In this document: positions 1 to 64,000 of the stretch, piece after piece
Layout of the letters: each line of letters opens with the position of its first letter
Numbering within the stretch: the stretch's first letter is position 1
From: Janthinobacterium silvisoli
Lineage (GTDB): Bacteria > Pseudomonadota > Gammaproteobacteria > Burkholderiales > Burkholderiaceae_D
Length of the DNA: 64,000 nucleotides
Assembly: GCF_014200725.1 (NCBI RefSeq)
Contig: NZ_JACHCL010000001.1
Coordinates: 1,116,001 to 1,180,000, forward strand
Direction: 5' to 3'
The notes under the pieces: generated by a model
Databases searched by the model: none
What the model saw: the letters and a program-made list of their open reading frames with translations, nothing else
Told to the model about the DNA's origin: nothing
Made by a program: the position numbers and the translations under genes

Positions 1-218
1 ACAAACCGCTGGTGCTTCTGAACACCTCGCCGCGCGCCACCCATGCACAGGCGGCACTGCGTGAAACGGTGTCCACCATGTCGGCCCGCGTGATCGACGA
101 CGCCTGCATCAGCCTTCCCCTGCTCGGTTCGGGACTTGATGCCGAAGGCATCGCCAGCGATCCGGTTTTGCGCCAGACCATACTCGATATGCTGCAACGC
201 ATCAGGGCATTTTTCTGA
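1..218 (+). CDS. NADPH-dependent FMN reductase-like protein (3' end only)
   Basis: The reading frame is open from the left edge (codons begin at position 3) to the TGA at 216-218, so only the last ~72 residues are present. The segment KPLVLLNTSPRATHAQAAL followed by a helix matches the C-terminal part of NAD(P)H-dependent FMN reductase/flavodoxin-fold proteins, in which the final beta strand (K-P-x-x-L-L-N-x-S-P-R) precedes the last helix. Family members reduce FMN or quinones with NADPH in the cytosol. An internal ATG at 12 is not the start because the conserved strand continues upstream of it. The assignment rests on a short fragment and is moderate. Confidence 0.6.
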   Translation, partial: KPLVLLNTSPRATHAQAALRETVSTMSARVIDDACISLPLLGSGLDAEGIASDPVLRQTILDMLQRIRAFF

Positions 219-284
219 CATCTTGCACGTTTCTCTAGGCATATCATCTAGTTTTACTACGCGTTTCTACTTAGTGGCTTCGGG

Positions 285-290
285 TATAAT
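285..290 (+). promoter_or_regulatory. Candidate -10 box upstream of the small gene at 320
   Basis: A perfect TATAAT lies 30 bases before the ATG at 320, in a short AT-richer gap after the flavin reductase-like gene. No good -35 is visible at the expected spacing (GTTTCT at 262-267 is poor). Confidence 0.4.
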
Positions 291-319
291 GGCAGCACTT
301 GTCATACATCCATCGCTCC

Positions 320-727
320 ATGACCGTCCTTAGTCACACCCATCCACTGGTGATCCAGCTGGAAAACGATTTACTGCCCCTGTTCCGTGCCGCCCTGCCC
401 GACATCGCCCACACGGCACCGCAGGCGCTGGCTTCCGTTTTTGCGTTTTCCGGTGGCAACGCCAGCGCCTTCCAGGATTATCATTTCGGCATTTCCTGCT
501 TGCTGGAACAGGTCTCGCCAGACAGCGCCGACGAAGTTGCCCTGCTGGTCAGCGTCACGGGCCTGGAACAAGCGGCGCAGCTGAGCGCCCAGGTCGCCTG
601 GGGCCCGCCCTCAAGCAAGATCGAAGCGCAGGCACACTTGCCCGCCGCCACGATGGCAGCGCTGCATGCGGCACTGCCGGAACTGATCACCGCCTTGCAG
701 CAAGCCGCGCAGCGGGGCCAGCCCTAG
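320..727 (+). CDS. Small hypothetical protein (135 aa)
   Basis: The protein is 135 residues, mostly helical and alanine-rich, with no signal peptide, membrane segment or recognisable catalytic motif. I chose ATG 320 (MTVLSHTHPLV) over an in-frame TTG at 299 because it sits 30 bases after a TATAAT box; the TTG start would fall almost on the expected transcription start. Codon use matches neighbouring genes, so it is probably a real cytosolic protein. It stands alone between the flavin reductase-like gene and the chemoreceptor. Function unknown. Confidence 0.7.
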   Translation: MTVLSHTHPLVIQLENDLLPLFRAALPDIAHTAPQALASVFAFSGGNASAFQDYHFGISCLLEQVSPDSADEVALLVSVTGLEQAAQLSAQVAWGPPSSKIEAQAHLPAATMAALHAALPELITALQQAAQRGQP

Positions 728-811
728 CCCGTCATCAAGCATTCATCTGCCGCTGGCACAATCACATCACATGGCCACCGCCGCCGTCTTCCATATCCAG
801 GATCAGCCTTC

Positions 812-2788
812 ATGCAACTGTCTTTAAATAGCAAAATCTGCGTCGCCGCCACCGCGCTGGCCATCCTGAGCCTGGGCATCACTGCGGCCGTAATCGGCTA
901 CCAGAGCAGCGCCCAGGCCGAAGGGGCCGCCATGGACCTGGCCCGCACCTCGGCCCGCGAAGCGTCGGGCGCGCTGCAGGCACGCATCGCCAGCAACCTG
1001 GCCAACATCACCAGCCTGGCCGGCGCCATGCGCAGCAGCAAGAGCGCCGACCTGCCCCTGCAGCGCGAACAGATCTACGAATTGAGCAAGGCCACCCTGG
1101 CCAGTTCCGATGACTTCATCGGCGCCATGGTGGCATGGGAACCAAACGCGCTCGACGGCAAGGATGCGGATTATGCCAACCAGCAACCGTATTACGACGC
1201 CAGCGGCCGTTTCATGCCCTACTGGACGCGCGGCAGCGATGGCAAGCTGCATGCCGAGCCCAATGTCTTTGGCCCCGGCGCGGGCGCCAATGACTGGTAC
1301 GACATCCCCAAGCGCACGGGTAAGGTGTTCTTTACAGAACCATATGTCTATCCAGTCGATGGCAAGAGTGTGCTGATGGCTTCGCTGGTGGCGCCCATCA
1401 TGATCGACGGCAGCTTCAAGGGCACGGCCAGCGCCGATTTCATGCTGACGCGGCTGGCAAAGATCCTGGCCGGCCTGCAAGTATTTGATGGCGGCAAGCT
1501 GGCCCTGATCTCGAATGGCGGCTTGTACGCCAGCAATCCCGTGCCTGAAAAGCTGGGCAAGAAAGCCGACGACTTGCCGCCTGCCGCACTGGACAAGGTG
1601 CGCCAGGGCCAGCCCTATGAATATGAAGACGGCAAGGGCCAGGTACATTTGCTGCAGCCGCTGCACATCCACCCCGACATCGCGCCGTGGAGCATCGAAC
1701 TGAGTTTTCCAAAAAGCGTGGCCACCGCACCCGCGCGCGAGCTGATGCGCTATACCCTGCTGATCGCGCTGCTGTGCGCTGCCGCCACGGCCGGCATCCT
1801 GGTGCTGGTGCTCAACCGCCTGACGCGGCCGCTGCGCACCTTGGGTGCAACCATGACGGACCTGTCCAGCGGCGACGCCGACCTGCGCGTCAAGCTCGAC
1901 GTGCGCGGCACCGACGAGCTGGCCGTCATCGGCAACGGTTTCAATCAATTCGTCGCCAAGATCCACGCCGTGCTGCTGCAGGTGCAGGCCAGCGCCGACA
2001 ACGTGGCCCGCGCCAGCGCCGAAATCGCCCAGGGCAATAATGATTTGTCGGCACGCACGGAACAGCAAGCCAGTTCGCTCGAAGAAACAGCTGCTTCGGT
2101 GGAAGAGCTGACGGGCACGGTCAGGGAAAACGCCGACCATGCGCGCCAGGCCAGGGAGCTGGCGGCCTCCGCCTCCGACGTGGCGCACAAGAGCGGTGTC
2201 GTGGTCGGCAAAGTCATCGCCACCATGACCTCGATCAACGATTCCTCGAACAAGATCGTCGACATCATCAGCGTCATCGATGGCATTGCCTTCCAGACCA
2301 ATATCCTGGCGCTGAACGCGGCTGTCGAAGCGGCGCGCGCCGGTGAACAGGGACGCGGCTTTGCCGTCGTCGCCACGGAAGTGCGCAACCTGGCACAACG
2401 GTCAAGCGCGGCAGCCAAGGAAATCAAGCTGCTGATCGATGATTCCGTGGGCAAGGTAGCTGCTGGCAGCAAGCTGGTCGATGAAGCGGGCGCGACGATG
2501 GAGCAAGTGGTCGACAGCGTGCGCAAAGTCACGACCATCATGGCCGACATCAGCGTGGCGACCAGCGAGCAAAGCGACGGCATCGCGCAAGTGAACCAGG
2601 CGCTGGCGCAAATGGATGGCGTGACACAACAAAATGCCGCCCTGGTGGAAGAAGCGGCGGCTGCCGCCGAAAGCCTGCAAGACCAGGCGCATCACCTGGC
2701 GGAGGTGGTGGGCGTCTTCAAGCTGGGCAGGCAAGTGCGCCAGGCGCCAGCGGCAATGGCAAAAGTGGCGCCACCAGCTGATAACTGA
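812..2788 (+). CDS. Methyl-accepting chemotaxis protein with periplasmic dCache domain
   Basis: This is a 658-residue transmembrane chemoreceptor that would relay periplasmic ligand binding to CheA/CheW. TM1 spans about residues 8-30, followed by a ~280-residue periplasmic region with Cache features (W-x-D-x-P pattern around 160-175), TM2 at about 311-335, then HAMP to about 390. The cytoplasmic signalling domain contains the conserved hairpin tip near residues 489-530 ([18 protein letters not shown], then [15 protein letters not shown]). The C-terminus lacks an NWETF-type pentapeptide, so CheR/CheB would not be tethered there. It appears monocistronic. Ligand unknown; dCache receptors of this type often bind amino acids or organic acids. 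Confidence 0.95.
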
Positions 2789-2936
2789 GAAACCTTTTAA
2801 TCAGACCTCAGCTTTACAGGAAGATTCCCCTATTTGTTGAGGACAGAGCCTTTAATAATTCCTGATGCCGGCACCCTTTTCCCATACAAAGGGGTGTCCG
2901 GATACTTTTGGATAGTTTTCAAAAAGAAATATTTCC

Positions 2937-2942
2937 TATAAT
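2937..2942 (+). promoter_or_regulatory. -10 box of the first tandem lipoprotein gene
   Basis: TATAAT followed by CG, 50 bases before the ATG at 2987. The same TATAATCG with a similar G/C-rich leader containing ACGGCACGC recurs before the paralogue at 3764, which supports it as a real, duplicated promoter. Confidence 0.55.
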
Positions 2943-2986
2943 CGGGCGCGCCCACGGCACGCCACTTTGCCGTTGATAGGAAATAC

Positions 2987-3595
2987 ATGAAAAAGACTCT
3001 GATTGTTGCCGCTTGTTCAACCTTGCTGGCCGCCTGCGGCGGTGGCGGGAGCGACTCCTCCTCCCCGGTCAATAACACCCCCGCCCTTACCCCCCTGTCC
3101 GTTTACGCTGGCACCTGGCAATCGCCTTGCGACGATTACGAAATCGATACCCTGACCCTCTCGAACAAGGCAGATGGAAGCCTGGAAGTCACGATCAAGG
3201 CTGAGCACTTCCAGTCGGCGAGCTGCGCCGGCGCACCTATCGCCACGCAAACCACGACGACCAATCCTTCGATCAGCTATCTCAGCACGGCAGACACAGC
3301 TGTGCAGGCTGGCATCGGCAAACCGCCCACGACCACCCGCATCGACAAAGTCAATATCAATATCCCGCCACATAACGTCGTCGTCACCGGTCCTGGCGTT
3401 CAGCGTGTGGTCGAAAGCGGCCAGGCAAAGTGGTGCTTCAACGTGAATAGCACTTCCCGTACCTGTATCGATGATCCAGGCACAACGACTGCACAGGCAA
3501 GTACCGGCGGCATGTACATCAGCGGCAACACGCTGTATCTGCTCTCGCCGACGGGCCCAACCTACACGGTAGACGAGTTCTACACGCGCAAGTAA
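2987..3595 (+). CDS. Putative lipoprotein, tandem copy 1
   Basis: A 202-residue exported protein with a clear lipobox: MKKTLIVAACSTLLAAC, Cys17 as the lipidation site, followed by a Gly/Ser-rich tether (GGGGSDSSS) and probable outer-membrane anchoring. The mature part begins with a YAGTWQSPCDDYE segment and later has an NVNSTSRTCID segment; conserved cysteines could form disulfides. No enzyme motif is recognisable. The next gene (3764-4378) is a paralogue with the same layout (SWQADCDDHE, C-I-D/Y-D-E/PGT). The promoter and leader are duplicated too, so this is a tandem gene duplication, each copy with its own promoter. Function unknown. Confidence 0.85.
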   Translation: MKKTLIVAACSTLLAACGGGGSDSSSPVNNTPALTPLSVYAGTWQSPCDDYEIDTLTLSNKADGSLEVTIKAEHFQSASCAGAPIATQTTTTNPSISYLSTADTAVQAGIGKPPTTTRIDKVNINIPPHNVVVTGPGVQRVVESGQAKWCFNVNSTSRTCIDDPGTTTAQASTGGMYISGNTLYLLSPTGPTYTVDEFYTRK

Positions 3596-3709
3596 ACACG
3601 CCCCGATCCAGGAGCCGGCCCGGCAGGCGGCTCCACCCCTCCCCTGCAGGCTCAGATGGCCTTACATGAAATGCAATATTAGGAGAGAATTTCCCCCAAT
3701 TAACAATTC

Positions 3710-3715
3710 TATAAT
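3710..3715 (+). promoter_or_regulatory. -10 box of the second tandem lipoprotein gene
   Basis: TATAATCG 54 bases before the ATG at 3764, with downstream CATACGGCACGCATA resembling the leader of copy 1. A GGGAG ribosome-binding site is at 3754-3758. Confidence 0.5.
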
Positions 3716-3763
3716 CGCCAGGCGCATACGGCACGCATACCTGCCGCTTACCTGGGAGTTCGA

Positions 3764-4378
3764 ATGCAAAAAAACTGGGCGATATTACTTGCAACAAGCG
3801 CTGCATTGCTGGCTGGCTGCGGCGGAGGCGGTAGTAATAATAGTGATTCCGTACAGCCGGCCGGCCAAGCATTGGCTGGCTATGTAGGATCATGGCAAGC
3901 CGACTGCGACGACCACGAACGCGAGAGCGCCGTCATTACCTTATCGCCATCGGGCAACGGTTCGATCGATATTGCCACCACCAGCAATTACTACAGCGGC
4001 CGCGATTGCTCCGGCGCGCTGCTGGCAACACAAACGATCAGCGCAAAAATATCCGCCAGCCCGAATGGCACCGTCGATACCAGCGTCAAGCTGTCGGCAA
4101 ACACAGCAGCGTCTACCATTACCGTCAACAAGATCAACTCCACGCTGCCCCAGTATCAGCTGTCGGTGACGGGCCCCGGCGTCAAATACGTCACCATCGC
4201 CAACCAGCAGCAATGGTGCATCGACTTCGGCAACGGCTCAAGCACATGCATCTATGATGAAGGTACACAAAAAGCCCAGACGAATACGGGTGGACTGTAC
4301 TTGCGTGGCAATGAAATGTTTGTACTGGGCACAACATCGACTGGTTTTGCATTCGACACGCGCTACGTCCGGCAATAA
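3764..4378 (+). CDS. Putative lipoprotein, tandem copy 2
   Basis: A 204-residue paralogue of the preceding gene. The signal peptide MQKNWAILLATSAALLAGC gives Cys19 as the lipidation site, followed by GGGGSNNSDS. Shared features with copy 1 are the Y-x-G-x-W-Q-x-x-C-D-D motif after the tether, a V-T-G-P-G-V segment (LSVTGPGVKYV here, VVTGPGVQRVV in copy 1), a tryptophan-cysteine pair (Q-W-C-I-D), and a C-terminal GG-L/M-Y-L/I-x-G-N segment. The start is supported by GGGAG six bases upstream. Sequence divergence is substantial, so the duplication is not recent. Function unknown; likely periplasm-facing envelope protein. Confidence 0.85.
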   Translation: MQKNWAILLATSAALLAGCGGGGSNNSDSVQPAGQALAGYVGSWQADCDDHERESAVITLSPSGNGSIDIATTSNYYSGRDCSGALLATQTISAKISASPNGTVDTSVKLSANTAASTITVNKINSTLPQYQLSVTGPGVKYVTIANQQQWCIDFGNGSSTCIYDEGTQKAQTNTGGLYLRGNEMFVLGTTSTGFAFDTRYVRQ

Positions 4379-4427
4379 GTCAGCGCTGATCCACCGCTAG
4401 CCGCACTGCCAAAGCGGCCAGCCACAA

Positions 4428-4452
4428 CCCGGGTGACGTCATGCTACCCGGG
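4428..4452 (+). terminator. Strong GC hairpin after the lipoprotein pair
   Basis: Perfect 7-bp arms CCCGGGT / ACCCGGG surround an 11-base loop that itself contains the palindrome TGACGTCA. There is no U-run, so it may act as a processing or stabilising 3' structure rather than a classical terminator. Confidence 0.35.
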
Positions 4453-4557
4453 CATACGCGGCACGTCCCTTACGGACCGCATCACACTTCCCTTTCCCCT
4501 GCACCAAATAAAGCGGCCCTCAAGCCTGGCATTCGCATGAATACTATAAAAACAACT

Positions 4558-4573
4558 TTATTTATATAAATAA
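4558..4573. repeat. 16-bp perfect AT palindrome upstream of the PEP-CTERM gene
   Basis: TTATTTAT / ATAAATAA, a perfect palindrome in an AT-rich island in the intergenic region (about 4540-4630). It is a possible regulator site or a DNA bending/unwinding element near the promoter. Confidence 0.4.
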
Positions 4574-4593
4574 CACATGATTATTTTCATTAT

Positions 4594-4612
4594 GATAATA
4601 TTGATCGTTATC
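4594..4612. promoter_or_regulatory. Fur-box-like site
   Basis: The 19 bases here (GATAATATTGATCGTTATC) match 15 of 19 positions of the classical Fur box consensus GATAATGATAATCATTATC, including both outer GATAAT/TTATC arms. The site lies 39 bases before the ATG at 4651 and overlaps the only AT-rich promoter-like stretch. Iron repression of the downstream gene is an inference. Confidence 0.4.
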
Positions 4613-4650
4613 AAAAAGAAACCGTTTTTTACTTCCACAGGGGAAATACC

Positions 4651-5733
4651 ATGTTCACACGCATCTCAGCATTGTGTATCGCCGCCACCCTGAGCGCCCT
4701 GATCGGAGCCCAGGCCAGCGCATCGCCGTCTTACTCGGCAAGAGGCCTGTCCTGGGACTATGGGATAGAAAGCAATCTCAGCGGCATTAATCAGCTGGCA
4801 CACACCATCGGCACCAGCTATGGCAGCGGCATCATGCCTGCCGCCACCAACTGGGGCGCCATCGCCGGTAGCATGGGCACGAATAACGAATATTTAAGCT
4901 GGGGCACGGGCTTGAACGACGCCGGTCTCGCTTCCGGCTACACTCTGGCCTATGTCGGCAGCTACAACTACACCGTCGCCATGGTCGGCAAGAAGTTGAT
5001 GTATGCAGACGCCAGCATCGAGAGCAACGCCTACGGCATCAATAATCACGGCGTGGCGGTGGGTTATGCCAAAGCCTTTACCACCGGCAACCCAAAATTC
5101 GATATGGGCAAACCCAATCACGCCACCGTATGGACGAATCTGACGGCGACCGACATCCACCCGGTGGGCGCCACCAACAGCTATGCGCGCAGTATCAACG
5201 ATGCGGGCCAGATCGCCGGCGAAGTCGATGGCGTCATCACGCGCTGGGACAATGGCACGGCCAGCTACCTGGCTGCCGGCAAGGCGGCGGGCATCAATAG
5301 CCTGGGCGCCGTCGCCGGTACCAGCAATGGCAACGTGATGGTCTGGGATAGCCTGGGCGCACACAACCTGGGTGCGGGCACGGCAGGCGCCATCAACGCG
5401 CTGGGCCAGGTGGTGGGCAGCGCGAATGGGCGCGCGACCCTGTGGAGCGATGGACTGGTCTACGACCTGAACAGTTTCCTCAGCGCCGCCGTGCTCAACG
5501 CCGGCTGGCTGCTGTATGAAGCCACCGGCATCAACGACGCGGGCTATATCGCCGCCAATGGCTACAACAGCCTGCTCGGCATGCGCCAGGGCTATTTGCT
5601 GTCGCCAATCTCGCTGCTGGCGCCCGTGCCGGAAGCGCAAACCTGGGCCATGCTGCTGGCGGGGCTGTGCCTGGTCGGCATGACCACGCGCCGGCGCAAG
5701 ATCGCTGCGCATCAAAGGCCTCTGATGAGTTAG
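4651..5733 (+). CDS. PEP-CTERM sorted HAF-repeat protein
   Basis: A 360-residue secreted protein: N-terminal signal peptide (cleavage after ...IGAQASA), at least six HAF-type repeats of the form GIN-x-x-G-x-V-x-G (GINNHGVAVGYA, SINDAGQIAGEV, GINSLGAVAGTS, AINALGQVVGSA, GINDAGYIAANG). The C-terminal PEP-CTERM signal is VPEAQTWAMLLAGLCLVG followed by TTRRRK. PEP-CTERM proteins are processed by exosortase/EpsH systems and associate with the exopolysaccharide matrix; no exosortase is in this window. The ATG has a good AGGGGAAA ribosome-binding site. A Fur-box-like site lies just upstream. The repeat region probably forms a beta-propeller-like fold (family inference). Confidence 0.9.
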   Translation: MFTRISALCIAATLSALIGAQASASPSYSARGLSWDYGIESNLSGINQLAHTIGTSYGSGIMPAATNWGAIAGSMGTNNEYLSWGTGLNDAGLASGYTLAYVGSYNYTVAMVGKKLMYADASIESNAYGINNHGVAVGYAKAFTTGNPKFDMGKPNHATVWTNLTATDIHPVGATNSYARSINDAGQIAGEVDGVITRWDNGTASYLAAGKAAGINSLGAVAGTSNGNVMVWDSLGAHNLGAGTAGAINALGQVVGSANGRATLWSDGLVYDLNSFLSAAVLNAGWLLYEATGINDAGYIAANGYNSLLGMRQGYLLSPISLLAPVPEAQTWAMLLAGLCLVGMTTRRRKIAAHQRPLMS

Positions 5734-5797
5734 TGTGCAAGATCGAACATACATTGCAAAAATTGAAAGCTAGACTGTCTAAAAACAGGAGCTTGCA

Positions 5798-6823
5798 ATG
5801 TTTGTTACTGACTCAATCGTATTGGCTATCACCAGCTTTAACTCGGAAATCCTGCAAGCCTTGCCACCCATGGAAGGCTTGCGGTATCTGCTCGATGCTG
5901 GCCTCGGCACGCTGCCCCGGCCCGGACATGGCGCCACCTTGCAACGCTGGCAGGCGCTGGCGGCCGTCGCTGCTGTCGACCTGAGCCTGCTCAAATTGTA
6001 TGAAGCCCATACCGATGCGCTGGCCATCCTGGCCGAACTCGATAGCGCAGGCCCCGGCGCGCCGGCTGGCAGCAGTTGGGGCGTCTGGTGCGCGGAAATG
6101 CCGGGCACGCGGCTCAGGCTGCGCAAGGCGCAGGATGGACATTACCTGTTGGATGGACGCAAAGCCTGGTGTTCGGGTGCCAGCGGGCTCACCCACGCGC
6201 TTGTCAGTTGCTGGAATGAGCAAGACCAGGCTTGCCTGGCCAGCGTCGTATTGACGCAAGCAGGTGTACACGTCACCGACGAAGGCTGGCAAGCAGTCGG
6301 CATGGCAGCCTGCGCCAGCGTCGACGTGGAATTTACGGGCGCACACGCTTTCCCCATAGGCCAGCCCGGCGCCTATCTGGCACGGCCAGGCTTCTGGCAT
6401 GGCGGAGCCGGTATCGCAGCCGCCTGGTATGGCGCCGCCAGCGCGGTCGCCAGCCATCTGCATGCGCGCGCCCAGCGTGCGGCACCCGACGCCATGCGCC
6501 TGGCGCAACTGGGACAGATCGATTGCACGCTGCGCGCCAGCGCTGCCCTGCTGCGCGAGGGTGCGGCCGAGATCGATCTGCATCCGCAGCGTGATGCGAT
6601 GGAACTGGCGCTGCGCCTGCGCCTGGTGGTGGAAGACGCCGCCACGCTGGTACTACAGCTAGCGACACGTGCACTGGGCGCCGGCCCCTTGTGCCGCGAT
6701 GCCCGATTCGCGCGCCTGGCAGCTGACCTGCCTGTATTCCTGCGCCAAAGCCATGCCGAGCGCGACCAGGCCAGCCTGGGCGGCATCATCGCTGGTGCCC
6801 AAGACCATCCCTGGTCACTCTGA
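5798..6823 (+). CDS. Acyl-CoA dehydrogenase-fold protein (cluster gene 1)
   Basis: A 341-residue cytosolic protein with the acyl-CoA dehydrogenase layout: helical N-domain, middle beta domain (GVWCAEMPGTRLRL, YLLDGRKAWCSGASG, VDVEFTGAHAFPIG) and C-terminal four-helix domain (RDARFARLAADLPVFLRQ). It is shorter than typical members (~380 aa), and I cannot find the usual GG-x-GY-x-x-E segment carrying the catalytic glutamate; the corresponding place reads RALGAGPLCRDARF. It may be a divergent dehydrogenase or a flavin-dependent enzyme of the same fold. AGGAG precedes the ATG. The next three genes follow with 1-nt spacing and two ATGA overlaps, so it is the first gene of a four-gene operon with deacetylase, methyltransferase and glycosyltransferase. 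Confidence 0.85.
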   Translation: MFVTDSIVLAITSFNSEILQALPPMEGLRYLLDAGLGTLPRPGHGATLQRWQALAAVAAVDLSLLKLYEAHTDALAILAELDSAGPGAPAGSSWGVWCAEMPGTRLRLRKAQDGHYLLDGRKAWCSGASGLTHALVSCWNEQDQACLASVVLTQAGVHVTDEGWQAVGMAACASVDVEFTGAHAFPIGQPGAYLARPGFWHGGAGIAAAWYGAASAVASHLHARAQRAAPDAMRLAQLGQIDCTLRASAALLREGAAEIDLHPQRDAMELALRLRLVVEDAATLVLQLATRALGAGPLCRDARFARLAADLPVFLRQSHAERDQASLGGIIAGAQDHPWSL

Positions 6824-6824
6824 T

Positions 6825-7595
6825 ATGCACATCCCATTCCAGCCGCAAGAACGCCGCATCGAAGGCGTGGGCACCACCGACCAGCAGTGGCAAGCATGGC
6901 CGGGGCTAGCGCTCATCCCCACGATCACCGCGCATGCACTGGCGCCGCCAGGCAGGCGGGTGGTCATCGTCGCACCGCATCCCGATGATGAAGTCCTCGC
7001 CTGCGGCGGTTTGCTGCAATTGCTGGTGGCGCAAGGTAATTATATGGTGCTCGTTGCCGTCACCGACGGCGATGCCAGCCACCCCGGATCGACATTATGG
7101 CCGCCAGAACGCTTGCGCCGCATGCGCCCGCTGGAGTCGGCGCAATCCCTTGCGGCACTGGGCGTGGCATTCAACAATTGCGTGCGCATGCGCCTGCCGG
7201 ACGGCGGCGTGACAGGGCAGCTCACGCGCTTGCGCACCCGCCTGGCGGAAATGCTGCATCCTGGCGACATCGTACTGACCACCTGGCGTCTCGATGGCCA
7301 TCCAGACCATGAAGCCTGCGGCCTGGCTTGCGCTTTGGCCACCGCCGACAGCGGCGCCAGCTTGGTAGAAATGCCGGTCTGGACCTGGCACTGGGCCATC
7401 CCGGGCGATATACAAGTGCCGTGGCAGCGCGCACACCGCCTGCTGCTTCCCGACGCGGTGCTACGGCGCAAGCGCACGGCCCTTCACTGCTTTGCCAGCC
7501 AGATGCAGGCTGACACATCGACGGGACAGCCGCCCATCGTTGCCCCCCATGCGCTAGAGCGCCTGCTACATCCTTATGAGGTCTATTTTCTATGA
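6825..7595 (+). CDS. PIG-L/LmbE family deacetylase (cluster gene 2)
   Basis: A 256-residue zinc-dependent N-deacetylase of the PIG-L/LmbE superfamily. The metal-binding signature PHPDDE occurs near residue 53 and the second motif GHPDHEA near residue 160, giving the expected His-Asp-Asp-...-His ligand set. Family members remove acetyl groups from GlcNAc-containing substrates (GlcNAc-PI, GlcNAc-inositol, bacillithiol precursors). ATG 6825 lies one base after the stop of the previous gene, which suggests translational coupling; an upstream in-frame ATG at 6669 falls wholly inside the dehydrogenase gene and is unlikely. The C-terminus ends in LLHPYEVYFL. Likely acts on the sugar product of the GT2 gene at 8233. 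Confidence 0.92.
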   Translation: MHIPFQPQERRIEGVGTTDQQWQAWPGLALIPTITAHALAPPGRRVVIVAPHPDDEVLACGGLLQLLVAQGNYMVLVAVTDGDASHPGSTLWPPERLRRMRPLESAQSLAALGVAFNNCVRMRLPDGGVTGQLTRLRTRLAEMLHPGDIVLTTWRLDGHPDHEACGLACALATADSGASLVEMPVWTWHWAIPGDIQVPWQRAHRLLLPDAVLRRKRTALHCFASQMQADTSTGQPPIVAPHALERLLHPYEVYFL

Positions 7596-8236
7596 ACCCG
7601 TCTATCAACATGGATGAACAGCGCCGTGCTTATTTTGCGCGGTTGTACCACGACAGCGCCGACCCTTGGCAAGTTCGCCAACGCTGGTACGAGGAGCGCA
7701 AGCGCGCCCTGCTGCTGGCCTGCCTGCCGCAGCAACACTACCGTAACGCCTATGAGCCAGGTTGCGGCAATGGCGAATTGACCGCCGCGCTGGCGCAGCG
7801 CTGCGAACGCATGCTGGCGGCCGACATGTCGGAGCAAGCGCTGCAACTGGCGCAACGACGGCTGGCAGATGCCGGCCTGGGCGACAAGGTTCATTTTGAG
7901 CAGCATCGCTTGCCACAGGATTGGCCGCGCCAGGGCTTGGGTATAGAAAAATTCGACCTGATCGTGATCAGCGAGATCGCCTACTATCTGTCATCGGAAG
8001 AACTGGCGCAGGTGGCAGAGCAATGCGCCGCCAGCTTGGCTCACGGCGGCAGCATCGTGCTGTGCCACTGGCGAGCGCCATTTGTGCAACGGATGCAATC
8101 GACCGTATGCGTGCACGCCGCTTTTCAAAATATCGCCACCTTGCACCAGTTATTGCACCACGAAGAAGCGGATTTTTTGCTGGGCGTCTGGTCCAGCGAT
8201 GCGCGCTCGGTGGCGCAGCGCGAAGGTTTCGCATGA
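7592..8236 (+). CDS. NodS-like SAM-dependent methyltransferase (cluster gene 3)
   Basis: A 214-residue class I methyltransferase. The N-terminal YFARLYHDSADPWQVRQRWYE resembles NodS-type proteins (S-D-P-W-x-x-x-x-x-x-Y-E), followed by the SAM-binding motif YEPGCGNGELT (about residues 51-61), the acidic motif II (AADMSEQAL) and FDLIVISEIAYYLS as motif IV/post-IV. NodS methylates the free amino group of deacetylated chito-oligosaccharides; with a PIG-L deacetylase immediately upstream, methylation of a newly exposed sugar amine is a plausible role (inference). It overlaps the preceding and following genes by four bases (ATGA) on each side, indicating translational coupling. Confidence 0.9.
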   Translation: MNPSINMDEQRRAYFARLYHDSADPWQVRQRWYEERKRALLLACLPQQHYRNAYEPGCGNGELTAALAQRCERMLAADMSEQALQLAQRRLADAGLGDKVHFEQHRLPQDWPRQGLGIEKFDLIVISEIAYYLSSEELAQVAEQCAASLAHGGSIVLCHWRAPFVQRMQSTVCVHAAFQNIATLHQLLHHEEADFLLGVWSSDARSVAQREGFA

Positions 8237-8922
8237 TAGGCGTCGTCATCCCAGCGCACAATGAAGAGGAGTATCTGGGTGCTTGCCTGGACGCCTTGCG
8301 TGCCGCCGCTACCTGCCCCCAGTTAGGCGGCGAAGTAGTCCACATCGTCATCGTACTCGACGCCTGCAGCGACCACTCGCAGCGCATCGTGATGTCGCAC
8401 GCCATGCACACTGACCTGCGCTGGCGCCTGGACTGGATCGCTGTCGAGGACCGTAACGTGGGAGCAGCCCGCGCCGCTGGCGCTGCACTACTACTGGAAC
8501 GCGGTGCACGCTGGCTCGCTTTCACCGATGCCGACACGCGCGTCTCGGCCGCCTGGCTCAGCACCCAACTGAGCCTGGATGCAGATGCCGTCTGCGGCTC
8601 GGTAGCCGTCGACGACTGGTCACCGCACCAGCAGCACGTCTTGGCCCTGCGCGAACACTTTGCCCGCACGTATAACGACGCCGACGGCCATCACCACATT
8701 CACGGTACCAACCTGGGCGTGCGTGCCAGCGCCTACGTGCGCGCCGGTGGTTTCGCACCGCTCGCCTGCAGCGAAGATGTGGCGCTGGTCGACGCGCTGG
8801 AGGCAAGCGGTGCGCACATCGTCTGGAGCGCAGCGCCCCGTGTCAACACCAGCGCCCGTCGCAATGCCAAAGCCAGAGGCGGCTTTGGCGACACCTTGTT
8901 GCAGATGGTGGAAAAGATGTAA
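8233..8922 (+). CDS. Glycosyltransferase family 2 (cluster gene 4)
   Basis: A 229-residue GT-A fold glycosyltransferase. It opens with MIGVVIPAHNEEEYLGACL (nucleotide-binding strand), has the metal-binding FTDADTRV motif near residue 98, a GTNLGVRASAYVRAGGF acceptor-loop segment and an SEDVALVDAL segment carrying the ED catalytic-base position. No membrane segment is visible, so it is probably cytosolic or peripheral. ATG 8233 overlaps the methyltransferase stop (ATGA); an in-frame extension further upstream would run through the methyltransferase and is rejected. It is the last gene of the four-gene cluster and faces the convergent S9 peptidase gene 22 bases away. Confidence 0.9.
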   Translation: MIGVVIPAHNEEEYLGACLDALRAAATCPQLGGEVVHIVIVLDACSDHSQRIVMSHAMHTDLRWRLDWIAVEDRNVGAARAAGAALLLERGARWLAFTDADTRVSAAWLSTQLSLDADAVCGSVAVDDWSPHQQHVLALREHFARTYNDADGHHHIHGTNLGVRASAYVRAGGFAPLACSEDVALVDALEASGAHIVWSAAPRVNTSARRNAKARGGFGDTLLQMVEKM

Positions 8923-8944
8923 ATGCCAGCGCCGCCCCTGCCTG

Positions 8945-10957
8945 TCAGCGTATCGCTTCCTGCAAGCCCGGCGCAAATTCGGCGCCGTGCTTGACCTGCG
9001 CGGTGGACGCCTTGATGGTGCCGCCTATCGCTTCGGCGCGGCCAGCCAGGCATTTGCCGAGGAAGTTTTCTGCCACCGCATTGAAGGCGATGTTGTTCAC
9101 GGGACGCGCAAAACCATGGCCTTCATCGGGGAACAGAACGTAGGTGACGGGGATATTTTTCGCCGCCATTTCAGCGACGATCTGGTCCGACTCGCGCACG
9201 TTCACGCGCGGGTCATTGGCGCCCTGGCCGATCAGCAAGGGCCGCTGGATATTGGCGGCAGAATTCAGCGGCGAACGTTCCTTCAACATTGCCCGGCCTT
9301 CTTCCGTGGTGGGGTCGCCCATGCGCTTGTAAAACTGCTGCTTGATCGATTCCCAGTACGGCGGTATGGTTTCGAGCAAGGTAAACAGGTTCGATGGACC
9401 GACGATGTCGACGCCGCAGGCAAACGTGGTCGGCGTGAACGCCATGCCGGCCAGGGTTGCGTAGCCGCCATACGAGCCGCCCATGATGGCGACCTTGTCA
9501 GCCGTGGTCACGCCGCTCTTGACGGCCCATTGCACGGCGTCGAGCAAGTCGTCGTGCATCTTGCGGCCCCACTGCAAATCGCCGGCCGAAATGAATTGTT
9601 TACCAAAGCCCGTCGACCCGCGGTAGTTCACCGACAGCACGGCATAACCACGGTTGGCCAGCCACTGGTGCGTGCTGTTGTAGCCGTAGCCGTCGCGCGC
9701 CCACGGGCCACCATGCACCAGCAGCACCAGCGGCACCGGTTTGCTGGCGTGCCCGCTTGCGTCAGCCTGCGACGCTTGCGGCAAGGTAAGGTAGGACACC
9801 AGGGTCAGGCCATCGCGCGCCTTGATCTCTTGCGGATACATGGGCACCAGCGGCGCGCCTTCCAGCTCGGGCCGCGTCACATATAACTGCGTCAGGTGTT
9901 TGGCCTTGCGCTCGTACAGCCAGGCAGATGGCGGCGCAGTCACGCTATCGACCGCCACCAGCCATTTATCGTCGGCATCCGTGCGCGACACCACGCTGAA
10001 CTGCCCCTTGGTATTCTTCTTCAGGAATTCCAGATCGCCTTTCACGTCATTCGACAGCGGCACGTATTCCTGCTGCAGATAATTGACGCTATACGCCTGC
10101 ACGCGGCCCGTGCGCTGGTCGTACAGTGCGTTCGCAATATCGGCGCGCGCATCTTCGGCCACCACGGTAGTCTTGCCACTGGCCACGTCCTGCGCCAGCA
10201 GGGCCGAGGTATTACGGCCGCGCGAATCGGTCCAGTACAAGGTCTTGCCATCGGTGGTGAACGTCAGCGGCGCGGTGGTTTGCGAATCGTCCAGGCCGAT
10301 GTCGGCCAGCGGCGTGCTCTCGACCTTGCCGCCTTTGACACGGAAATAGGTAGCGCCGCCATCGCTGCGTGGTTTGCTCGCCAGGCGCAGGTTCAACTGT
10401 TCATCGGCCAGATAGCCGCCGTAACCGTCATTCTGCTGCACCAGGGTCAGCTTGCCGCTGGCCAGGTCCAGGCTATACACATCATGCCAGCGCGGATCGC
10501 GGTTATTGATGCCGATCAAAATGCGGTCCTTGACCTTGCTGCTGATCTGCACGATCTGCACGCGGGTCTTTTCAAACGGCGTGTAATTGATCTGCTTGCC
10601 GCTGACCACGTTCACGCCATACAGCAAGAAGTTTTCATCGCCGCCCTTGTCCTGGATAAACAGCAAGGTCTTCGAATCAGGCGACCAGAAGCTGCCCCGT
10701 ATCGGCCGCACTTTTTCATCCGTCAGCGCACGCGCCTTCGACAGATCGCTGGCCGGCGCCACCCACACATTGAGCACCCCATCGCGCGGCGCGATCCAGG
10801 ACAGCCACTTGCCATCCGGGCTGATCCTGCCGCCGGACTTGCTGGGATTACCAAAAATCTTCGCCCGCTCGATCAGCGGAACATCGTTGGCAGGAGATTG
10901 CGCGTAGGCCGGCAGGACGCTGGCGAACAAGAGTGCAGGCAGGGCATAACGTAGCAT
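8945..10957 (-). CDS. S9 family prolyl oligopeptidase-like peptidase, exported
   Basis: A 670-residue serine peptidase with an N-terminal signal peptide (MLRYALPALLFASVLPAYA), a ~380-residue beta-propeller region and a C-terminal alpha/beta-hydrolase domain. The catalytic Ser lies in GGSYGGY (about Ser495), the Asp in GANDPRVNVRESDQ, and the His in PDEGHGF. S9 enzymes cleave short peptides after Pro or other residues; export suggests periplasmic peptide scavenging. The start at 10957 is preceded by GAGGTG at good spacing; longer frames extending to 11032 would add a non-signal stretch. Single gene, convergent with the GT2 gene. Confidence 0.93.
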   Translation of the reverse strand: MLRYALPALLFASVLPAYAQSPANDVPLIERAKIFGNPSKSGGRISPDGKWLSWIAPRDGVLNVWVAPASDLSKARALTDEKVRPIRGSFWSPDSKTLLFIQDKGGDENFLLYGVNVVSGKQINYTPFEKTRVQIVQISSKVKDRILIGINNRDPRWHDVYSLDLASGKLTLVQQNDGYGGYLADEQLNLRLASKPRSDGGATYFRVKGGKVESTPLADIGLDDSQTTAPLTFTTDGKTLYWTDSRGRNTSALLAQDVASGKTTVVAEDARADIANALYDQRTGRVQAYSVNYLQQEYVPLSNDVKGDLEFLKKNTKGQFSVVSRTDADDKWLVAVDSVTAPPSAWLYERKAKHLTQLYVTRPELEGAPLVPMYPQEIKARDGLTLVSYLTLPQASQADASGHASKPVPLVLLVHGGPWARDGYGYNSTHQWLANRGYAVLSVNYRGSTGFGKQFISAGDLQWGRKMHDDLLDAVQWAVKSGVTTADKVAIMGGSYGGYATLAGMAFTPTTFACGVDIVGPSNLFTLLETIPPYWESIKQQFYKRMGDPTTEEGRAMLKERSPLNSAANIQRPLLIGQGANDPRVNVRESDQIVAEMAAKNIPVTYVLFPDEGHGFARPVNNIAFNAVAENFLGKCLAGRAEAIGGTIKASTAQVKHGAEFAPGLQEAIR

Positions 10958-11122
10958 GGACACCTCATGGTAAGTAGATGAAGGAAAACATGGCAATCTT
11001 GCATTGCCAGACCATGATAGACGAAAAAACAATGGCTACGCCATTTACAGTGACAGGTTGCAGGAAGCGGGGAGCGAACGGCGAAATCGGCGGAATGAAA
11101 TGCCGGATGCGCCCCGTCTTCC

Positions 11123-11770
11123 TTACCGCCCGCTGCCCTGGCGTTCGAAGCGCAACTGGCGCGAGGTATCCGACTGGTCCGTGGCCAGAAATCCATCGGC
11201 CTGCGGCTCGATGCGAAAGCGTGAGTTGCCAATGAACATGGCGTTATCCTGCAAGCTACCCGATTGCACTTCACCGCGGCTGTAGGTTGACAGCCGGCCA
11301 TCTGCCTGCACCGTGAGTTTCACGATGGCCTTTTGACGGCTATCGAAAGCGGAAAACTCGCCCGCATTCCAGCGCTGCACTTCGCGCGGCGGCGATGGCT
11401 GATTCTCTTGCTGCGCCTTGTTATTGGCATTGGCGGCCATCGCGGCGATGACGGCCAGGCCGACCACGCCCACCGCAATCGCGGCTTTCTTCTCGCTGTC
11501 CTTGTCGCGCCCCACCCGGAATTGAGCGGAACAGCCACGGTCTACCCACACGCCCCGGTTTTCATAACCCCAGCTACGCCCTTCCCGGCATTGATTGACG
11601 GAAAACTCGCGGATCAGCTTTACTTCCCCATCCGTATCAGCGCGGCAAAAATTGTAGCGCCCGCGCTCACTCTCGCAATTGACCTTATCCGACGCCATCG
11701 CAGGAAACGGCACCCATGCCATGGCAACGATCAGCACACTGCTGACCGAACGACGCAATACAGTATTCAT
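11123..11770 (-). CDS. DUF3011 domain-containing exported protein
   Basis: A 215-residue protein with a signal peptide (MNTVLRRSVSSVLIVAMAWV..., cleavage after PAMA), then a DUF3011-like cysteine-rich domain: VNCESERGRYNFCRAD, QCREGRSWGYENRGVWVD and GCSAQF carry four regularly spaced cysteines. A second hydrophobic stretch (AAIAVGVVGLAVIAAMAANA, about residues 90-112) may anchor it in the membrane. The C-terminal ~95 residues form a separate beta-rich region that I do not recognise. The start at 11770 gives the only sensible signal peptide. It is divergent from the HicB-like gene at 12036. Function unknown. Confidence 0.8.
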   Translation of the reverse strand: MNTVLRRSVSSVLIVAMAWVPFPAMASDKVNCESERGRYNFCRADTDGEVKLIREFSVNQCREGRSWGYENRGVWVDRGCSAQFRVGRDKDSEKKAAIAVGVVGLAVIAAMAANANNKAQQENQPSPPREVQRWNAGEFSAFDSRQKAIVKLTVQADGRLSTYSRGEVQSGSLQDNAMFIGNSRFRIEPQADGFLATDQSDTSRQLRFERQGSGR

Positions 11771-11815
11771 AAAAATCCAGGTAGTTGACGCCAGAACTCG
11801 GCTTGTGCCCGGAGA

Positions 11816-11850
11816 ATACCATAACGGTTTTATTTCTACCACTATGGTAT
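11816..11850. promoter_or_regulatory. Inverted repeat between DUF3011 gene and orphan hicB
   Basis: Perfect 8-bp arms ATACCATA (11816-11823) and TATGGTAT (11843-11850) separated by 19 bases, in the 265-base divergent intergenic region. The geometry suits a dimeric ribbon-helix-helix regulator, and the adjacent gene encodes a HicB-type protein with such a C-terminal domain, so autoregulation is plausible. Confidence 0.4.
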
Positions 11851-12035
11851 ATTTAAATTCTTGGTGGTCGCAATCAGTCATCGACTTGGAAGGTCCAAAC
11901 TCAGGATTTGCTCGAAAGCGGCATGCCAGCAATGTTGTGCAGGCACGCCTTGAACCCGCCAGCCATCGCGTTAAAATGAACTTCGTACATACAACCCTCA
12001 GGCCATTGGAACAAGCCCGTAAAGTGAGGCCACAC

Positions 12036-12419
12036 ATGTTCTATCCTCTCTACGTATGGATGGAAGCCAACAGCCCCTATGGCGCTACGTTTCCCGACCT
12101 GCCGGGCGTCAACACCGCCGCCGCCGATCTGCATGACCTCAACAAGGCCGCCCAGGAAGCCGTCGAAACGATGTATGAAGGAGAAGCAAATATTCCTGCT
12201 GCATCCGACATTGGAAAATGGATGAGCGATCCTGATTACGCCGATGGTTTCTGGATGTTGGTGGATATCGACCTGTCGAAAGTCCACACCAAGCCGGTAC
12301 GCTTGAATATCTCCTTGCCGGAAAGCCTGCTGCGGGAGATCGACCGGTACGCCAAATCCCGTCACCTCACATGCTCAGGATTTTTGGCGCAGGCGGCCAT
12401 GAAGGCGATGGCGGAATAG
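12036..12419 (+). CDS. Orphan HicB-like antitoxin
   Basis: A 127-residue protein. The N-terminal half (FYPLYVWM, YGATFPDLPGVNTAAADL) is the HicB partial RNase-H-like fold, and the C-terminal half (VRLNISLPESLLREIDRYA, then SGFLAQAAMKAM) is a ribbon-helix-helix DNA-binding domain. HicB proteins neutralise HicA RNA interferases and repress their own promoter. I see no HicA-like gene directly up- or downstream, so it is an orphan that may serve as a regulator or a solitary antitoxin. ATG 12036 is chosen because the conserved fold begins there. A candidate operator lies at 11816-11850. Confidence 0.8.
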   Translation: MFYPLYVWMEANSPYGATFPDLPGVNTAAADLHDLNKAAQEAVETMYEGEANIPAASDIGKWMSDPDYADGFWMLVDIDLSKVHTKPVRLNISLPESLLREIDRYAKSRHLTCSGFLAQAAMKAMAE

Positions 12420-12434
12420 CGCGCTGACGGCAAG

Positions 12435-12480
12435 CGGTGAATTAAGGGAATGGAATGCTTGTCGCAAGCCTGGATGGTTT
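12435..12480 (+). pseudogene. Possible hicA remnant
   Basis: GAATTAAGGGAATGG (12439-12453) reads E-L-R-E-W and, after a frame change, CTTGTCGCAAGC (12458-12469) reads L-V-A-S. Together these resemble the start of HicA proteins (S-E-F-R-R-W-L-V-A-x-G). The remainder of a hicA is missing and the remnant runs straight into the hicB remnant. Tentative, judged by eye. Confidence 0.3.
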
Positions 12481-12504
12481 GCACTCTGGCGCTCAAGGGA
12501 GCGG

Positions 12505-12909
12505 CTGAGATAGCCCGCAATTTTCGCACCCGATCCCGATGGCGGCTATGTCGTCACCTTCCGCGATATTCCTGAAGCCATCGTCCAGGGCGATGATGAA
12601 GCCGAGGCGCGTGATGGCCTGGTCAGTGCTATGGATTTTTATTTTGAAGACCGCCGGCTGGTGCCACGCCCTTCCGTGGCCTTGCCCAGTGAGCGCCTGA
12701 TCAGCCTGCCGGCCAGTATCAGCGCCAAGGTGTTGCTGCTCAATGAAGTGGTCGCGCAAGCGATCCGGCCAGCGGAACTGGCGCGGCGGATGGCGGTGAC
12801 GCCGCAAGAAGTCACGCGGCTGCTAGATTTAACGCACATCACCAGGATCGACGCCATCGAAGCGGCGCTGCGCGCGCTGGGCCGTGAGTTGCAAGTGGTC
12901 GCGGCATAA
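12505..12909 (+). pseudogene. hicB antitoxin pseudogene (nonsense codon 3, lost ATG)
   Basis: The frame ending at 12909 encodes a HicB-family protein of the type beginning M-R-Y-P-A: PAIFAPDPDGGYVVTF, RDIPEAIVQGDDEAEA, MDFYFEDRRLVP, then a C-terminal Cro-like domain (LARRMAVTPQEVTRLLD). Upstream the frame reads CTG-AGA-TAG-CCC-GCA, where an intact gene would read M-R-Y-P-A. The start codon has apparently become CTG (12505) and the Tyr codon has become TAG (12511-12513). An AAGGGAG ribosome-binding site still sits at 12495-12501. An N-truncated product from ATG 12631 (92 aa) would lack the conserved N-terminal strand pair. Frame and codon use are otherwise intact, so decay is recent. Confidence 0.7.
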
Positions 12910-12942
12910 GATAAGCCCCATCAAAAGAACACCCGCAAAAAG

Positions 12943-12972
12943 AAAAAGGCCAATCCGAAGATTGGCCTTTTT
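12943..12972. terminator. Bidirectional rho-independent terminator
   Basis: Stem GGCCAATC / GATTGGCC with a CGAA tetraloop, flanked by A5 on the left and T5 on the right. It terminates the minus-strand tRNA-Pro transcript and could also stop plus-strand reading from the hicB remnant. Confidence 0.85.
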
Positions 12973-12984
12973 CCCTGAATCTAA

Positions 12985-13061
12985 TGGTCGGGGCGAGAAG
13001 ATTCGAACTTCCGACCCCATGCACCCCATGCATGTACGCTACCAGGCTGCGCTACGCCCCG
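12985..13061 (-). tRNA. tRNA-Pro (anticodon GGG)
   Basis: A 77-nt cloverleaf. The acceptor stem is CGGGGCG paired with CGCCCCG, then A and an encoded CCA. D arm is AGCGCAGCCTGGTAGC; the anticodon stem CATGC / GCATG holds the loop ATGGGGT, giving anticodon GGG; the T arm contains GTTCGAATC. It reads CCC (and CCU by wobble) proline codons. The TATAAT extended -10 box is 11 bases upstream and the terminator lies 12 bases downstream. Confidence 0.96.
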
Positions 13062-13072
13062 ACGAGGTAGGA

Positions 13073-13078
13073 ATTATA
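13073..13078 (-). promoter_or_regulatory. Extended -10 promoter of tRNA-Pro
   Basis: On the minus strand TGC precedes a perfect TATAAT, an extended -10 element, placed so that transcription starts about five bases before the mature tRNA. The -35 (GGCAAA at 17 bases) is weak. Confidence 0.6.
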
Positions 13079-13162
13079 GCAGAGGCTTTTGGGTTTTTGC
13101 CATGCTTTGCGCAGGATTCATTTCGATCTGCGCAAAGTTTGTTTCTGCTGCTAATCGAGTGC

Positions 13163-13777
13163 CTATTCGCCCAGCAGCAAGGCGGCGGCGGCGATGCGAA
13201 AGCCCTCGACCATCGGGCCGGTGTTGACATCGGGATTGTGCAACACGCGCAGGGGCAAGCCCTGGTACATGGAGATCAGGGCGTTCAAGCGCCCTTCCAG
13301 CATTTCATCGCCGGCAGGCAAGCCGCGCTTGATGCGGGCGGCGCGCACGATGTCCAGGAACAGCTGGCGCGAGCGGCGGTCCGCACAGCGCAGCATGGTG
13401 GCAATCGCCGGGTTGCGCGATGCTTCGGAGAATATCTCCAGCGGCATCACCCAGGTTTTCGGGTCCATGCTTTCCAGCACGTGTTCGTATGCATTGTCGA
13501 TCACTGCCTGCAGCGGGTCTTCCTGTTGCGCCAGGTCCTGCATCAGGTTCGAGACACGCTCCATATTCTGCATGACGAAGGCGGCGATGATTGCATCCTT
13601 GCTGTCGAAGTAGTTATAGATGTGGCCCGCGCTCATGCCGGCGGCCTTGGAGATTTCGGCCATGCTTGCGCCGTGGAAGCCGCGGCGGCTGAAGCAGCTT
13701 TCGGCTGCATCGAGCACTTGCTTGCGCCGCGTGTTGGCGCGCTCGGGATCCGGATGCTTCTTTTCAACTTGGTTCAT
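13163..13777 (-). CDS. TetR/AcrR family repressor of the efflux operon
   Basis: A 204-residue TetR family protein: the N-terminal helix-turn-helix is [17 protein letters not shown] and [16 protein letters not shown] (about residues 18-57), followed by an all-helical ligand-binding/dimerisation domain. It is the last gene on the same strand as the MFP-RND-OMF genes, 64 bases after the OMF stop, with a stable hairpin in the gap. TetR proteins next to RND pumps usually repress the pump and are released by pump substrates; an 18-bp palindrome lies on the operon promoter at 19746-19763. Start 13777 gives a normal-length N-terminus; further upstream the frame runs through intergenic sequence. Confidence 0.9.
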
Positions 13778-13794
13778 GACTTTTCCAGTAGCGC

Positions 13795-13824
13795 GCCGGC
13801 CCTGCCCTTGCGGGCAAGACCGGC
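13795..13824 (-). promoter_or_regulatory. Intercistronic hairpin between OMF and tetR
   Basis: On the minus strand the arms GCCGGTCTTGCCC and GGGCAGGGCCGGC form 13 pairs (including three G-U pairs) closed by a GCAA tetraloop, with no U-run after it. It could protect upstream mRNA 3' ends or lower tetR expression relative to the pump. Confidence 0.5.
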
Positions 13825-13841
13825 GTCGGCGTCCTCCTTGG

Positions 13842-15290
13842 TTATTGGACTCCGCCAGCCGCCGCGACGACTGTCTGCTCAGGCTGCCACCCACCACCCA
13901 GCACCTTGTACAAGGTGACCAGGTTAGTCGACTTGGCCAGACGCGCCGTGATCAGGCTTTGCTGCGCCGCATACAGCGCGCGCTGGGCCACCAGGGCGTT
14001 CAGGTAGGTATCGGCGCCCTGCTTGTAGCGCGCGTCATGGATGGTGTAGCTCTTGGTGGACGCGTCGACCAGCGCTTGCTGCGATTGCAAACGATCATCG
14101 ATAGTGCCACGCTGCGCCAGCGCATCGGACACTTCACGGAAGGCCACCTGGATGGCTTTTTCGTATTGCGCCACGGAGATTTCACGCTGCACCTTGGCGA
14201 TATCGAGGTTGGCGCGGTTCACGCCGCCATCGAAGATCGGCAAGCTGATCTGCGGGATGAAACTCCAGCTGCCGCTGCCGCCCTTGAACAGGCCCGACAG
14301 ATTGCTGCTGAGCGAACCCGCCGTCGCCGTCAGCGAAATACGAGGGAAGAACGCTGCGCGCGCCGCGCCGATATTGGCGTTGGCGGCACGCAGGGTGCGT
14401 TCTGCTTCGAGCACGTCAGGACGGCGCTGCAGCACATCGGACGGTACGCCCGATGGAATCTCGGTCAGGTTCGCCACCTGGCCAAACTCGCCTTGCGGCA
14501 GCAGTTCGGCGGGCACGGTGCTGCCAACCAGCAAGGTCAGCGCGTTTTGATCGAGCGCCACCTGGCTGGTGTAGACAGCCACGTCGGAACGGGCCGATTC
14601 CACGCTGGTCTGGGCGTCATACTTGTCCAGGCCAGACGCGGCGCCCGCATCGAAGCGGCGCACGGCCAGGTCATACGAAGCTTGCTGGCTCTTCAGGGTG
14701 TCTTGCGCCACCAGCAAACGCTGCTGGTCGGCCACCAGGTTCAGATACGCGCTGGCAACGTCGGACACCAGGCTGATCTGCTGAGCGCGGCGTGCTTCTT
14801 CCGTGCCCAGATATTGCTCCAGCGCGCTGTCGGACAGGCTGCGCACGCGGCCGAAGAAGTCCAGCTCGTAAGCCGAGACACCCAGGTTGGCCGTGTACTG
14901 GCGCGTGATCGAAGCTTCGTCGTTCGGGCTGGCGTTGCGCGGAATGCGGGTCGCCGTCTGGCCGCCCGAAGCGGACAGGGTCGGTATCAGCGCGGCGCGC
15001 TCGATGCCGTAGGTGGCGCGCGCCTTCTCGATATTCAGGATCGAGACGCGCAGGTCGCGGTTATTCGCCAGCGCCAGTTCCAGTACCTGGCGCAAGCGCG
15101 CGTCGGCAAAGAAATCGCGCCAGGCGATGTCGGCCACCGGCTTGGCGTCAGCCGCCGCCGTGTCGGCCTTGTAAGACGGGCCGGTCGGCCAGCCTGCGGG
15201 CGCCGGTGCTGCCGGGCGCTCGTAGGTGGGGGCCAGGCTGCAGCCAGCCAAAAAGGCCAGCGCCGCCATGGAGAGTAGCGTTTTTTTCAT
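13842..15290 (-). CDS. Efflux outer-membrane factor (OprM/NodT family lipoprotein)
   Basis: A 482-residue outer-membrane channel of the TolC/OprM type. Lipobox [17 protein letters not shown] gives Cys17. Two OMF repeats are visible, with typical elements [44 protein letters not shown] and SLPIFDGG. It completes a tripartite pump with the RND and membrane fusion proteins encoded upstream. The ATG at 15290 is one base from the RND stop, indicating translational coupling. The same family reappears at 60824-62284 with the EmrAB-like locus, but the two differ clearly in sequence. Confidence 0.95.
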
Positions 15291-15291
15291 G

Positions 15292-18200
15292 TTAATGCGC
15301 ATCCTTAGAAAGCGTGACGGCAGGCGAAGCAGGCGCAGCTGGCTTCTCGTTTTTCGAGAAGAAACCGCGCACCAGCACGAAGAACACCGGCACGAAGAAG
15401 ATACCGAGGAAGGTTGCCGACAGCATCCCGCCCAGCACGCCGATACCGATGGCGTTCTGGCTACCCGAACCTGCACCGCTGGAAATTGCCAGTGGCAACA
15501 CGCCCAGACCGAAAGCGATCGAGGTCATCAGAATCGGACGCAGACGCAAACGCACCGCGTGCAAGGTGGCGTCCAGCAAGGACATCCCCGAATCCTGCAT
15601 TTCCTTGGCAAATTCAACGATCAGAATCGCATTCTTCGCCGACAGGCCGACCACGGTCAGCAAGCCAACCTGGAAGTAGACGTCGTTCGACAGGCCGAAC
15701 AGCGAGGTGCCGACAACGGCGCCGATCACGCCCAGCGGTACTACCAGCAGCACCGAGAATGGAATCGACCAGCTTTCATACAGCGCAGCCAGGCACAGGA
15801 ACACGATCAGCAGCGACAGCGCATACAGCTGCGGCGTTTGCGAACCGGATTCGCGCTCTTCCAGCGAGACGCCAGTCCAGCTGAAGCCGATGCCAGGCGG
15901 CAGTTGGGCGACCATTTTTTCCATCGCATCCATCGCGGCGCCGGTACTTTGGCCCGGTGCCGGCGTACCCAGGATTTCGACCGAGGACAAGCCGTTGTAG
16001 CGTTCCAGGCGTGGCGAAGCGTAGATCCACTTGCCGGTGGCAAAGGCCGAGAATGGCACCATGTCGCCAGTAGCATTGCGCACGAACCACTTGTTCAAGT
16101 CTTCCGGCTGCATGCGCGAATCAGGCTGACCCTGTATGTAGACCTTCTTCACACGGCCGCGGTCGAGGAAGTCGTTCACGTAAGCACTACCCCAGCCTAC
16201 GCTGAGCACGCGGTTGACATCGGCGATCTGCAAGCCCAAAGCGGTGGCCTTTTGCTGGTCGATATCGATCTTGTATTGCGGCGTATCTTCCTGGCCATTT
16301 GGACGCACGCCCACCATCACCGGGTTTTGTGCCGCCATGCCCAGCAACTGGTTACGCGCAGCGATCAGCGCATCGTGGCCCAGGCCTGCTTCATCTTGCA
16401 GCTGCAAGTCGAAACCGGTGGCGTTACCCAGTTCCAGCACGGCTGGCGGGGCAAACGTAAACACCAGCGCATCCTTGATCTGCAGCAGCTTGCCCATGGC
16501 GCGACCAGCCACGGCAGGCGACTTCAGGTTCTTGTCGGTACGCAGTTTCCAGTCTTTCAGGCGCACGAAGGCGATACCCGTGTTCTGGCCATTACCACCG
16601 AAGCTGAAGCCGGCTACGGAGAATACCGAAGCGACCGCATCTTTTTCATCGTTCAGGAAGTGGTTTTCCACTTGCTTGATCACGCCCAGGGTGCGTTCTT
16701 GCGTAGCACCGGTCGGCAACTGGATTTGCGTAAACAGAATGCCCTGGTCTTCTTCCGGCAGGAAGGAGGTTGGCAAGCGCAGGAAGACGAATACCAGGCC
16801 GGCCAACAGCAGTACATACAGCAGCATAGAACGGGCGCGGTGGTTGATCATGCTGCCAACCAGGCCTTGGTACTTGTTGCTGCTGCTTTCGAAACTACGG
16901 TTGAACCAGCCGAAGAAACCCGTGTTCGAGACGTGATGGCCTTTTTCTACCGGCTTGAGCAAGGTGGCGCACAACGCTGGCGTAAAGACCAGCGCGACGA
17001 TCACCGACAAGACCATCGACGACACAATCGTAATCGAGAACTGGCGGTAAATCACACCGGTCGAACCGCTGAAGAACGCCATCGGCACAAACACGGCCGA
17101 CAGCACCATGGCGATACCGACCAGCGCGCCCGTGATCTGCGTCATGGACTTGCGCGTCGCTTCCAGCGGCGACAATCCCTCTTCGCTCATCACCCGCTCG
17201 ACGTTTTCCACCACCACGATCGCATCGTCCACCAGCAAGCCGATCGCCAGCACCATAGCGAACATGGTCAGGGTGTTGATCGAATAACCAAACGCATTGA
17301 GGATACCGAAAGTACCGAGCAGCACCACGGGCACGGCCAGGGTCGGGATCAGGGTCGCGCGGAAATTCTGCAGGAACAGATACATCACCAGGAACACCAG
17401 CACGATCGCTTCGGCCAGGGTCTTGACGACTTCTTCGATCGACAGCTTGACGAAAGGCGTGGTATCGAATGCCACCTGGTAGCTCATGCCTTCAGGGAAT
17501 TGCTTGCCCAGCTCGCTCAGCATGGCCTTGGCGGCGTTAGCCGTATCGAGCGCATTGGCGCCGGTGGCCAGCTTGATCGCCACACCGGTTGCCGCATGGC
17601 CGTTGTAACGGGCCACGGTATTGTAGTTTTCGCGGCCCAGTTCCATACGCGCCACGTCCTTCAGGTACACCATCGCGCCGTCGGTCGTGGTTTTCAGCAA
17701 GATCGCGCCGAACTGTTCCACCGTTTGCAAACGGCTTTGCGCTGAAACGGTGGCATTGAGCTGCTGGCCCTTGACCGATGGCGTGCCACCGAGTTCACCG
17801 GCCGACACTTCCGTGTTTTGCGCCTGCACGGCCGTGATGACATCGCCAGGAGTCAGGTTGAAGCTTTGCAGCTTGGCCGGATCGAGCCAGATACGCATGG
17901 CGTACTGCGAACCGAACAAGGTCACGTCGCCCACACCCGGTACGCGGCTCAAAGGATCGACGACGTTGGCGGCCACATAGTCGCTCAAGTCAGTCTGGTC
18001 CATCTTGCCGTTTTCGGAAATGAAGCCGAACACCATCAAGAAGTTCTTGGTAGCTTTCGATACCACCAGACCCTGTTGCGTGACAGCGGCAGGCAGCAGT
18101 GGCGTCGCCAGCTGCAGCTTGTTCTGTACTTGCACCTGAGCAATATCAGGATTGGTGCTGTTGGTAAACGTCAGGGTGATGGTGATGCCACCGGTCGAGT

Positions 18201-18447
18201 CGCTCGACGACGCCATGTAGCGCAAGCCATCGATACCCTTCATCTTTTGTTCGATGACCTGGGTGACTGCATCTTCAACGGTCTTGGCAGAAGCGCCAGG
18301 GTAGGAGCCAGCGATGGAAATCGAAGGCGGCGCAATACTAGGGTATTGCGCGATCGGCAAGCCGAGGATCGACAGCACGCCGCCAAGCATGATGACGATC
18401 GCGACCACCCAGGCGAAAATCGGGCGGTCAATGAAAAAACGGGCCAT
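15292..18447 (-). CDS. acrB: RND multidrug efflux transporter (HAE1, AcrB/MexB type)
   Basis: A 1051-residue inner-membrane proton/drug antiporter. It starts [17 protein letters not shown], typical of HAE1 proteins, with twelve TM helices and two large periplasmic loops. Proton-relay residues are visible: the paired Asp in [15 protein letters not shown] of TM4 and Lys in [15 protein letters not shown] of TM10. Other conserved pieces are [17 protein letters not shown] and [15 protein letters not shown]. Length equals that of AcrB (~1049). It sits between membrane fusion and OMF genes, 15 and 1 bases apart, in one operon. Substrates cannot be read from sequence but hydrophobic antibiotics and solvents are typical. 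Confidence 0.97.
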
Positions 18448-18462
18448 TAATATTCTCCTGAA

Positions 18463-19680
18463 TTAGTGGGCGCTGGCGGCCGAGGCGGCTGCCGATGCCG
18501 ATGCGGCTGCTCCAGGCGCGGCGGGAGCCTGGGCCGGCACGGCGACAGCAGGTGCGCCCGGCTTGATTTTTTGCAAGCCTTCGACGATCACGCGGTCGCC
18601 AGCAGCCAGGCCAGACGTCACCAGCCAGTTGTCGCCGACGGTGCCGCCGGTCACCAGCACGCGCTGCTCGACTTTGCCTTCCTTGTTCAGGATCATGGCG
18701 GTCGCTTCACCTTTTTGATTACGCGTCACGCCCACTTGTGGCACGGTGATGGCGCTGTCGTTGACGCCCGTTTCCAGCTGCGCACGCACGTACATGCCTG
18801 GCAGCAAATCGCCTTTTGGATTCGGGAACAGCGCGCGCAGCACCACGTTGCCGGTGGTCGGATCGACCGTCACGCCGGCAAACTGCAGCTTGCCCGGCTC
18901 GCTGTACTTGCTGCCGTCTGGCAACAGCAGGCTGACCTTGGCCTGGCCATCGCCGGCTTTCTTCAGGCTGCCGTCGGCCAATTGGCGCTTCAGGCGCAGC
19001 AAATCGGTGCTGGACTGGGTTACGTCGACATAGATCGGGTCGAGCTGCTGCACGGTGGTCAGGGCATTGGCCTGGCCAGCCGTGACCAGCGCGCCGGCCG
19101 TCACGGTCGAAGTGCTGGTGCGGCCGCTGATCGGCGCCGTCACAGTGCTGTATTTCAGGTTGATGTTGGCTGTTTCCAGCGCCGCCGTTGCCGACTCGAC
19201 GTCTGCCTTGGCTTGCTCGAAGGCAGCCACTGCATCGTCGTAATCCTGGCGGCTCACGCCTTCGATGGCGACCAGTTCCTTGTAGCGGGCCGCTTTCGGG
19301 CCAGCCGTCAGCAAGTTGGCCTTGGCTTTGGACAAGGCCGCCTTGGCCGAATTGTAGGATGCCTGGAAAGTAGCAGGATCGATCTGGTACAGGGCCGCGC
19401 CTGCTTTGACATCGCTGCCTTCGACAAACAAACGTTTTTGGATCAAGCCGCCCACTTGCGGACGCACATCGGCGACCTGGTAGGCATTGGTACGACCGGG
19501 CAAATCGACCGTCATCGGCAACGCGGCCGGATTAACAGTAAACACGACCACCTGCGGCGCTTGCTGCGCGTGCGGTGCTTCCTGTTTTTTACTGCAGCCG
19601 GCCATGATTACAGTGGCACACAGAACGGCAATAGCGCCGCTCGTACGCGGCGACGTCAAGGAAAAGGTTGGTTGCATCAT
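18463..19680 (-). CDS. acrA: RND membrane fusion protein (AcrA type lipoprotein)
   Basis: A 405-residue periplasmic adaptor. Lipobox CATVIMAGC gives Cys29. It has the HlyD-like barrel-sandwich layout: PGRTNAYQVADVRPQVGG, FVEGSDVKAGAALYQIDP, a coiled-coil hairpin (around 100-170), then NLKYSTVTAPISGRTS. The C-terminus is Ala-rich low complexity (AAPGAAASASAAASAASAH). First gene of the pump operon; the start at 19680 is preceded by GAAAGTCC with the promoter/operator about 70 bases further up. An internal ATG at the second codon is an alternative. Confidence 0.95.
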   Translation of the reverse strand: MMQPTFSLTSPRTSGAIAVLCATVIMAGCSKKQEAPHAQQAPQVVVFTVNPAALPMTVDLPGRTNAYQVADVRPQVGGLIQKRLFVEGSDVKAGAALYQIDPATFQASYNSAKAALSKAKANLLTAGPKAARYKELVAIEGVSRQDYDDAVAAFEQAKADVESATAALETANINLKYSTVTAPISGRTSTSTVTAGALVTAGQANALTTVQQLDPIYVDVTQSSTDLLRLKRQLADGSLKKAGDGQAKVSLLLPDGSKYSEPGKLQFAGVTVDPTTGNVVLRALFPNPKGDLLPGMYVRAQLETGVNDSAITVPQVGVTRNQKGEATAMILNKEGKVEQRVLVTGGTVGDNWLVTSGLAAGDRVIVEGLQKIKPGAPAVAVPAQAPAAPGAAASASAAASAASAH

Positions 19681-19745
19681 GGACTTTCTGAAAGAGAAGC
19701 AGGCTAGTGTCGTTAGAAATGGATAAATTTATTAACGCAGATCAA

Positions 19746-19774
19746 AGAATGAACGATCATTCTAAAATCGTCAA
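19746..19774 (-). promoter_or_regulatory. Promoter with overlapping TetR-type operator for the efflux operon
   Basis: On the minus strand TTGACG (-35, 19769-19774), a 17-base spacer and CATTCT (-10, 19746-19751) form a promoter 66 bases before the acrA ATG. A palindrome with perfect 7-bp arms AGAATGA / TCATTCT around ACGA (19746-19763) covers the -10 and part of the spacer. Binding there by the TetR protein of the same operon would block RNA polymerase (inference). Confidence 0.6.
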
Positions 19775-20098
19775 GGGTCGTTACAATTGATACATAGTAA
19801 CTTTTTATACGATTAAATTATCAAAGATGTAATATAAAGAGCAAAAGAACAGTACGGTCGCAGCAGCCGGATCAGACAACTGACAGGCGACGGCAAAAGG
19901 AGTGACGCGGAATAGTGGCTTGAATGAATACTGTAGCAGGGTAAGAGTTTCTTTGCAGAACGTGGTGATATGTGCGCAACACTAACGGCCGCCCCCCCCC
20001 CTTATTCGGCATAATTATTTACCAATGGTATCGAAAAGGCACTGTAGAACATGTGCGCTACTATGGTTGTCCGATGCGAGACCAGGCAGGGGCGCCAC
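19775..20098. other. Intergenic region upstream of the KaiC-like gene with a C10 tract
   Basis: About 320 bases with no credible gene. The left part is AT-rich (GTAACTTTTTATACGATTAA and following) and probably carries promoters for both directions. A run of ten cytosines occupies 19992-20001, about 100 bases before the ATG at 20099. No terminator or RNA gene was recognised. Confidence 0.6.
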
Positions 20099-21628
20099 AT
20101 GACCGCAATAGCACAGGACAGCACGCCACCACCGCAGGGCCAGGGGGCGCCAGCCTTGCCGGCGCTCCCCTTGTCGCCCTTGCTATCGACCGGCGTAGCG
20201 GGCCTCGATGCCGTGCTCACTGGCGGCCTGCTGGCCGAGCGCCTGTATCTGGTCGAAGGCATCCCCGGCACAGGCAAGACCACCCTGGGCCTGCAATTTT
20301 TGGCCGAAGGTACGCGTCTGGGCGAAGCCGTGCTATATATCGCACTGGCCGAGTCCGAACTGGAATTGCGCGCCGCCGCCCTCTCGCATGGCTGGAATCT
20401 GGCTGGTATCGCCATCGAGGAAATCTCGTCCAACGATGACATCCTCGATCCGGAACGCCAATACACGATTTTTCATCCGTCCGAGATCGAACTGGCCTCC
20501 ACCAACCAGCGCATCGTGGCAGCCATCGAAAAACACCAGCCTACACGGCTGGTACTCGATTCACTTTCGGAATTGCAGTTGCTGGCTGAAAGCCCGCTGC
20601 GCTACCGGCGCCAGGTGGTGGCACTTAAGCAATATCTGGCGAGCAAGCATTGCACCAGCATCCTGATCGATGACCGTTCTGCCTTCGATGATGGCTTGCA
20701 AGTGCGCAGCGTGGCCCATGGCGTGCTCTCGCTGGAATTGCACAATCAGGATTATGGCAATGACCGGCGCCGCCTGCGCGTGGTGAAATACCGCGGCGTG
20801 TCGTTTCGCGGCGGCGCGCACGATTACAAGATCGCCTACGGCGGCCTGGTGGTGTATCCGCGCCTGATGGCGGCCGATACCCGGCACGATAGCGGCCATC
20901 GCCACCTGCCCAGCGGTGTGCCCGAGCTCGACGACATGACGGGCGGCGGCCTGGAAGAAGGCATGAGCACCCTCATTTCCGGCCCGGCCGGCAGCGGCAA
21001 GTCCACCTTGGCGGCGCAATTCGTGCATGCGGCCACTGCGCGTGGTGAAACGTGCGCCATGTTCCTGTTCGAGGAAACGCGCAATAATCTGCTGAACCGG
21101 GCCGACAGCGTGGGCATGCGCCTGAACGAGGCCTTGTCCACCGGCTTGCTGAGCGCACAGCAAGTCGATCCGGCCGAACTGGCGCCGGGAGAGTTCGCCC
21201 ATGCCGTGGTCGAAGCCGCCGACCGGGGCGCCAAAATCATCGTCATCGATAGCCTGAATGGCTATATGCATGCGGTGCCCGATGAACGCTTCCAGAATAC
21301 CTATCTGCATGAACTACTTAACTATCTGAGCCAGCGCGGCGTGGCCACCCTGCTGGTCGGCGTGCAGCCTAATATACTGGGCACGACCTTGACTACCTCG
21401 TCCGACGCAAGTTATCTTGCCGACAACGTCATCATGCTGCGCTACTATGAAACGGAGGGCGAGGTGCGGCAAGCCATTTCGGTGTTCAAGAAACGCGCCA
21501 GTGCGCATGAACGCAGCATACGCCGCTTCGAAATTGATAGGCAAGGCATACGCATTGGTCCTGTGCTGGCCGGTTTTCACGGCATATTGTCGGGCCTGCC
21601 CACGGCTGGACAGACGCCATCGCCCTAG
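20099..21628 (+). CDS. KaiC-like double RecA-type ATPase
   Basis: A 509-residue protein with two tandem KaiC/RadA-type ATPase domains. Domain 1 has Walker A GIPGTGKTT (residues 54-62) and Walker B LVLDSLSEL; domain 2 has Walker A GPAGSGKST (near residue 295), a FLFEET acidic motif, and Walker B IIVIDSLNGY. These non-cyanobacterial KaiC homologues are not clock proteins in the strict sense; they are often paired with histidine kinases. Start: ATG 20099 has AGGGG upstream, whereas ATG 20051 in the same frame lacks a ribosome-binding site. The hybrid kinase gene begins 8 bases after its stop, so they form a two-gene operon. Confidence 0.9.
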   Translation: MTAIAQDSTPPPQGQGAPALPALPLSPLLSTGVAGLDAVLTGGLLAERLYLVEGIPGTGKTTLGLQFLAEGTRLGEAVLYIALAESELELRAAALSHGWNLAGIAIEEISSNDDILDPERQYTIFHPSEIELASTNQRIVAAIEKHQPTRLVLDSLSELQLLAESPLRYRRQVVALKQYLASKHCTSILIDDRSAFDDGLQVRSVAHGVLSLELHNQDYGNDRRRLRVVKYRGVSFRGGAHDYKIAYGGLVVYPRLMAADTRHDSGHRHLPSGVPELDDMTGGGLEEGMSTLISGPAGSGKSTLAAQFVHAATARGETCAMFLFEETRNNLLNRADSVGMRLNEALSTGLLSAQQVDPAELAPGEFAHAVVEAADRGAKIIVIDSLNGYMHAVPDERFQNTYLHELLNYLSQRGVATLLVGVQPNILGTTLTTSSDASYLADNVIMLRYYETEGEVRQAISVFKKRASAHERSIRRFEIDRQGIRIGPVLAGFHGILSGLPTAGQTPSP

Positions 21629-21636
21629 GGCAAGCC

Positions 21637-23154
21637 ATGGAAGAACGCATCCTGATCTACGCGCCGGCCGGCCAGGACGCCATTCTGGCCAGCCAGGTAT
21701 TGGCCAGCGGCGCGATGCACAGCCACGCCTGTCATTCAGCTGGCGAGCTGGCCGAACAACTGGCGCTGGGCGCAGGCGGCGTGCTGACGGTCGATGAAGC
21801 GCTGAATCGGGGCGCGTACCAGGTGCTCGATGAGTATGCGCACCAGCAAGCAGACTGGTCCGACCTGCCCATCATCCTGCTGACCCGCTCCGGGCAGGAT
21901 TCATTGCCGCTGCGCCAGGCGATTGCCACCCTGGGCAACCTGACCTTGCTGGAGCGCCCGGTACACGTGCTGACCCTGATCACCTCGGCGCACGCCATGC
22001 TGCGCGCGCGCCAGCGCCAGTACCAGGTACGCGAAGCGCAGCAGCGCAAAGACCAATTTCTCGCCAGCCTGGGCCACGAACTGCGCAATCCGCTGGCGCC
22101 CATCAAGAGCTCGGCAGCCTTGCTCGGCCATCTGTATCCGGACTCGGAACAGGTGGCCAAGGTGCGGGGCATGATCGAGCGCCAGGTGACGCACCTGACA
22201 CGGCTGGTGGATGACTTGCTCGACGTGGCGCGCATCAACACGGGCAAGATCGAATTGCAACGCAAGGATTTCACACTGGAACAGATGCTCGGCCATGTGC
22301 TGGAATTGTGCCAGCCAGCCGCCAGCGAGCAGCACATCGGCATCAGCCAGGACTTGCCACCGTACACCGTCATGCTGCACGCCGACTACGCGCGCGTGGT
22401 GCAGATCTTTGCCAACATCGTGACGAACGCGGTAAAATTTACGCCGCCAGGTGGGCATATCCATCTCGCTGCGCAGATGGAGGGCAAGCAATTGCTCGTC
22501 AGCATAGAAGATAACGGCATCGGCCTGGAGCCGGGCGCCATTGACCGTATCTTTTGCATGTTCGAACAAAGCCGCACTCTCGAAGGCCAGCTGACCAGCG
22601 GCCTGGGCATCGGCCTCAGCCTGTCGCGCCAGTTTGCCGAAATGCATGGCGGCACCGTCAACGTCACGAGCGACGGCCCCGGCCATGGCAGCCGCTTCCT
22701 GGTCACCTTGCCGGCCAGCAAGGCCGAAACAGCGGATGCCGCAGTGCCCGCCGTTTCATCGGGAGCGCCAGAGGCGCCAGCCGCACATGTGCTGGTGGTG
22801 GACGACAACCACGACGCAGCCGATTCACTGCTGGCGCTGTTCCATCTGGAAGGCTACGCCGCCAGCGCCGCCTACGATGGTGAACAGGCGCTGGCAGCCG
22901 TCGAGCAAACCTGGCCGCAACTGATCTTGATGGACCTGGGCATGCCAGGCATGGATGGGTATGCAGCAGCGCAACGCATACGCCAGCAGGCGCGCGGGCG
23001 CGACGTGCTGATGATCGCGCTCACCGGCTGGGGCCAGGAAGACGCCCGCCAGCGCACGGCACAAGCGGGATTCGACCATCATGTGACCAAGCCGGTCGAC
23101 TTTGACGCTATCGCCGCCCTGTTCCGCCGGCATCTGGCGGAAACCAGGGCATGA
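21637..23154 (+). CDS. Hybrid histidine kinase with C-terminal receiver
   Basis: A 505-residue cytosolic kinase. The N-terminal ~120 residues look like a degenerate receiver domain (no phospho-acceptor Asp triad seen). HisKA has the phospho-acceptor His147 in LGHELRNPLAPIKSS; HATPase_c has N box NIVTNAVKFT, G1 EDNGIGLE and G2 SGLGIGLSLSR; the C-terminal receiver has Asp433 in LMDLGMPGMDG and Lys in HVTKPVD. No transmembrane segment. It is co-transcribed with the KaiC-like ATPase, suggesting that nucleotide state or an unknown signal read by the ATPase feeds into phosphorylation (inference). Convergent with the gene at 23158, with a 3-base gap. Confidence 0.93.
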   Translation: MEERILIYAPAGQDAILASQVLASGAMHSHACHSAGELAEQLALGAGGVLTVDEALNRGAYQVLDEYAHQQADWSDLPIILLTRSGQDSLPLRQAIATLGNLTLLERPVHVLTLITSAHAMLRARQRQYQVREAQQRKDQFLASLGHELRNPLAPIKSSAALLGHLYPDSEQVAKVRGMIERQVTHLTRLVDDLLDVARINTGKIELQRKDFTLEQMLGHVLELCQPAASEQHIGISQDLPPYTVMLHADYARVVQIFANIVTNAVKFTPPGGHIHLAAQMEGKQLLVSIEDNGIGLEPGAIDRIFCMFEQSRTLEGQLTSGLGIGLSLSRQFAEMHGGTVNVTSDGPGHGSRFLVTLPASKAETADAAVPAVSSGAPEAPAAHVLVVDDNHDAADSLLALFHLEGYAASAAYDGEQALAAVEQTWPQLILMDLGMPGMDGYAAAQRIRQQARGRDVLMIALTGWGQEDARQRTAQAGFDHHVTKPVDFDAIAALFRRHLAETRA

Positions 23155-23157
23155 CGT

Positions 23158-25044
23158 TTATTTCCATTTGCCGCGCAATTCCTGCACGCGCTGCTGCAGC
23201 AATTCCGGCGTCGCCTCTTCCGGCGGCACGGGTACGCCCACGGCCAGCGACAGGCGCGAGCGCAAGCCTGCCTTGAAAGCCCGCTCAAACAAGTGACCAT
23301 TGCGGTGGCTCAATAAATGTCCCCACAAGCCGCGCAGCGCCAGCGGAATCACGGGCACTTTCGTGCGCGCCAGGATCTTGGCGATGCCGCCCTTGAACTC
23401 GCTGATCTGGCCCGTGCGCGTCAACTTGCCTTCCGGGAAGATGCAAACCAGCTCGCCCTCATGCAGCGCCTGCGCGATATCAATGAACGCTTTTTCCATC
23501 AGGAAAGGATCTTCCTTGGCTGGCGCGATCGGTATCGCCTTGGCGGTGCGGAAGATCCAGCCCAGCAATGGCGTCTTGAAAATCCGGTGATCCATCACGA
23601 AACGGATTGGGCGCGGGCTGGCCGCCATGATGACGATGGCATCCACATAACTGACATGGTTGCACACCAGCACGGCCGCACCTTCCGCAGGAATCCGTTG
23701 ACCATCGACCACTTTCACCCTGTGCACAGTTTGTATCAGTATCCACGACAGGAAGCGCATCAGGAATTCCGGCACCAGCGAGAAGATGTAGGCGGCCACC
23801 AGGGCATTCAGGATGGCGGTAATCAGGAACAATTGCGGTATCGTAAAACCTTTACCCAGCAGCACGATCGCCACGCCGGCCGCCGCCACCATGAACAGGG
23901 CATTCAAAATATTCATGCCGGCAATGGTGCGCGAAATGTGTTTTGGATCACAACGGGTCTGTATCAGCGCAAACAAGGGCACGATAAAAAAGCCGCCGAA
24001 CACGCCGATCATGACGATGTCGATCAGGATACGCGGCACGCCGGCCTGCGCGATAAAGCCCAGCGCATCGACCACTTGCGTATTCGCATAGGCATTGCTG
24101 GCGAAAAACAAATCGATACCAAACAGCGACAAGCCGATGGAGCCGAACGGCACCAGACCAATCTCGATCTTGTGGCCCGACAAGCGCTCGCACAACAGGG
24201 AACCGGCGCCGATGCCGACCGAAAACACGGTCAGCAGCAAGACGAACACACTATGGTCGCCATGCAAAAAGTCCTTTGAATACACGGGGAATTGCGCCAA
24301 GATCAGGGCGCCATAAAACCAGAACCAGGAGTTGCCCAGCATGGCCAGGAAGACGGGACGGTTCTTGCGTGAAAAACTCAGGTTACGGAACGATTCGGCA
24401 ACGAAATTGACGCTGATCTTCAGTTCCGGCTCGGGCGCAGGCGTGCGCGGCACGCGGTAGCTGGCGATCAGGCCCAGTACAGATACGATGATCGTTGCGC
24501 CAGCCACCAGCTCCACCCCCAGCGGTTTGTGCACGATCAATACGGCGCCCAGTATCTCGCCCAGCAAGATGCCGACAAAGGTGCCCATCTCGATCAGGCC
24601 ATTGCCGCCGACCAATTCCTCGGGTTTCAGTTGCTGCGGCAGATACGCATATTTGACGGGGCCGAACAGGGTCGAATGCACGCCCATGCCCACCACGGCC
24701 GCCACCAGCAGCCACAGGGTGTGCGTCATCCAGCCGGCGGCGGCCACCGCCATGATAGCCAGCTCCATCCATTTCACGAAACGCGCCAGGCCCGCTTTTT
24801 CAAACTTGTCGGCCAGCTGGCCCGCCGTGGCTGAAAACACGACGTAGGGCAAGATGAACAGGCCGGGGATCAGATTGGTGATGGTGGACGGGTCCAGCGT
24901 CGTCCAGCTCAGCGCATCGTAGGCGAGTATCACCATCAAGGCCGTCTTGAACAGATTGTCGTTGAAGGCGCCAAAGAACTGGGTCCAGAAAAATGGCCCG
25001 AAACGGCGCTGTGACAATAAGGAAAACTGGCTTTGCTGACTCAT
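23158..25044 (-). CDS. MFS transporter fused to 1-acyl-glycerol-3-phosphate acyltransferase (LplT-Aas-like)
   Basis: A 628-residue fusion. Residues 1 to ~420 form a 12-TM major facilitator domain (FFGAFNDNLFKTALMV, LADKFEKAGLARFVK) like the lysophospholipid flippase LplT. Residues ~430-628 are a PlsC acyltransferase domain with the HX4D motif NHVSYVD and FPEGKLTRTG. E. coli Aas/LplT re-acylates lysophosphatidylethanolamine after inward flipping; this protein would do the two steps in one chain, without the Aas acyl-ACP synthetase domain. ATG 25044 is preferred over the in-frame TTG at 25053. Monocistronic. Confidence 0.9.
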   Translation of the reverse strand: MSQQSQFSLLSQRRFGPFFWTQFFGAFNDNLFKTALMVILAYDALSWTTLDPSTITNLIPGLFILPYVVFSATAGQLADKFEKAGLARFVKWMELAIMAVAAAGWMTHTLWLLVAAVVGMGVHSTLFGPVKYAYLPQQLKPEELVGGNGLIEMGTFVGILLGEILGAVLIVHKPLGVELVAGATIIVSVLGLIASYRVPRTPAPEPELKISVNFVAESFRNLSFSRKNRPVFLAMLGNSWFWFYGALILAQFPVYSKDFLHGDHSVFVLLLTVFSVGIGAGSLLCERLSGHKIEIGLVPFGSIGLSLFGIDLFFASNAYANTQVVDALGFIAQAGVPRILIDIVMIGVFGGFFIVPLFALIQTRCDPKHISRTIAGMNILNALFMVAAAGVAIVLLGKGFTIPQLFLITAILNALVAAYIFSLVPEFLMRFLSWILIQTVHRVKVVDGQRIPAEGAAVLVCNHVSYVDAIVIMAASPRPIRFVMDHRIFKTPLLGWIFRTAKAIPIAPAKEDPFLMEKAFIDIAQALHEGELVCIFPEGKLTRTGQISEFKGGIAKILARTKVPVIPLALRGLWGHLLSHRNGHLFERAFKAGLRSRLSLAVGVPVPPEEATPELLQQRVQELRGKWK

Positions 25045-25282
25045 GGTAGGCAATGGGCGATGAAGGAATGGCTAAAATACAGCACTATCCTGCGCACGAC
25101 AATCTGAATGTCACTGGATTGCTTATCATCAATACACAATTCTGCGCGCCGCCCCATGCTGGCCACTACTCTGTCTGATGGCTATCTAGCGGCTTCGCCA
25201 TTGATTCCTCAGCCATAGTACAGAGTACCCCTACTTTCAGCGTGTCCTCCTGTCACGCCCGTACCGCGAGGAAATTCTATCC

Positions 25283-28200
25283 ATGGCCAACCTCATTCTG
25301 ATAGCCGTATTACTGGCGGGCGCGCTCAGCACTGCTTTTATCGTATCCATACTGGCCTATATGAATACCATCACGCTGGAGGAGGCCAACAGACAATTGC
25401 GCAAGGAAATCAATAGCGTGCAGCAACGTTTGCAGGCGCTGGAACGCAGTCCTGCGACAACTATTGAAGCTCCCGAGGTTGCACTTGCCAAAGCTGCGCC
25501 TGCGGCAGCGCCCATCCAGCCAGCTGTCATGGTCAAGACCGAGACCGTCAAAGCAGTGCCTGCGCCGCCTGCGCCCAAGCCAGCACCCACCCTGCCCGAT
25601 ACCCCGGCCTGGGTCGTTCAAACCGATGCGCTGCTTGCCAACGCCAAAACCTGGCTGCTGACGGGCAACCTGGTAGCCAAGCTGGGCTTGCTTATTCTGT
25701 TTCTGGGCGTCAGTTTCTTGCTCAAGTACGTATCAGCGCAAGTCACCTTGCCCATCGAATTGCGGCTGACTGGCATCGCGCTGTTTGACATCGCCCTGCT
25801 GGCCTGGGCCTGGCGCATCCGTATCAGCCGTTCCGGCATCAGCCTGCCGTTGCAAGGCACCACGCTGGCGATACTGATGCTGATAGCCTTTAGCGCCTTC
25901 CGCCTGTACGAACTGATGCCTGCCAGCCTGGCTTTTGCCCTGCTATTCGTGCTGACCGCCTTGACCTGTCTGCTGGCCGTGCTGCAAAACGCCGTCTGGC
26001 TGGCCGTGTTCGGCATCGTCGGCGGTTTCGCCGTACCGCTGCTGGTGTCTAGCGGCAGCGGCAACCATATCGGCCTGTTCAGTTATTACGCGCTGCTCAA
26101 TGCAGGCGTACTGGCGATTGCTTTGCAACGTGCCTGGCGCGTCTTGAATGTGCTGAGCTTTGGCTTTACTTTTGCCGTCGCCACCAGCTGGGGCTTGCTG
26201 CGTTACACGCCAGACAATTATCTGTCGGCGCAGTTGTTCCTGATCCTTTACGTGGTGTTTTATATCGGCATCGCGATTGCCTACTGCGCGCGCCAGGCGC
26301 CGCGTTTGAAACATTATGTGGATGGCACGCTGGTGTTCGGTACGCCGCTGGCCGCGATGGGCTTGCAGTTCGGCCTGGTACAGCAGTTTAGCTTCGGCCT
26401 GGCTTTTTCCGCGCTGATCGCCGGCCTGTTCTACACCGGCCTGGCCGTGACGCTGTGGCGGCGCGACAATTTCAGGCTGCTGGCCGAAGCCTTCCTCGCG
26501 CTGGGCATCGTCTTCGGCACACTGGCCATCCCGTTTGCGCTCGATGGCCGCTGGACCTCGGCTGCCTGGGCGCTGGAAGGCGCGGGCATTGTCTGGGTCG
26601 GCTTGCGCCAGCGCCAGACGCTGGCCTGGGCTTTTGGTCTGCTGGTGCAGCTAGCCGCCTGGATTTCTTTCCTGGTCGCCATGATGGGACTCGATGCGGC
26701 TGCGACCCTGCAAGCCCATCTATGGCTGGGCTGCTTGCTGCTATCCGCCGCCGCAATGGTGATGGCGCTCAGTTTCCGCCGCCACGGCAGTCCCCTGCAT
26801 CCAGACCTGATGCCCAACCTGGCCGTCATGTTCCTGCTCGCCGCCACCGCCTGGCTGCTGGGTGGTATCTGGAATGAAATCCTGCGGCGCACAGATGCGG
26901 CAACGCAATTGAATCTGCTGACACTCAGCGGCCTGGGCGTGGCCGCCCTGCTGGCCTGGCTGGCGCAGCGCCTGCAATGGCAAGCCGCGCGCGCCCTGCT
27001 GCTGGCGGTGCAGGTGCTGGCCGGTTTGATGTTGCTCAGCCGCGCCAGCTGGGCCTGGGACCAGCATCCCGCCAGCCTGTTCGACGGTTCCTTCCTCAGC
27101 GCCCTGCTGCTGGGCGCCGCCGCCTTTGCCAGCGCCTGGTTCACGCAGCGCCAGGCACGCCAGGGCGATGACGTGGCCGCCCTGGCGACGCGGCCGCTGC
27201 TGCAATGGAGCGCCATCCTGTGGTTTGCCGCCATCCTCGTGCCGCTCACCAGCTGGCTGCTGCAGCTGATCGATGGCAAGCTGCCACTCCAGGCGCAATC
27301 GGGCGAACACTGGCTGGCCCTGTACGTCATCGCCGTAGCGATCACCACACCCGCGTTTGCGCTGCTGGCCCAACGCCTGGCCTGGCCGGCGCTGCGCTGG
27401 TTAGCCATCGCCGCCTGGCTGGTGCTGGGCTTGTGGAGCATCAACCTGTTGCTGGAACTGTCCATGCGCAGTTATCTGCCCACCGGCCTGTCGTGGCTGG
27501 CCCTGGCTTGTGTCCTGGCGGCGGGTGAATATCTGCTGTTGACCTGGCAGCGTGCCGGCTGGCATCTCGACCTACGCACCTTGCGCCTGCTGCATACGAT
27601 CAGGATGGCCGCGCCCTGGCTGATGCTGTGGCCGGTGGGTTACTTATATGTCAGCGCGTGGCTGGCGCCGCACGAAGGCAGTGTCAGCAACGCCTGGGCC
27701 CGCTATTTGCCAGCCTGGGCCATGATGCTGGCGCTGGCCTGGCTGATACGCCGCTGCCGCCTGGGCGGCTGGCCGGTGGCGCCGATTGCCGGATGGTATC
27801 AACGCACTCTGATTCCGCTGGCAGCGATCTGGTCGCTGCTGTTAATTGCTACATGGAATATTTTCGACGATGGCGCCATGGCGCCGCTACCGTATCTGCC
27901 ACTGCTCAATCCGCTGGACTTGAGCAGCGGCTTCGCCATGCTGCTGGCGCTTGCCACTTACCGCTTGCTGCCGGCCCGGTGGCAGCCGCGCCTGCCCCTG
28001 GTCGCCGCCTGCTTCGTCTATGGCTGGTTCAACCTGATGCTGCTGCGCACGGTGTCGCATTATCTGGGCGTGCCCTATGAATTTAACGCCATGCTGGGCT
28101 CGCAATTCGTGCAAGCCATGCTGTCCCTGGTCTGGAGCATCACGGCCCTGCTGCTGATGCGCCACGCGGCGCACCGGCAACGGCGCCAGCAATGGAGCCT

Positions 28201-28387
28201 GGGGGCCGTGCTGCTGGCGCTGGTCGTCGTCAAGCTATTTACCTTCGACCTGTCGAACGTGGGCGGCATCGAGCGCATCGTGTCGTTTGTCGGCGTGGGC
28301 TTGCTGATGCTGCTGATCGGCTATCTGGCGCCTTTCCCCAAGGCCAACACGCATGTGCCAGCCGAACCGGACCTGGGAGCCGCATGA
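25283..28387 (+). CDS. DUF2339 multi-pass membrane protein
   Basis: A 1034-residue inner-membrane protein. TM1 at about residues 3-25, then a short coiled coil (LEEANRQLRKEINSVQQRL) and a Pro/Ala linker to ~115, followed by more than 20 TM helices to the C-terminus (LVAKLGLLILFLGVSFLLKY is a typical DUF2339 opening). Function of the family is unknown. The next gene (DUF3999) overlaps by four bases (ATGA), and this pairing recurs in proteobacteria, so the two proteins probably form an envelope complex. Start ATG 25283 follows GAGGAAAT. Confidence 0.92.
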   Translation: MANLILIAVLLAGALSTAFIVSILAYMNTITLEEANRQLRKEINSVQQRLQALERSPATTIEAPEVALAKAAPAAAPIQPAVMVKTETVKAVPAPPAPKPAPTLPDTPAWVVQTDALLANAKTWLLTGNLVAKLGLLILFLGVSFLLKYVSAQVTLPIELRLTGIALFDIALLAWAWRIRISRSGISLPLQGTTLAILMLIAFSAFRLYELMPASLAFALLFVLTALTCLLAVLQNAVWLAVFGIVGGFAVPLLVSSGSGNHIGLFSYYALLNAGVLAIALQRAWRVLNVLSFGFTFAVATSWGLLRYTPDNYLSAQLFLILYVVFYIGIAIAYCARQAPRLKHYVDGTLVFGTPLAAMGLQFGLVQQFSFGLAFSALIAGLFYTGLAVTLWRRDNFRLLAEAFLALGIVFGTLAIPFALDGRWTSAAWALEGAGIVWVGLRQRQTLAWAFGLLVQLAAWISFLVAMMGLDAAATLQAHLWLGCLLLSAAAMVMALSFRRHGSPLHPDLMPNLAVMFLLAATAWLLGGIWNEILRRTDAATQLNLLTLSGLGVAALLAWLAQRLQWQAARALLLAVQVLAGLMLLSRASWAWDQHPASLFDGSFLSALLLGAAAFASAWFTQRQARQGDDVAALATRPLLQWSAILWFAAILVPLTSWLLQLIDGKLPLQAQSGEHWLALYVIAVAITTPAFALLAQRLAWPALRWLAIAAWLVLGLWSINLLLELSMRSYLPTGLSWLALACVLAAGEYLLLTWQRAGWHLDLRTLRLLHTIRMAAPWLMLWPVGYLYVSAWLAPHEGSVSNAWARYLPAWAMMLALAWLIRRCRLGGWPVAPIAGWYQRTLIPLAAIWSLLLIATWNIFDDGAMAPLPYLPLLNPLDLSSGFAMLLALATYRLLPARWQPRLPLVAACFVYGWFNLMLLRTVSHYLGVPYEFNAMLGSQFVQAMLSLVWSITALLLMRHAAHRQRRQQWSLGAVLLALVVVKLFTFDLSNVGGIERIVSFVGVGLLMLLIGYLAPFPKANTHVPAEPDLGAA

Positions 28388-29811
28388 AAACCGTACTCTT
28401 TTTCTGCAGCTTGCTGATAGCGGGCGCCGCGTCTGCAGCATCGCAAGACCAGCCGCAAGACTACGGCTGGAGCATCGTGCTCACGCCGCAAGCTGGCGCC
28501 GGCTTGAGCCGCATGAGCTTGCCCACCGATGTGTATCTGCACGCGCGCTCAGCCAGCCTGGACGACGTGCGCCTGTTCGATAACAACGGCAAGCCCCTGG
28601 CTTTTGCCATTACCGCGCCGCCCGTGCAATCGCGCACGCAGCGCGACAGCATTCCGGTCAACATTTTTCCGGTGGTCGGGACGCAAGTCTCTCACAGCAA
28701 TCTCGATGGCTTCGATATCCATACCGGCAATGATGGCCGATTGCTATCGGTCAGCTCGCGCGAAGGCACGGCGCCTGGCATGGCATCGCGCTTGCAGGCG
28801 CTGGTGCTCGATGCCGGCAAGCAAAGCAAAGATGGCCGCATCAACGCCCTGCGCTTTACCTTGCCGCATGACACCGACAACTACAACGCACAAGTACTGC
28901 TGGAAGTGAGCGATGACTTGAAACAGTGGGACGCGATTGCCACCACCACCCTGAACTGGCTGCGCAACAGCGACGCGCAAACCCTGGCGAACGACCGCAT
29001 CGACTTTGCGCCGCGCAGCTTCCGCTATGCCCGCCTGAGCTGGCAGTATGGTGAGCCCATCGCCTTCGCCGCCATCGACGCACAGCAGCTGAGCCAGACG
29101 GCGATCGCCGCGCCGCGCGCCTCGATTGCGCTGCAGGGCACGGCCGGCAAGAGCGGCGGCGAACGCCTGTATGCCACACCGATTGCCATACCGGCCGATA
29201 GCATCAGCTTGCAGCTAGACGACAGCAACACCGTCATGCCCGTGACCCTGGGCGTCTATCACGCGGTAAATGCAGAGCCACGGCACAGGCTGCGGCTGAG
29301 GTCACGGACAACAACAGGCAGCTACTTCGAGCCACTGCTGAACACCACCTTTTATCGCATCAATGTCGATGGCAAGGAGAAAATCTCGGGTGAACTATCC
29401 ATGCCGGTGGTGCAGACGGCGCAATGGGTATTGCGTCCGCAAATAGAAAGCGCCACGGTCATGAACCGCAAATCGATGTTGCATCTGGGCTGGACACCTG
29501 CCCAGCTGGTCTTCCTGGCCAGCGGCAAGCCGCCGTATCAGCTGGTCTTCGGCAAACAGGGCGCCAGTGCGGCGGCGCTGCCGCTGTCGCAGGTGGCGCC
29601 CGGTTTCAAGCCGGAAGAGTTGCTGGCCTTGCCGACGGTTACCCCAGGCCAGCTGGTAGCGCTGAACGGTACTGCGCCCGTGCAAAAAACGCCGGACGGC
29701 GCAGGCCTGCGCCTGGCCGCCCTGTGGGCCGCCTTGCTGCTGGGCGTGGCCGTGCTGGGATTTTTTGCCTGGCGTTTGCTGACGCAAATCCGGCAAGAGC
29801 CCAGGGTGTAA
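28384..29811 (+). CDS. DUF3999 exported protein with C-terminal TM anchor
   Basis: A 475-residue protein with signal peptide MKTVLFFCSLLIAGAASAA, a large periplasmic beta-rich region (LPTDVYLHARSASLDDVRLF at the start is a discoidin-like/DUF3999 strand set) and one C-terminal TM helix (LAALWAALLLGVAVLGFFAW) followed by a short cytoplasmic tail (LLTQIRQEPRV). The start overlaps the DUF2339 stop; the frame is open further upstream but that part lies inside the DUF2339 gene. Probably a periplasmic partner of the DUF2339 protein. Function unknown. Confidence 0.9.
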   Translation: MKTVLFFCSLLIAGAASAASQDQPQDYGWSIVLTPQAGAGLSRMSLPTDVYLHARSASLDDVRLFDNNGKPLAFAITAPPVQSRTQRDSIPVNIFPVVGTQVSHSNLDGFDIHTGNDGRLLSVSSREGTAPGMASRLQALVLDAGKQSKDGRINALRFTLPHDTDNYNAQVLLEVSDDLKQWDAIATTTLNWLRNSDAQTLANDRIDFAPRSFRYARLSWQYGEPIAFAAIDAQQLSQTAIAAPRASIALQGTAGKSGGERLYATPIAIPADSISLQLDDSNTVMPVTLGVYHAVNAEPRHRLRLRSRTTTGSYFEPLLNTTFYRINVDGKEKISGELSMPVVQTAQWVLRPQIESATVMNRKSMLHLGWTPAQLVFLASGKPPYQLVFGKQGASAAALPLSQVAPGFKPEELLALPTVTPGQLVALNGTAPVQKTPDGAGLRLAALWAALLLGVAVLGFFAWRLLTQIRQEPRV

Positions 29812-29821
29812 GGCCGCAAAT

Positions 29822-30565
29822 TCAATGCCGCAAGAGCGCCTTGAAGGTTTGCGGCATCCACGGCCGCGCCGCCAGCATGAAGCTGATGGCCAGCCGTTCA
29901 TTGCCGGGCAGGCGCGCGTCTTCCTGGTGCTGCTGGGAAAACTCTACCGCCACCTGCTTGAGCCTTTCCAGCAGGGCCGCCGTGGATTTCTTTGACAGCA
30001 TCACATTGACCAGACGCAGCAACTCTGTCTCGCCATCGAATTGCGAATTGAGGTAGTCGTCATACGCTTCTTCTTTGAAATAGGTATGGATGGGGCCATT
30101 CGGTATCCACGCGAACGTGCGCGCCACCAGCAGTTTGACGCGGTTGTTTGGCAGCAGTTCCAGGAAGCCGATCTTGTCCAGGCGCAGCAAGTACTTGATG
30201 GCTTGCGCTTCGCTGATGTCATAGATGGCGACGATCTGTTCCAGCGGCAGCAGGTTGAGGGCGGAGACGGCCACCACGAACAGGCGTGGGTCATCGATGA
30301 TTTCTTTCTCCTGATCATAAGTCAGCCCCGTGATCAGGGTCGGCACGGCCTGCGCCGCCTGCATCGCTTGCGTCAATTGCTGGAAGTCGCTGTCGATGGC
30401 CACCAGCATCTGCTCCAGGCGCTGCAAGGTAAATTGCTTGAGCGAAAACATGCGCTTGACGCTGGCTTCCGAGACATCGATGCGCCTGGCCAGTTCGGCA
30501 TACGTCACGGAACGTGCTTTTAACAAACGCTTCAAGGCTTCGATCAAGGCATGGGTTTGCTGCAT
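29822..30565 (-). CDS. Helix-turn-helix (XRE-like) transcriptional regulator with C-terminal helical domain
   Basis: A 247-residue protein. The N-terminal ~60 residues are a Cro/CI-type HTH (LLKARSVTYAELARRIDVSE, then ASVKRMF). Residues ~85-247 form an all-helical region (LFVVAVSALNLLPLEQIVAI, then AIKYLLRLDKIGFLELLPNN resembling a winged helix). It is divergent from the DUF2145 cluster beginning at 30715, sharing a ~150-base promoter region, which makes that cluster a plausible target. The 3' end is 10 bases from the convergent DUF3999 gene. Confidence 0.85.
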   Translation of the reverse strand: MQQTHALIEALKRLLKARSVTYAELARRIDVSEASVKRMFSLKQFTLQRLEQMLVAIDSDFQQLTQAMQAAQAVPTLITGLTYDQEKEIIDDPRLFVVAVSALNLLPLEQIVAIYDISEAQAIKYLLRLDKIGFLELLPNNRVKLLVARTFAWIPNGPIHTYFKEEAYDDYLNSQFDGETELLRLVNVMLSKKSTAALLERLKQVAVEFSQQHQEDARLPGNERLAISFMLAARPWMPQTFKALLRH

Positions 30566-30714
30566 CTCATTCTTTCACGATAAACAAGTCAGTATGGTAT
30601 CAAAAAATAATACCTTCAGTATGAGCACTCACTACGAGTAGCGCCACCATTGACCCGAAACAGGCGTTCGATAATCATGGCGCTGCCGATCTGGCACATA
30701 TGAAGGAGATACCC

Positions 30715-31128
30715 ATGAAACGCTTGCTGCCCCTCTGCCTGTCCTTGTCCATCGTGCTCGCCATGTCCGGCAACGCCCAGGCTGCGGCATCGGAAAACAT
30801 GTCGAAAGGATCGCAAAATCTGAGCCAGGGTTCAGCCGTAGTGGTTGGCGGTTCGCTGTCGATGCTGGTGGCGTCTGGCCAGGTCGTCATCGCCAGCGTG
30901 GAAACCGTGGGCGAAGGCATCGTGATCGTACTGAAGGGCGCGTCCGATGCCGGCGGCGCCTCCATACAGATGAGCGCACAGGCAGCCAAGGGTCTGTCGC
31001 TGGCCGCCGGTACCGTGGTCAATGTTGTGGCGCTGTCCACCGGCCATATGCTGGTGATGTCGGGCAAGGCCATCGCCTTCATCCCGAACGAACTGGGCAA
31101 GGCCTTGCTGCACCACTCCAAAGTATAA
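30715..31128 (+). CDS. Small exported protein, paralogue 1 of the DUF2145 cluster
   Basis: A 137-residue protein with signal peptide (MKRLLPLCLSLSIVLAMSGNAQA). The mature part has a low-complexity Ser-rich start, hydrophobic segments (VVVGGSLSMLVASGQVVIAS) and a C-terminal block GKAIAFIPNELGKALLHHSKV. The next gene encodes a paralogue sharing GLSLAAGT, S-T-G-H-x-L-V, SGK-x-I-A-x-I-P-N and LHHSK. ATG 30715 follows AAGGAG; the in-frame ATG at 30700 lies upstream of that ribosome-binding site and is not used. Function unknown; probably periplasmic or outer-membrane associated. Confidence 0.85.
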   Translation: MKRLLPLCLSLSIVLAMSGNAQAAASENMSKGSQNLSQGSAVVVGGSLSMLVASGQVVIASVETVGEGIVIVLKGASDAGGASIQMSAQAAKGLSLAAGTVVNVVALSTGHMLVMSGKAIAFIPNELGKALLHHSKV

Positions 31129-31135
31129 TGACAAT

Positions 31136-31549
31136 ATGAAAATAACCATGAAACATCTAGTCGCCAGCATCTTGCTAGGCGCCATCACCGTGGCGCCACT
31201 TTCCCAGGCAGCCAATTCCGACACCCACGCTTCCGACAATGCCAGCATGGCTTCGGCCATCGTACTGGTGGGCTCGATGTCCGTCCTGGCCGCTGCCGGC
31301 AACATCGTCATCGATCGTGTGGAAGAAGTCGCCGACGGCAGCATCCTGGTGCTGAAAAATGCGTCTGGCGCGACCACGGCCTCGATTAAATTAAGCAAGC
31401 AAGCCGTGCAGGGATTATCGCTGGCTGCCGGTACGGCGGTCGATGTGATGACCGTCTCGACTGGCCACACACTGGTGCTCTCCGGTAAGGTCATCGCCTA
31501 TATACCAAACGCGGCCGGCAATGCCATGCTTCACCATTCGAAAGCCTGA
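31136..31549 (+). CDS. Small exported protein, paralogue 2 of the DUF2145 cluster
   Basis: A 137-residue paralogue of the preceding gene, 7 bases downstream, with signal peptide MKITMKHLVASILLGAITVA and cleavage near SQA. Residues from MASAIVLVGSMSVLAAAGNI to the end align along their whole length with paralogue 1, ending AYIPNAAGNAMLHHSKA. ATG 31148 (MKHLV) is an alternative start; neither has a strong ribosome-binding site, so translation is likely coupled to the upstream gene. Function unknown. Confidence 0.85.
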   Translation: MKITMKHLVASILLGAITVAPLSQAANSDTHASDNASMASAIVLVGSMSVLAAAGNIVIDRVEEVADGSILVLKNASGATTASIKLSKQAVQGLSLAAGTAVDVMTVSTGHTLVLSGKVIAYIPNAAGNAMLHHSKA

Positions 31550-31553
31550 TGCC

Positions 31554-32333
31554 ATGAAACGTCTGACTGTCATCGTCATCTGCCTGGCGCTGTCCGGCGC
31601 CGCCCATGCAGGCCGCTCGTGCGAAGAAAAGCCGACCGACGCCAATACGCTGGTCAAATCCATGGATCTGGCACAAAAGACCTTGCAGGCGCTCGATACC
31701 TCTGGCGCCCAGGTGGCGCTGGTGGCGCGGGCAGGGCAAGACCTGTCGAAATACAATGTGCGCTACTCGCACATGGCGCTGGCGTGGCGCGACCATCCGC
31801 AGGGGCGCTGGCTGGTGGTGCATGAATTGAATGAATGCGGCACGGCGCAATCGTCGCTGTACAACGAAGGACTGGGCAATTTCTTCATGGACGACGTGTT
31901 CATGTACGAAACCCTGATCATGATACCGAACCAGGAAACGCAGCAGCAACTGGCGCGCTTGCTGGCCAGCAACACACCCAAGCGCCTGCATGAAGCGCAC
32001 TACAATATGCTGGCCTACCCGTATTCCACCAAGTACCAGAATTCGAATCAATGGGTACTGGAAACCTTCGCTGCCGCCAGCAATGCACCGGGCAAGATCG
32101 AGACGCGCGCCGAAGCGCAAAGCTGGCTGCGCAGCGTCGACTACACGCCGCAAACGCTGAACATTCCCGCCACGACGCGCCTGGGTGCGCGCATGTTCCG
32201 CGCCAATATCGCTTTCGACGACCACCCGTTCGACCGCCGCATGGCGGGCAAGATCGACGCCGTCACCGTCGACTCGGTGGCCCGCTTCGTACGCCAGCGC
32301 GAACCGGATGTACAGGAAATCGTCGTCAAATAA
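31554..32333 (+). CDS. DUF2145 family exported protein
   Basis: A 259-residue protein with signal peptide MKRLTVIVICLALSGAAHA. The mature part has the DUF2145 features: VARAGQDLSKYNVRYSHMAL near the N-terminus, W-L-V-V-H-E-L-N-E-C-G, and YSTKYQNSNQWVLE in the middle. This H/N-E-C region and Tyr-Ser-rich core resemble a hydrolase-like fold (inference from residue types only). Start ATG 31554 lies 4 bases after the previous stop; upstream extension to 31521 would overlap the paralogue gene. Function unknown; with the two small paralogues it forms a three-gene secreted-protein operon. Confidence 0.88.
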   Translation: MKRLTVIVICLALSGAAHAGRSCEEKPTDANTLVKSMDLAQKTLQALDTSGAQVALVARAGQDLSKYNVRYSHMALAWRDHPQGRWLVVHELNECGTAQSSLYNEGLGNFFMDDVFMYETLIMIPNQETQQQLARLLASNTPKRLHEAHYNMLAYPYSTKYQNSNQWVLETFAAASNAPGKIETRAEAQSWLRSVDYTPQTLNIPATTRLGARMFRANIAFDDHPFDRRMAGKIDAVTVDSVARFVRQREPDVQEIVVK

Positions 32334-32345
32334 AGCACTGTAAAA

Positions 32346-33395
32346 CTAGCTTCGACGCTGCAGAAAGCTGAACAGCGGCCCTATCGTCAACACCAGCACC
32401 ACCATGCGCGCCACGTGAAAAGCAGTGACGATGGGTACGCCCAGGTGCAGGGTCTTGGCCGTGAGCGACATCTCGGCGATGCCGCCCGGCGAGGTGGCCA
32501 GGATGGCCGTACCGGCATGAATGTCCATGACCTGCGACAGGCCCAGGCCGAAAGCAGCCGCCGCCAGCAGCATCGCCACGGTACACACTGCCACGCTGAT
32601 CAGGAAGCGCGGCGCGGCATATAAAAAGTCGGGAGTAAAACGCGTGCCCAGCGCGATGCCGATAAACAGCTGGCCCGCACGTATCATCCATTCGGGCAGG
32701 CGTGACAAATGGATGCCGAAGGCCGTCAGCAACAAGGCTGCCAGCAACGGCCCGATGACCCAGGCGTTGGGCAGCTTACCCCGCTTGAAAACGAGGGCAG
32801 TGGCCACGGTGATCAGCACCAGCAGTGCCAGACCGCCAGCATCGACCATGGCCGCGCCGGGCACGAAATTCTCATGCCCTTCTTTCAGGCCATGGCTGCC
32901 CCAGTAGCGCACGCCGAATGGGATGGTCGCCACCACCAGCATCATGCGCAGGCTGTGCGCAGCAGCGACCCGGCCCACATTGGCGCCATGGCGCTCGCTC
33001 TGCACCGCCATTTCGGAAGCACCGCCGACCGCCATCGCAAAGAAGGCGGTGGCGCGGTCCACACCCGCCAGTCGCTGCAGCGCCAGGCCACCGAGCCAGC
33101 CCAGGGCCAGCGCCACGACTACGCCAAAGATGATCCACGGCGTGTACGAGGCCAGCACGGCCAGCACCGGCGCCGTAAAATACAGGCCCAGCGCCGTGCC
33201 GATGGCCCACTGTCCTGCTTCGCGCACGCGCACCGGGCAAGCCAGTTCGCGCCCCGCCAGGCGCAGCGCAGCGGTGGCGAACAGGGGGCCTATCATCCAC
33301 GGCAGCGGCGTATGCAGCCACAGGCACAGGGCCGCGCCCAGCAGGCCCGCCGCCAGCGCCGCACCAAAGGCGCGCCAGCGCGGCCACCACACCAC
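32346..33395 (-). CDS. AbrB-family (COG3180) membrane protein
   Basis: A 349-residue polytopic protein with two similar halves, each carrying LPWMIGPL-like or AWVIGPLLAALL-like motifs and Gly-rich helices (AVGGASEMAVQSERHGA; TSPGGIAEMSLTAKT). These G-G-x-x-E-M-x-x pieces mark the AbrB duplication family, membrane proteins of unclear transport or regulatory role. The GTG start at 33395 lies 2 bases after the stop of the ABC ATPase gene, so it belongs to the porin-TctC-ABC operon as the last gene. Not related to the AbrB transition-state DNA-binding regulator. Confidence 0.85.
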   Translation of the reverse strand: MVWWPRWRAFGAALAAGLLGAALCLWLHTPLPWMIGPLFATAALRLAGRELACPVRVREAGQWAIGTALGLYFTAPVLAVLASYTPWIIFGVVVALALGWLGGLALQRLAGVDRATAFFAMAVGGASEMAVQSERHGANVGRVAAAHSLRMMLVVATIPFGVRYWGSHGLKEGHENFVPGAAMVDAGGLALLVLITVATALVFKRGKLPNAWVIGPLLAALLLTAFGIHLSRLPEWMIRAGQLFIGIALGTRFTPDFLYAAPRFLISVAVCTVAMLLAAAAFGLGLSQVMDIHAGTAILATSPGGIAEMSLTAKTLHLGVPIVTAFHVARMVVLVLTIGPLFSFLQRRS

Positions 33396-33397
33396 GC

Positions 33398-34471
33398 TTA
33401 AAATACCCAGAGTTTATCGGCCGGCATATGCAGCCAGTATTTACCCGCGTCGAGCTTGTGGCGCGAGTACGCGCGCAGGCTGATATTGTCGCCGCCCTCG
33501 TGCTGGAACAGGCATTCCCAGCGGTCGCCCAGGTACATGCACGTCAACAGCGGCAGTTGCACGGCATTGTCCACCTGGGTGGCGCTGATCTTCACCTCTT
33601 CCACGCGTATCATGGTGGTCGCTTCCGTGCCCGTGTTGGCGCCGCGCGCCACGCCGTGCATGGTGGCGCCGTCGACCAGCAGGCGCACCTGCTGGCCGTC
33701 GCGCTGCAGCACCTTGCCGGGCAGGCGGTTGTTACTGCCCATGAATTCGGCCGTGAACAGGGTGTCGGGCGTTTCATACATGCTTTGCGGCGTGCCTTGC
33801 TGCTCGATCTTGCCGTTATTGAGCAGCAAAATACGGTCGGAAATGGCCATCGCTTCGGCCTGGTCATGCGTCACCATCAGGGCCGACAGGCCCAGGCGCA
33901 CAATCAGTTCGCGCAAAAAGGCGCGCGCCTCTTCGCGCAGCTTGGCGTCCAGGTTCGACAGCGGTTCGTCGAGCAGGATCACGGGCGGGTTGTACACCAG
34001 TGCGCGGGCAATCGCCACGCGCTGCTGCTGGCCACCGGACAATTGATGCGGATAGCGCTCGCCCAGATGTCCCAGGCCCAGCTGCGTCAGCACTTCCTTG
34101 ACCCGTGCGGCGGTTTCCGTGCCGCCCATCTTGCGCAGCTTGAGGCCGTAGGCGACGTTGTCGAATACGGTCTTGTGCGGCCATAGCGCGTAGGACTGGA
34201 ACACCAGGCCCAGGTTGCGCTGCTCGGCCGGCATCTCGAAGTTTTTCGCGCCGTCGAACACATTGCGCTCGCCGATTTCTATCGTGCCGCCCTTCGGGCT
34301 TTCCAGCCCGGCGACGGCGCGCAGCAAGGTGGTCTTGCCACTGCCCGAAGGCCCCAGCAAGGCAACCACTTCGCCTTTCTTCAGGTGCATCGAGACCCCC
34401 TTCAGGATCTGGTTGGCGGAGGCGCCGGTGCCGTAATCGAGGTACAGCTCATTGACGGTCAATTCATTCAT
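33398..34471 (-). CDS. ABC transporter ATP-binding protein (FbpC/AfuC type)
   Basis: A 357-residue ATPase. Walker A GPSGSGKTT (residues 40-48), signature LSGGQQQRVAIARAL, Walker B VILLDEPLSNLDAKLREEAR, H-loop VTHDQAEAMAISD, then a C-terminal TOBE domain, as in ferric iron, phosphonate and spermidine importers (CUT/FbpC family). The permease and binding protein genes precede it on the same strand. The substrate type cannot be fixed: Fe(III), Fe-carboxylate and 2-aminoethylphosphonate importers share this architecture. Confidence 0.93.
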   Translation of the reverse strand: MNELTVNELYLDYGTGASANQILKGVSMHLKKGEVVALLGPSGSGKTTLLRAVAGLESPKGGTIEIGERNVFDGAKNFEMPAEQRNLGLVFQSYALWPHKTVFDNVAYGLKLRKMGGTETAARVKEVLTQLGLGHLGERYPHQLSGGQQQRVAIARALVYNPPVILLDEPLSNLDAKLREEARAFLRELIVRLGLSALMVTHDQAEAMAISDRILLLNNGKIEQQGTPQSMYETPDTLFTAEFMGSNNRLPGKVLQRDGQQVRLLVDGATMHGVARGANTGTEATTMIRVEEVKISATQVDNAVQLPLLTCMYLGDRWECLFQHEGGDNISLRAYSRHKLDAGKYWLHMPADKLWVF

Positions 34472-34517
34472 GGTCTTGTCTCTATCTTTAATTTGTTATG
34501 CAGCTCAGTTGTGTAAC

Positions 34518-36308
34518 TTAGTTATGCAACTTCACGCCAAAGCGCAGCGCGATCCCCAGGCCGATGGCCACCAGGGTGATGTTGATGAAGGACAGCGCCG
34601 CCACCAGGTCGGTGGAGCCGCCCGCCCACAGCGATACCAGCATCGCACCGATCACTTCCGTGCCTGGCGACAGCAGGTAGACGCCGGTCGAATATTCGCG
34701 TTCGAAGATCAGGAACACCATCAGCCATGCGCCCAGCAAGCCATATTTGATCAATGGCAGGGTCACATCGCGCGTCACCTGGCCACGGCTGGCGCCAACG
34801 GCGCGCGCTGCTTCTTCCAGTTCCGGGCCCACTTGCAGCAGCGCGGTGGAAATCAGACGCATGCCATAAGCCATCCACACCACCGAATACGCCAGCCACA
34901 GGGCGAAAATGGTGGAACGCACTTCGCGCAGCGCCGGGATCAGATGGGCGCTCAGCCACATCGCCACGCCGTTGTCCATGCCCTTCAACATGCCGTCCAG
35001 CCAGGCCGGCACGAACAGGAACACCCACAGGAACGACAGGCCGGCCAGCAGGCCAGGCACGGCGCGCGGCACCAGCACGCTGTAGTCGAGCAGGCGCGTG
35101 ATGCCATCCTGCTTGCGGTGCATGGCCAATGCGATAAAGCTGTAGCAAGCCACGGCCAGTGCACCGCCGACCACGCCGATCAAAATCGTGTTGACGATGC
35201 CGCGCACCAGCGAAGGCTGTTCGAAAATATCGCGGAAATGCTGCAGGGTCAGTACGTCGGCCAGGTGCACGCCCTCGCCCCAGTACTGCACGAAGGAGCG
35301 CAGCACGATGCCCGTCAGTGGCAAGATAATCGTAAACAGCAGCCAGCCGGCCAGCAAGGCAAACGCCAGCCACTTCCAGCGGCCCAGCGGCATGGCCTTG
35401 CTGCGCGCGCCCTTGCCCTTGATCGAGACATATTTATTGGCCGATTTCAGCAGCCAGCGCTGTATCATCACCAGCGGCATGGTGACCATCACCAGGCAGA
35501 CGGCCACGGCGGCCATCAGGTGGTACGACGGCGTGCCCAGTTTATTGGTCAGCTTGTACAGATAGGTCGGCAGCACCAGATGGCCTTCCGGGTCGCCCAG
35601 CACCAGCACCAGGCCGAACACTTCAAAACCGAGGAAGAACACCAGCACGCCCGCATACGCCAGCGCCGGCATGATCATCGGCAGCGACACATTGAGCATC
35701 ACCTGGATCGGCGAGGCGCCAGCCACGCGGGCCGCTTCTTCCACGTCCGAACCCAGGCTTTTCAGGGCCGACGAGGCGTACAGGTAGACGTGCGGCACGT
35801 GCGTCAGGCCGGCGATGATGACGATGCTGGTAAACGAATAGATATTCCAGGGCACAAAGCCGAGCAGCTCCTTGGCCCAGATCGAGTAAAAGCCCACGGG
35901 CCCCATCGAGACCACATAGCCAAAGCCCATCACCATCGGCGAGACGAAGATCGGCACCAGCAGCATCGGTGCGACCCAGCTGCGGCCCGGCAAATCGGTG
36001 CGCACCATGAGGAAGGCGAGCATGCCGCCCAGCGGCACGGCGATCACAGTCAGGCCGAAGGCCAGCATCAGGCCATTCTTGAAGGCCATCGAAAAATCGG
36101 GATCATCGAAGATGAAACGGTAGGAATCAAAGCCGAATTCGCGCACCGGCATGAAGAAGGGCGCAGACAAAAAGCTTTGATAAAAAATCAGGAACAGCGG
36201 CAGGAAAATGGCGATGCAGGTGATCGTCACGACCAGGCCGCGCGACCAGTTCAGGCGCGACAAGGGAGAGCGTGACCGTACAGGTAACGGCAAGATGGCA
36301 GTTTGCAT
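34518..36308 (-). CDS. ABC transporter permease, two-domain (FbpB/AfuB type)
   Basis: A 596-residue permease with two homologous six-TM domains in one chain. Each half carries an EAA loop: EEAARVAGASPIQVMLNVSL in the first and EEAARAVGASRGQVTRDVTL in the second, with the conserved G for ATPase contact. The fused form is typical of FbpB/ThiP-like Fe(III) permeases. Start ATG 36308 (MQTAILPLPVRSRS); an in-frame ATG at 36338 would add ten residues lacking a ribosome-binding site. It lies 46 bases upstream of the ATPase gene and 89 bases downstream of the binding protein gene. Confidence 0.93.
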   Translation of the reverse strand: MQTAILPLPVRSRSPLSRLNWSRGLVVTITCIAIFLPLFLIFYQSFLSAPFFMPVREFGFDSYRFIFDDPDFSMAFKNGLMLAFGLTVIAVPLGGMLAFLMVRTDLPGRSWVAPMLLVPIFVSPMVMGFGYVVSMGPVGFYSIWAKELLGFVPWNIYSFTSIVIIAGLTHVPHVYLYASSALKSLGSDVEEAARVAGASPIQVMLNVSLPMIMPALAYAGVLVFFLGFEVFGLVLVLGDPEGHLVLPTYLYKLTNKLGTPSYHLMAAVAVCLVMVTMPLVMIQRWLLKSANKYVSIKGKGARSKAMPLGRWKWLAFALLAGWLLFTIILPLTGIVLRSFVQYWGEGVHLADVLTLQHFRDIFEQPSLVRGIVNTILIGVVGGALAVACYSFIALAMHRKQDGITRLLDYSVLVPRAVPGLLAGLSFLWVFLFVPAWLDGMLKGMDNGVAMWLSAHLIPALREVRSTIFALWLAYSVVWMAYGMRLISTALLQVGPELEEAARAVGASRGQVTRDVTLPLIKYGLLGAWLMVFLIFEREYSTGVYLLSPGTEVIGAMLVSLWAGGSTDLVAALSFINITLVAIGLGIALRFGVKLHN

Positions 36309-36397
36309 GATGAATCCAATGAATGAAGGGTGCGGCATCCGCGCGCAGGTGGCAGGTCTCAGGTACTAGCTGCTGCCCGCGCTCGGCTAAGACGGCT

Positions 36398-37495
36398 TTA
36401 CTTCTTACCAGCCGTTTCCTTCCACTGCTTCAGGAAAGCCATGCGCTTGGCTGGCCCCAGGAATTGCAGGATGATCGGGTGCACGGGCACCGGCTTGATA
36501 TTGTCGGCACCAATGATCTTGATCAGGTCGGCCGAGGTGGTTTCACCCTTGACGTCGGCGCGAATGGCGAACAGTTTCGAATCGTTGGCGATCACGGTCT
36601 GGCCACGCTGCGACAGGATGTAGTCGAGCCACAGCTTGCCGGCGTTGACGTTTTTGGCGTTCTTGTTGATGAACTGCACGCGCGACAGGATCAGGGTGTA
36701 GTCCTTCGGCAGCACCACGCCGATCGACGGGTCGGTCTTGGCGCGCACCAGCGCGTAAGAACCCAGCACGTTGTAGCCAACCAGGTTTTCACCCGAGGAA
36801 ATGCGCTCCATCATGGTGCCAGTCGACGATTGCACGCGCACCTTGGCCGTGCCGAAGGCATTGAGCAATCCCATGAATTGCGGGTTTTCCTTGGCGTCCT
36901 GCGCCATGAACATGAAACCCACACCCGACTTCTCAATGTCGTAGGTTGTAACCTTGTCCTTGAACTTCGGCGTGGTGATCAGCTTGGCGAAGTCGGCATG
37001 CGTCTGCGGCACTTCCTTGGCGTCGAGCAGGCGCTTGTTGTAGACGATGGCGGCCGGCTCGAAGGTGGTGCCGTAAGCCATGTCATCCCACAGCGCCCAG
37101 CCCGGAATCTTGGCCGCTTCCACCGATTTGTATTTCAGTGCATAGCCGTCCGAGGCCAGGCGCATCTGCAGGTCCATCGCCGACGACCACATCACGTCGG
37201 CCGTATTGCCGCCGGCCGCCACTTCGGAAATGAAGCGGTTATACACTTCGGTCGAATTCATGTCGTTGTATTCGACCGTGATGCCTGGGTAGAGGGCGTT
37301 GAAGTCCTTGATCAGCGGCGCCGTAGCCTTGCTGTCGGTGGCGCCATAGATGACGACCTTGCCTTCCTTCTTCGCCGCATCGATGATCTTCTGGTAGTCG
37401 GCTGGATAACCGGGAGGCACTTGCGCAAAAGCGGCGCCGGCCAGGCTGGCAAAGGCGGCGGCAAGCGCTGCCTGGAGAATGGTTTTGGTTTGCAT
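36398..37495 (-). CDS. ABC transporter periplasmic substrate-binding protein (FbpA/AfuA-like)
   Basis: A 365-residue protein with signal peptide (cleavage after AGAAFA) and the type II periplasmic-binding fold: KKEGKVVIYGATDSKATAPL opens lobe 1, then NTADVMWSSAMDLQMRLA, YNVLGSYALVRA and LPKDYTLILSRVQF. The family includes FbpA Fe(III)-binding proteins and 2-aminoethylphosphonate-binding proteins. I do not see the tandem Tyr pair of FbpA at its usual C-terminal position, so iron binding by the classical mode is not supported; a carboxylate or chelate ligand is possible. Confidence 0.92.
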   Translation of the reverse strand: MQTKTILQAALAAAFASLAGAAFAQVPPGYPADYQKIIDAAKKEGKVVIYGATDSKATAPLIKDFNALYPGITVEYNDMNSTEVYNRFISEVAAGGNTADVMWSSAMDLQMRLASDGYALKYKSVEAAKIPGWALWDDMAYGTTFEPAAIVYNKRLLDAKEVPQTHADFAKLITTPKFKDKVTTYDIEKSGVGFMFMAQDAKENPQFMGLLNAFGTAKVRVQSSTGTMMERISSGENLVGYNVLGSYALVRAKTDPSIGVVLPKDYTLILSRVQFINKNAKNVNAGKLWLDYILSQRGQTVIANDSKLFAIRADVKGETTSADLIKIIGADNIKPVPVHPIILQFLGPAKRMAFLKQWKETAGKK

Positions 37496-37547
37496 GGTGA
37501 GGTCTCCGTCTGTAAAAGTTTTTATGACTGCTTGTTGCGATGCGCGT

Positions 37548-38531
37548 TCAGCGCACCAGGCCTAGTTCGCTGGCGCGTTTGGTGTAATCGTCGACCGCTT
37601 TTTTAACGTAGCTGGTCAGCTGCGGCCCTGTCAGGGCGAAGGGATACAAGCCTGCCTTGGCCCGCAGGCTGGCAAATTCCGGCGTGGCCATCATGCGGTC
37701 AAACGTGGCGACCCAGCGCTGGTAGTCGGCGTCAGGCACTTGCGGCCCCATCCACAGGCCACGGATGATGGGCCAGACCACGTCGACGCCCTGCTCGCGC
37801 GCCGTCGGCACGCCGGCCAGCACGCCAGGCAGGCGCTGGTCGGACAGCACGGCCAGCACGCGCGCATGGTTGGCGTCCGCGTTCAGAGTCGCTTCGGACG
37901 TATCGCCCGACACCACCTGCACGTGATTGGCCTGCATCGCCGTAAACACTTCGCCGCCGCCTTCGAGTGCGACGAAGCGCAGCACCTTGGGATCAATGCC
38001 GGCCTGGCGCGCCACCAGCGCCATCTTCAGCCAGTCCTGGCTGCCGATGGTGCCGGAGACGCCGATCAGCACCTTGTCAGGATGCTGGCGCAAGGCGTCG
38101 ATCAGGTCCGCCAATGTCTTGTAGGGCGAATCGCTGCGCACGGCGATCATGCCGTAGTCCGCGCCCAGCGCCGCCACCCAGCGCACATCGCCAGCCCTGG
38201 CGTTGCCGAACTTGCCCTGTGCCAGATTGAGCAGCGAGCCGCCCGAAAATGCCACCAGGGTGTCCGCCTCGGCGCGGCGGCGCTGCGACGCCATCGAATG
38301 CCAGGCAACGGCGCCGATGCCACCGGGCAGATAGCTGAGGTGCATGGGCCGTGACTGGCCCTCCTGCAACGCCAGCCCTTTCTTGGCCAGCTTGCAGGTC
38401 AGGTCCATCGCGCCGCCCGGTTTGGACGGCACCACGCATTCGACTGGCGCCAAGGCAGCCGCGCTGTCCGCCGCCATGGCAAGCGGCGGCAAGAGCAACA
38501 GGACCAGGAAAAGAGTGCGCAACATGGCCAT
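37548..38531 (-). CDS. tctC: TctC/Bug family periplasmic binding protein
   Basis: A 327-residue protein with signal peptide MAMLRTLFLVLLLLPPLAMA and the TctC/Bug fold (VPSKPGGAMDLTCKL; YLPGGIGAVAW; SPYKTLADLIDAL; GVPTAREQGVDV near the C-terminus). Family members bind citrate or other carboxylates for TctAB or act as ligand presenters to sensor kinases (BctC with BctE in Bordetella). No tctAB genes are present. The gene follows the porin gene by 3 bases. Start could also be ATG 38525 (MLRT). Confidence 0.92.
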   Translation of the reverse strand: MAMLRTLFLVLLLLPPLAMAADSAAALAPVECVVPSKPGGAMDLTCKLAKKGLALQEGQSRPMHLSYLPGGIGAVAWHSMASQRRRAEADTLVAFSGGSLLNLAQGKFGNARAGDVRWVAALGADYGMIAVRSDSPYKTLADLIDALRQHPDKVLIGVSGTIGSQDWLKMALVARQAGIDPKVLRFVALEGGGEVFTAMQANHVQVVSGDTSEATLNADANHARVLAVLSDQRLPGVLAGVPTAREQGVDVVWPIIRGLWMGPQVPDADYQRWVATFDRMMATPEFASLRAKAGLYPFALTGPQLTSYVKKAVDDYTKRASELGLVR

Positions 38532-38534
38532 GGA

Positions 38535-39599
38535 TCAGAAGCGGTGCTGGATGCCAGCCATCACACCACGCTGGGTGTTGCCGAAACCTGGATCGTCGCG
38601 CGACAGGCCGACCAGCTGGTTGTTCTTGGCCTTGGCGTAGGCGCCCACCACATACAGGTCGGTACGCTTGGACAGGGCATAACGCGCGCGCGCCACATAC
38701 ATGATCGGATCAGCGTCCGTGCCAGCCGGCACATTCTTCACGTCCTGGTAGTAGATCGCGCCGGTCAGGGTGAGTTCCGGCGTGGTCAGGTAGCTGACGC
38801 CGCCCCAGTAGATCGTGCCGCGCACGTCCGGCTTGCCGGTGGCCGCCGGATCAAGCTTGTAGTCACGCGCCACGGCTTGCACCTTCCACGCACCTTCGCT
38901 GTACATCGCACCAAGGTGATAGGCGGTGGTCTTGTCGCGCCCGCCGTTGGCGATCGTATTGCCGTTGACTTTTTCATAGGTCGCCAGCAGGCTGACCGGG
39001 CCAGCCTTGTAGGTCACGCCACCAGAAAACTTGGCGCTATCCTGTGCACCCGTCGACTGCTCGCCGAAACCATACGAGGCGCCGTACTTGAAGTCGCCGG
39101 CGCTGCCCGAGTACTTGACCATATTGTCAAAGGCCGTGGTCATGCCGTATTTGCTGGGACCGGTGGCGTTGCCCGAGGTCGCCCATGAGTAGTTGGGCGC
39201 ATACGCCAGCGGGTCGAACGGCAGCACGAAGTCATACACGGTGGTAAACGAGCGGCCCAGCACCAGGCGGCCGTAGCTGCCTTCCAGTCCCACATAAGCC
39301 TGGCGCTTGAACAGCGCGCCGTCGGAAGCGCCCGTATCCATCAGGATGCCGCCTTCCAGGTTGAACACAGCTTTCAGGCCACCGCCCAGGTCTTCGCTGC
39401 CTCGAAAACCCCAGCGCGAGGTATTCATGCCACCCGAGGTGACGCGGCTCATCGAGCTTTTCGATGGCGAGGCATTGCTGATGTTATCGATGCCGACGTC
39501 GAGCAAACCATAGAAGCTGACGTTGGACTGGGCTTGCGCACCACCGGCAGCGGCAGCGAATACGGCCATGGCGGCCAGTGAGCATGCATTTTTTTTCAT
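38535..39599 (-). CDS. Gram-negative porin (Burkholderiales type, 16-strand)
   Basis: A 354-residue outer-membrane trimeric porin. Signal peptide MKKNACSLAAMAVFAAAAGGAQA; mature start SNVSFYGLLDVGIDNIS; conserved SRWGFRGSEDLGGGLKAVF and the PEFTR-like strand series; the final strand ends GVMAGIQHRF with the terminal Phe needed for BAM insertion. First gene of the six-gene minus-strand operon; its position next to tctDE and tctC parallels the OpdH porin in tricarboxylate loci (family knowledge). Upstream promoter lies in the 217-base divergent gap. Confidence 0.95.
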   Translation of the reverse strand: MKKNACSLAAMAVFAAAAGGAQAQSNVSFYGLLDVGIDNISNASPSKSSMSRVTSGGMNTSRWGFRGSEDLGGGLKAVFNLEGGILMDTGASDGALFKRQAYVGLEGSYGRLVLGRSFTTVYDFVLPFDPLAYAPNYSWATSGNATGPSKYGMTTAFDNMVKYSGSAGDFKYGASYGFGEQSTGAQDSAKFSGGVTYKAGPVSLLATYEKVNGNTIANGGRDKTTAYHLGAMYSEGAWKVQAVARDYKLDPAATGKPDVRGTIYWGGVSYLTTPELTLTGAIYYQDVKNVPAGTDADPIMYVARARYALSKRTDLYVVGAYAKAKNNQLVGLSRDDPGFGNTQRGVMAGIQHRF

Positions 39600-39639
39600 T
39601 GAGGGTCCCCTGTTTTTAGATATAGTTATGAGTGATATG

Positions 39640-39662
39640 CCTGATCACTTTTGTGAATCAGG
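39640..39662. promoter_or_regulatory. Inverted repeat between porin operon and tctDE
   Basis: CCTGATCAC and GTGAATCAGG pair (one bulged base) across a TTTT spacer in the divergent promoter region, followed by a TATAAA at 39671-39676. Candidate TctD binding site or a 5'-leader hairpin. Confidence 0.4.
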
Positions 39663-39816
39663 AGCACACTATAAAAGAGACTTCCTTTCAATTGGCTTTC
39701 AGAGTGATAGCTGTCGTCAAGCAACCACAAGCAGCCCAGACTTATTCGGCAGTGGCGCTATCGGCAATCGCATCTGCAGGCTTACACTGCACCCTTTCAA
39801 ACGAATGGCGGAGACC

Positions 39817-40533
39817 ATGCGCATATTATTAGTGGAAGACCATCTGGAACTGTCGCACTGGCTGGCAAAGGCCTTGCGCGACGCACACCTGACGGTGGAG
39901 ACAGCCCACACCGGCGCCGATGCCGACGCCCTGCTGCACACGCAGGAATACTCGCTGGTGCTGCTCGACCTGACCTTGCCCAAGATGGATGGCCTGGACG
40001 TGCTGCGCCGCCTGCGCGCACGCGGCGGCACGCGTGGCAAGACGCCTGTCATGATACTGACGGCGCGCGGCGGCCTCGATGAAAAAGTCCAGGGCCTGAA
40101 CCTGGGCGCCGACGATTACATGGCCAAGCCGTTCGAACTGGCCGAACTGGAAGCGCGCGTAAAAGCGCTGCTGCGCCGCAGCCAGGGCAACGAGGCACTG
40201 GTACACCATTGCGGCGCACTCAGTTTCGACACCGTCACGCGCATGTTCAGCTATGCCGGCACGGCGCTGGCGCTGACGCCGCGCGAACACGCGGTGCTCG
40301 AAGCGCTGATCACGCGCTCGGGCCGCGCCGTGTCGAAAGAAAAACTGTTCGATGAAGTATTCGCGCTGGCCGACGACGCCAACCTGGACGCCATCGAACT
40401 GTATATCCACCGCGTGCGCAAGAAGCTGGAAAATGGCGTCGACAGCGGCGACGGCGCGGTGATCACCACCCTGCGCGGCATCGGCTACCTGCTGCAGCCA
40501 CGCAGCGCCATGGCGGCCACGGCGTCGAAATGA
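39817..40533 (+). CDS. tctD: TctD-type response regulator (OmpR family)
   Basis: A 238-residue response regulator. Receiver domain: acidic pair ED at residues 7-8, phospho-acceptor Asp51 in LLDLTLPKMDG, Thr in MILTARG, Lys in YMAKPFEL. C-terminal winged-helix (Trans_reg_C): LTPREHAVLEALITRSGRAV and IYIHRVRKKLE-like segment (IELYIHRVRKKLE). ATG 39817 has GGCGGAG upstream and matches the conserved MRILLVED start; ATG 39805 (MAETMRIL) is less likely. Co-transcribed with tctE (4-base ATGA overlap) and divergent from the operon that it likely activates. Confidence 0.95.
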   Translation: MRILLVEDHLELSHWLAKALRDAHLTVETAHTGADADALLHTQEYSLVLLDLTLPKMDGLDVLRRLRARGGTRGKTPVMILTARGGLDEKVQGLNLGADDYMAKPFELAELEARVKALLRRSQGNEALVHHCGALSFDTVTRMFSYAGTALALTPREHAVLEALITRSGRAVSKEKLFDEVFALADDANLDAIELYIHRVRKKLENGVDSGDGAVITTLRGIGYLLQPRSAMAATASK

Positions 40534-42041
40534 CCGCCCGCCGGCCCATGCTGGAACGCCTGCGGCTGCGCCTTGCCCAGGGCAGGCCGCTGGGCAGCCT
40601 GCGCAGCCAGCTGCTGCGCTGGCTGCTGATCCCGCTGGTGATGCTGGTGCTGCTCGACGCCGTCTTCGTCTACCGCAATGCGCTCGACGCGGCCGACATG
40701 GCCTACGACCGCTCGCTGCTCGCTTCCACGCGGGCGCTGGCCGAGCGCGTCTCCATCGTCGGCGGCAAGGTGGTTGCCGAAGTGCCGTACGTGGCGCTCG
40801 ACAGCTTTGAAACCGATACCCTGGGCCGCATCTATTACAAGGTGACTGGCTTGAGTGGCGAACTGGTGTCCGGTTACGACGACTTGCCGCCGGTGCCGAA
40901 AAACGTGCCGCGCTCGGAGAATTATCCTGCCCTGGTGCGCTTTTACCACGCCGACTACCATGGAAAACCGATACGCATCGCCGCCCTGCTGCAGCCGGTC
41001 TACGACGACTCGATGCGCGGCATCGCCCTGATACAGGTGGCTGAAACGCTGGACGCCCGGCGCGGCCTGTCGAACCAGATCCTGCTCGACACATTGCTGT
41101 GGCAGGCGGCCATGGTGTTGCTGATGGGCGCCCTGGTGTGGTTTGCCGTGCGCCTGGTGCTGCAGCCGCTGATGCGATTGAAAACAGAAGTGGAAACACG
41201 CACCCTGTCGGACCTGTCCGACGTCGACCCCACCTTGGTGCACCGCGAAATGCGGCCGCTGGTCAGCGCCATGAACGGCGCCATGGGCCGCTTGCAGCAG
41301 TTGATCGCCAGCCAGCGCCGCTTCATCGCGGACGCCTCGCACCAGCTGCGCACGCCGCTGACGGTGCTGAAAACCCAGGCTGAACTGGCCTTGCGCGAAT
41401 GCGACCGCCACCCGGACAATGCGCACAATATGGCGGCCCTGCGCGACATCGTGAAGTCCATCGCCAGCACCACCGATTCCACCGTGCTGCTGGCCAACCG
41501 CCTGCTGACCCTGGCCCGCATCGAACATGGCGGCGAAAACCTGCCGATGGAAACGGTGTCGCTACGCGCACTGGCGCAGCAGGTAGGCCTGGAAATGGCC
41601 ATGAGCGCTGTCAGCCGCGATATCGACCTGTCGCTGGAAGCACTGGATGACGCGCCGGTGCAGGGGCAAGCCCTGCTGCTGCATGAATTGATCGCCAACC
41701 TGGTCGACAACGCGCTGCGCTACACGCCGCAAGGCGGCAACGTGGTCTTGCGCGTGCGGGCTGCGACGCCGGACGCCCTGCATGGCGCCGTGCTGGAAGT
41801 GGAAGACAGCGGCGCCGGCATTGCACCAGCCGAACGCGAGCGCGTTTTCACGCCGTTCTACCGGGTCGCCTCGGCGCTTGAGCGCAACCCCGGCGGCGCT
41901 GGCCTGGGCCTGGCTATCGTGCGCGACATCGCCGCCCTGCACGGCGCGAGGCTGGAACTGGCAACGGCAAGCAATGGCCATGGCTTGAAAGTCAGTGTGC
42001 ATTTCAATGCGCCACCGACGTTGCTCAAAAACAACATATAG
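40530..42041 (+). CDS. tctE: TctE-type sensor histidine kinase
   Basis: A 503-residue membrane kinase. TM1 at about residues 28-47, a ~150-residue periplasmic 2CSK_N-type sensor (ALAERVSIVGGKVVAEVPY), TM2 at ~190-212, then HisKA with His271 in ADASHQLRTPLTVLKTQ, N box NLVDNALRYTPQ, G1 EDSGAGIA and G2 GGAGLGLAIVRD. In the TctDE family ligand can be presented by TctC-type periplasmic proteins; a tctC gene lies in the divergent operon. Overlaps tctD by ATGA. Confidence 0.95.
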   Translation: MTARRPMLERLRLRLAQGRPLGSLRSQLLRWLLIPLVMLVLLDAVFVYRNALDAADMAYDRSLLASTRALAERVSIVGGKVVAEVPYVALDSFETDTLGRIYYKVTGLSGELVSGYDDLPPVPKNVPRSENYPALVRFYHADYHGKPIRIAALLQPVYDDSMRGIALIQVAETLDARRGLSNQILLDTLLWQAAMVLLMGALVWFAVRLVLQPLMRLKTEVETRTLSDLSDVDPTLVHREMRPLVSAMNGAMGRLQQLIASQRRFIADASHQLRTPLTVLKTQAELALRECDRHPDNAHNMAALRDIVKSIASTTDSTVLLANRLLTLARIEHGGENLPMETVSLRALAQQVGLEMAMSAVSRDIDLSLEALDDAPVQGQALLLHELIANLVDNALRYTPQGGNVVLRVRAATPDALHGAVLEVEDSGAGIAPAERERVFTPFYRVASALERNPGGAGLGLAIVRDIAALHGARLELATASNGHGLKVSVHFNAPPTLLKNNI

Positions 42042-42169
42042 TTTATTGGCTATACTTATTTTCAATGATTATTAAATAATTGCCTTACGTAAATATATTT
42101 ATCCCTATAGAATTCGGCCTCCATTAAGCGGCAAGATAATCTTTCCGCATTAATTACTTAGGAATAAAA

Positions 42170-42727
42170 ATGAAAAAGCAATTGTTTGCAGTAGTTGTCG
42201 GCGCCGCTCTGGCATTCCCATTGTTCGCGCAAGCTGAAGGTGCGTATGTTGGCGGCAATATCGGCCGTTCGGAATTGAAGCTGAGTGGCGACGGTTCGGG
42301 CAAAGAAAACAAAACCAGTTTTAAAGCCTACGCTGGCTACGATTTCACCGCCAATTTCGGCGTAGAAGGTGGTTATGTTGATTTCGGCACACTGAAAGAC
42401 AACGATAGCGGCGTATCTACCAACTGGGAAACCAACGCACTGTACGTAGCTGCTACCGGCACCCTGCCGCTGAACGAAGAATTCTCGCTGCTGGCTAAAA
42501 TTGGTGTTACGCGTAACCACACCAAAGTCAGCGCAAGCGCTGGCGCCTTGAGCATTTCCGGCTCGCAAAACAAAACTGCCGCCCTGATCGGCGTAGGTGC
42601 TGCTTACAATATCAATAAAAACCTGTCGGCTATCGCTGAATACGAACACTTCGGCAAAACGCTGGACGACAGCGGCTTTAACGTCAAAGCATCGCAATTT
42701 TCGGTAGGCCTGCGCTACAAATTCTAA
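42170..42727 (+). CDS. Small outer-membrane beta-barrel protein, tandem copy 1
   Basis: A 185-residue outer-membrane protein: signal peptide MKKQLFAVVVGAALAFPLFAQA then an eight-stranded OmpX/OmpA-like barrel (GAYVGGNIGRSELKL; YAGYDFTANFGVEGGYVDFG) ending SVGLRYKF with terminal Phe. Codon and base use are noticeably lower in GC than neighbours. A paralogue follows at 43099, sharing both the TTAATTACTTA leader element before the ribosome-binding site and the downstream hairpin-terminator layout. Unknown role; similar proteins often respond to stress or act in adhesion. Confidence 0.92.
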   Translation: MKKQLFAVVVGAALAFPLFAQAEGAYVGGNIGRSELKLSGDGSGKENKTSFKAYAGYDFTANFGVEGGYVDFGTLKDNDSGVSTNWETNALYVAATGTLPLNEEFSLLAKIGVTRNHTKVSASAGALSISGSQNKTAALIGVGAAYNINKNLSAIAEYEHFGKTLDDSGFNVKASQFSVGLRYKF

Positions 42728-42749
42728 TTCGCGATTTTTCGTGAATTAG
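42724..42749 (+). repeat. Hairpin spanning the stop region of OMP copy 1
   Basis: Arms CTAATTC.CGA and TCG.GAATTAG (one mismatch) close around TTTT and include the stop codon. A counterpart hairpin follows the paralogue at 43664-43684. Confidence 0.45.
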
Positions 42750-42773
42750 AATCCAGCGATTAAGCTGGCTTTG

Positions 42774-42804
42774 AAGGCCCGGTCGAATTTTCGACCGGGC
42801 CTTT
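42774..42804 (+). terminator. Rho-independent terminator after OMP copy 1
   Basis: Perfect 14-bp arms AAGGCCCGGTCGAA / TTCGACCGGGCCTT around TT, followed by TCT. It follows a CTGGCTTTGAA motif that recurs before the terminator of the paralogue. Confidence 0.85.
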
Positions 42805-43098
42805 CTGTATTCAGGACATCGACCAGTCGCTTGCGCAAGCGCTGGCGTGGCAGTGACTCGAGGAGCGCAGCTTGCGCCATACATCGTTTTGTGAAGACGC
42901 CAGGCCCGAGTGAAGTTGCGCTGCAATGCGGACTACTCTCCGCCACTATCCACATAAAACGTTGCCATAAAACAACATGTGATTTATTTTTAATTGTTTT
43001 TGAATAATTTCTTTTCGGAAATAAAAGACAGAATATAAACTCTGTCCTCGATTAAGTAGCCCGCGTTCTCGCCATCTTAATTACTTACAGGAGAAGAA
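42805..43098. other. Intergenic region between OMP copies
   Basis: About 294 bases after the terminator with no credible gene. It holds a 14-bp perfect palindrome CGCTTGCGCAAGCG (42828-42841) flanked by CCAG/CTGG arms, and an inverted repeat GACAGA-N8-TCTGTC (43027-43046) that encloses a TATAAA -10-like box. The final TTAATTACTTA sits just before the AGGAG of the next gene. Confidence 0.5.
43027..43046 (+). promoter_or_regulatory. Inverted repeat enclosing a -10-like TATAAA
   Basis: GACAGA and TCTGTC arms with an 8-base centre ATATAAAC, 52 bases before the ATG at 43099. A regulator binding here would block the -10 region. Confidence 0.4.
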
Positions 43099-43665
43099 AT
43101 GAAAAAACAATTATTTGCAGCCATCACTGTCACCGCACTGGCATTGCCTATGCTGGCCCAGGCACAAGCAGAAAACATTTATATCGGCGGCAACTTAGGC
43201 CGCAGCGAATTATCAGTGAGCGCCCCTGAATTCAAGAATGAACAAAACAAAACCAGCTACAAGATTTATGCCGGTTACGATTTCAACACCAACTTTGGCA
43301 TGGAAGCCGGCTATGCCGATTTCGGTTCCATGCAAGTGAATGACTATAGCGAGAAGGCAAAAGTCGACAGCACCGCATTTTATGCAGCTGCAACCGCCAG
43401 CCTGCCGCTCAATACGCAGTTTTCCCTGTTCGGCAAGCTCGGTGCAAGCCGCAACCAGACTAAAATCAAAAGCAGTGATGTAGGCGGCTTTTCCGAAAAG
43501 CAGAACAAAACATCCGTGCTGATCGGTTTTGGCCTGAACTACGCCATCAACAAGAATCTGGCTGCCGTTGCTGAATATGAAAATTTTGGTAAAACATTCA
43601 AGATCGATGATGGCCCTGCAATCAAGGCTCACACGATGTCGGCGGGCCTGCGCTACAAATTCTAA
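43099..43665 (+). CDS. Small outer-membrane beta-barrel protein, tandem copy 2
   Basis: A 188-residue paralogue of the protein at 42170: signal peptide MKKQLFAAITVTALALPMLAQA; ENIYIGGNLGRSELSV; YAGYDFNTNFGMEAGYADFG; last strand MSAGLRYKF. Shared internal blocks (NYAINKNLAAVAEYENFGKT) make the relationship plain. AGGAGAAGAA precedes the ATG. Ends with a stop-spanning hairpin and a separate terminator, same as copy 1. Unknown role. Confidence 0.92.
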   Translation: MKKQLFAAITVTALALPMLAQAQAENIYIGGNLGRSELSVSAPEFKNEQNKTSYKIYAGYDFNTNFGMEAGYADFGSMQVNDYSEKAKVDSTAFYAAATASLPLNTQFSLFGKLGASRNQTKIKSSDVGGFSEKQNKTSVLIGFGLNYAINKNLAAVAEYENFGKTFKIDDGPAIKAHTMSAGLRYKF

Positions 43666-43684
43666 TTCCTGCATGGCAGGAATT
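43664..43684 (+). repeat. Hairpin spanning the stop region of OMP copy 2
   Basis: Perfect 9-bp arms AATTCCTGC / GCAGGAATT around ATG, directly after the final TTC codon and overlapping the TAA. Corresponds in position to the hairpin at 42724-42749. Confidence 0.5.
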
Positions 43685-43711
43685 GATTATTAAGTCATTT
43701 ATCTGGCTTTG

Positions 43712-43738
43712 AAAAACCTGCTTACAAGCAGGTTTTTT
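43712..43738 (+). terminator. Rho-independent terminator after OMP copy 2
   Basis: Arms AAAACCTGCTT / AAGCAGGTTTT around AC, followed by further T residues. Confidence 0.88.
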
Positions 43739-43844
43739 TATGATGAGGACACGGCGGCGTGCCTGCTGATGCTGACGTGCTTTTGAAACTCGCCAGTCGA
43801 TAATGCTACTATCCCGCCCTGAGATTTAAATGAGGGCGCAAGCC

Positions 43845-44216
43845 ATGATGAGCAAAGAAGAAGTCGCTGAACTGTTTGACAATATCAAAGAAAATGCGCC
43901 CTGGGATTTGACCCAGCCGCTGCTGTGGGGCTATTACTTCACCAACCCTACGCCGGAATCGCTGGAACAGGCGGCCGCCTTGCTGGCCATGCAGGGCTAC
44001 CGTCCGGTAGAGTTGTATCAGCCCGAGCTGGAAGATGCTGCCGCGCCGCCGGTGTGGGTGCTGCATGTGGAAAAAGAAGAAGTGCATGGCGTCGACAGCC
44101 TGCACGCGCGCAATGGCGAACTGATGCAATTTGCGCTGGAAAACCAGTTGGCCAGCTACGACGGCATGGATGTGGGCCCGGCAGGCCAGGAGCAGGACGT
44201 GCCGGAGTTCAAGTAA
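43845..44216 (+). CDS. rraB: Ribonuclease E inhibitor RraB family protein
   Basis: A 123-residue acidic protein of the RraB family: MMSKEEVAELFDNIKENAPW at the N-terminus, LWGYYFTNPTPESLEQAA, GYRPVELYQPE and a C-terminal acidic block (DSLHARNGELMQFALENQ, ASYDGMDVGP). RraB binds the RNase E scaffold and modulates mRNA decay. Start uncertain: ATG 43845 or 43848 (MSKEEV) fit the family; ATG 43830 in the same frame would add MRAQA. A terminator follows at 44241, convergent with hom. Confidence 0.88.
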   Translation: MMSKEEVAELFDNIKENAPWDLTQPLLWGYYFTNPTPESLEQAAALLAMQGYRPVELYQPELEDAAAPPVWVLHVEKEEVHGVDSLHARNGELMQFALENQLASYDGMDVGPAGQEQDVPEFK

Positions 44217-44240
44217 CACCCCATTATTGCGGTGGATATC

Positions 44241-44265
44241 AAAACGGCGCCTGTGGCGCCGTTTT
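44241..44265. terminator. Bidirectional terminator between rraB and hom
   Basis: Perfect 11-bp arms AAAACGGCGCC / GGCGCCGTTTT around TGT, with A and T tracts in the arms serving both converging genes. Confidence 0.9.
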
Positions 44266-44284
44266 GCATGGGATAAAACAAAAA

Positions 44285-45607
44285 TCAGCTGAGGTTTTCC
44301 AGGCGGATCTTGGTCACCGTGCCCACCACGCTGTTCAACGCTTCCATCTTGGCGATGGCCGCCGTAACGTGCTTTTCCTGCGTCTGGTGCGTCAGCATGA
44401 TGATGTCCGTTTGCGTCTCATCCTCGGCCGGCTCTTTTTGCAGCATGGCGTCGATCGAGATGCCGCCATCGGCCAGGATGCGCGTCAGGTCGGCCAGCAC
44501 GCCCGGCTGGTCGGCCACGTGCATGCGCAGGTAGTAGCTGGTGGTGATTTCAGACATCGGCAGAATCGCAATGTCGGTCATGGCGTTCGGCTGGAAGGCC
44601 AGGTGCGGCACGCGGTGTTCAGGGTCGGCGGTGGCCAGGCGGGTGATGTCGACCAGGTCGGCAATCACCGACGAGGCCGTCGGCTCGGCGCCCGCGCCAC
44701 GGCCCGAATACAGGCTGGCGCCGACGGCGTCGCCATGCACCAGTACCGCATTCATGGCGCCTTCCACGTTGGCGATCAGGCGCTTGGCCGGGATCAGGGT
44801 CGGGTGCACACGCAGCTCAATGCCTTCCACGCCATTGACAGTGGCGCGCTTGGTAATGCCCAGCAGCTTGATGCGGTAGCCCAGCTGTTCGGCATAGCGG
44901 ATATCGACTGCATTGAGGTTGCTGATGCCTTCCACATAGGCTTTGTCGAACTGCACCGGAATGCCGAAGGCGATGGCCGACATGATGGTGGCCTTGTGCG
45001 CGGCGTCCACGCCTTCAATGTCGAAAGTCGGATCGGCTTCCGCGTAGCCCAGCGCCTGCGCCTGTTTCAGCACGGTGGCGAAATCGAGGCCCTTGTCGCG
45101 CATCTCGGACAGGATGAAATTGGTGGTGCCGTTGATGATGCCGGCGATCCATTCGATGCGGTTGGCCGTCAAGCCTTCGCGCAGCGCCTTGATGATGGGG
45201 ATGCCGCCTGCCACCGCCGCTTCGAACGCCACCATCACGCCCTTGTCCTGGGCGGCAGCGAAGATTTCGTTGCCATGCACGGCCAGCAAGGCCTTGTTGG
45301 CCGTGACCACGTGCTTGCCGTTGGCGATCGCCTGCAGCACCAGGGTGCGCGACAGGTCGTAGCCGCCGATCAGTTCAACCACGATATCGATTTCGGGATC
45401 ATTGACGATCAGGGCTGGATCATTGACGACCTTGCAGGCGCCGGCGACCAGCGCCTCGGCTTTCGCCACGTCGCGCACGGCGACGGCGACCACTTCGATG
45501 CCGCGGCCGGCGCGGCGTTTGATTTCTTCCTGATTGCGGCGCAGGACGCTGAACGTGCCGTAACCGACATTCCCCAGGCCCAGCAGGCCGATTTTGATGG
45601 ATTTCAT
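44285..45607 (-). CDS. hom: Homoserine dehydrogenase
   Basis: A 440-residue NAD(P)-dependent enzyme reducing aspartate semialdehyde to homoserine, branch point to Thr, Met and Ile. N-terminal Rossmann motif GLGNVGYGTF (residues 10-19); active-site regions NKALLAVHG, AAVAGGIPIIKALREGLTAN and ILSEMRDKGLDF; the K-A-T-I-M-S-A-I-A-F-G block; C-terminal ACT domain YYLRMHVADQPGVLADL for threonine feedback. The monofunctional length (~435) agrees. The next gene upstream on this strand is alaA, 72 bases away, and these are commonly neighbours in betaproteobacteria. Confidence 0.97.
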   Translation of the reverse strand: MKSIKIGLLGLGNVGYGTFSVLRRNQEEIKRRAGRGIEVVAVAVRDVAKAEALVAGACKVVNDPALIVNDPEIDIVVELIGGYDLSRTLVLQAIANGKHVVTANKALLAVHGNEIFAAAQDKGVMVAFEAAVAGGIPIIKALREGLTANRIEWIAGIINGTTNFILSEMRDKGLDFATVLKQAQALGYAEADPTFDIEGVDAAHKATIMSAIAFGIPVQFDKAYVEGISNLNAVDIRYAEQLGYRIKLLGITKRATVNGVEGIELRVHPTLIPAKRLIANVEGAMNAVLVHGDAVGASLYSGRGAGAEPTASSVIADLVDITRLATADPEHRVPHLAFQPNAMTDIAILPMSEITTSYYLRMHVADQPGVLADLTRILADGGISIDAMLQKEPAEDETQTDIIMLTHQTQEKHVTAAIAKMEALNSVVGTVTKIRLENLS

Positions 45608-45679
45608 AGTCTACTAAAAGCTCATAAGTGGCGCGTACCATCGGCACGCGCCAGGTTGATCGAGTGTGCTGCTGCCGGC

Positions 45680-46909
45680 TCAGCCCCGGCTGTGACGCTT
45701 GCGGTAGCCTTCGAGGAAGCGCGCGATGCGTCCCATGGCCTCGGTCAAGTCATCGGAATTGGGCAGGAAGACGATACGGAAATGGTCTTGCGCGATCCAG
45801 TTAAAACCCGTGCCTTGCACGATCAGCACCTTGGCCTCGGCCAGCAATTCATAGGCAAACTGCTGGTCATCGGCGATCGGATAGATCAGCGGATCCAGGC
45901 GCGGGAACATATACAGCGCCGCTTTCGGCTTGACGCAGGTCACGCCGGGAATCTCGGTCAGCAGCTTGTGGGCCAGGTCGCGCTGTTTCAGCAAGCGTCC
46001 GCCCGGCCCCACCAGGTCATTGATGCTCTGGTAGCCGCCCAGCGCGGTCTGGATCGCGAACTGGCCCGGCGCATTGGCGCACAGGCGCATCGAGGCCAGC
46101 ATGTTCAAGCCTTCGATGTAATCCTTCGCGTGGCGCTTCTCGCCCGACACCACCATCCAGCCGGCACGGTAGCCACAGGAACGGTAATTCTTCGACAGGC
46201 CATTCAAGGTAATGAACAGCACATCGTCGGCCAGCGAGGCGATCGACACGTGCTCGGCTTCATCGTACAGCACCTTGTCGTAGATCTCGTCGGCGAAAAT
46301 GATCAGCTGGTGCTGGCGCGCCAGTTCGACGATCTGCAGCAGCAGTTCCACCGGGTATAGCGCGCCGGTCGGATTGTTCGGGTTAATGACGACGATGGCG
46401 CGCGTCTGCGGCGTGATCTTGCGGCGCATATCGTCGATATCGGGATACCACTCGTTTTGCTCATCGCACACATAATGCACGGGATTGCCGCCGGACAGGC
46501 TGACGGCGGCCGTCCACAGCGGATAGTCGGGCGCAGGCACCAGTACTTCGTCGCCGCTATTGAGCAGCGCATTCATCGACATCACGATCAATTCCGAGGC
46601 GCCATTGCCCAGGTAAATATCGTCGATGGTGACGCCGGCGATATTCTTGCTCTGCGTGTAGTGCATGACGGCCTTGCGCGGCGCGAACATGCCCTTGGAA
46701 TCGGTATAGCCTGCCGCGTTCTGCAGGTTCAGCATCATGTCGCGCACGATCTCGTCGGGCGGATCGAAGCCGAACACGGCCAGGTTGCCGATATTGAGCT
46801 TGGTGATCTTGTGGCCTTCTTCTTCCATTTGCCTGGATTTTTCCAGGACCGGGCCGCGGATGTCGTAGCAGACATCCGCCAATTTATTCGATTTCTGAAT
46901 CGGTCGCAA
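45680..46909 (-). CDS. alaA: PLP-dependent aminotransferase (AlaA type)
   Basis: A 409-residue class I aminotransferase. KSNKLADVCYDIRGPVLEKS and LNIGNLAVFGFDPPDEI match AlaA (glutamate-pyruvate transaminase). PLP-site pieces include NPNNPTGALYP, FADEIYDKVLYD and the Schiff-base Lys in LNGLSKNYRSCGYRAGWM. The start is a TTG at 46909 (product MRPIQKSNK...), preceded by AGGGA at good spacing and giving the family length; the frame stays open upstream to an ATG at 46957 that would add 16 non-conserved residues. It lies directly upstream of hom, probably co-transcribed. Confidence 0.92.
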   Translation of the reverse strand: MRPIQKSNKLADVCYDIRGPVLEKSRQMEEEGHKITKLNIGNLAVFGFDPPDEIVRDMMLNLQNAAGYTDSKGMFAPRKAVMHYTQSKNIAGVTIDDIYLGNGASELIVMSMNALLNSGDEVLVPAPDYPLWTAAVSLSGGNPVHYVCDEQNEWYPDIDDMRRKITPQTRAIVVINPNNPTGALYPVELLLQIVELARQHQLIIFADEIYDKVLYDEAEHVSIASLADDVLFITLNGLSKNYRSCGYRAGWMVVSGEKRHAKDYIEGLNMLASMRLCANAPGQFAIQTALGGYQSINDLVGPGGRLLKQRDLAHKLLTEIPGVTCVKPKAALYMFPRLDPLIYPIADDQQFAYELLAEAKVLIVQGTGFNWIAQDHFRIVFLPNSDDLTEAMGRIARFLEGYRKRHSRG

Positions 46910-47330
46910 AATAAATCCCTGTCGTGATACGGCGCGGCCCGCCTGCACTTGCGGCATGGCATCTGCACCAAAACTATGAAACCATGAGACTGCAATGGCA
47001 AAAACTACAACGCAAACAAGTATTCTCGCCGAAAGCAGGCCATTTTATCAAATTAAACATGGTGAACAGCGGCATTTGGCGCAAAATCTGCCAAAGCTGC
47101 CTGCCACACAGGCACTGCATGGCCAGCACCGTCTTCACCGTTTCTTCACTTTGTCCACATCTGTCCGCGCTACCATGGCGCTGCACGCGCTTGCATCTGC
47201 CCGATTTAGTTGCATTTAGAAAAGATTCCCCCTGCCATTCGCTCTTTTCAAGCATTTATGGCATGCTTACGCCCCTTCGCCGCAGTAGGGCAAGCGCCCC
47301 CGATTAACCGTCCAGAGCAGCCAAAACGCC
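46910..47330. other. Divergent promoter region alaA / Mth938-like gene
   Basis: About 420 bases with no gene that I can support. It is moderately AT-richer at 46990-47070 and contains an inverted repeat TTTGGC-N9-GCCAAA (47075-47095). It probably holds the alaA-hom promoter on the left and the promoter of the Mth938-arn genes on the right. No RNA gene or riboswitch recognised. Confidence 0.5.
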
Positions 47331-47723
47331 ATGAAACTTCATGCCAGCACCACCCAACAATACCAGACCGTCACCGGCTACGATGAAAACGGCGTCGAGA
47401 TCAATGCCCAGCCCTATGACTATAGCCTGATCGTGATGCCGGAAACGCCGCCACGGGCGTGGGACGTAGGCAGTTTTGAAGCATTGACGGAAGCCCATTT
47501 TGCGCAAATCCTGGCCGACGAGCCCGACGTGGTGATTCTGGGCACCGGCGAGCGCCAGCGCTTTGTCCACCCGAAGCTGACGGCCGCGCTGACCATGCGC
47601 CGCATCGGCGTCGAATGCATGGATAGCCAGGCTGCCTGCCGCACCTATAATATCCTGATGGGCGAAGGCCGCAAGGTCACGCTGGCCCTGATCCTGTCGA
47701 CTGGCAAGGCTGGCGCAGCATGA
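47331..47723 (+). CDS. Mth938-like (DUF498) domain protein
   Basis: A 130-residue single-domain protein. Family marks are the C-terminal block GIGVECMDSQAACRTYNILM (here R-I-G-V-E-C-M-D-S-Q-A-A-C-R-T-Y-N) and EPDVVILGTGERQRF. The fold is an alpha/beta sandwich related to NDUFAF3; bacterial function unknown, sometimes linked with respiratory-complex assembly or membrane insertion. Its ATGA stop overlaps the arnT start, so it heads the Ara4N locus here; whether it takes part is unclear. Confidence 0.9.
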   Translation: MKLHASTTQQYQTVTGYDENGVEINAQPYDYSLIVMPETPPRAWDVGSFEALTEAHFAQILADEPDVVILGTGERQRFVHPKLTAALTMRRIGVECMDSQAACRTYNILMGEGRKVTLALILSTGKAGAA

Positions 47724-49411
47724 AGAAATTCAATATCAACGAATTGCACACCTCGCGCGTGCTGATGTGGTCCCTGCTGGGCATTTTCATCGTCGTCACC
47801 CTGTATGCGCTGGGCATCCGCACGCTGGTGCCGCCCGATGAAGGCCGCTACGCTGAAATGGCGCGTGAAATGCTGGCCAGCGGCGACTGGATCACCACCC
47901 GCCTGAACGGTATCAAGTACTTTGAAAAACCACCGCTGCAAACGTGGATGAATGCACTGACCTTCGCCACCTTCGGCCTGGGCGAGTGGCAAGCCCGTTT
48001 GTGGACGGGCTTGTGCGGCATCATCGGTGTCTGCATGACGGCGCTGGCTGGCAAAAAAGTGTTCGGTCCGCGCGTGGGCCTGTATGCCGGCCTGGTGCTG
48101 GCGTCGAGCCTGTTCTGGCTGGCGTCGGGCCAGATCAATTCGCTGGACATGAGCTTATCTGGCATGATGACCATCGTGCTGGCCAGCCTGCTGATCGCCC
48201 AGCGCGATGGCGCTACGGCAGCCGAGCAGCGCAACTGGATGCTGGTCTGCTGGGCCGGCATGGCCTTGGCCGTGCTGGCCAAGGGCTTGATCGGCATCGT
48301 GCTGCCCGGCGCCGTGCTGGTGCTGTACACCGCATTCTCGCGCGACTGGCGCATCTGGACCCGCTTGCACCTGGTCAAAGGCTTCATCGTGTTTTTCGCC
48401 ATTGCCACGCCATGGTTCGTGCTGGTCGGCCTGCGCAATCCCGAACAACCGCATTTTTTCTTCATCCACGAGCACCTTGAACGCTTCCTGAAAAAAGGCC
48501 ACCAGCGCGAAGGCGCCTGGTATTACTTCCTGGTGCTGCTGATACCTGGCATCCTGCCGTGGATAGGCGTGCTGCCGCAAAGTATCGCCGCCGCCTTCAA
48601 GCGCCAGGACGGCGCCTTCCAGCCCCGTTTGATGGTGCTGATCTGGGCCGTCTTCATTTTCTTCTTCTTCAGCTATTCGACCTCCAAGCTGCCAGGCTAC
48701 ATCGTCCCCGTCTTCCCTGCGCTGGCCCTGCTGATCGCGCTGTACCTGGAATCGGCCTCGCGCCGCCAGCGCATGCTGGCCGCCGGCCTGCTGACAGCGC
48801 TGGGCCTGGCCGTGCTGGTGATCGTGCCGTTCACCTTCCAGCACGCCAGCGCACGCGATCCGCTAGAACTGGCTGCGCTGAAGGGCTATCAACCGTGGGT
48901 GATGGCGGCTGGCTTCTTCGCCTTGGCCGGCGGCGCCCTGGCCCTGCTGCATGCGCGCCAGTTGCGCCGCGACATGACGGTGCTGACGATTGCCGGCGCA
49001 GGCTTCCTGGCCACCCATTGCATCCTGGCCGGTTCCGAGCTATATGGCCAGAACCGTGCCGGCACCGATTTGCTGCCGCAGATCCAGGCGGAACTGAGCG
49101 CCGACACCAAGATCTATTCCGTGGGCATCTATGAGCAGTCGCTGACGTATTACTTGCAGCGTCCCGTGATCCTGGTCGACTATTGGGATGAGTTCACCTT
49201 CGGCCTGGAACAGCAGCCCGAGCTGTCATTGCCGAAAGTCGAGCAATTTGTCGAGCAATGGACGCGCGATGCCGCCAATGGCGTGCGCGACGTGGCCATC
49301 ATCAGCCATGAGCAATACAAGCATCTGCAACAGCAAGGCGTAGCGATGCGCGTGGTGGCGCAAGATGCGCGCCGCATGGTGATTGCCAACAATATCGTTG
49401 TTAGCAAATAG
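47720..49411 (+). CDS. arnT: ArnT-type glycosyltransferase (GT39/GT83 family)
   Basis: A 563-residue polytopic inner-membrane protein. PDEGRYAEMAREMLASGDW is the periplasmic-loop motif of ArnT/PMT enzymes with the catalytic Asp-Glu pair, followed by FEKPPLQTWM and about 12 TM helices. The C-terminal soluble part contains LYGQNRAGTDLLP and IYSVGIYEQSLTYYLQRP. ArnT moves 4-amino-4-deoxy-L-arabinose (Ara4N) from undecaprenyl phosphate to lipid A phosphates, giving resistance to polymyxins. Other arn genes follow downstream, which strengthens the substrate assignment. Overlaps the Mth938-like gene by ATGA. Confidence 0.9.
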   Translation: MKKFNINELHTSRVLMWSLLGIFIVVTLYALGIRTLVPPDEGRYAEMAREMLASGDWITTRLNGIKYFEKPPLQTWMNALTFATFGLGEWQARLWTGLCGIIGVCMTALAGKKVFGPRVGLYAGLVLASSLFWLASGQINSLDMSLSGMMTIVLASLLIAQRDGATAAEQRNWMLVCWAGMALAVLAKGLIGIVLPGAVLVLYTAFSRDWRIWTRLHLVKGFIVFFAIATPWFVLVGLRNPEQPHFFFIHEHLERFLKKGHQREGAWYYFLVLLIPGILPWIGVLPQSIAAAFKRQDGAFQPRLMVLIWAVFIFFFFSYSTSKLPGYIVPVFPALALLIALYLESASRRQRMLAAGLLTALGLAVLVIVPFTFQHASARDPLELAALKGYQPWVMAAGFFALAGGALALLHARQLRRDMTVLTIAGAGFLATHCILAGSELYGQNRAGTDLLPQIQAELSADTKIYSVGIYEQSLTYYLQRPVILVDYWDEFTFGLEQQPELSLPKVEQFVEQWTRDAANGVRDVAIISHEQYKHLQQQGVAMRVVAQDARRMVIANNIVVSK

Positions 49412-49436
49412 AAAAGCCTTCTGTCCGCGCAGACCG

Positions 49437-49460
49437 ATCCGGGACGAACTCGTCCCGGAT
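49437..49460 (+). terminator. Strong hairpin between arnT and arnB
   Basis: Perfect 11-bp arms ATCCGGGACGA / TCGTCCCGGAT around AC, extended by AGAC...GTCT outside. No U-run, so its role as terminator or as an mRNA processing point between arnT and arnB is unresolved. The 219-base gap also carries a TATAAAAT at 49519-49526, a possible promoter for arnB. Confidence 0.5.
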
Positions 49461-49629
49461 GTCTGGCTTTCACGCCCGGGCGCTGCCGAAACTGCCGCGC
49501 CACCACCCTGAATAAAGCTATAAAATAGCGTTGCCAGCCAGCGGACACGGATCGCGCCGGCAGCCACAACAATCAATACAATAATAATACGGCCCACACC
49601 ATCAAACCCAAGAACAAGACGAGTGCCCC

Positions 49630-50766
49630 ATGACCTCTGCCCTGCCCTTTTTGCCATTTTCCAAACCCACCATTGATGAAGCCACCATTGCCGCCGTCGG
49701 CGAGGTGCTGCGTTCCGGCTGGATCACCAGCGGGCCAAAAGTGCAAGCCTTCGAAGCGCAACTGTCCGAGTATTTTGGCGGCCGCCCCGTGCGCACCTTC
49801 AATTCCGGCACCTGCACGATGGAAATCGCGCTGCGCATCGCCGGCATAGGCCCTGGCGATGAAGTCATCACCACGCCGATTTCGTGGGTCGCCACCGCCA
49901 ACGTCATCATCGAAGTGGGCGCCACGCCCGTATTTGCCGACATCGACCCGGTCACGCGCAATATCGACCTCGACAAGCTGGAAGCGGCCATTACACCACG
50001 CACAAAAGCCATCATTCCGGTCTACCTGTCCGGCTTGCCGGTCGACATGGACCGCCTGTACGCGATCGCTGAAAAATACAAGCTGCGCGTGGTGGAAGAC
50101 GCCGCGCAAGCGTTTGGCTCCGAGTGGAAAGGCAAGCGCATCGGTTCGTTTGGCGACTTCGTGTCCTTCAGCTTCCAGGCCAATAAAAACATCACCACGG
50201 GCGAAGGCGGCGCGCTGGTGCTGAATAGCCTGGAAGAAGCCCGCCTGGCTGAAAAATACCGGCTGCAGGGCGTCACGCGCAGCGGCGTCGACGGCATCGA
50301 TGTCGATGTGCTGGGCGGCAAATACAATATGAGCGACATCATGGCCGCCATCGGCCTGGGCCAGTTCGCCAATATCGAAGCGATCACCGCGCACCGCCGC
50401 AGCCTGGCGCGCCATTACTTTGAACAGTTCGGCAGCGATTTCGAGGCACAGAGCGGTGCGCAATTGCCGGTGGCCGACTTCGAAAACAGCAACTGGCATT
50501 TGTTCCAGATCATCCTGCCTGACAACGGCCCCGGCACGCGCGCCACCTTCATGCAGAAAATGGCGGAACAGAATGTGGGCACGGGCTACCATTATTCGCC
50601 TATCCATCTGTTTACCATGTACCGCGAGCGCGGCTTTACGGAAGGCATGTTCCCCGTCTCCGAAAAACTCGGCTACCTGACCGTGACCTTGCCGATGTTC
50701 TACGCCATGACGAAGCAGGACGTGGAACGCGCCGTCGCCACCGTCAAATCCATCCTCATCAAGTGA
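49630..50766 (+). CDS. arnB: UDP-4-amino-4-deoxy-L-arabinose aminotransferase
   Basis: A 378-residue PLP-dependent sugar aminotransferase (DegT/DnrJ/EryC1/StrS family). Schiff-base Lys186 is in SFQANKNITTGEGGALV; other pieces are EDAAQAFGSEWKGKRIGSFG and GTGYHYSPIHLF. ArnB converts UDP-4-keto-arabinose to UDP-Ara4N. Product begins MTSALPFLPFSKPTID. It is the first gene of a compact run arnB-C-A(FT)-A(DH)-D. Its TGA stop overlaps a possible GTG start of arnC. Confidence 0.94.
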   Translation: MTSALPFLPFSKPTIDEATIAAVGEVLRSGWITSGPKVQAFEAQLSEYFGGRPVRTFNSGTCTMEIALRIAGIGPGDEVITTPISWVATANVIIEVGATPVFADIDPVTRNIDLDKLEAAITPRTKAIIPVYLSGLPVDMDRLYAIAEKYKLRVVEDAAQAFGSEWKGKRIGSFGDFVSFSFQANKNITTGEGGALVLNSLEEARLAEKYRLQGVTRSGVDGIDVDVLGGKYNMSDIMAAIGLGQFANIEAITAHRRSLARHYFEQFGSDFEAQSGAQLPVADFENSNWHLFQIILPDNGPGTRATFMQKMAEQNVGTGYHYSPIHLFTMYRERGFTEGMFPVSEKLGYLTVTLPMFYAMTKQDVERAVATVKSILIK

Positions 50767-50777
50767 GCAGCGTGCCG

Positions 50778-51773
50778 ATGAAACCAGAACTGTCTATTAT
50801 CATTCCAATCTACAACGAACAGGATGGCCTGGCCGCCCTGTTCGCGCGCCTGTATCCGGCCCTCGACGCCCTGCAAACCAGCTACGAAATCATCTTCGTC
50901 AATGACGGCAGCCGCGACAATTCGGTTTCCATCCTGGCCGAACAGTTCCGCCAGCGCCCCGATGTGACGCGCGTGGTGCTGTTCAACGGCAATTACGGCC
51001 AGCACATGGCCATCCTGGCCGGCTTTGAAGCCTCGCGCGGCCAGATCATGATCACGCTCGACGCCGACCTGCAAAACCCGCCCGAGGAAATTGGCAACCT
51101 GGTGGCGAAGATGCGCGAAGGCTACGATTATGTCGGCTCGATCCGCCGCAAGCGCCAGGATTCGGCCTGGCGCACGCTGGCCTCGAAAATGATGAACCGC
51201 CTGCGCGAAAAGATCACCAACATCAAGATCACCGACCAGGGCAATATGCTGCGCGCGTATGGCCGCAATGTGATCGACCTGGTCAACCAGTGCGCCGAAG
51301 TCAATACCTTCGTGCCCGCGCTGGCTTACACCTTTGCCCGCAAGCCGACCGAGATCACGGTCGAACACGAGGAACGTTCGGCCGGCGAATCGAAATATTC
51401 GCTGTATAGCCTGATCCGCCTCAATTTCGACCTGGTGACGGGCTTTTCGCTGGTGCCGCTGCAAATCTTTTCCATGCTGGGCATGGCGCTGTCGCTGGGC
51501 TCGGCCATGCTGGTGGTATTCCTGCTGATACGCCGCTTCTTGCTGGGTGCGGAAGCCGAAGGCGTGTTCACCCTGTTTGCCATCGCCTTCTTCTTCATGG
51601 GCGTGATTCTGTTCGGCATCGGCCTGGTGGGCGAATACGTGGGCCGCATCTTCCAGCAAGTGCGCGCGCGCCCCCGCTACGTGGTGCAAACCATCTTGCA
51701 GGACGGCATGGTCCAGGCAGAATCCGAAGCGCAATCGTATGTGCGCCTGGAAAAACGCCAGGTGAGCCGCTGA
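50778..51773 (+). CDS. arnC: Undecaprenyl-phosphate Ara4FN transferase
   Basis: A 331-residue GT2 polyprenyl-phosphate glycosyltransferase: ELSIIIPIYNEQDGLAALF at the start, DADLQNPPEEI (DXD metal site), a RKRQDSAWR segment and two C-terminal TM helices (FSMLGMALSLGSAMLVVFLL; FTLFAIAFFFMGVILFGI). ArnC loads formylated Ara4N (Ara4FN) onto undecaprenyl phosphate. ATG 50778 is chosen; a GTG at 50763 overlapping arnB by four bases would add five residues and is possible. Confidence 0.93.
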   Translation: MKPELSIIIPIYNEQDGLAALFARLYPALDALQTSYEIIFVNDGSRDNSVSILAEQFRQRPDVTRVVLFNGNYGQHMAILAGFEASRGQIMITLDADLQNPPEEIGNLVAKMREGYDYVGSIRRKRQDSAWRTLASKMMNRLREKITNIKITDQGNMLRAYGRNVIDLVNQCAEVNTFVPALAYTFARKPTEITVEHEERSAGESKYSLYSLIRLNFDLVTGFSLVPLQIFSMLGMALSLGSAMLVVFLLIRRFLLGAEAEGVFTLFAIAFFFMGVILFGIGLVGEYVGRIFQQVRARPRYVVQTILQDGMVQAESEAQSYVRLEKRQVSR

Positions 51774-52681
51774 TGCGCGCCGTCGTTTTTGGCTACCACA
51801 ACGTGGGCGTGCGCTGCATCAAGGTGCTGCTGGCTGGCGGCGTCGATATCGCCCTGGTCGTCACGCATGAAGACAGCCCCACGGAAAACCTGTGGTTCGA
51901 ATCGGTCGTCAGCCTGTGCCAGGCCGAAGGCATCCCTTACATCACGCCGGCCGACGCCCGCTCGCCGGAATTGCTGGCGCAGGTACAGCAAGCGCAGCCA
52001 GACCTGATGTTCAGTTTTTACTACCGCAACATGTTGCCGGCTAGCATACTGGAAGTCGCTCCCGCCTATAATATGCACGGTTCGCTGCTGCCGCAATTCC
52101 GTGGCCGCGCGCCCGTCAACTGGGCGGTACTGCATGGCGCCACGGAAACCGGCGCCACCTTGCATGAAATGACGGTCAAGCCGGACGCGGGCGCCATCGT
52201 GGCGCAAACGGCGGTGCCGATCTTGCCCGACGACACGGCGTTTGAAGTGTTTGGCAAGGTCACCGTGGCCGCCGAGCAAACCCTGTGGGGCGTGTTGCCC
52301 GCCTTGCTGGACGGCACGGCGCCGCGACAATTGAACGATTTGCGCCAGGGCGGCTACTTCGGCGGACGCAAGCCGGAAGATGGTCGCATCGACTGGAACT
52401 TGCCTGCTCAACAAGTGTATAACCTGCATCGCGCCGTGGCGCCCCCCTATCCGGGTGCCTTTACTGAAGTAAATCATGTCGTTTACATCATCGAAAAGGC
52501 CCGTTTAAGCAAGCGTCCTGCTGGAAGTTTGCCACCGGGCTTGGCAGTAGTGGATAATTGCATCTTTGGCGTTTGCGGAGACGGCCACATGCTTGCCATT
52601 TCCGCATTGACGGCTGGCGACGCACCGATTACCGCTGCACAGCTGCAAAGCCGCCTGGCCGCTCCCGTCAGCGCACACTGA
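51773..52681 (+). CDS. ArnA formyltransferase domain as a separate protein
   Basis: A 302-residue 10-formyl-THF-dependent formyltransferase, matching the N-terminal half of E. coli ArnA: MRAVVFGYHNVGVRCIKVLL; the catalytic N-H...D set is in YNMHGSLLPQFRGRAPVNWA and KPDAGAIVAQ. It formylates UDP-Ara4N to UDP-Ara4FN. In E. coli this domain is fused to the oxidative decarboxylase; here the two are separate neighbouring genes (this one and 52703-53755). Start overlaps the arnC stop by one base (TGATG). Confidence 0.93.
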   Translation: MRAVVFGYHNVGVRCIKVLLAGGVDIALVVTHEDSPTENLWFESVVSLCQAEGIPYITPADARSPELLAQVQQAQPDLMFSFYYRNMLPASILEVAPAYNMHGSLLPQFRGRAPVNWAVLHGATETGATLHEMTVKPDAGAIVAQTAVPILPDDTAFEVFGKVTVAAEQTLWGVLPALLDGTAPRQLNDLRQGGYFGGRKPEDGRIDWNLPAQQVYNLHRAVAPPYPGAFTEVNHVVYIIEKARLSKRPAGSLPPGLAVVDNCIFGVCGDGHMLAISALTAGDAPITAAQLQSRLAAPVSAH

Positions 52682-52702
52682 ACATTACCGAGAGAATCTC
52701 AT

Positions 52703-53755
52703 ATGAAAAAAGTCCTCATCTTAGGCGTCAACGGCTTTATCGGCCACCACCTGTCGAAACGCATCCTGGAAACCACGGACTGGCATGTCTATGGCATGGA
52801 CATGAGCACCGACCGCATCACCGAATTGCTGGAAAACGAAGCATACAAATCGCGCATGCACTTCTTTGAAGGCGACATCACGATCAACAAGGAATGGGTC
52901 GAGTACCACGTCAAGAAGTGCGACGTGATCCTGCCACTGGTGGCCATCGCTACCCCATCGACCTACGTCAAGCAACCGCTGCGCGTATTCGAACTGGACT
53001 TCGAAGCGAACCTGCCTATCGTGCGTTCGGCTGCCAAGTACGGCAAGCACCTGGTATTCCCATCGACCTCGGAAGTGTATGGCATGTGCCACGACGAAGA
53101 ATTCGATCCGGAAAACTCGGAACTGATCTGCGGCCCGATCAACAAACCGCGCTGGATCTACTCGAACGCCAAGCAGCTGATGGACCGCGTGATCTGGGGC
53201 TACGGCATGGAAGGCTTGAACTTCACCCTGTTCCGTCCATTCAACTGGATCGGCGCTGGCCTGGACTCGATCCACACGCCGAAAGAAGGTTCGTCGCGCG
53301 TCGTGACGCAATTCTTTGGCCATATCGTGCGCGGTGAAAACATCTCGCTGGTCGACGGCGGCGCGCAAAAACGTGCGTTCACCTATATCGACGACGGTAT
53401 CGATGCGCTGATCCGCATTATCGCCAACAAAAATGGCGTAGCGAGCGGCAAGATCTACAACATCGGCAACCCGACCAATAACTACTCGATCCGCGACCTG
53501 GCCGGCATGATGCTGACCCTGGCGGCCGAATATCCGGAATACGCCGAAGGCGCGAAACACGTGAAAATCGTGGAAACGACCTCGGGCGCCTACTATGGCG
53601 CCGGCTACCAGGACGTGCAAAACCGCGTGCCGAAAATCACCAATACCTGCGAAGAACTGGGCTGGGCGCCAACCACGACCATGGCCGATTCGCTGCGTAA
53701 CATTTTCGACGCCTACCGCAGCCAGGTAGCCCAAGCCAAAGCCCTGATGGATTAA
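52703..53755 (+). CDS. UDP-glucuronic acid oxidative decarboxylase (ArnA dehydrogenase half)
   Basis: A 350-residue SDR-family enzyme matching the C-terminal half of E. coli ArnA. KVLILGVNGFIGHHLSKRIL carries the NAD site; catalytic Tyr/Lys lie in the WIYSNAKQLMDRVIWGYG region (Y-x-x-x-K); FPSTSEVYGMCHDEEFDPE precedes. It converts UDP-glucuronate to UDP-4-keto-pentose, the substrate for ArnB. RBS GAGAGAATC upstream. ArnD follows with a TAATG overlap. Confidence 0.95.
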   Translation: MKKVLILGVNGFIGHHLSKRILETTDWHVYGMDMSTDRITELLENEAYKSRMHFFEGDITINKEWVEYHVKKCDVILPLVAIATPSTYVKQPLRVFELDFEANLPIVRSAAKYGKHLVFPSTSEVYGMCHDEEFDPENSELICGPINKPRWIYSNAKQLMDRVIWGYGMEGLNFTLFRPFNWIGAGLDSIHTPKEGSSRVVTQFFGHIVRGENISLVDGGAQKRAFTYIDDGIDALIRIIANKNGVASGKIYNIGNPTNNYSIRDLAGMMLTLAAEYPEYAEGAKHVKIVETTSGAYYGAGYQDVQNRVPKITNTCEELGWAPTTTMADSLRNIFDAYRSQVAQAKALMD

Positions 53756-54714
53756 TGTTGAGCAAGCCGTTACTGACCCTGAAAATCGACGTCGATACCT
53801 ACCGCGGCACGCGTGAAGGTATGGGCAACCTGGTGCGCATGCTGGCCGCACACCAGGCCCGCGCCACCTTTTTGTTTTCGCTGGGCCCCGACCATACGGG
53901 GTGGGCCTTGCGGCGTGCGCTGAAACCTGGCTTTTTCAGCAAGGTGTCGCGCACTTCGGTGGTCGAACACTATGGCTTGAAAACATTGATGTACGGCACA
54001 TTGCTTCCCGGCCCCGATATCGGCAAGCAATGTGTGCAAGAACTGCGCGCCGTGCGCGATGCCGGCTTCGAATGCGGCATCCACACCTGGGATCACACCT
54101 TGTGGCAAGACAACGTTGCCAAGCGTAACGCTGCCTGGACCGTGGGCATGATGCGCAAGGCCGCCAACCGCTACGAACAAGTATTTAGCACCAAGCCGCA
54201 TACGCATGGCGCCGCCGGCTGGCAAATGAATGTCAGCGCCTTTGTCGAACACGACGCGGCAGGCTACCACTATGCCTCCGATGGCCGCGCCATCCTCGAT
54301 GAGCGCGGCGCGATGGTGTATCCGGGCAATGGCCCGCACCGCCTGCGCAACGGCAATACCTTGCTCAAATGCGTGCAATTGCCGACCACCCTGCCCACTC
54401 TGGATGAGCTGCTGGGCTGTGAAATCGATGGCAAGCTGCTCACCACCGGCAATATCGCCGAACATATCCTGTCGCTGACGGCGGAAAATCGCCGCGACCA
54501 TGTCTATACCTTGCATGCGGAACTTGAAGGACAGAAACTCGCCCCCATTTTCGATCAATTGCTGACGGGCTGGAAAGCCCAGGGCTATGAACTGGCATCC
54601 ATGGGCGACTATTATGAAAAAGTAAAAGACACGGACTTACCCGTTTGCCCAGTCACCTGGGGTGAACTGCCAGGCCGCTCGGGACGCCTGATTGTGCAAG
54701 GCAAAGCGGCCTGA
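53755..54714 (+). CDS. arnD: 4-deoxy-4-formamido-L-arabinose-phosphoundecaprenol deformylase
   Basis: A 319-residue NodB-type polysaccharide-deacetylase fold enzyme. LKIDVDTYRGTREGMGNLVR has the metal/catalytic Asp pair near the N-terminus; FECGIHTWDHTLWQD holds the His-x-x-x-His motif; KPHTHGAAGWQMN is a further family block. ArnD removes the formyl group from undecaprenyl-phosphate-Ara4FN before flipping and ArnT transfer. Overlaps the preceding gene (TAATG). The undecaprenyl-P-Ara4N flippase genes arnE/arnF are not in the window. Confidence 0.94.
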   Translation: MLSKPLLTLKIDVDTYRGTREGMGNLVRMLAAHQARATFLFSLGPDHTGWALRRALKPGFFSKVSRTSVVEHYGLKTLMYGTLLPGPDIGKQCVQELRAVRDAGFECGIHTWDHTLWQDNVAKRNAAWTVGMMRKAANRYEQVFSTKPHTHGAAGWQMNVSAFVEHDAAGYHYASDGRAILDERGAMVYPGNGPHRLRNGNTLLKCVQLPTTLPTLDELLGCEIDGKLLTTGNIAEHILSLTAENRRDHVYTLHAELEGQKLAPIFDQLLTGWKAQGYELASMGDYYEKVKDTDLPVCPVTWGELPGRSGRLIVQGKAA

Positions 54715-54788
54715 ATGTTGTATTGTTCCACCTGGATGCGTTGCCAGGATAAAAACAGCGCTGATGATCACCGTTCAGGAGAGAACCT

Positions 54789-55259
54789 GTGGCTGATAGC
54801 CAATCCCTCGTAAGCCTACCCGACTTTAGCGCCGCCATGACCAGCGGCAAAACCTTTCAGTTGCTGGGCCGTCCAGCCAAGACCACGGTGCTGTTTTTCT
54901 ATCCAAAAGACAACACTCCAGGTTGCACGACTGAAAACATGGCATTCCGCGACGCCTATCCGCAATTTCTCGCCGCCGGTGCCGAAATCTACGGCATCAG
55001 CCGCGATTCCCTGCGCTCGCACGAGAATTTCAAGGCCAAGCTGGAACTGCCGTTCGAACTGATTTCCGATCCGGACGAAGCCGTCTGCCTGCTGTTCAAC
55101 GTCATGAAGATGAAACAGATGTATGGCAAGACAGTACGCGGTGTCGAGCGCAGTACGTTTATTATTGACGCTGAGGGCCGATTGGTGAAAGAATGGAGAG
55201 GCGTGAAGGTTGCCACTCACGTAGAAGAAGTGCTGGAATTCGTAGCGCATCTGAACTGA
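54789..55259 (+). CDS. bcp: Peroxiredoxin (Bcp/PrxQ type)
   Basis: A 156-residue thiol peroxidase of the AhpC/TSA superfamily. The peroxidatic Cys is in PKDNTPGCTTE; the PrxQ resolving Cys that often follows five residues later is absent (E-N-M instead), though another Cys lies in EAVCLLFNV. GTG start at 54789 is supported by AGGAGAG at ideal spacing. It reduces hydroperoxides in the cytosol with thioredoxin. Not part of the arn operon by spacing (74 bases). Confidence 0.92.
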   Translation: MADSQSLVSLPDFSAAMTSGKTFQLLGRPAKTTVLFFYPKDNTPGCTTENMAFRDAYPQFLAAGAEIYGISRDSLRSHENFKAKLELPFELISDPDEAVCLLFNVMKMKQMYGKTVRGVERSTFIIDAEGRLVKEWRGVKVATHVEEVLEFVAHLN

Positions 55260-55571
55260 TCAAGAATGAGCAATACTGATCGTATGCGTTGCAGGCTCTC
55301 AGCAAAAACGTAGCTCAACCCGTCGTCCAGTTCACTGTACAGATCGCAATCTTGAGTCAGCGCAACGCCTCTTCCCACTCCGCCAGACGGGCTTCCAGCC
55401 CGCCACTGGCACTCCTTCCCGGCCACCTGGCCGGCCTGTCGGCAGTCATATCGTCCCGTAACATTCGTCCAGTATCCATTGTTGTTCCCCGCATCGACCC
55501 CATGAGAATCGCCGCCAGAAGCTGGCTGCCCATGGGCGATTCATTCCAGAAATTTTTTGATTGAGATCCTG
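55260..55571. other. Intergenic region bcp / PIN-PhoH
   Basis: About 312 bases without a supportable gene. It contains a hairpin CGGGCT-TCC-AGCCCG (55388-55402) and a palindrome with arms CCGGCCA / TGGCCGG (55419-55434). Either could mark the end of the bcp transcript, but no U-run follows. Confidence 0.4.
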
Positions 55572-57392
55572 ATGCCACTGCCAAAAATACCTAGCAAGCC
55601 AGCCACCATCCTGGCAACCCAAGATTACCCAACCGCAGGCGCTACGCGCCCGGCCGGCAAGAGCCCGGCTGCCAAAAAAGTTGCAGCACCCGTCATAGAA
55701 GCGGCGCTGGCCGAAGTGGCCAAACCGGTACGCAATGCCGCCACCAAGATCAAGCAAGTAGCGGCCCTGATGGTCGCCAAGCCGGCGCCCGTCGCAGAAG
55801 CAGCACCAGCACCAGCACCAGCTGTCATTGCACCTGCAACTGTGCAAAAAAACAAGGCCAAGGCGCCTACCGCCAAGGTCACGCCGATCAAGTCCGCGAA
55901 GCAGGCAGAGCAGCCGCATCCGGCCAAGCACAAGGCGGTCGAAGTGCAGCTGAAATCGTCGGCCAGCCGCGCCGCCGACCAGCGCGGCGTCAGCAAGCTG
56001 TTCGTGCTCGACACCAACGTGCTGATGCACGATCCATCGTCGCTGTTCCGCTTCGAAGAGCACGATGTCTACCTGCCGATGATGACGCTGGAAGAGCTGG
56101 ACAACCACAAGAAGGGCATGACGGAAGTCGCGCGCAACGCCCGCCAGGTGTCGCGCACGCTGGACGCACTGGTCAGCAATACGGACGATGACGCCATCGA
56201 GCAAGGCATCTTGCTGTCCAAGCTGGGCAACAAGGACGCCAAGGGCCGCTTGTTCTTCCAGACGCGCCTGCAAAGCGCCGACCTGCCTGTGGGTTTGCCA
56301 GTAGGCAAAGCCGACAACCAGATTCTGGCCGTCGTGCGGTCGCTGGAAGCGGAACAGGAAGGCCGTCCGGTGGTGCTGGTGTCGAAAGACATCAATATGC
56401 GCATCAAGGCGCGCGCGCTGGGCTTGCCGGCCGAAGATTACTTCAACGACCATGTGCTGGAAGACACGGACTTGCTGTATTCGGGCATCGTGCAATTGCC
56501 GGACGACTTCTGGAACAAGCACGGCAAGGACATGGAATCCTGGCAAGAAAGCAAGAACGGCTACAGCTCCACGTTCTACCGCGTGACGGGCCCGTTCGTG
56601 CCTTCGATGCTGGTCAACCAGTTTATTTACCTGGAACCGAAAAACGGCGAAGCGCCGTTCTATGGCCAGGTGAAGCAGATCAACGGCAAGACGGCCGTAC
56701 TGCAAACCCTGCGCGACTTCAGCCACACGAAAAACAATGTGTGGGGCGTGACGGCGCGCAACCGCGAGCAGAACTTCGCCCTGAACCTGCTGATGAATCC
56801 GGAATGCGACTTCGTCACTTTGCTGGGCCAGGCCGGTACCGGCAAGACCCTGCTGGCCCTGGCCGCCGGCCTGGCGCAAGTGCTGGAAACCAAGCTCTAC
56901 AACGAAATCATCGTCACCCGCGTGACGGTGCCCGTCGGCGAAGACATCGGTTTCCTGCCAGGCACGGAAGAAGAAAAGATGTCGCCATGGATGGGCGCGT
57001 TCGACGACAACCTGGAAGTGCTGAACAAGTCAGACTCCGATGGCGGCGAATGGGGCCGGGCGGCAACGCAAGACCTGATCCGCTCGCGCATCAAGATCAA
57101 ATCGCTCAACTTCATGCGCGGCCGCACGTTTGTGAACAAGTTCCTGATCATTGATGAAGCGCAAAACCTGACGCCGAAACAGGTCAAGACACTGGTCACA
57201 CGCGCCGGTCCCGGCACGAAGATCCTGTGCCTGGGCAACATCGCCCAGATCGACACGCCGTACCTGACGGAAGGTTCGAGCGGCCTGACCTATGTGGTCG
57301 ACCGCTTCAAGGGCTGGTCGCACAGCGGTCACGTGACCCTGGCACGCGGCGAGCGTTCGCGCCTGGCCGATCACGCCAGCGAAGTGCTGTAA
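55572..57392 (+). CDS. PIN-PhoH family ATPase
   Basis: A 606-residue cytosolic protein. Residues 1 to ~140 form a Lys/Ala/Pro-rich low-complexity tail. A PIN nuclease domain starts near residue 144 (KLFVLDTNVLMHDPSS; acidic residues in LEELDNHKKG and D-D-D). The C-terminal PhoH ATPase/helicase domain has Walker A GQAGTGKTLLAL near residue 419, FLIIDEAQNLTPKQVK (Walker B, DEAQ) and an arginine-finger block LTRAGPGTKILCLGN. PhoH2-type PIN-PhoH proteins are RNA helicase-ribonucleases. ATG 55572 is preferred over a TTG at 55557. A strong terminator follows. Confidence 0.93.
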   Translation: MPLPKIPSKPATILATQDYPTAGATRPAGKSPAAKKVAAPVIEAALAEVAKPVRNAATKIKQVAALMVAKPAPVAEAAPAPAPAVIAPATVQKNKAKAPTAKVTPIKSAKQAEQPHPAKHKAVEVQLKSSASRAADQRGVSKLFVLDTNVLMHDPSSLFRFEEHDVYLPMMTLEELDNHKKGMTEVARNARQVSRTLDALVSNTDDDAIEQGILLSKLGNKDAKGRLFFQTRLQSADLPVGLPVGKADNQILAVVRSLEAEQEGRPVVLVSKDINMRIKARALGLPAEDYFNDHVLEDTDLLYSGIVQLPDDFWNKHGKDMESWQESKNGYSSTFYRVTGPFVPSMLVNQFIYLEPKNGEAPFYGQVKQINGKTAVLQTLRDFSHTKNNVWGVTARNREQNFALNLLMNPECDFVTLLGQAGTGKTLLALAAGLAQVLETKLYNEIIVTRVTVPVGEDIGFLPGTEEEKMSPWMGAFDDNLEVLNKSDSDGGEWGRAATQDLIRSRIKIKSLNFMRGRTFVNKFLIIDEAQNLTPKQVKTLVTRAGPGTKILCLGNIAQIDTPYLTEGSSGLTYVVDRFKGWSHSGHVTLARGERSRLADHASEVL

Positions 57393-57427
57393 GCATTTCA
57401 CGGCGGCGCAAGCCGCAGCTGGAAAAC

Positions 57428-57467
57428 AAAAGCCCCGCTGGCAGCGATGTCAGCGGGGCTTTTTTTA
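57428..57467 (+). terminator. Rho-independent terminator after PIN-PhoH
   Basis: Perfect 10-bp arms AGCCCCGCTG / CAGCGGGGCT around a 10-base loop, followed by seven T residues. Confidence 0.92.
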
Positions 57468-57497
57468 TCGTCACCGAGGAATCAATGCTACATTTAA

Positions 57498-57521
57498 TAC
57501 TCATATCAATGAATTAGAGTA
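57498..57521. promoter_or_regulatory. Candidate HipB operator
   Basis: TACTC and GAGTA arms separated by 14 bases, 6 bases before the hipB ATG. HipB-type proteins repress their own promoter at such sites; the arms are short so support is modest. Confidence 0.3.
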
Positions 57522-57526
57522 GTATC

Positions 57527-57862
57527 ATGATCAATCTTATCCATCCATTGAGCGCAACGCGCCAGGCTATCGGACTGAGCCAGGAAGCACTGGCGACGCA
57601 TGCTGGACTGAGCCGCATGACGGTGCAGCGCACCGAATCGGGCAATATTGATCCGCGGCTTTCTTCTCTCATCGTGATGGCCCGCGCCATGGACATGGAA
57701 CTGATGCTGGTGCCGTCCGCCATCCTGCCCGACCTGGCAGAATTCGTTCGCTCTGGCGGCAAGTTTCTGGGCCAGCCGGAAGGCGTGGGGGCCCCGCCAT
57801 CAATCGTCGATACCCTGCTGGCAGCGCCACGCAGCAGCAAGGCCAGTAAAGCTGAATCATGA
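57527..57862 (+). CDS. hipB: HipB-type antitoxin / HTH regulator
   Basis: A 111-residue XRE-type HTH protein: ATRQAIGLSQEALATHAGLS and RMTVQRTESGNIDPRLSSLI form the helix-turn-helix (about residues 10-48). The C-terminal ~50 residues are an acidic/flexible tail. HipB neutralises HipA kinase and represses the operon. The partner hipA gene immediately follows (ATGA overlap) but is broken, so this HipB may now act alone as a regulator. Confidence 0.85.
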   Translation: MINLIHPLSATRQAIGLSQEALATHAGLSRMTVQRTESGNIDPRLSSLIVMARAMDMELMLVPSAILPDLAEFVRSGGKFLGQPEGVGAPPSIVDTLLAAPRSSKASKAES

Positions 57863-58624
57863 GCATCGCCATCCGCTACCTGCGCTGTATCTGCACACGC
57901 CCACCCAAGGCCGACGGCCGATAGGCTATCTGTCGCAATACGGCGATATCTTGCGGCTTTCGTTCGATGCGGCATACATAGCGGATACGAACCGGCCTAC
58001 CTTGTCGCTGGGCTACCAGGGCGGCAATGACGCAACCTGCCGTTTGACCATATTCTGGCGGTGGAACGCTTCGACCGCAGCCTGGACGGTGACCGTATCC
58101 ATACGGAAGAGTTTGCACAGGTATTGCGCTACGAGCCCAGGCACAAATATGGCAAGGGCATCGCGCAAGATTATGCGGCCATGCTGCGCATCCTCGATCA
58201 ACTATCAAACAAGCCAGCACAGGACGCGCAGGAATTCGTCCAGAGTTTTGTGGCCTTCATTCTGATGGGCAATACCGACGCCCACCTGAAAAACTGGGCT
58301 TTGCGCTACCCCGACGGGCGCCGTCCCGAACTGGCGCCGCTATACGATCCAGTGTGTATCACGGCCCTGTTCGACGACGTGCCGCTGGCCGACTACGGCA
58401 TCAACCGCGCCATCGATGGTCAATTGCGCGCATTCAATTGGCATGATCTTGATACACTATTGCAACAAGCCCAACTTCCGCGCCGCGCCCGCTTGCTGCA
58501 ACTGGCCAAACAAGTGGTCAAACAAGCACAGGCGGACTGGCCAGCCTTGCTCAAGGAGGCTCCCGATAATGTACGGTCCTCGATTAGCGCCAGGCTGAAT
58601 GGCGGGCTCAGTCTCACGCAATAG
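57859..58624 (+). pseudogene. hipA: hipA kinase pseudogene (frameshift plus internal deletion)
   Basis: The frame from ATG 57859 ends at a TAG (57922) after 21 codons. A one-frame shift near 57885 restores a HipA N-terminal domain (LYLHTPTQGRRPIGYLSQYG, then RLSFDAAYI and RPTLSLGYQGG). At about 58035 the reading jumps to a third frame with the C-terminal kinase core (LPFDHILAVERFDRSLDGDR, EPRHKYGKG, and the catalytic-loop-like GNTDAHLKNWALRYPDG), running to the stop at 58622. A whole HipA is ~400-440 residues; here well over 100 residues including the ATP-binding lobe are missing between the two parts. This is a disrupted toxin gene. Confidence 0.8.
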
Positions 58625-58657
58625 CCACCCACATTCTCTTTTCTCCAGCCCCCAACC

Positions 58658-59326
58658 ATGCATCCGGCCTTACAAATACTCGTTTTCACCGCACTCTTTG
58701 CCATCCTTCATCTTGCCATCATGGTGTTCTGCGCCCGCTGCCTGGGCCTCGTCATCCGCAGTATCACCTTCGGCATCGGCCCTACCCTCTATGCGCAAGG
58801 CAAGCTGAGTATCAAGGCGTTGCCCTTTTCGGGCAGCCTGACATTGAAAGACTCGCGGGAGGAAACGCTGGAAACGAATGAGTGCCTGGATGCATTTAAT
58901 TTCCAGCCATTATGGAAGCAAGTACTGCTGCCATTGAGCGCACCCCTCTGTTTGCTGCTGCTGTCCTTCGGTTTGCTGGGCATGCAGGGATGGACCAGTT
59001 TTCTATCGGCATTTGTCCAGATCATCGATGGCGCGCTGGCGCCTTTGTCCACGGCGCAGGATTATTTGCATGCCTGGGATACTTACGCCACCACGCACAC
59101 CCTGCCTCTGGCGTTTGCACTGCTCACCACCAAGCTGTGTGCGTTTAATTTGTTACCCTTCGCTGGCTTGAACGGTGGACAAGCCTTGCTCAATCTTTTG
59201 CGCTGGGGCAAGCCTGATGCACCATGGCAAGCATCTGCCATGATCTGGATGCTCATTCCCGGCCTTGCTATCCTGGCCTCCTGGGTTGCGGCACTCGCTT
59301 ATCACTTCTTGCAAACAATCATATAG
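58658..59326 (+). CDS. Site-2-protease-like (M50 family) membrane protein lacking catalytic residues
   Basis: A 222-residue polytopic membrane protein. The first TM region (AILHLAIMVFCARCLGLVIR) and following FGIGPTLYAQGK segment line up with RseP-type site-2 proteases (H-E-x-x-H-x-x-x-A-R... S-I-G-F-G), and FNLLPFAGLNGGQALL matches their N-x-x-P-x-x-x-L-D-G-G motif. The HExxH motif reads HLAIM (residues 18-22), losing the Glu and second His, and LDGG reads LNGG (Asn172), losing the third zinc ligand. No PDZ domain. It therefore appears to be a pseudoprotease. Starts 33 bases after the hipA remnant. Confidence 0.75.
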   Translation: MHPALQILVFTALFAILHLAIMVFCARCLGLVIRSITFGIGPTLYAQGKLSIKALPFSGSLTLKDSREETLETNECLDAFNFQPLWKQVLLPLSAPLCLLLLSFGLLGMQGWTSFLSAFVQIIDGALAPLSTAQDYLHAWDTYATTHTLPLAFALLTTKLCAFNLLPFAGLNGGQALLNLLRWGKPDAPWQASAMIWMLIPGLAILASWVAALAYHFLQTII

Positions 59327-59351
59327 CGAGTGGCCGCAACGTCTGGATAAA

Positions 59352-60719
59352 CTACCCGACCAATACCAGTTTCCGGTTCACGAATTCCATGATGCCCAGG
59401 TCGGACAATTCACGGCCGTAACCGGAATTCTTGACGCCACCAAACGGCAATTCCGGCGCCGTCACGGCTGGCGAATTGATGAATACCATGCCTGTATCGA
59501 TCTGGCTGGCGATGCGTTTTCCGCGCGCAATGTCTTTCGTGATGACCGTGCCGCCCAAGCCGAAGGGCGAATCATTGGCCAGGGTGATCGCCTCTTGCTC
59601 ATTCTTGACGCGGAAAACCATCGCCACCGGCGCAAAGAATTCCTGGTAATACACAGGGTTTGATGGCGCCACATCGGTCAGGATGGTCGGCTCCATGAAG
59701 TAGCCGTTACGGGCGATGCGCTTGCCACCCAGAACCACCTTGGCGCCGCCCTCGAGCGCCTGGCCTACTTGTTTCAAGGCCAGTTCCAGCGCCGCCTGGC
59801 TCGACATGGGCGCCAGGGTGGTCGAGGCTTCCATCGGGTCGCCGGGCAACAGTTTTTCCAGTTCGGCCTGGAAACGTTCCAGGAATTGGCCGGCAATCTT
59901 TTCGTCGAGGATGAAACGCTTGGAGCCGGTGCACACCTGGCCGGAGTTTTGCATACGGCCGATCACGGCCAGCTTGACGGCCGTATCGAGGTCGGCGTCG
60001 TCGAGCACGATAAAGACATCGCTGCCGCCCAGTTCCATGGTGCTTTTCTTTAATGCTTTGCCGGCCGTGGCCGCCACGGAGGCGCCAGCCCGTTCGCTGC
60101 CGGTCAGCGCTACGCCCTTCACGCGCGGGTCTGCAATCGCAGTCGCCACCTGTTCGCTGCTGATGAATACATTCGTGTAGGCGCCGACCGGCGCGCCAGC
60201 ATCGATGAACAATTGTTCAAACGCCAGTGCGCATTGCGGCACATTGGACGCGTGTTTGACCAGCAAGGTGTTGCCAGCCATCAGGTTCGGAGCGGCCACG
60301 CGCGCCAGCTGATAATACGGAAAATTCCAGGGTTCGACGCAAAAGATGACGCCCAGCGGGCTGATTTCAACGTGGGCTTCACCGCGTTTGACGGCTATCG
60401 ATTTTGGCGCCAGGAAGGTTTCCGCATTATCCGCATAATAGTCGAGGATCTTGACGCACAGCGACACTTCCTGCTGCGCTTCCTTGAACAGCTTGCCCAT
60501 TTCCAGGGTAATCAATTTGGCGAATTCATCGCGCCGTTCCTTCAGCAAGGCGGCAGCCTGCTTGACGATGGTCTTGCGCTCGGCATAGCTGCGCTGGCGC
60601 CAGTCCGTTTCATACAGATCCGCTGCCACGGCCAGCATATTGTCCAGCTGTGCATCGCTGTGGCTGGTGAAAGTTTCAACGACTTGTTCGGTGTAGGGAT
60701 TGGTAGTCTGATAAGTCAT
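59352..60719 (-). CDS. NAD(P)-dependent succinate-semialdehyde dehydrogenase-like aldehyde dehydrogenase
   Basis: A 455-residue aldehyde dehydrogenase. Catalytic Cys263 in SGQVCTGSKRF; the general-base Glu lies in MELGGSDVFIVLDDADLD; cofactor-site GVIFCVEPWNFPYYQ; C-terminal FGGVKNSGYGRELSDLG. The N-terminal style (MTYQTTNPYTEQVVETF) resembles Sad/YneI. It would oxidise succinate semialdehyde to succinate in GABA or related degradation. Convergent with the M50-like gene, 25-base gap; probably monocistronic. Confidence 0.92.
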   Translation of the reverse strand: MTYQTTNPYTEQVVETFTSHSDAQLDNMLAVAADLYETDWRQRSYAERKTIVKQAAALLKERRDEFAKLITLEMGKLFKEAQQEVSLCVKILDYYADNAETFLAPKSIAVKRGEAHVEISPLGVIFCVEPWNFPYYQLARVAAPNLMAGNTLLVKHASNVPQCALAFEQLFIDAGAPVGAYTNVFISSEQVATAIADPRVKGVALTGSERAGASVAATAGKALKKSTMELGGSDVFIVLDDADLDTAVKLAVIGRMQNSGQVCTGSKRFILDEKIAGQFLERFQAELEKLLPGDPMEASTTLAPMSSQAALELALKQVGQALEGGAKVVLGGKRIARNGYFMEPTILTDVAPSNPVYYQEFFAPVAMVFRVKNEQEAITLANDSPFGLGGTVITKDIARGKRIASQIDTGMVFINSPAVTAPELPFGGVKNSGYGRELSDLGIMEFVNRKLVLVG

Positions 60720-60823
60720 GGTCTATCCTGTGGTGTGCAGTGCGAAGACAATCAGTATCCCGCCCACCAGGGATCAGGACGGTGCGCAGACGTACATAGC
60801 GCACACATCCTTGATGCTCTGCC

Positions 60824-62284
60824 CTACCAGCCGCCACCCAGCGCGCGGAACACCGCCACCGCCGCGCGTGCCTGGTCGGCATTGATGCGCACCAGCTGAT
60901 CGCGGGCAGCCAGCAATTGCCGGTCTTCCTGGAGCACTTCATACAAGCTGCTGGCGCCGCCCAGGTAGCTTGCCTGCGCGGCGTCGCGGGCGCGCTGTTC
61001 GGCCGCCACTTGCCGCGCCACTTCCAGCTGTTCCACTTCCAGCCCGCTCAAGCTGACGATGGCGTTTTCCACGTCTTCGGTGGCGCGCAACATGGCCTTG
61101 CGATACACGGCCAGCGCTTCGGCGTGCGCGCCCTGGGCCCGCGCCACTTCAGCGTCGACCTTGCCAAAGTCAAACAAGCGCCAGCGCAAGCCCGCTACCG
61201 CTTGCGGTTGAAATGAGGCCGCCGATACCAGCCCGCTGCTGCCCAGGCTGGACAATCCCAGCAAGGCCGACAGCGACAGCGATGGGTAATACTCCGCGTT
61301 GGCCACGCCGATCAGCGCATTGGAGGCAGCCAGGCGGCGCTCGGCGGCGATCACGTCGGGGCGGCGGCGCAACAAATCGGCCGGACCTTGCGAACTGGCA
61401 ATGGCTGGCGTGGCAATGTCCGGCGCGGCGCCGCTTAGTTCCCCGGCATAGGTGCCGGGCTGGGCGCCCATCAGCACGTCCAGCCGGTTCAGCTGGATAT
61501 CGCGTTCCGTCATCAACGATGGAATGATCGCCTTTGCCTGCGCCAGCACGGCTTCGGCCTGGGCTGTTTCGCGCTCGGCCGACAAGCCATCGGCCTGGCG
61601 CAAGCGCACCAGTTCCAGTAATTGTTGATTGGCATCGACTTGCTGCTGCGCCGTGACGATACGGCGTTGCGCACCGCGCACGCGGAAATAGGCGTCAGCC
61701 GCTTCGGCGGCCACGGAAATACGCACGCCCAGTTGATCGGCTTCGGCCGCCTGCGCTTCAGCCATGGCGTTTTCCGTGCCGCGTTTCAAGCCGCCGGCCA
61801 GGTCCAGTTCCCAGCTGGCGCCTACACCGGCGTCGTAGATCGATTGATAACGGGCATAGCCTGGCAAATTGCTGGCGATCAGCCCCAGCGGACTTTGCAA
61901 GGACTGGTGCTGGCGGACCACGCTGGTATTCAAGTCGCCCGATGGCAATTGCCGGGCGCCCACCTGCTTCGCCACCGCACGCGCCTGGGCTACCCGCGCC
62001 ATGGCCGCATCCAGATCCAGATTCTGCGCCAGCACGCGGTTGATGATGCGTGTCAATGCGGGATCATTAAAACCATTCCACCAGGTATCAAGCGCGGGCG
62101 CCGGCAAGCTTGCGCTGCGTGCATTGTGTCCATCCAGTTTCGCCTGTGCATGATAACTGGCCGGCATCGCTGTCTCCGGCGCACGGTAATCCGGTCCCGC
62201 CACGCAGCCGGCCAGCAACAGCGCCAGCAGGCTTGCCCCCATGCGCAAGCTGAACGGTTGCGCGCCATCGATACGATTATTCAT
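60824..62284 (-). CDS. Efflux outer-membrane factor (NodT/OprM family lipoprotein)
   Basis: A 486-residue outer-membrane channel lipoprotein. Lipobox LLALLLAGC gives Cys27. OMF marks: AGPDYRAPET after the lipid Cys, NRVLAQNLDLDAAMARVAQA, RRRPDVIAAERRLAASNALI, and C-terminal VYRKAMLRATEDVENAIVSL. It is divergent from the EmrA/EmrB-like genes at 62422 and 63513, with which it likely forms a tripartite export system, sharing the 137-base regulatory gap. Differs in sequence from the OMF at 13842-15290. Confidence 0.93.
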   Translation of the reverse strand: MNNRIDGAQPFSLRMGASLLALLLAGCVAGPDYRAPETAMPASYHAQAKLDGHNARSASLPAPALDTWWNGFNDPALTRIINRVLAQNLDLDAAMARVAQARAVAKQVGARQLPSGDLNTSVVRQHQSLQSPLGLIASNLPGYARYQSIYDAGVGASWELDLAGGLKRGTENAMAEAQAAEADQLGVRISVAAEAADAYFRVRGAQRRIVTAQQQVDANQQLLELVRLRQADGLSAERETAQAEAVLAQAKAIIPSLMTERDIQLNRLDVLMGAQPGTYAGELSGAAPDIATPAIASSQGPADLLRRRPDVIAAERRLAASNALIGVANAEYYPSLSLSALLGLSSLGSSGLVSAASFQPQAVAGLRWRLFDFGKVDAEVARAQGAHAEALAVYRKAMLRATEDVENAIVSLSGLEVEQLEVARQVAAEQRARDAAQASYLGGASSLYEVLQEDRQLLAARDQLVRINADQARAAVAVFRALGGGW

Positions 62285-62344
62285 TTGTCCACTCCCTGTG
62301 ATGCGGCTTGTTGCCGCAAAGATTCAGTCAGCTAGGTATTTCAA

Positions 62345-62374
62345 TATACTTGCAAACTGCAATTGACAAGTATA
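62345..62374. promoter_or_regulatory. Nested inverted repeats in the OMF / emrA divergent promoter
   Basis: TATACTTG (62345-62352) and CAAGTATA (62367-62374) form a perfect 8-bp inverted repeat. Nested inside is TTGCA-AAC-TGCAA (62350-62362), and a TACTTGCA direct repeat follows at about 62379-62386. A perfect TTGACA (-35) lies at 62363-62368. Typical operator arrangement for a MarR or TetR repressor; no such gene is in the window next to it. Confidence 0.5.
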
Positions 62375-62421
62375 TAGTTACTTGCAGATTGAAAGCAATA
62401 TCAAATAAAGGAAACCCTGAT

Positions 62422-63516
62422 ATGAGCAGTAATACCGAGGCTGCAGCCACCAACGTCCCTCCTCCCAGCAACAAGAAACGCCACGTAATGCTGCCGCTGG
62501 CCATCGTTATCGCCATCGGCGCCATCTGGTATGGCGCACACTGGTGGCAGGAAGGGCGTTTCCTGGAAGAAACCGATGACGCCTATGTAGGCGGCGATAT
62601 CACCGTCATCACGGCCAAGGTGCCTGGCTATATCGAGCAAGTGCTGGTCAGCGATAACCAGGTGGTGCACGCCGGCGATGTGCTCGCCAGGCTGGACGAC
62701 CGCGATTACCGCGCAGCACTAGCTAATGCCGAAGGCGCGGTGGCCGCGGCGCAAGCGGCGCTGGCCAACCTGGAAGCAACGCGTGCGCTGCAGCAAGCGG
62801 TGATTGCCCAGGCGCACGCCGGGCTGTCCGCCAGCAGCGCCGAAACCACGCGCGCGCGTGAAGATCAATTGCGCTACCAAAACCTGGCCGCCAAGGCGGC
62901 TGTCTCCCAGCAGAGCGCGCAAAAAGCCAATGCCGACTATCAGCAGGCATTGGCGAGCGACAAGAAAAACCAGGCGCAAGTATTGGCGGCAGAGCGCGAG
63001 CTGGACGTGATCGGCACCCGCAAGCAGCAAGCCGAAGCAGCGCTGGCGCAAGCCCAGGCCGTGCGCGAAACGGCCCGTTTGAATCTCGGCTACACGGTAT
63101 TGCGCGCGCCGATCGATGGCAGCATCGGCAACCGCCGCGCGCGCAATGGCGCTTACGCGGCGGCCGGCAGCCAGTTGCTGTCCCTGGTGCCGGCCCACGG
63201 TTTGTGGATCGACGCCAACTTCAAGGAAAGCCAGCTGGCCGGCATGCAGGCCGGGCAACGCGTGCGCATCGCCGCCGACGTGCTACCGGGCCATGTCTTC
63301 CACGGCACCCTGGCCAGCCTGGCGCCAGCCACCGGCGCCCAGTTCAGCGTGTTGCCTGCTGAAAATGCGACCGGCAACTTCACCAAGATCGTCCAGCGCG
63401 TGCCGGTACGCATCGCGCTCGACGCCAAGGACGCCACCCTTGGCACCTTGCGTCCGGGCCTGTCGGTCAGCGCGGAAGTCGACGTGCGCCCAATCACGGC
63501 TGCGGTGACAAAATGA
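62422..63516 (+). CDS. emrA: HlyD-family membrane fusion protein (EmrA type)
   Basis: A 364-residue periplasmic adaptor with one N-terminal TM helix (LPLAIVIAIGAIWYGAHWW, about residues 24-42), a barrel-sandwich motif ETDDAYVGGDITVITAKVPG, a long coiled-coil hairpin (~85-195) and LNLGYTVLRAPIDGSIGNRR. EmrA connects the MFS pump EmrB to an outer-membrane channel. ATG 62422 follows AAAGGAAAC; upstream extensions run through the promoter. Overlaps emrB by ATGA. Confidence 0.94.
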   Translation: MSSNTEAAATNVPPPSNKKRHVMLPLAIVIAIGAIWYGAHWWQEGRFLEETDDAYVGGDITVITAKVPGYIEQVLVSDNQVVHAGDVLARLDDRDYRAALANAEGAVAAAQAALANLEATRALQQAVIAQAHAGLSASSAETTRAREDQLRYQNLAAKAAVSQQSAQKANADYQQALASDKKNQAQVLAAERELDVIGTRKQQAEAALAQAQAVRETARLNLGYTVLRAPIDGSIGNRRARNGAYAAAGSQLLSLVPAHGLWIDANFKESQLAGMQAGQRVRIAADVLPGHVFHGTLASLAPATGAQFSVLPAENATGNFTKIVQRVPVRIALDAKDATLGTLRPGLSVSAEVDVRPITAAVTK

Positions 63517-64000
63517 GTGGCGCCAACGCTGCCCCCTGGCAACCGCAGGCGTTGACGCAAAGCCAGAAAATCCTGGCTTTCACCACCATGTGCGCGGGCA
63601 TGTTCATCGCCCTGCTGGACATCCAGATCGTTTCGGCCTCGCTGCGCGATATCGGCGGCGGCTTGTCGGCCGGCGCCGATGAAACCGTGTGGGTGCAAAC
63701 CAGTTACCTGATCGCTGAAATCATCGTCATCCCCATGTCGGGCTGGCTGTCGCGCGTGATGTCCACGCGCTGGCTGTTTGCCGCCTCGGCCGCCGGTTTT
63801 ACAGTGGCCAGCATGCTGTGCGGCCTGGCCTGGAATATCCAGAGCATGATCGCCTTCCGCGCACTGCAGGGTTTCCTGGGCGGCTCGATGATCCCGCTGG
63901 TGTTCAGCACGGCTTTCTTTTTTTTCCAGGGCAAGCAAAGGGTGATCGCCGCCGCCACCGTGGGCGGCATCGCCTCGCTGGCGCCGACCCTGGGACCAAC
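63513..64000 (+). CDS. emrB: MFS drug:H+ antiporter, DHA2 family (EmrB type, 5' part)
   Basis: The first 162 codons are present, cut by the window end. MSGANAAPWQPQALTQSQKI is followed by TM1 (AFTTMCAGMFIALLDIQIVS) with the D-x-Q motif of DHA2 transporters, then GADETVWVQTSYLIAEIIVI and PMSGWLSRVMSTRWLF (motif A region). Length of full proteins is ~510 residues with 14 TM helices. ATGA overlap with emrA indicates coupling. Drives export of hydrophobic compounds with EmrA and the divergent OMF. Confidence 0.93.
   Translation, partial: MSGANAAPWQPQALTQSQKILAFTTMCAGMFIALLDIQIVSASLRDIGGGLSAGADETVWVQTSYLIAEIIVIPMSGWLSRVMSTRWLFAASAAGFTVASMLCGLAWNIQSMIAFRALQGFLGGSMIPLVFSTAFFFFQGKQRVIAAATVGGIASLAPTLGP

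Follow-up and report, generated by a model that had tools for sequence, protein, structure and literature searches.

Organization of the four-gene cluster

The window, that is, the whole 64,000-nucleotide stretch of Janthinobacterium silvisoli DNA analysed here, carries four consecutive genes on the forward strand at positions 5798–8922. The first gene (5798–6823, 341 aa) encodes a flavoprotein with an acyl-CoA dehydrogenase (ACAD) fold. It is followed by the genes of a PIG-L de-N-acetylase (6825–7595, 256 aa), a NodS-like SAM-dependent methyltransferase (7592–8236, 214 aa), and a family 2 glycosyltransferase (GT2) with a GT-A fold (8233–8922, 229 aa). Read on the bases, the TGA of the flavoprotein gene (6821–6823) and the ATG of the PIG-L gene (6825) are separated by 1 nt, and ATGA overlaps join PIG-L to the methyltransferase (7592–7595) and the methyltransferase to GT2 (8233–8236), exactly as the sequence-only reading of this cluster had described. 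In the list of open reading frames, the PIG-L frame opens earlier, at 6669, and the GT2 frame at 7921, which are alternative starts. A scan of positions 5600–9100 found no sigma-70 promoter and no terminator.

Co-conservation and distribution

We found all four genes within 6 kb of each other in 72 of 88 loci, or in 64 of 80 when the eight plasmid loci whose sequences entered the profiles are set aside. The 88 loci bear 42 genus labels and belong to Pseudomonadota, Actinomycetota, and one cyanobacterium; hence, the four families co-occur well beyond close relatives, and the finding that could have refuted the earlier proposal of a shared function did not appear. Genes were called by codon usage; in an unseeded run, this caller missed the fused gene of locus L101 (read directly) and the GT2 of L141. 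In the window's own family, the four genes are present at 15 of 15 loci, the window included, with one ACAD-like gene cut at a contig end. In a sample of 299 genomes of the window's phylum, 23 carry the ACAD-like gene, and these also carry PIG-L (22), the methyltransferase (22), and GT2 (21), sometimes at distant sites (hypergeometric p = 4e-21, 4e-25, and 6e-29). The set is kept even when the operon is split: two genomes (G124 and G247) hold an ACAD–methyltransferase pair and PIG-L at separate sites, and two others (G344 and G332) hold GT2 apart from the rest. PIG-L stands without any partner in 6 of the 88 loci, and GT2 is not nearby in 8. No constant fifth gene was found among the recurring neighbours, part of which were annotated, and the largest other family occurs in 15 of the 88 loci.

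Because of this co-conservation, across the loci and the phylum sample, and the persistence of the set after the operon splits, we regard the four genes as one functional unit, and they almost certainly belong to one pathway. Each family is common by itself, so that unrelated genes could in principle lie side by side by accident, but the same observations make such an accident exceedingly improbable.

The PIG-L deacetylase and the glycosyltransferase

The second protein is a member of the PIG-L/LmbE family (PF02585, 94 bits against a cut-off of 28.2). It contains the motifs PHPDDE and GHPDHE that had been pointed out from the sequence, and His52, Asp54, Asp55, His159, Asp161, and His162 are invariant in 14 of 14 aligned members. 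Its best equivalog match is the bacillithiol deacetylase BshB1, and LnmX is among its solved matches. Both matches would suit a pathway to a thiol or to a small molecule of antibiotic type, in which PIG-L would have the role known from the bacillithiol, mycothiol, or natural-product pathways. However, the BshB1 score of 53 bits is far under the cut-off of 182.5, and no constant fifth gene for amino-acid addition was found among the partly annotated neighbours, which makes this reading very unlikely. MshB was rejected as well, with a score far under its cut-off.

GT2 belongs to glycosyltransferase family 2 (PF00535, 56.3 bits against 23.3), and its DxD motif (Asp99-Ala100-Asp101) and catalytic acid motif (Glu181-Asp182) are invariant in 42 of 42 members. 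A NodC-type enzyme is not supported: the protein has only 229 residues, lacks a long hydrophobic stretch, and NodC is absent from its 10 NCBIfam matches at E ≤ 0.1, while a real NodC scores 756.3. The mycofactocin glycosyltransferase MftF was likewise rejected (45.5 against a cut-off of 280). The fold matches are spread over many GT-A enzymes with different donors, so neither donor nor acceptor can be deduced from them.

Polymer and wall enzymes account for many of these fold matches, and the synthesis of envelope glycans often involves GT2 and PIG-L proteins. The enzymes could thus decorate a cell-envelope polymer, giving a surface glycan or a lipid-anchored sugar. We consider this quite unlikely: hydropathy shows no membrane segment in any of the four window proteins (the best 19-residue mean is 1.49, against 2.16 for a NodC), and the partly annotated neighbours include no constant fifth gene beside the cluster. 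The enzymes are probably soluble.

The NodS-like methyltransferase

The methyltransferase is a member of the Pfam NodS family (PF05401, 47.9 bits against 24) and shares with true NodS a DPW near the N-terminus and the Glu128..Tyr131 motif. It was rejected as a nodulation NodS by equivalog NF041650, scoring 57.6 against a cut-off of 300 that three real NodS proteins pass (341.3, 351.8, and 343.0). In one genome (L101), PIG-L and the methyltransferase form a single 463-aa frame without a stop. In an unrooted tree, NodS and a group of large fusion proteins cluster with four distant cluster methyltransferases and with those of Nostoc, Sulfitobacter, and Komagataeibacter, in a grouping of 16 rows with 96/96 support; the tree has no outgroup and thus gives no direction of descent between NodS and the cluster. 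Among seven distant "alpha" methyltransferases, three (L149, L150, and L144) are placed apart from the other four.

The ACAD-like flavoprotein

The first protein had been read as having the acyl-CoA dehydrogenase fold. The fold stands, with a predicted model of pLDDT 94.4 and a top VIA-align Z of 34.0, but membership of the family is not supported: the middle domain (PF02770) reaches 28.3 bits, below the cut-off of 33.3, and neither the N-terminal nor the C-terminal ACAD domain is matched at E ≤ 0.1. Among 42 relatives, PF02770 is present in 41 and the C-terminal domain PF00441 in 5 (E ≤ 0.01), with no match to any other C-terminal domain. The protein reaches no NCBIfam equivalog cut-off, including those of SfnB (37.5 against 430.9) and DszC (28.1 against 850), both rejected.

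DnmZ and KijD3 are amino-sugar N-oxygenases, and DszC and TdsC are S-oxygenases. DnmZ is the top phmmer match of the flavoprotein (1e-6) and, ranked by E-value, the first in Foldseek, followed by TdsC, DszC, and KijD3, at 18–20% identity. The best solved relatives of the flavoprotein profile are DszC and TdsC; DnmZ is not in the 13 profile matches at E ≤ 1e-5. All four resemble the flavoprotein in Foldseek, DszC and TdsC also in the profile search, but they are longer, with about 400 aa against 341. Among the best 50 VIA-align rows, dehydrogenases are level with TdsC/DszC at Z of 32.3–34.0. DnmZ and KijD3 are absent from these rows, and no inference is drawn from this. The nearest solved relatives are hence flavin monooxygenases by sequence, and monooxygenases and acyl-CoA dehydrogenases about equally by fold.

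Cys125, Ser126, and His319 are invariant in 42 of 42 flavoprotein members. In an alignment at 19% identity with an ACAD of the same genome (L154), the Glu of the YEGT motif falls on His319, and the alternative dehydrogenase Glu site corresponds to Gly202/Trp200, where no acid is present. On sequence comparison, a flavin monooxygenase is therefore somewhat favoured over an acyl-CoA dehydrogenase. A true dehydrogenase, in keeping with the earlier proposal that an acyl or other group is oxidised, would instead desaturate an acyl chain or acyl-CoA, and attachment of this chain to the deacetylated amine would yield a glycolipid or an acylated amino sugar; such an enzyme would agree with the fold, whose dehydrogenase Z scores are as high as those of monooxygenases, and with the weak PF00441 match in a few members. 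It is unlikely, however, given the aligned Glu positions, the monooxygenases as closest profile matches, and the lack of a constant fifth gene for acyl joining among neighbours that were annotated in part.

Stress context and regulation

In a Pseudomonas locus (L028), a run of treZ, malQ, treY, DUF2934, and glgX-like genes precedes the cluster, and the same families lie upstream of it at two further loci (L032 and L040). Of the 23 sampled genomes with the ACAD-like gene, 3 have a large catalase no more than 10 kb from the cluster, against 0.18 expected, and the other 20 do not. Ku lies within this distance in one genome (G239) and an alpha-amylase family in at least three (G381, G332, and G302), two of which share a genus, with p = 0.03 for the alpha-amylase when genes are taken as independent; as a genome-wide stress context, Ku and alpha-amylase are suggestive at best. 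In the window's own genome, no catalase or Ku match was found within 10 kb of the cluster, nor an alpha-amylase-family match among those listed, and in the window itself neither trehalose nor catalase genes adjoin the cluster. Eight plasmid records were hand-picked for spread out of 78, and of the six that are annotated, the cluster has trehalose genes or a catalase nearby in three and neither in the other three.

Upstream of the first gene, we noted a sigmaS-like -10 element, GCTAGACTGT, at 5769–5778, judged against the sigmaS consensus, and RpoS is encoded in the genome (421.8 bits against a cut-off of 378.7). With loci from actinobacteria and cyanobacteria excluded, as well as genes whose gap is shorter than 70 bases, a -10 element at the cut-off occurs in 1 of 34 cluster first genes and 46 of 470 background genes (p = 0.25), and mean scores are 10.09 and 10.02, respectively. 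SigmaS control was dropped because the cluster first genes score no better than other genes.

In a published Acinetobacter baumannii transcriptome (PMC5660220), ACICU_02432–02435 are down 31–62 fold along with otsA/otsB and a catalase. From this one transcriptome and the context in a subset of genomes, we infer a stress role, and a stress link of the pathway seems somewhat more probable than its absence.

Proposed pathway

The families, their active-site motifs, and their co-conservation are read directly from the sequences, and the families would predict the chemistry, the order of the steps, and the sugar substrate. GT2 would add a GlcNAc-type sugar to some acceptor, and PIG-L would then take the acetyl group off this conjugate. 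The NodS-like enzyme would methylate the amine thus freed, and the flavoprotein, acting as a flavin monooxygenase, would oxidise the methylated product, with the nitrogen or a position adjacent to it as the most likely site. Of these steps, amino-sugar deacetylation is the one that we hold quite probable, N-methylation of the amine is likely to a slightly lesser degree, and N-oxidation of the product is a tentative suggestion. Taken as a whole, a cytosolic four-enzyme route whose product, a small amino-sugar conjugate, helps the cell survive stress has, in our judgment, an even chance of being correct. No product of the four-gene set came up in searches of the open-access literature, a scope that a description in a subscription journal would escape.

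More speculatively, and with considerable doubt, an N-methylated, N-oxidised amino-sugar glycoside might represent an undescribed class of stress metabolites, made by one mobile four-gene unit present in at least three phyla, with NodS descending from one branch within the methyltransferases of this unit. A direct search for the product is feasible, since the unit is compact and sharply delimited, its enzymes are probably soluble, and culturable bacteria carry it. Should the product prove to be a stress metabolite, it would take its place beside trehalose and similar compounds, both in soil- and plant-dwelling bacteria and in Acinetobacter. The cluster would also place a NodS-type enzyme outside nodulation and account for a "dehydrogenase" whose name is probably wrong in many genomes.

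Comparison with known systems

The same four products are listed in the same order in A. baumannii, as ACICU_02432–02435 and as the genes next to blsA (PMC5660220, PMC6240043, and PMC9020721). There the genes are named as neighbours or as regulated genes, and the likeness is one of published product names. In A. baumannii records, the homologues of PIG-L and ACAD have 38.2% and 38.8% identity, respectively.

In the mycothiol and bacillithiol pathways, MshA/MshB and BshA/BshB carry out glycosyl transfer followed by PIG-L deacetylation, with MshA and BshA belonging to GT4. The cluster resembles these first steps in the succession of the two reactions, but it has a GT2 in place of the GT4, plus N-methylation and a flavoprotein.

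The Nod-factor genes nodB-nodC-nodS, like the cluster, bring together within a single operon a GT2, an N-deacetylase, and a methyltransferase of the NodS family. However, they utilize a NodB-fold deacetylase and NodC, whereas the cluster has PIG-L, a small soluble GT2, and an extra flavoprotein. The cluster deacetylase matches PF02585 only, while a real NodB matches PF01522. A search for the NodA acyltransferase gave no match in genome G000, and the control search likewise had no match anywhere. The Nod-factor-like logic proposed earlier holds as an analogy and not as membership of the system, since PIG-L stands in place of NodB, a small soluble GT2 in place of NodC, and the methyltransferase falls far under the NodS equivalog cut-off.

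A further parallel is found in six large proteins (741–1001 aa) with a NodS-like region, probably from rhizobia, four of which also match the cluster GT2 profile. The two analysed by Pfam scan have a NodB-fold deacetylase and lack the flavoprotein domain, in contrast to the cluster. In both, GT2, NodS, and polysaccharide deacetylase domains are joined in a single chain with the same three activities as the cluster, and the proposal of a glycosyltransferase, a deacetylase, and a NodS-type methyltransferase acting in series thus finds a fused counterpart elsewhere.

Conservation of the Four-Gene Set

The interval 5798-8922 is filled, on ORF reading, by four genes on the + strand, which encode in order a 341-aa ACAD-fold protein, a 256-aa PIG-L deacetylase, a 214-aa NodS-like methyltransferase, and a small, 229-aa GT2; the tight spacing reported for them by the sequence-only reading was reproduced on the window bases. 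The cluster lies between a PEP-CTERM protein on the left and an S9 peptidase on the opposite strand on the right, and a search of the own genome with the window PIG-L (E <= 0.001) returned a single match, the window copy itself. Two further ORFs of ~200 aa (2987-3595 and 3764-4378) are probably paralogues, because both have lipoprotein-like starts (LLAACGGGG and LLAGCGGGG) and, close to their ends, a common TGG[ML]Y stretch.

Among 97 sampled genomes of the window's own family, 15 (the window's included) carry a PIG-L at E <= 1e-20, and the other three genes stand beside it at all 15 loci, one of which (L012) has its ACAD cut by a contig end. The PIG-L matched 78 plasmid records by tblastn; eight were hand-picked for examination, and all eight hold the three partners nearby by tblastn or annotation (annotation alone for the ACAD of locus L021). 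The plasmid carriers (L016-L021) are Acinetobacter, Pandoraea, Legionella lytica, Komagataeibacter, Sulfitobacter, and Kitasatospora; mobility typing gives the Pandoraea plasmid as conjugative, the Acinetobacter plasmid as mobilizable, and the others as non-mobilizable. The GT2 of the Pandoraea vervacti plasmid (L016) reads in two frames.

At least 483 relatives were found when the genome collection was scanned by profile; the best 80 of these, together with the eight plasmid loci, make a set of 88 loci under 42 genus labels, some being assembly labels. All four genes lie inside 6 kb at 72 of these 88 loci; eight lack the GT2 alone, one the methyltransferase, one (at a contig end) the ACAD, and six have a PIG-L without any partner. 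The plasmid loci supplied profile rows and so match by construction; with them excluded, the four genes occur at 64 of the best 80 loci. Two Frankia loci (L083 and L097) have the PIG-L alone in another neighbourhood common to both (gene families c137-c143), perhaps as part of another pathway.

Because the 88-locus set is skewed toward close matches, each family was also searched independently in one common sample of 299 genomes from the window's phylum. The ACAD-like gene is present in 23, and these also contain PIG-L (22/23; 3.15 expected by chance), the methyltransferase (22/23; 2.38 expected), and a GT2 above 130 bits (21/23; 1.69 expected), with the complete set in 20. The sole ACAD-like genome without a PIG-L match, G350, has a divergent PIG-L beside the cluster (37.1 bits; Pfam cut-off 28.2). 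By coordinates, the methyltransferase adjoins the ACAD gene in 22 of the 23 genomes and PIG-L does so in 19. The reverse direction is looser: 41 of the 299 genomes have PIG-L at E <= 1e-20, 19 of them without the ACAD-like gene and mostly with weak PIG-L matches, and 31 have the methyltransferase, nine without the ACAD-like gene, these being the genomes of NodS and of the large proteins compared with it. The sequence-only reading had proposed a check of co-conservation; the set is kept beyond close relatives.

Functional Linkage

The GT2 leads the cluster in Rhodococcus, Mycobacterium, and Variovorax loci and lies on the opposite strand in two Pseudomonas loci as well as in Nostoc and Komagataeibacter; the ACAD is the last gene in Legionella lytica. 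The ACAD-methyltransferase pair is apart from PIG-L, at a different site or contig, in two genomes (G124 and G247), and the GT2 is located away from the other three genes in two more (G344 and G332). Phycicoccus has PIG-L and methyltransferase in a single 463-aa frame; no other ORF of the first 133 loci shows this fusion. Over 69 loci, the pairwise distances computed for each of the four proteins correlate at 0.67-0.86, with a contribution from shared species history. The four genes are almost surely linked in function as well as in position. Some distant genomes have, adjoining the methyltransferase of the cluster, a further glycosyltransferase-like gene of 283-296 aa with PF10111/PF02709 matches (L144:13829-14716, L152:4837-5685, and L153:8089-8937).

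The individual enzymes are of known kinds. No product is described for the four-gene combination in the portions of the open-access literature consulted, where the set comes up solely in Acinetobacter, as regulated or neighbouring genes.

Genomic and Expression Context

Neighbour genes and expression bear on the proposed role in stress survival. In Pseudomonas arsenicoxydans (L028), the cluster is preceded by two alpha-amylase-family genes with a 4-alpha-glucanotransferase between them, then DUF2934 and a CBM48/amylase gene; treZ, treY, and glgX are presumptive names here, given by gene order. A second PIG-L (L028:12042-12878) follows, and beyond it are glgB and a trehalose-synthase/maltokinase-type gene; this downstream PIG-L of Pseudomonas clusters is diverged and also occurs in L031, L035, L040, L053, and L065. 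Inside the 8 kb shown around the cluster, Acinetobacter johnsonii carries otsA/otsB plus a catalase. Legionella lytica has a GH65 enzyme and a trehalose-phosphatase near it, and Sulfitobacter a catalase; neither trehalose genes nor catalase occur in the region examined in Pandoraea, Kitasatospora, and Komagataeibacter. In colistin-dependent mutants of A. baumannii, ACICU_02432-02435 (glycosyltransferase, methyltransferase, LmbE, and ACAD-related) are down 31-62 fold, and otsA (27-50 fold), otsB (12-35 fold), and a catalase (22-31 fold) fall with them (PMC5660220).

A large catalase lies less than 10 kb from the cluster in 3 of the 23 genomes (0.18 expected, p 7e-4). Against a stress link, most of the 23 have no catalase within 10 kb, and within the same distance in the own genome there is no catalase, Ku, or amylase-family match. 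A sigmaS-like -10 is located at 5769-5778, upstream of the first gene; it was rejected as a cluster feature since the first genes of relatives are not enriched for it, which likewise counts against the link.

The ACAD-Fold Flavoprotein

The structure model of the flavoprotein (pLDDT 94.4) matches, by Foldseek E-value, first DnmZ, TdsC, DszC, and KijD3, and DnmZ is also its top phmmer match (1e-6). Among the matches listed, VIA-align ranks TdsC and DszC level with dehydrogenases, so the fold cannot decide between monooxygenase and dehydrogenase. A 42-member flavoprotein profile places DszC/TdsC first and most dehydrogenases later; its 13 matches include KijD3 and not DnmZ. In a profile alignment with own-genome ACAD-family proteins (19% identity), the YEGT Glu of locus L154 is opposite H319, and the alternative Glu site holds no acid. 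C125-S126 is invariant in the 42 members and is aligned by profile with FCSG of DszC, S126 corresponding by hand count to DszC residue 163, a Ser that presumably matters in DszC. The dehydrogenase C-terminal domain is touched by 5 of the 42 members, which counts against a monooxygenase. On balance, a monooxygenase is somewhat the likelier reading. DnmZ and KijD3 oxidise the nitrogen of amino sugars; N-oxidation by the flavoprotein is a guess, and a rather doubtful one.

Comparison with Nod-Factor Synthesis

The analogy with Nod factors drawn by the sequence-only reading holds as logic and fails as membership. The window methyltransferase scores 57.6 on the NodS equivalog, against 341-352 bits for three true NodS from the sample, and the cluster deacetylase and GT2 belong to families other than those of the Nod-factor system; at the one locus examined, NodB and NodC, both above cut-offs, adjoin NodS. 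Judged by sequence, the NodS link of the methyltransferase is real, because it shares with NodS the DPW close to the N-terminus as well as E..Y, and NodS 3ofj (1.5e-8) is second among its solved relatives after 4isc (1.3e-40). In an unrooted tree, NodS groups with six large proteins of probable rhizobia (support 99/98), and a 16-row group (96/96) joins these with the methyltransferases of four distant clusters and of the Nostoc, Sulfitobacter, and Komagataeibacter ones.

The large proteins (741-1001 aa; L164-L169, from genomes G131, G167, G147, G219, G369, and G348) all contain a NodS-like region, four of the six match the cluster GT2 profile, and in the two covered by a Pfam scan (L164 and L165) one chain carries GT2, NodS, and polysaccharide-deacetylase domains. 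The combination of GT2, deacetylase, and NodS-type methyltransferase thus exists in three builds, namely the cluster, the Nod-factor genes, and the one-chain large proteins, with two unrelated deacetylase folds. The proposed serial action of the cluster enzymes on an amino sugar finds its best support in this recurrence of the same three activities.
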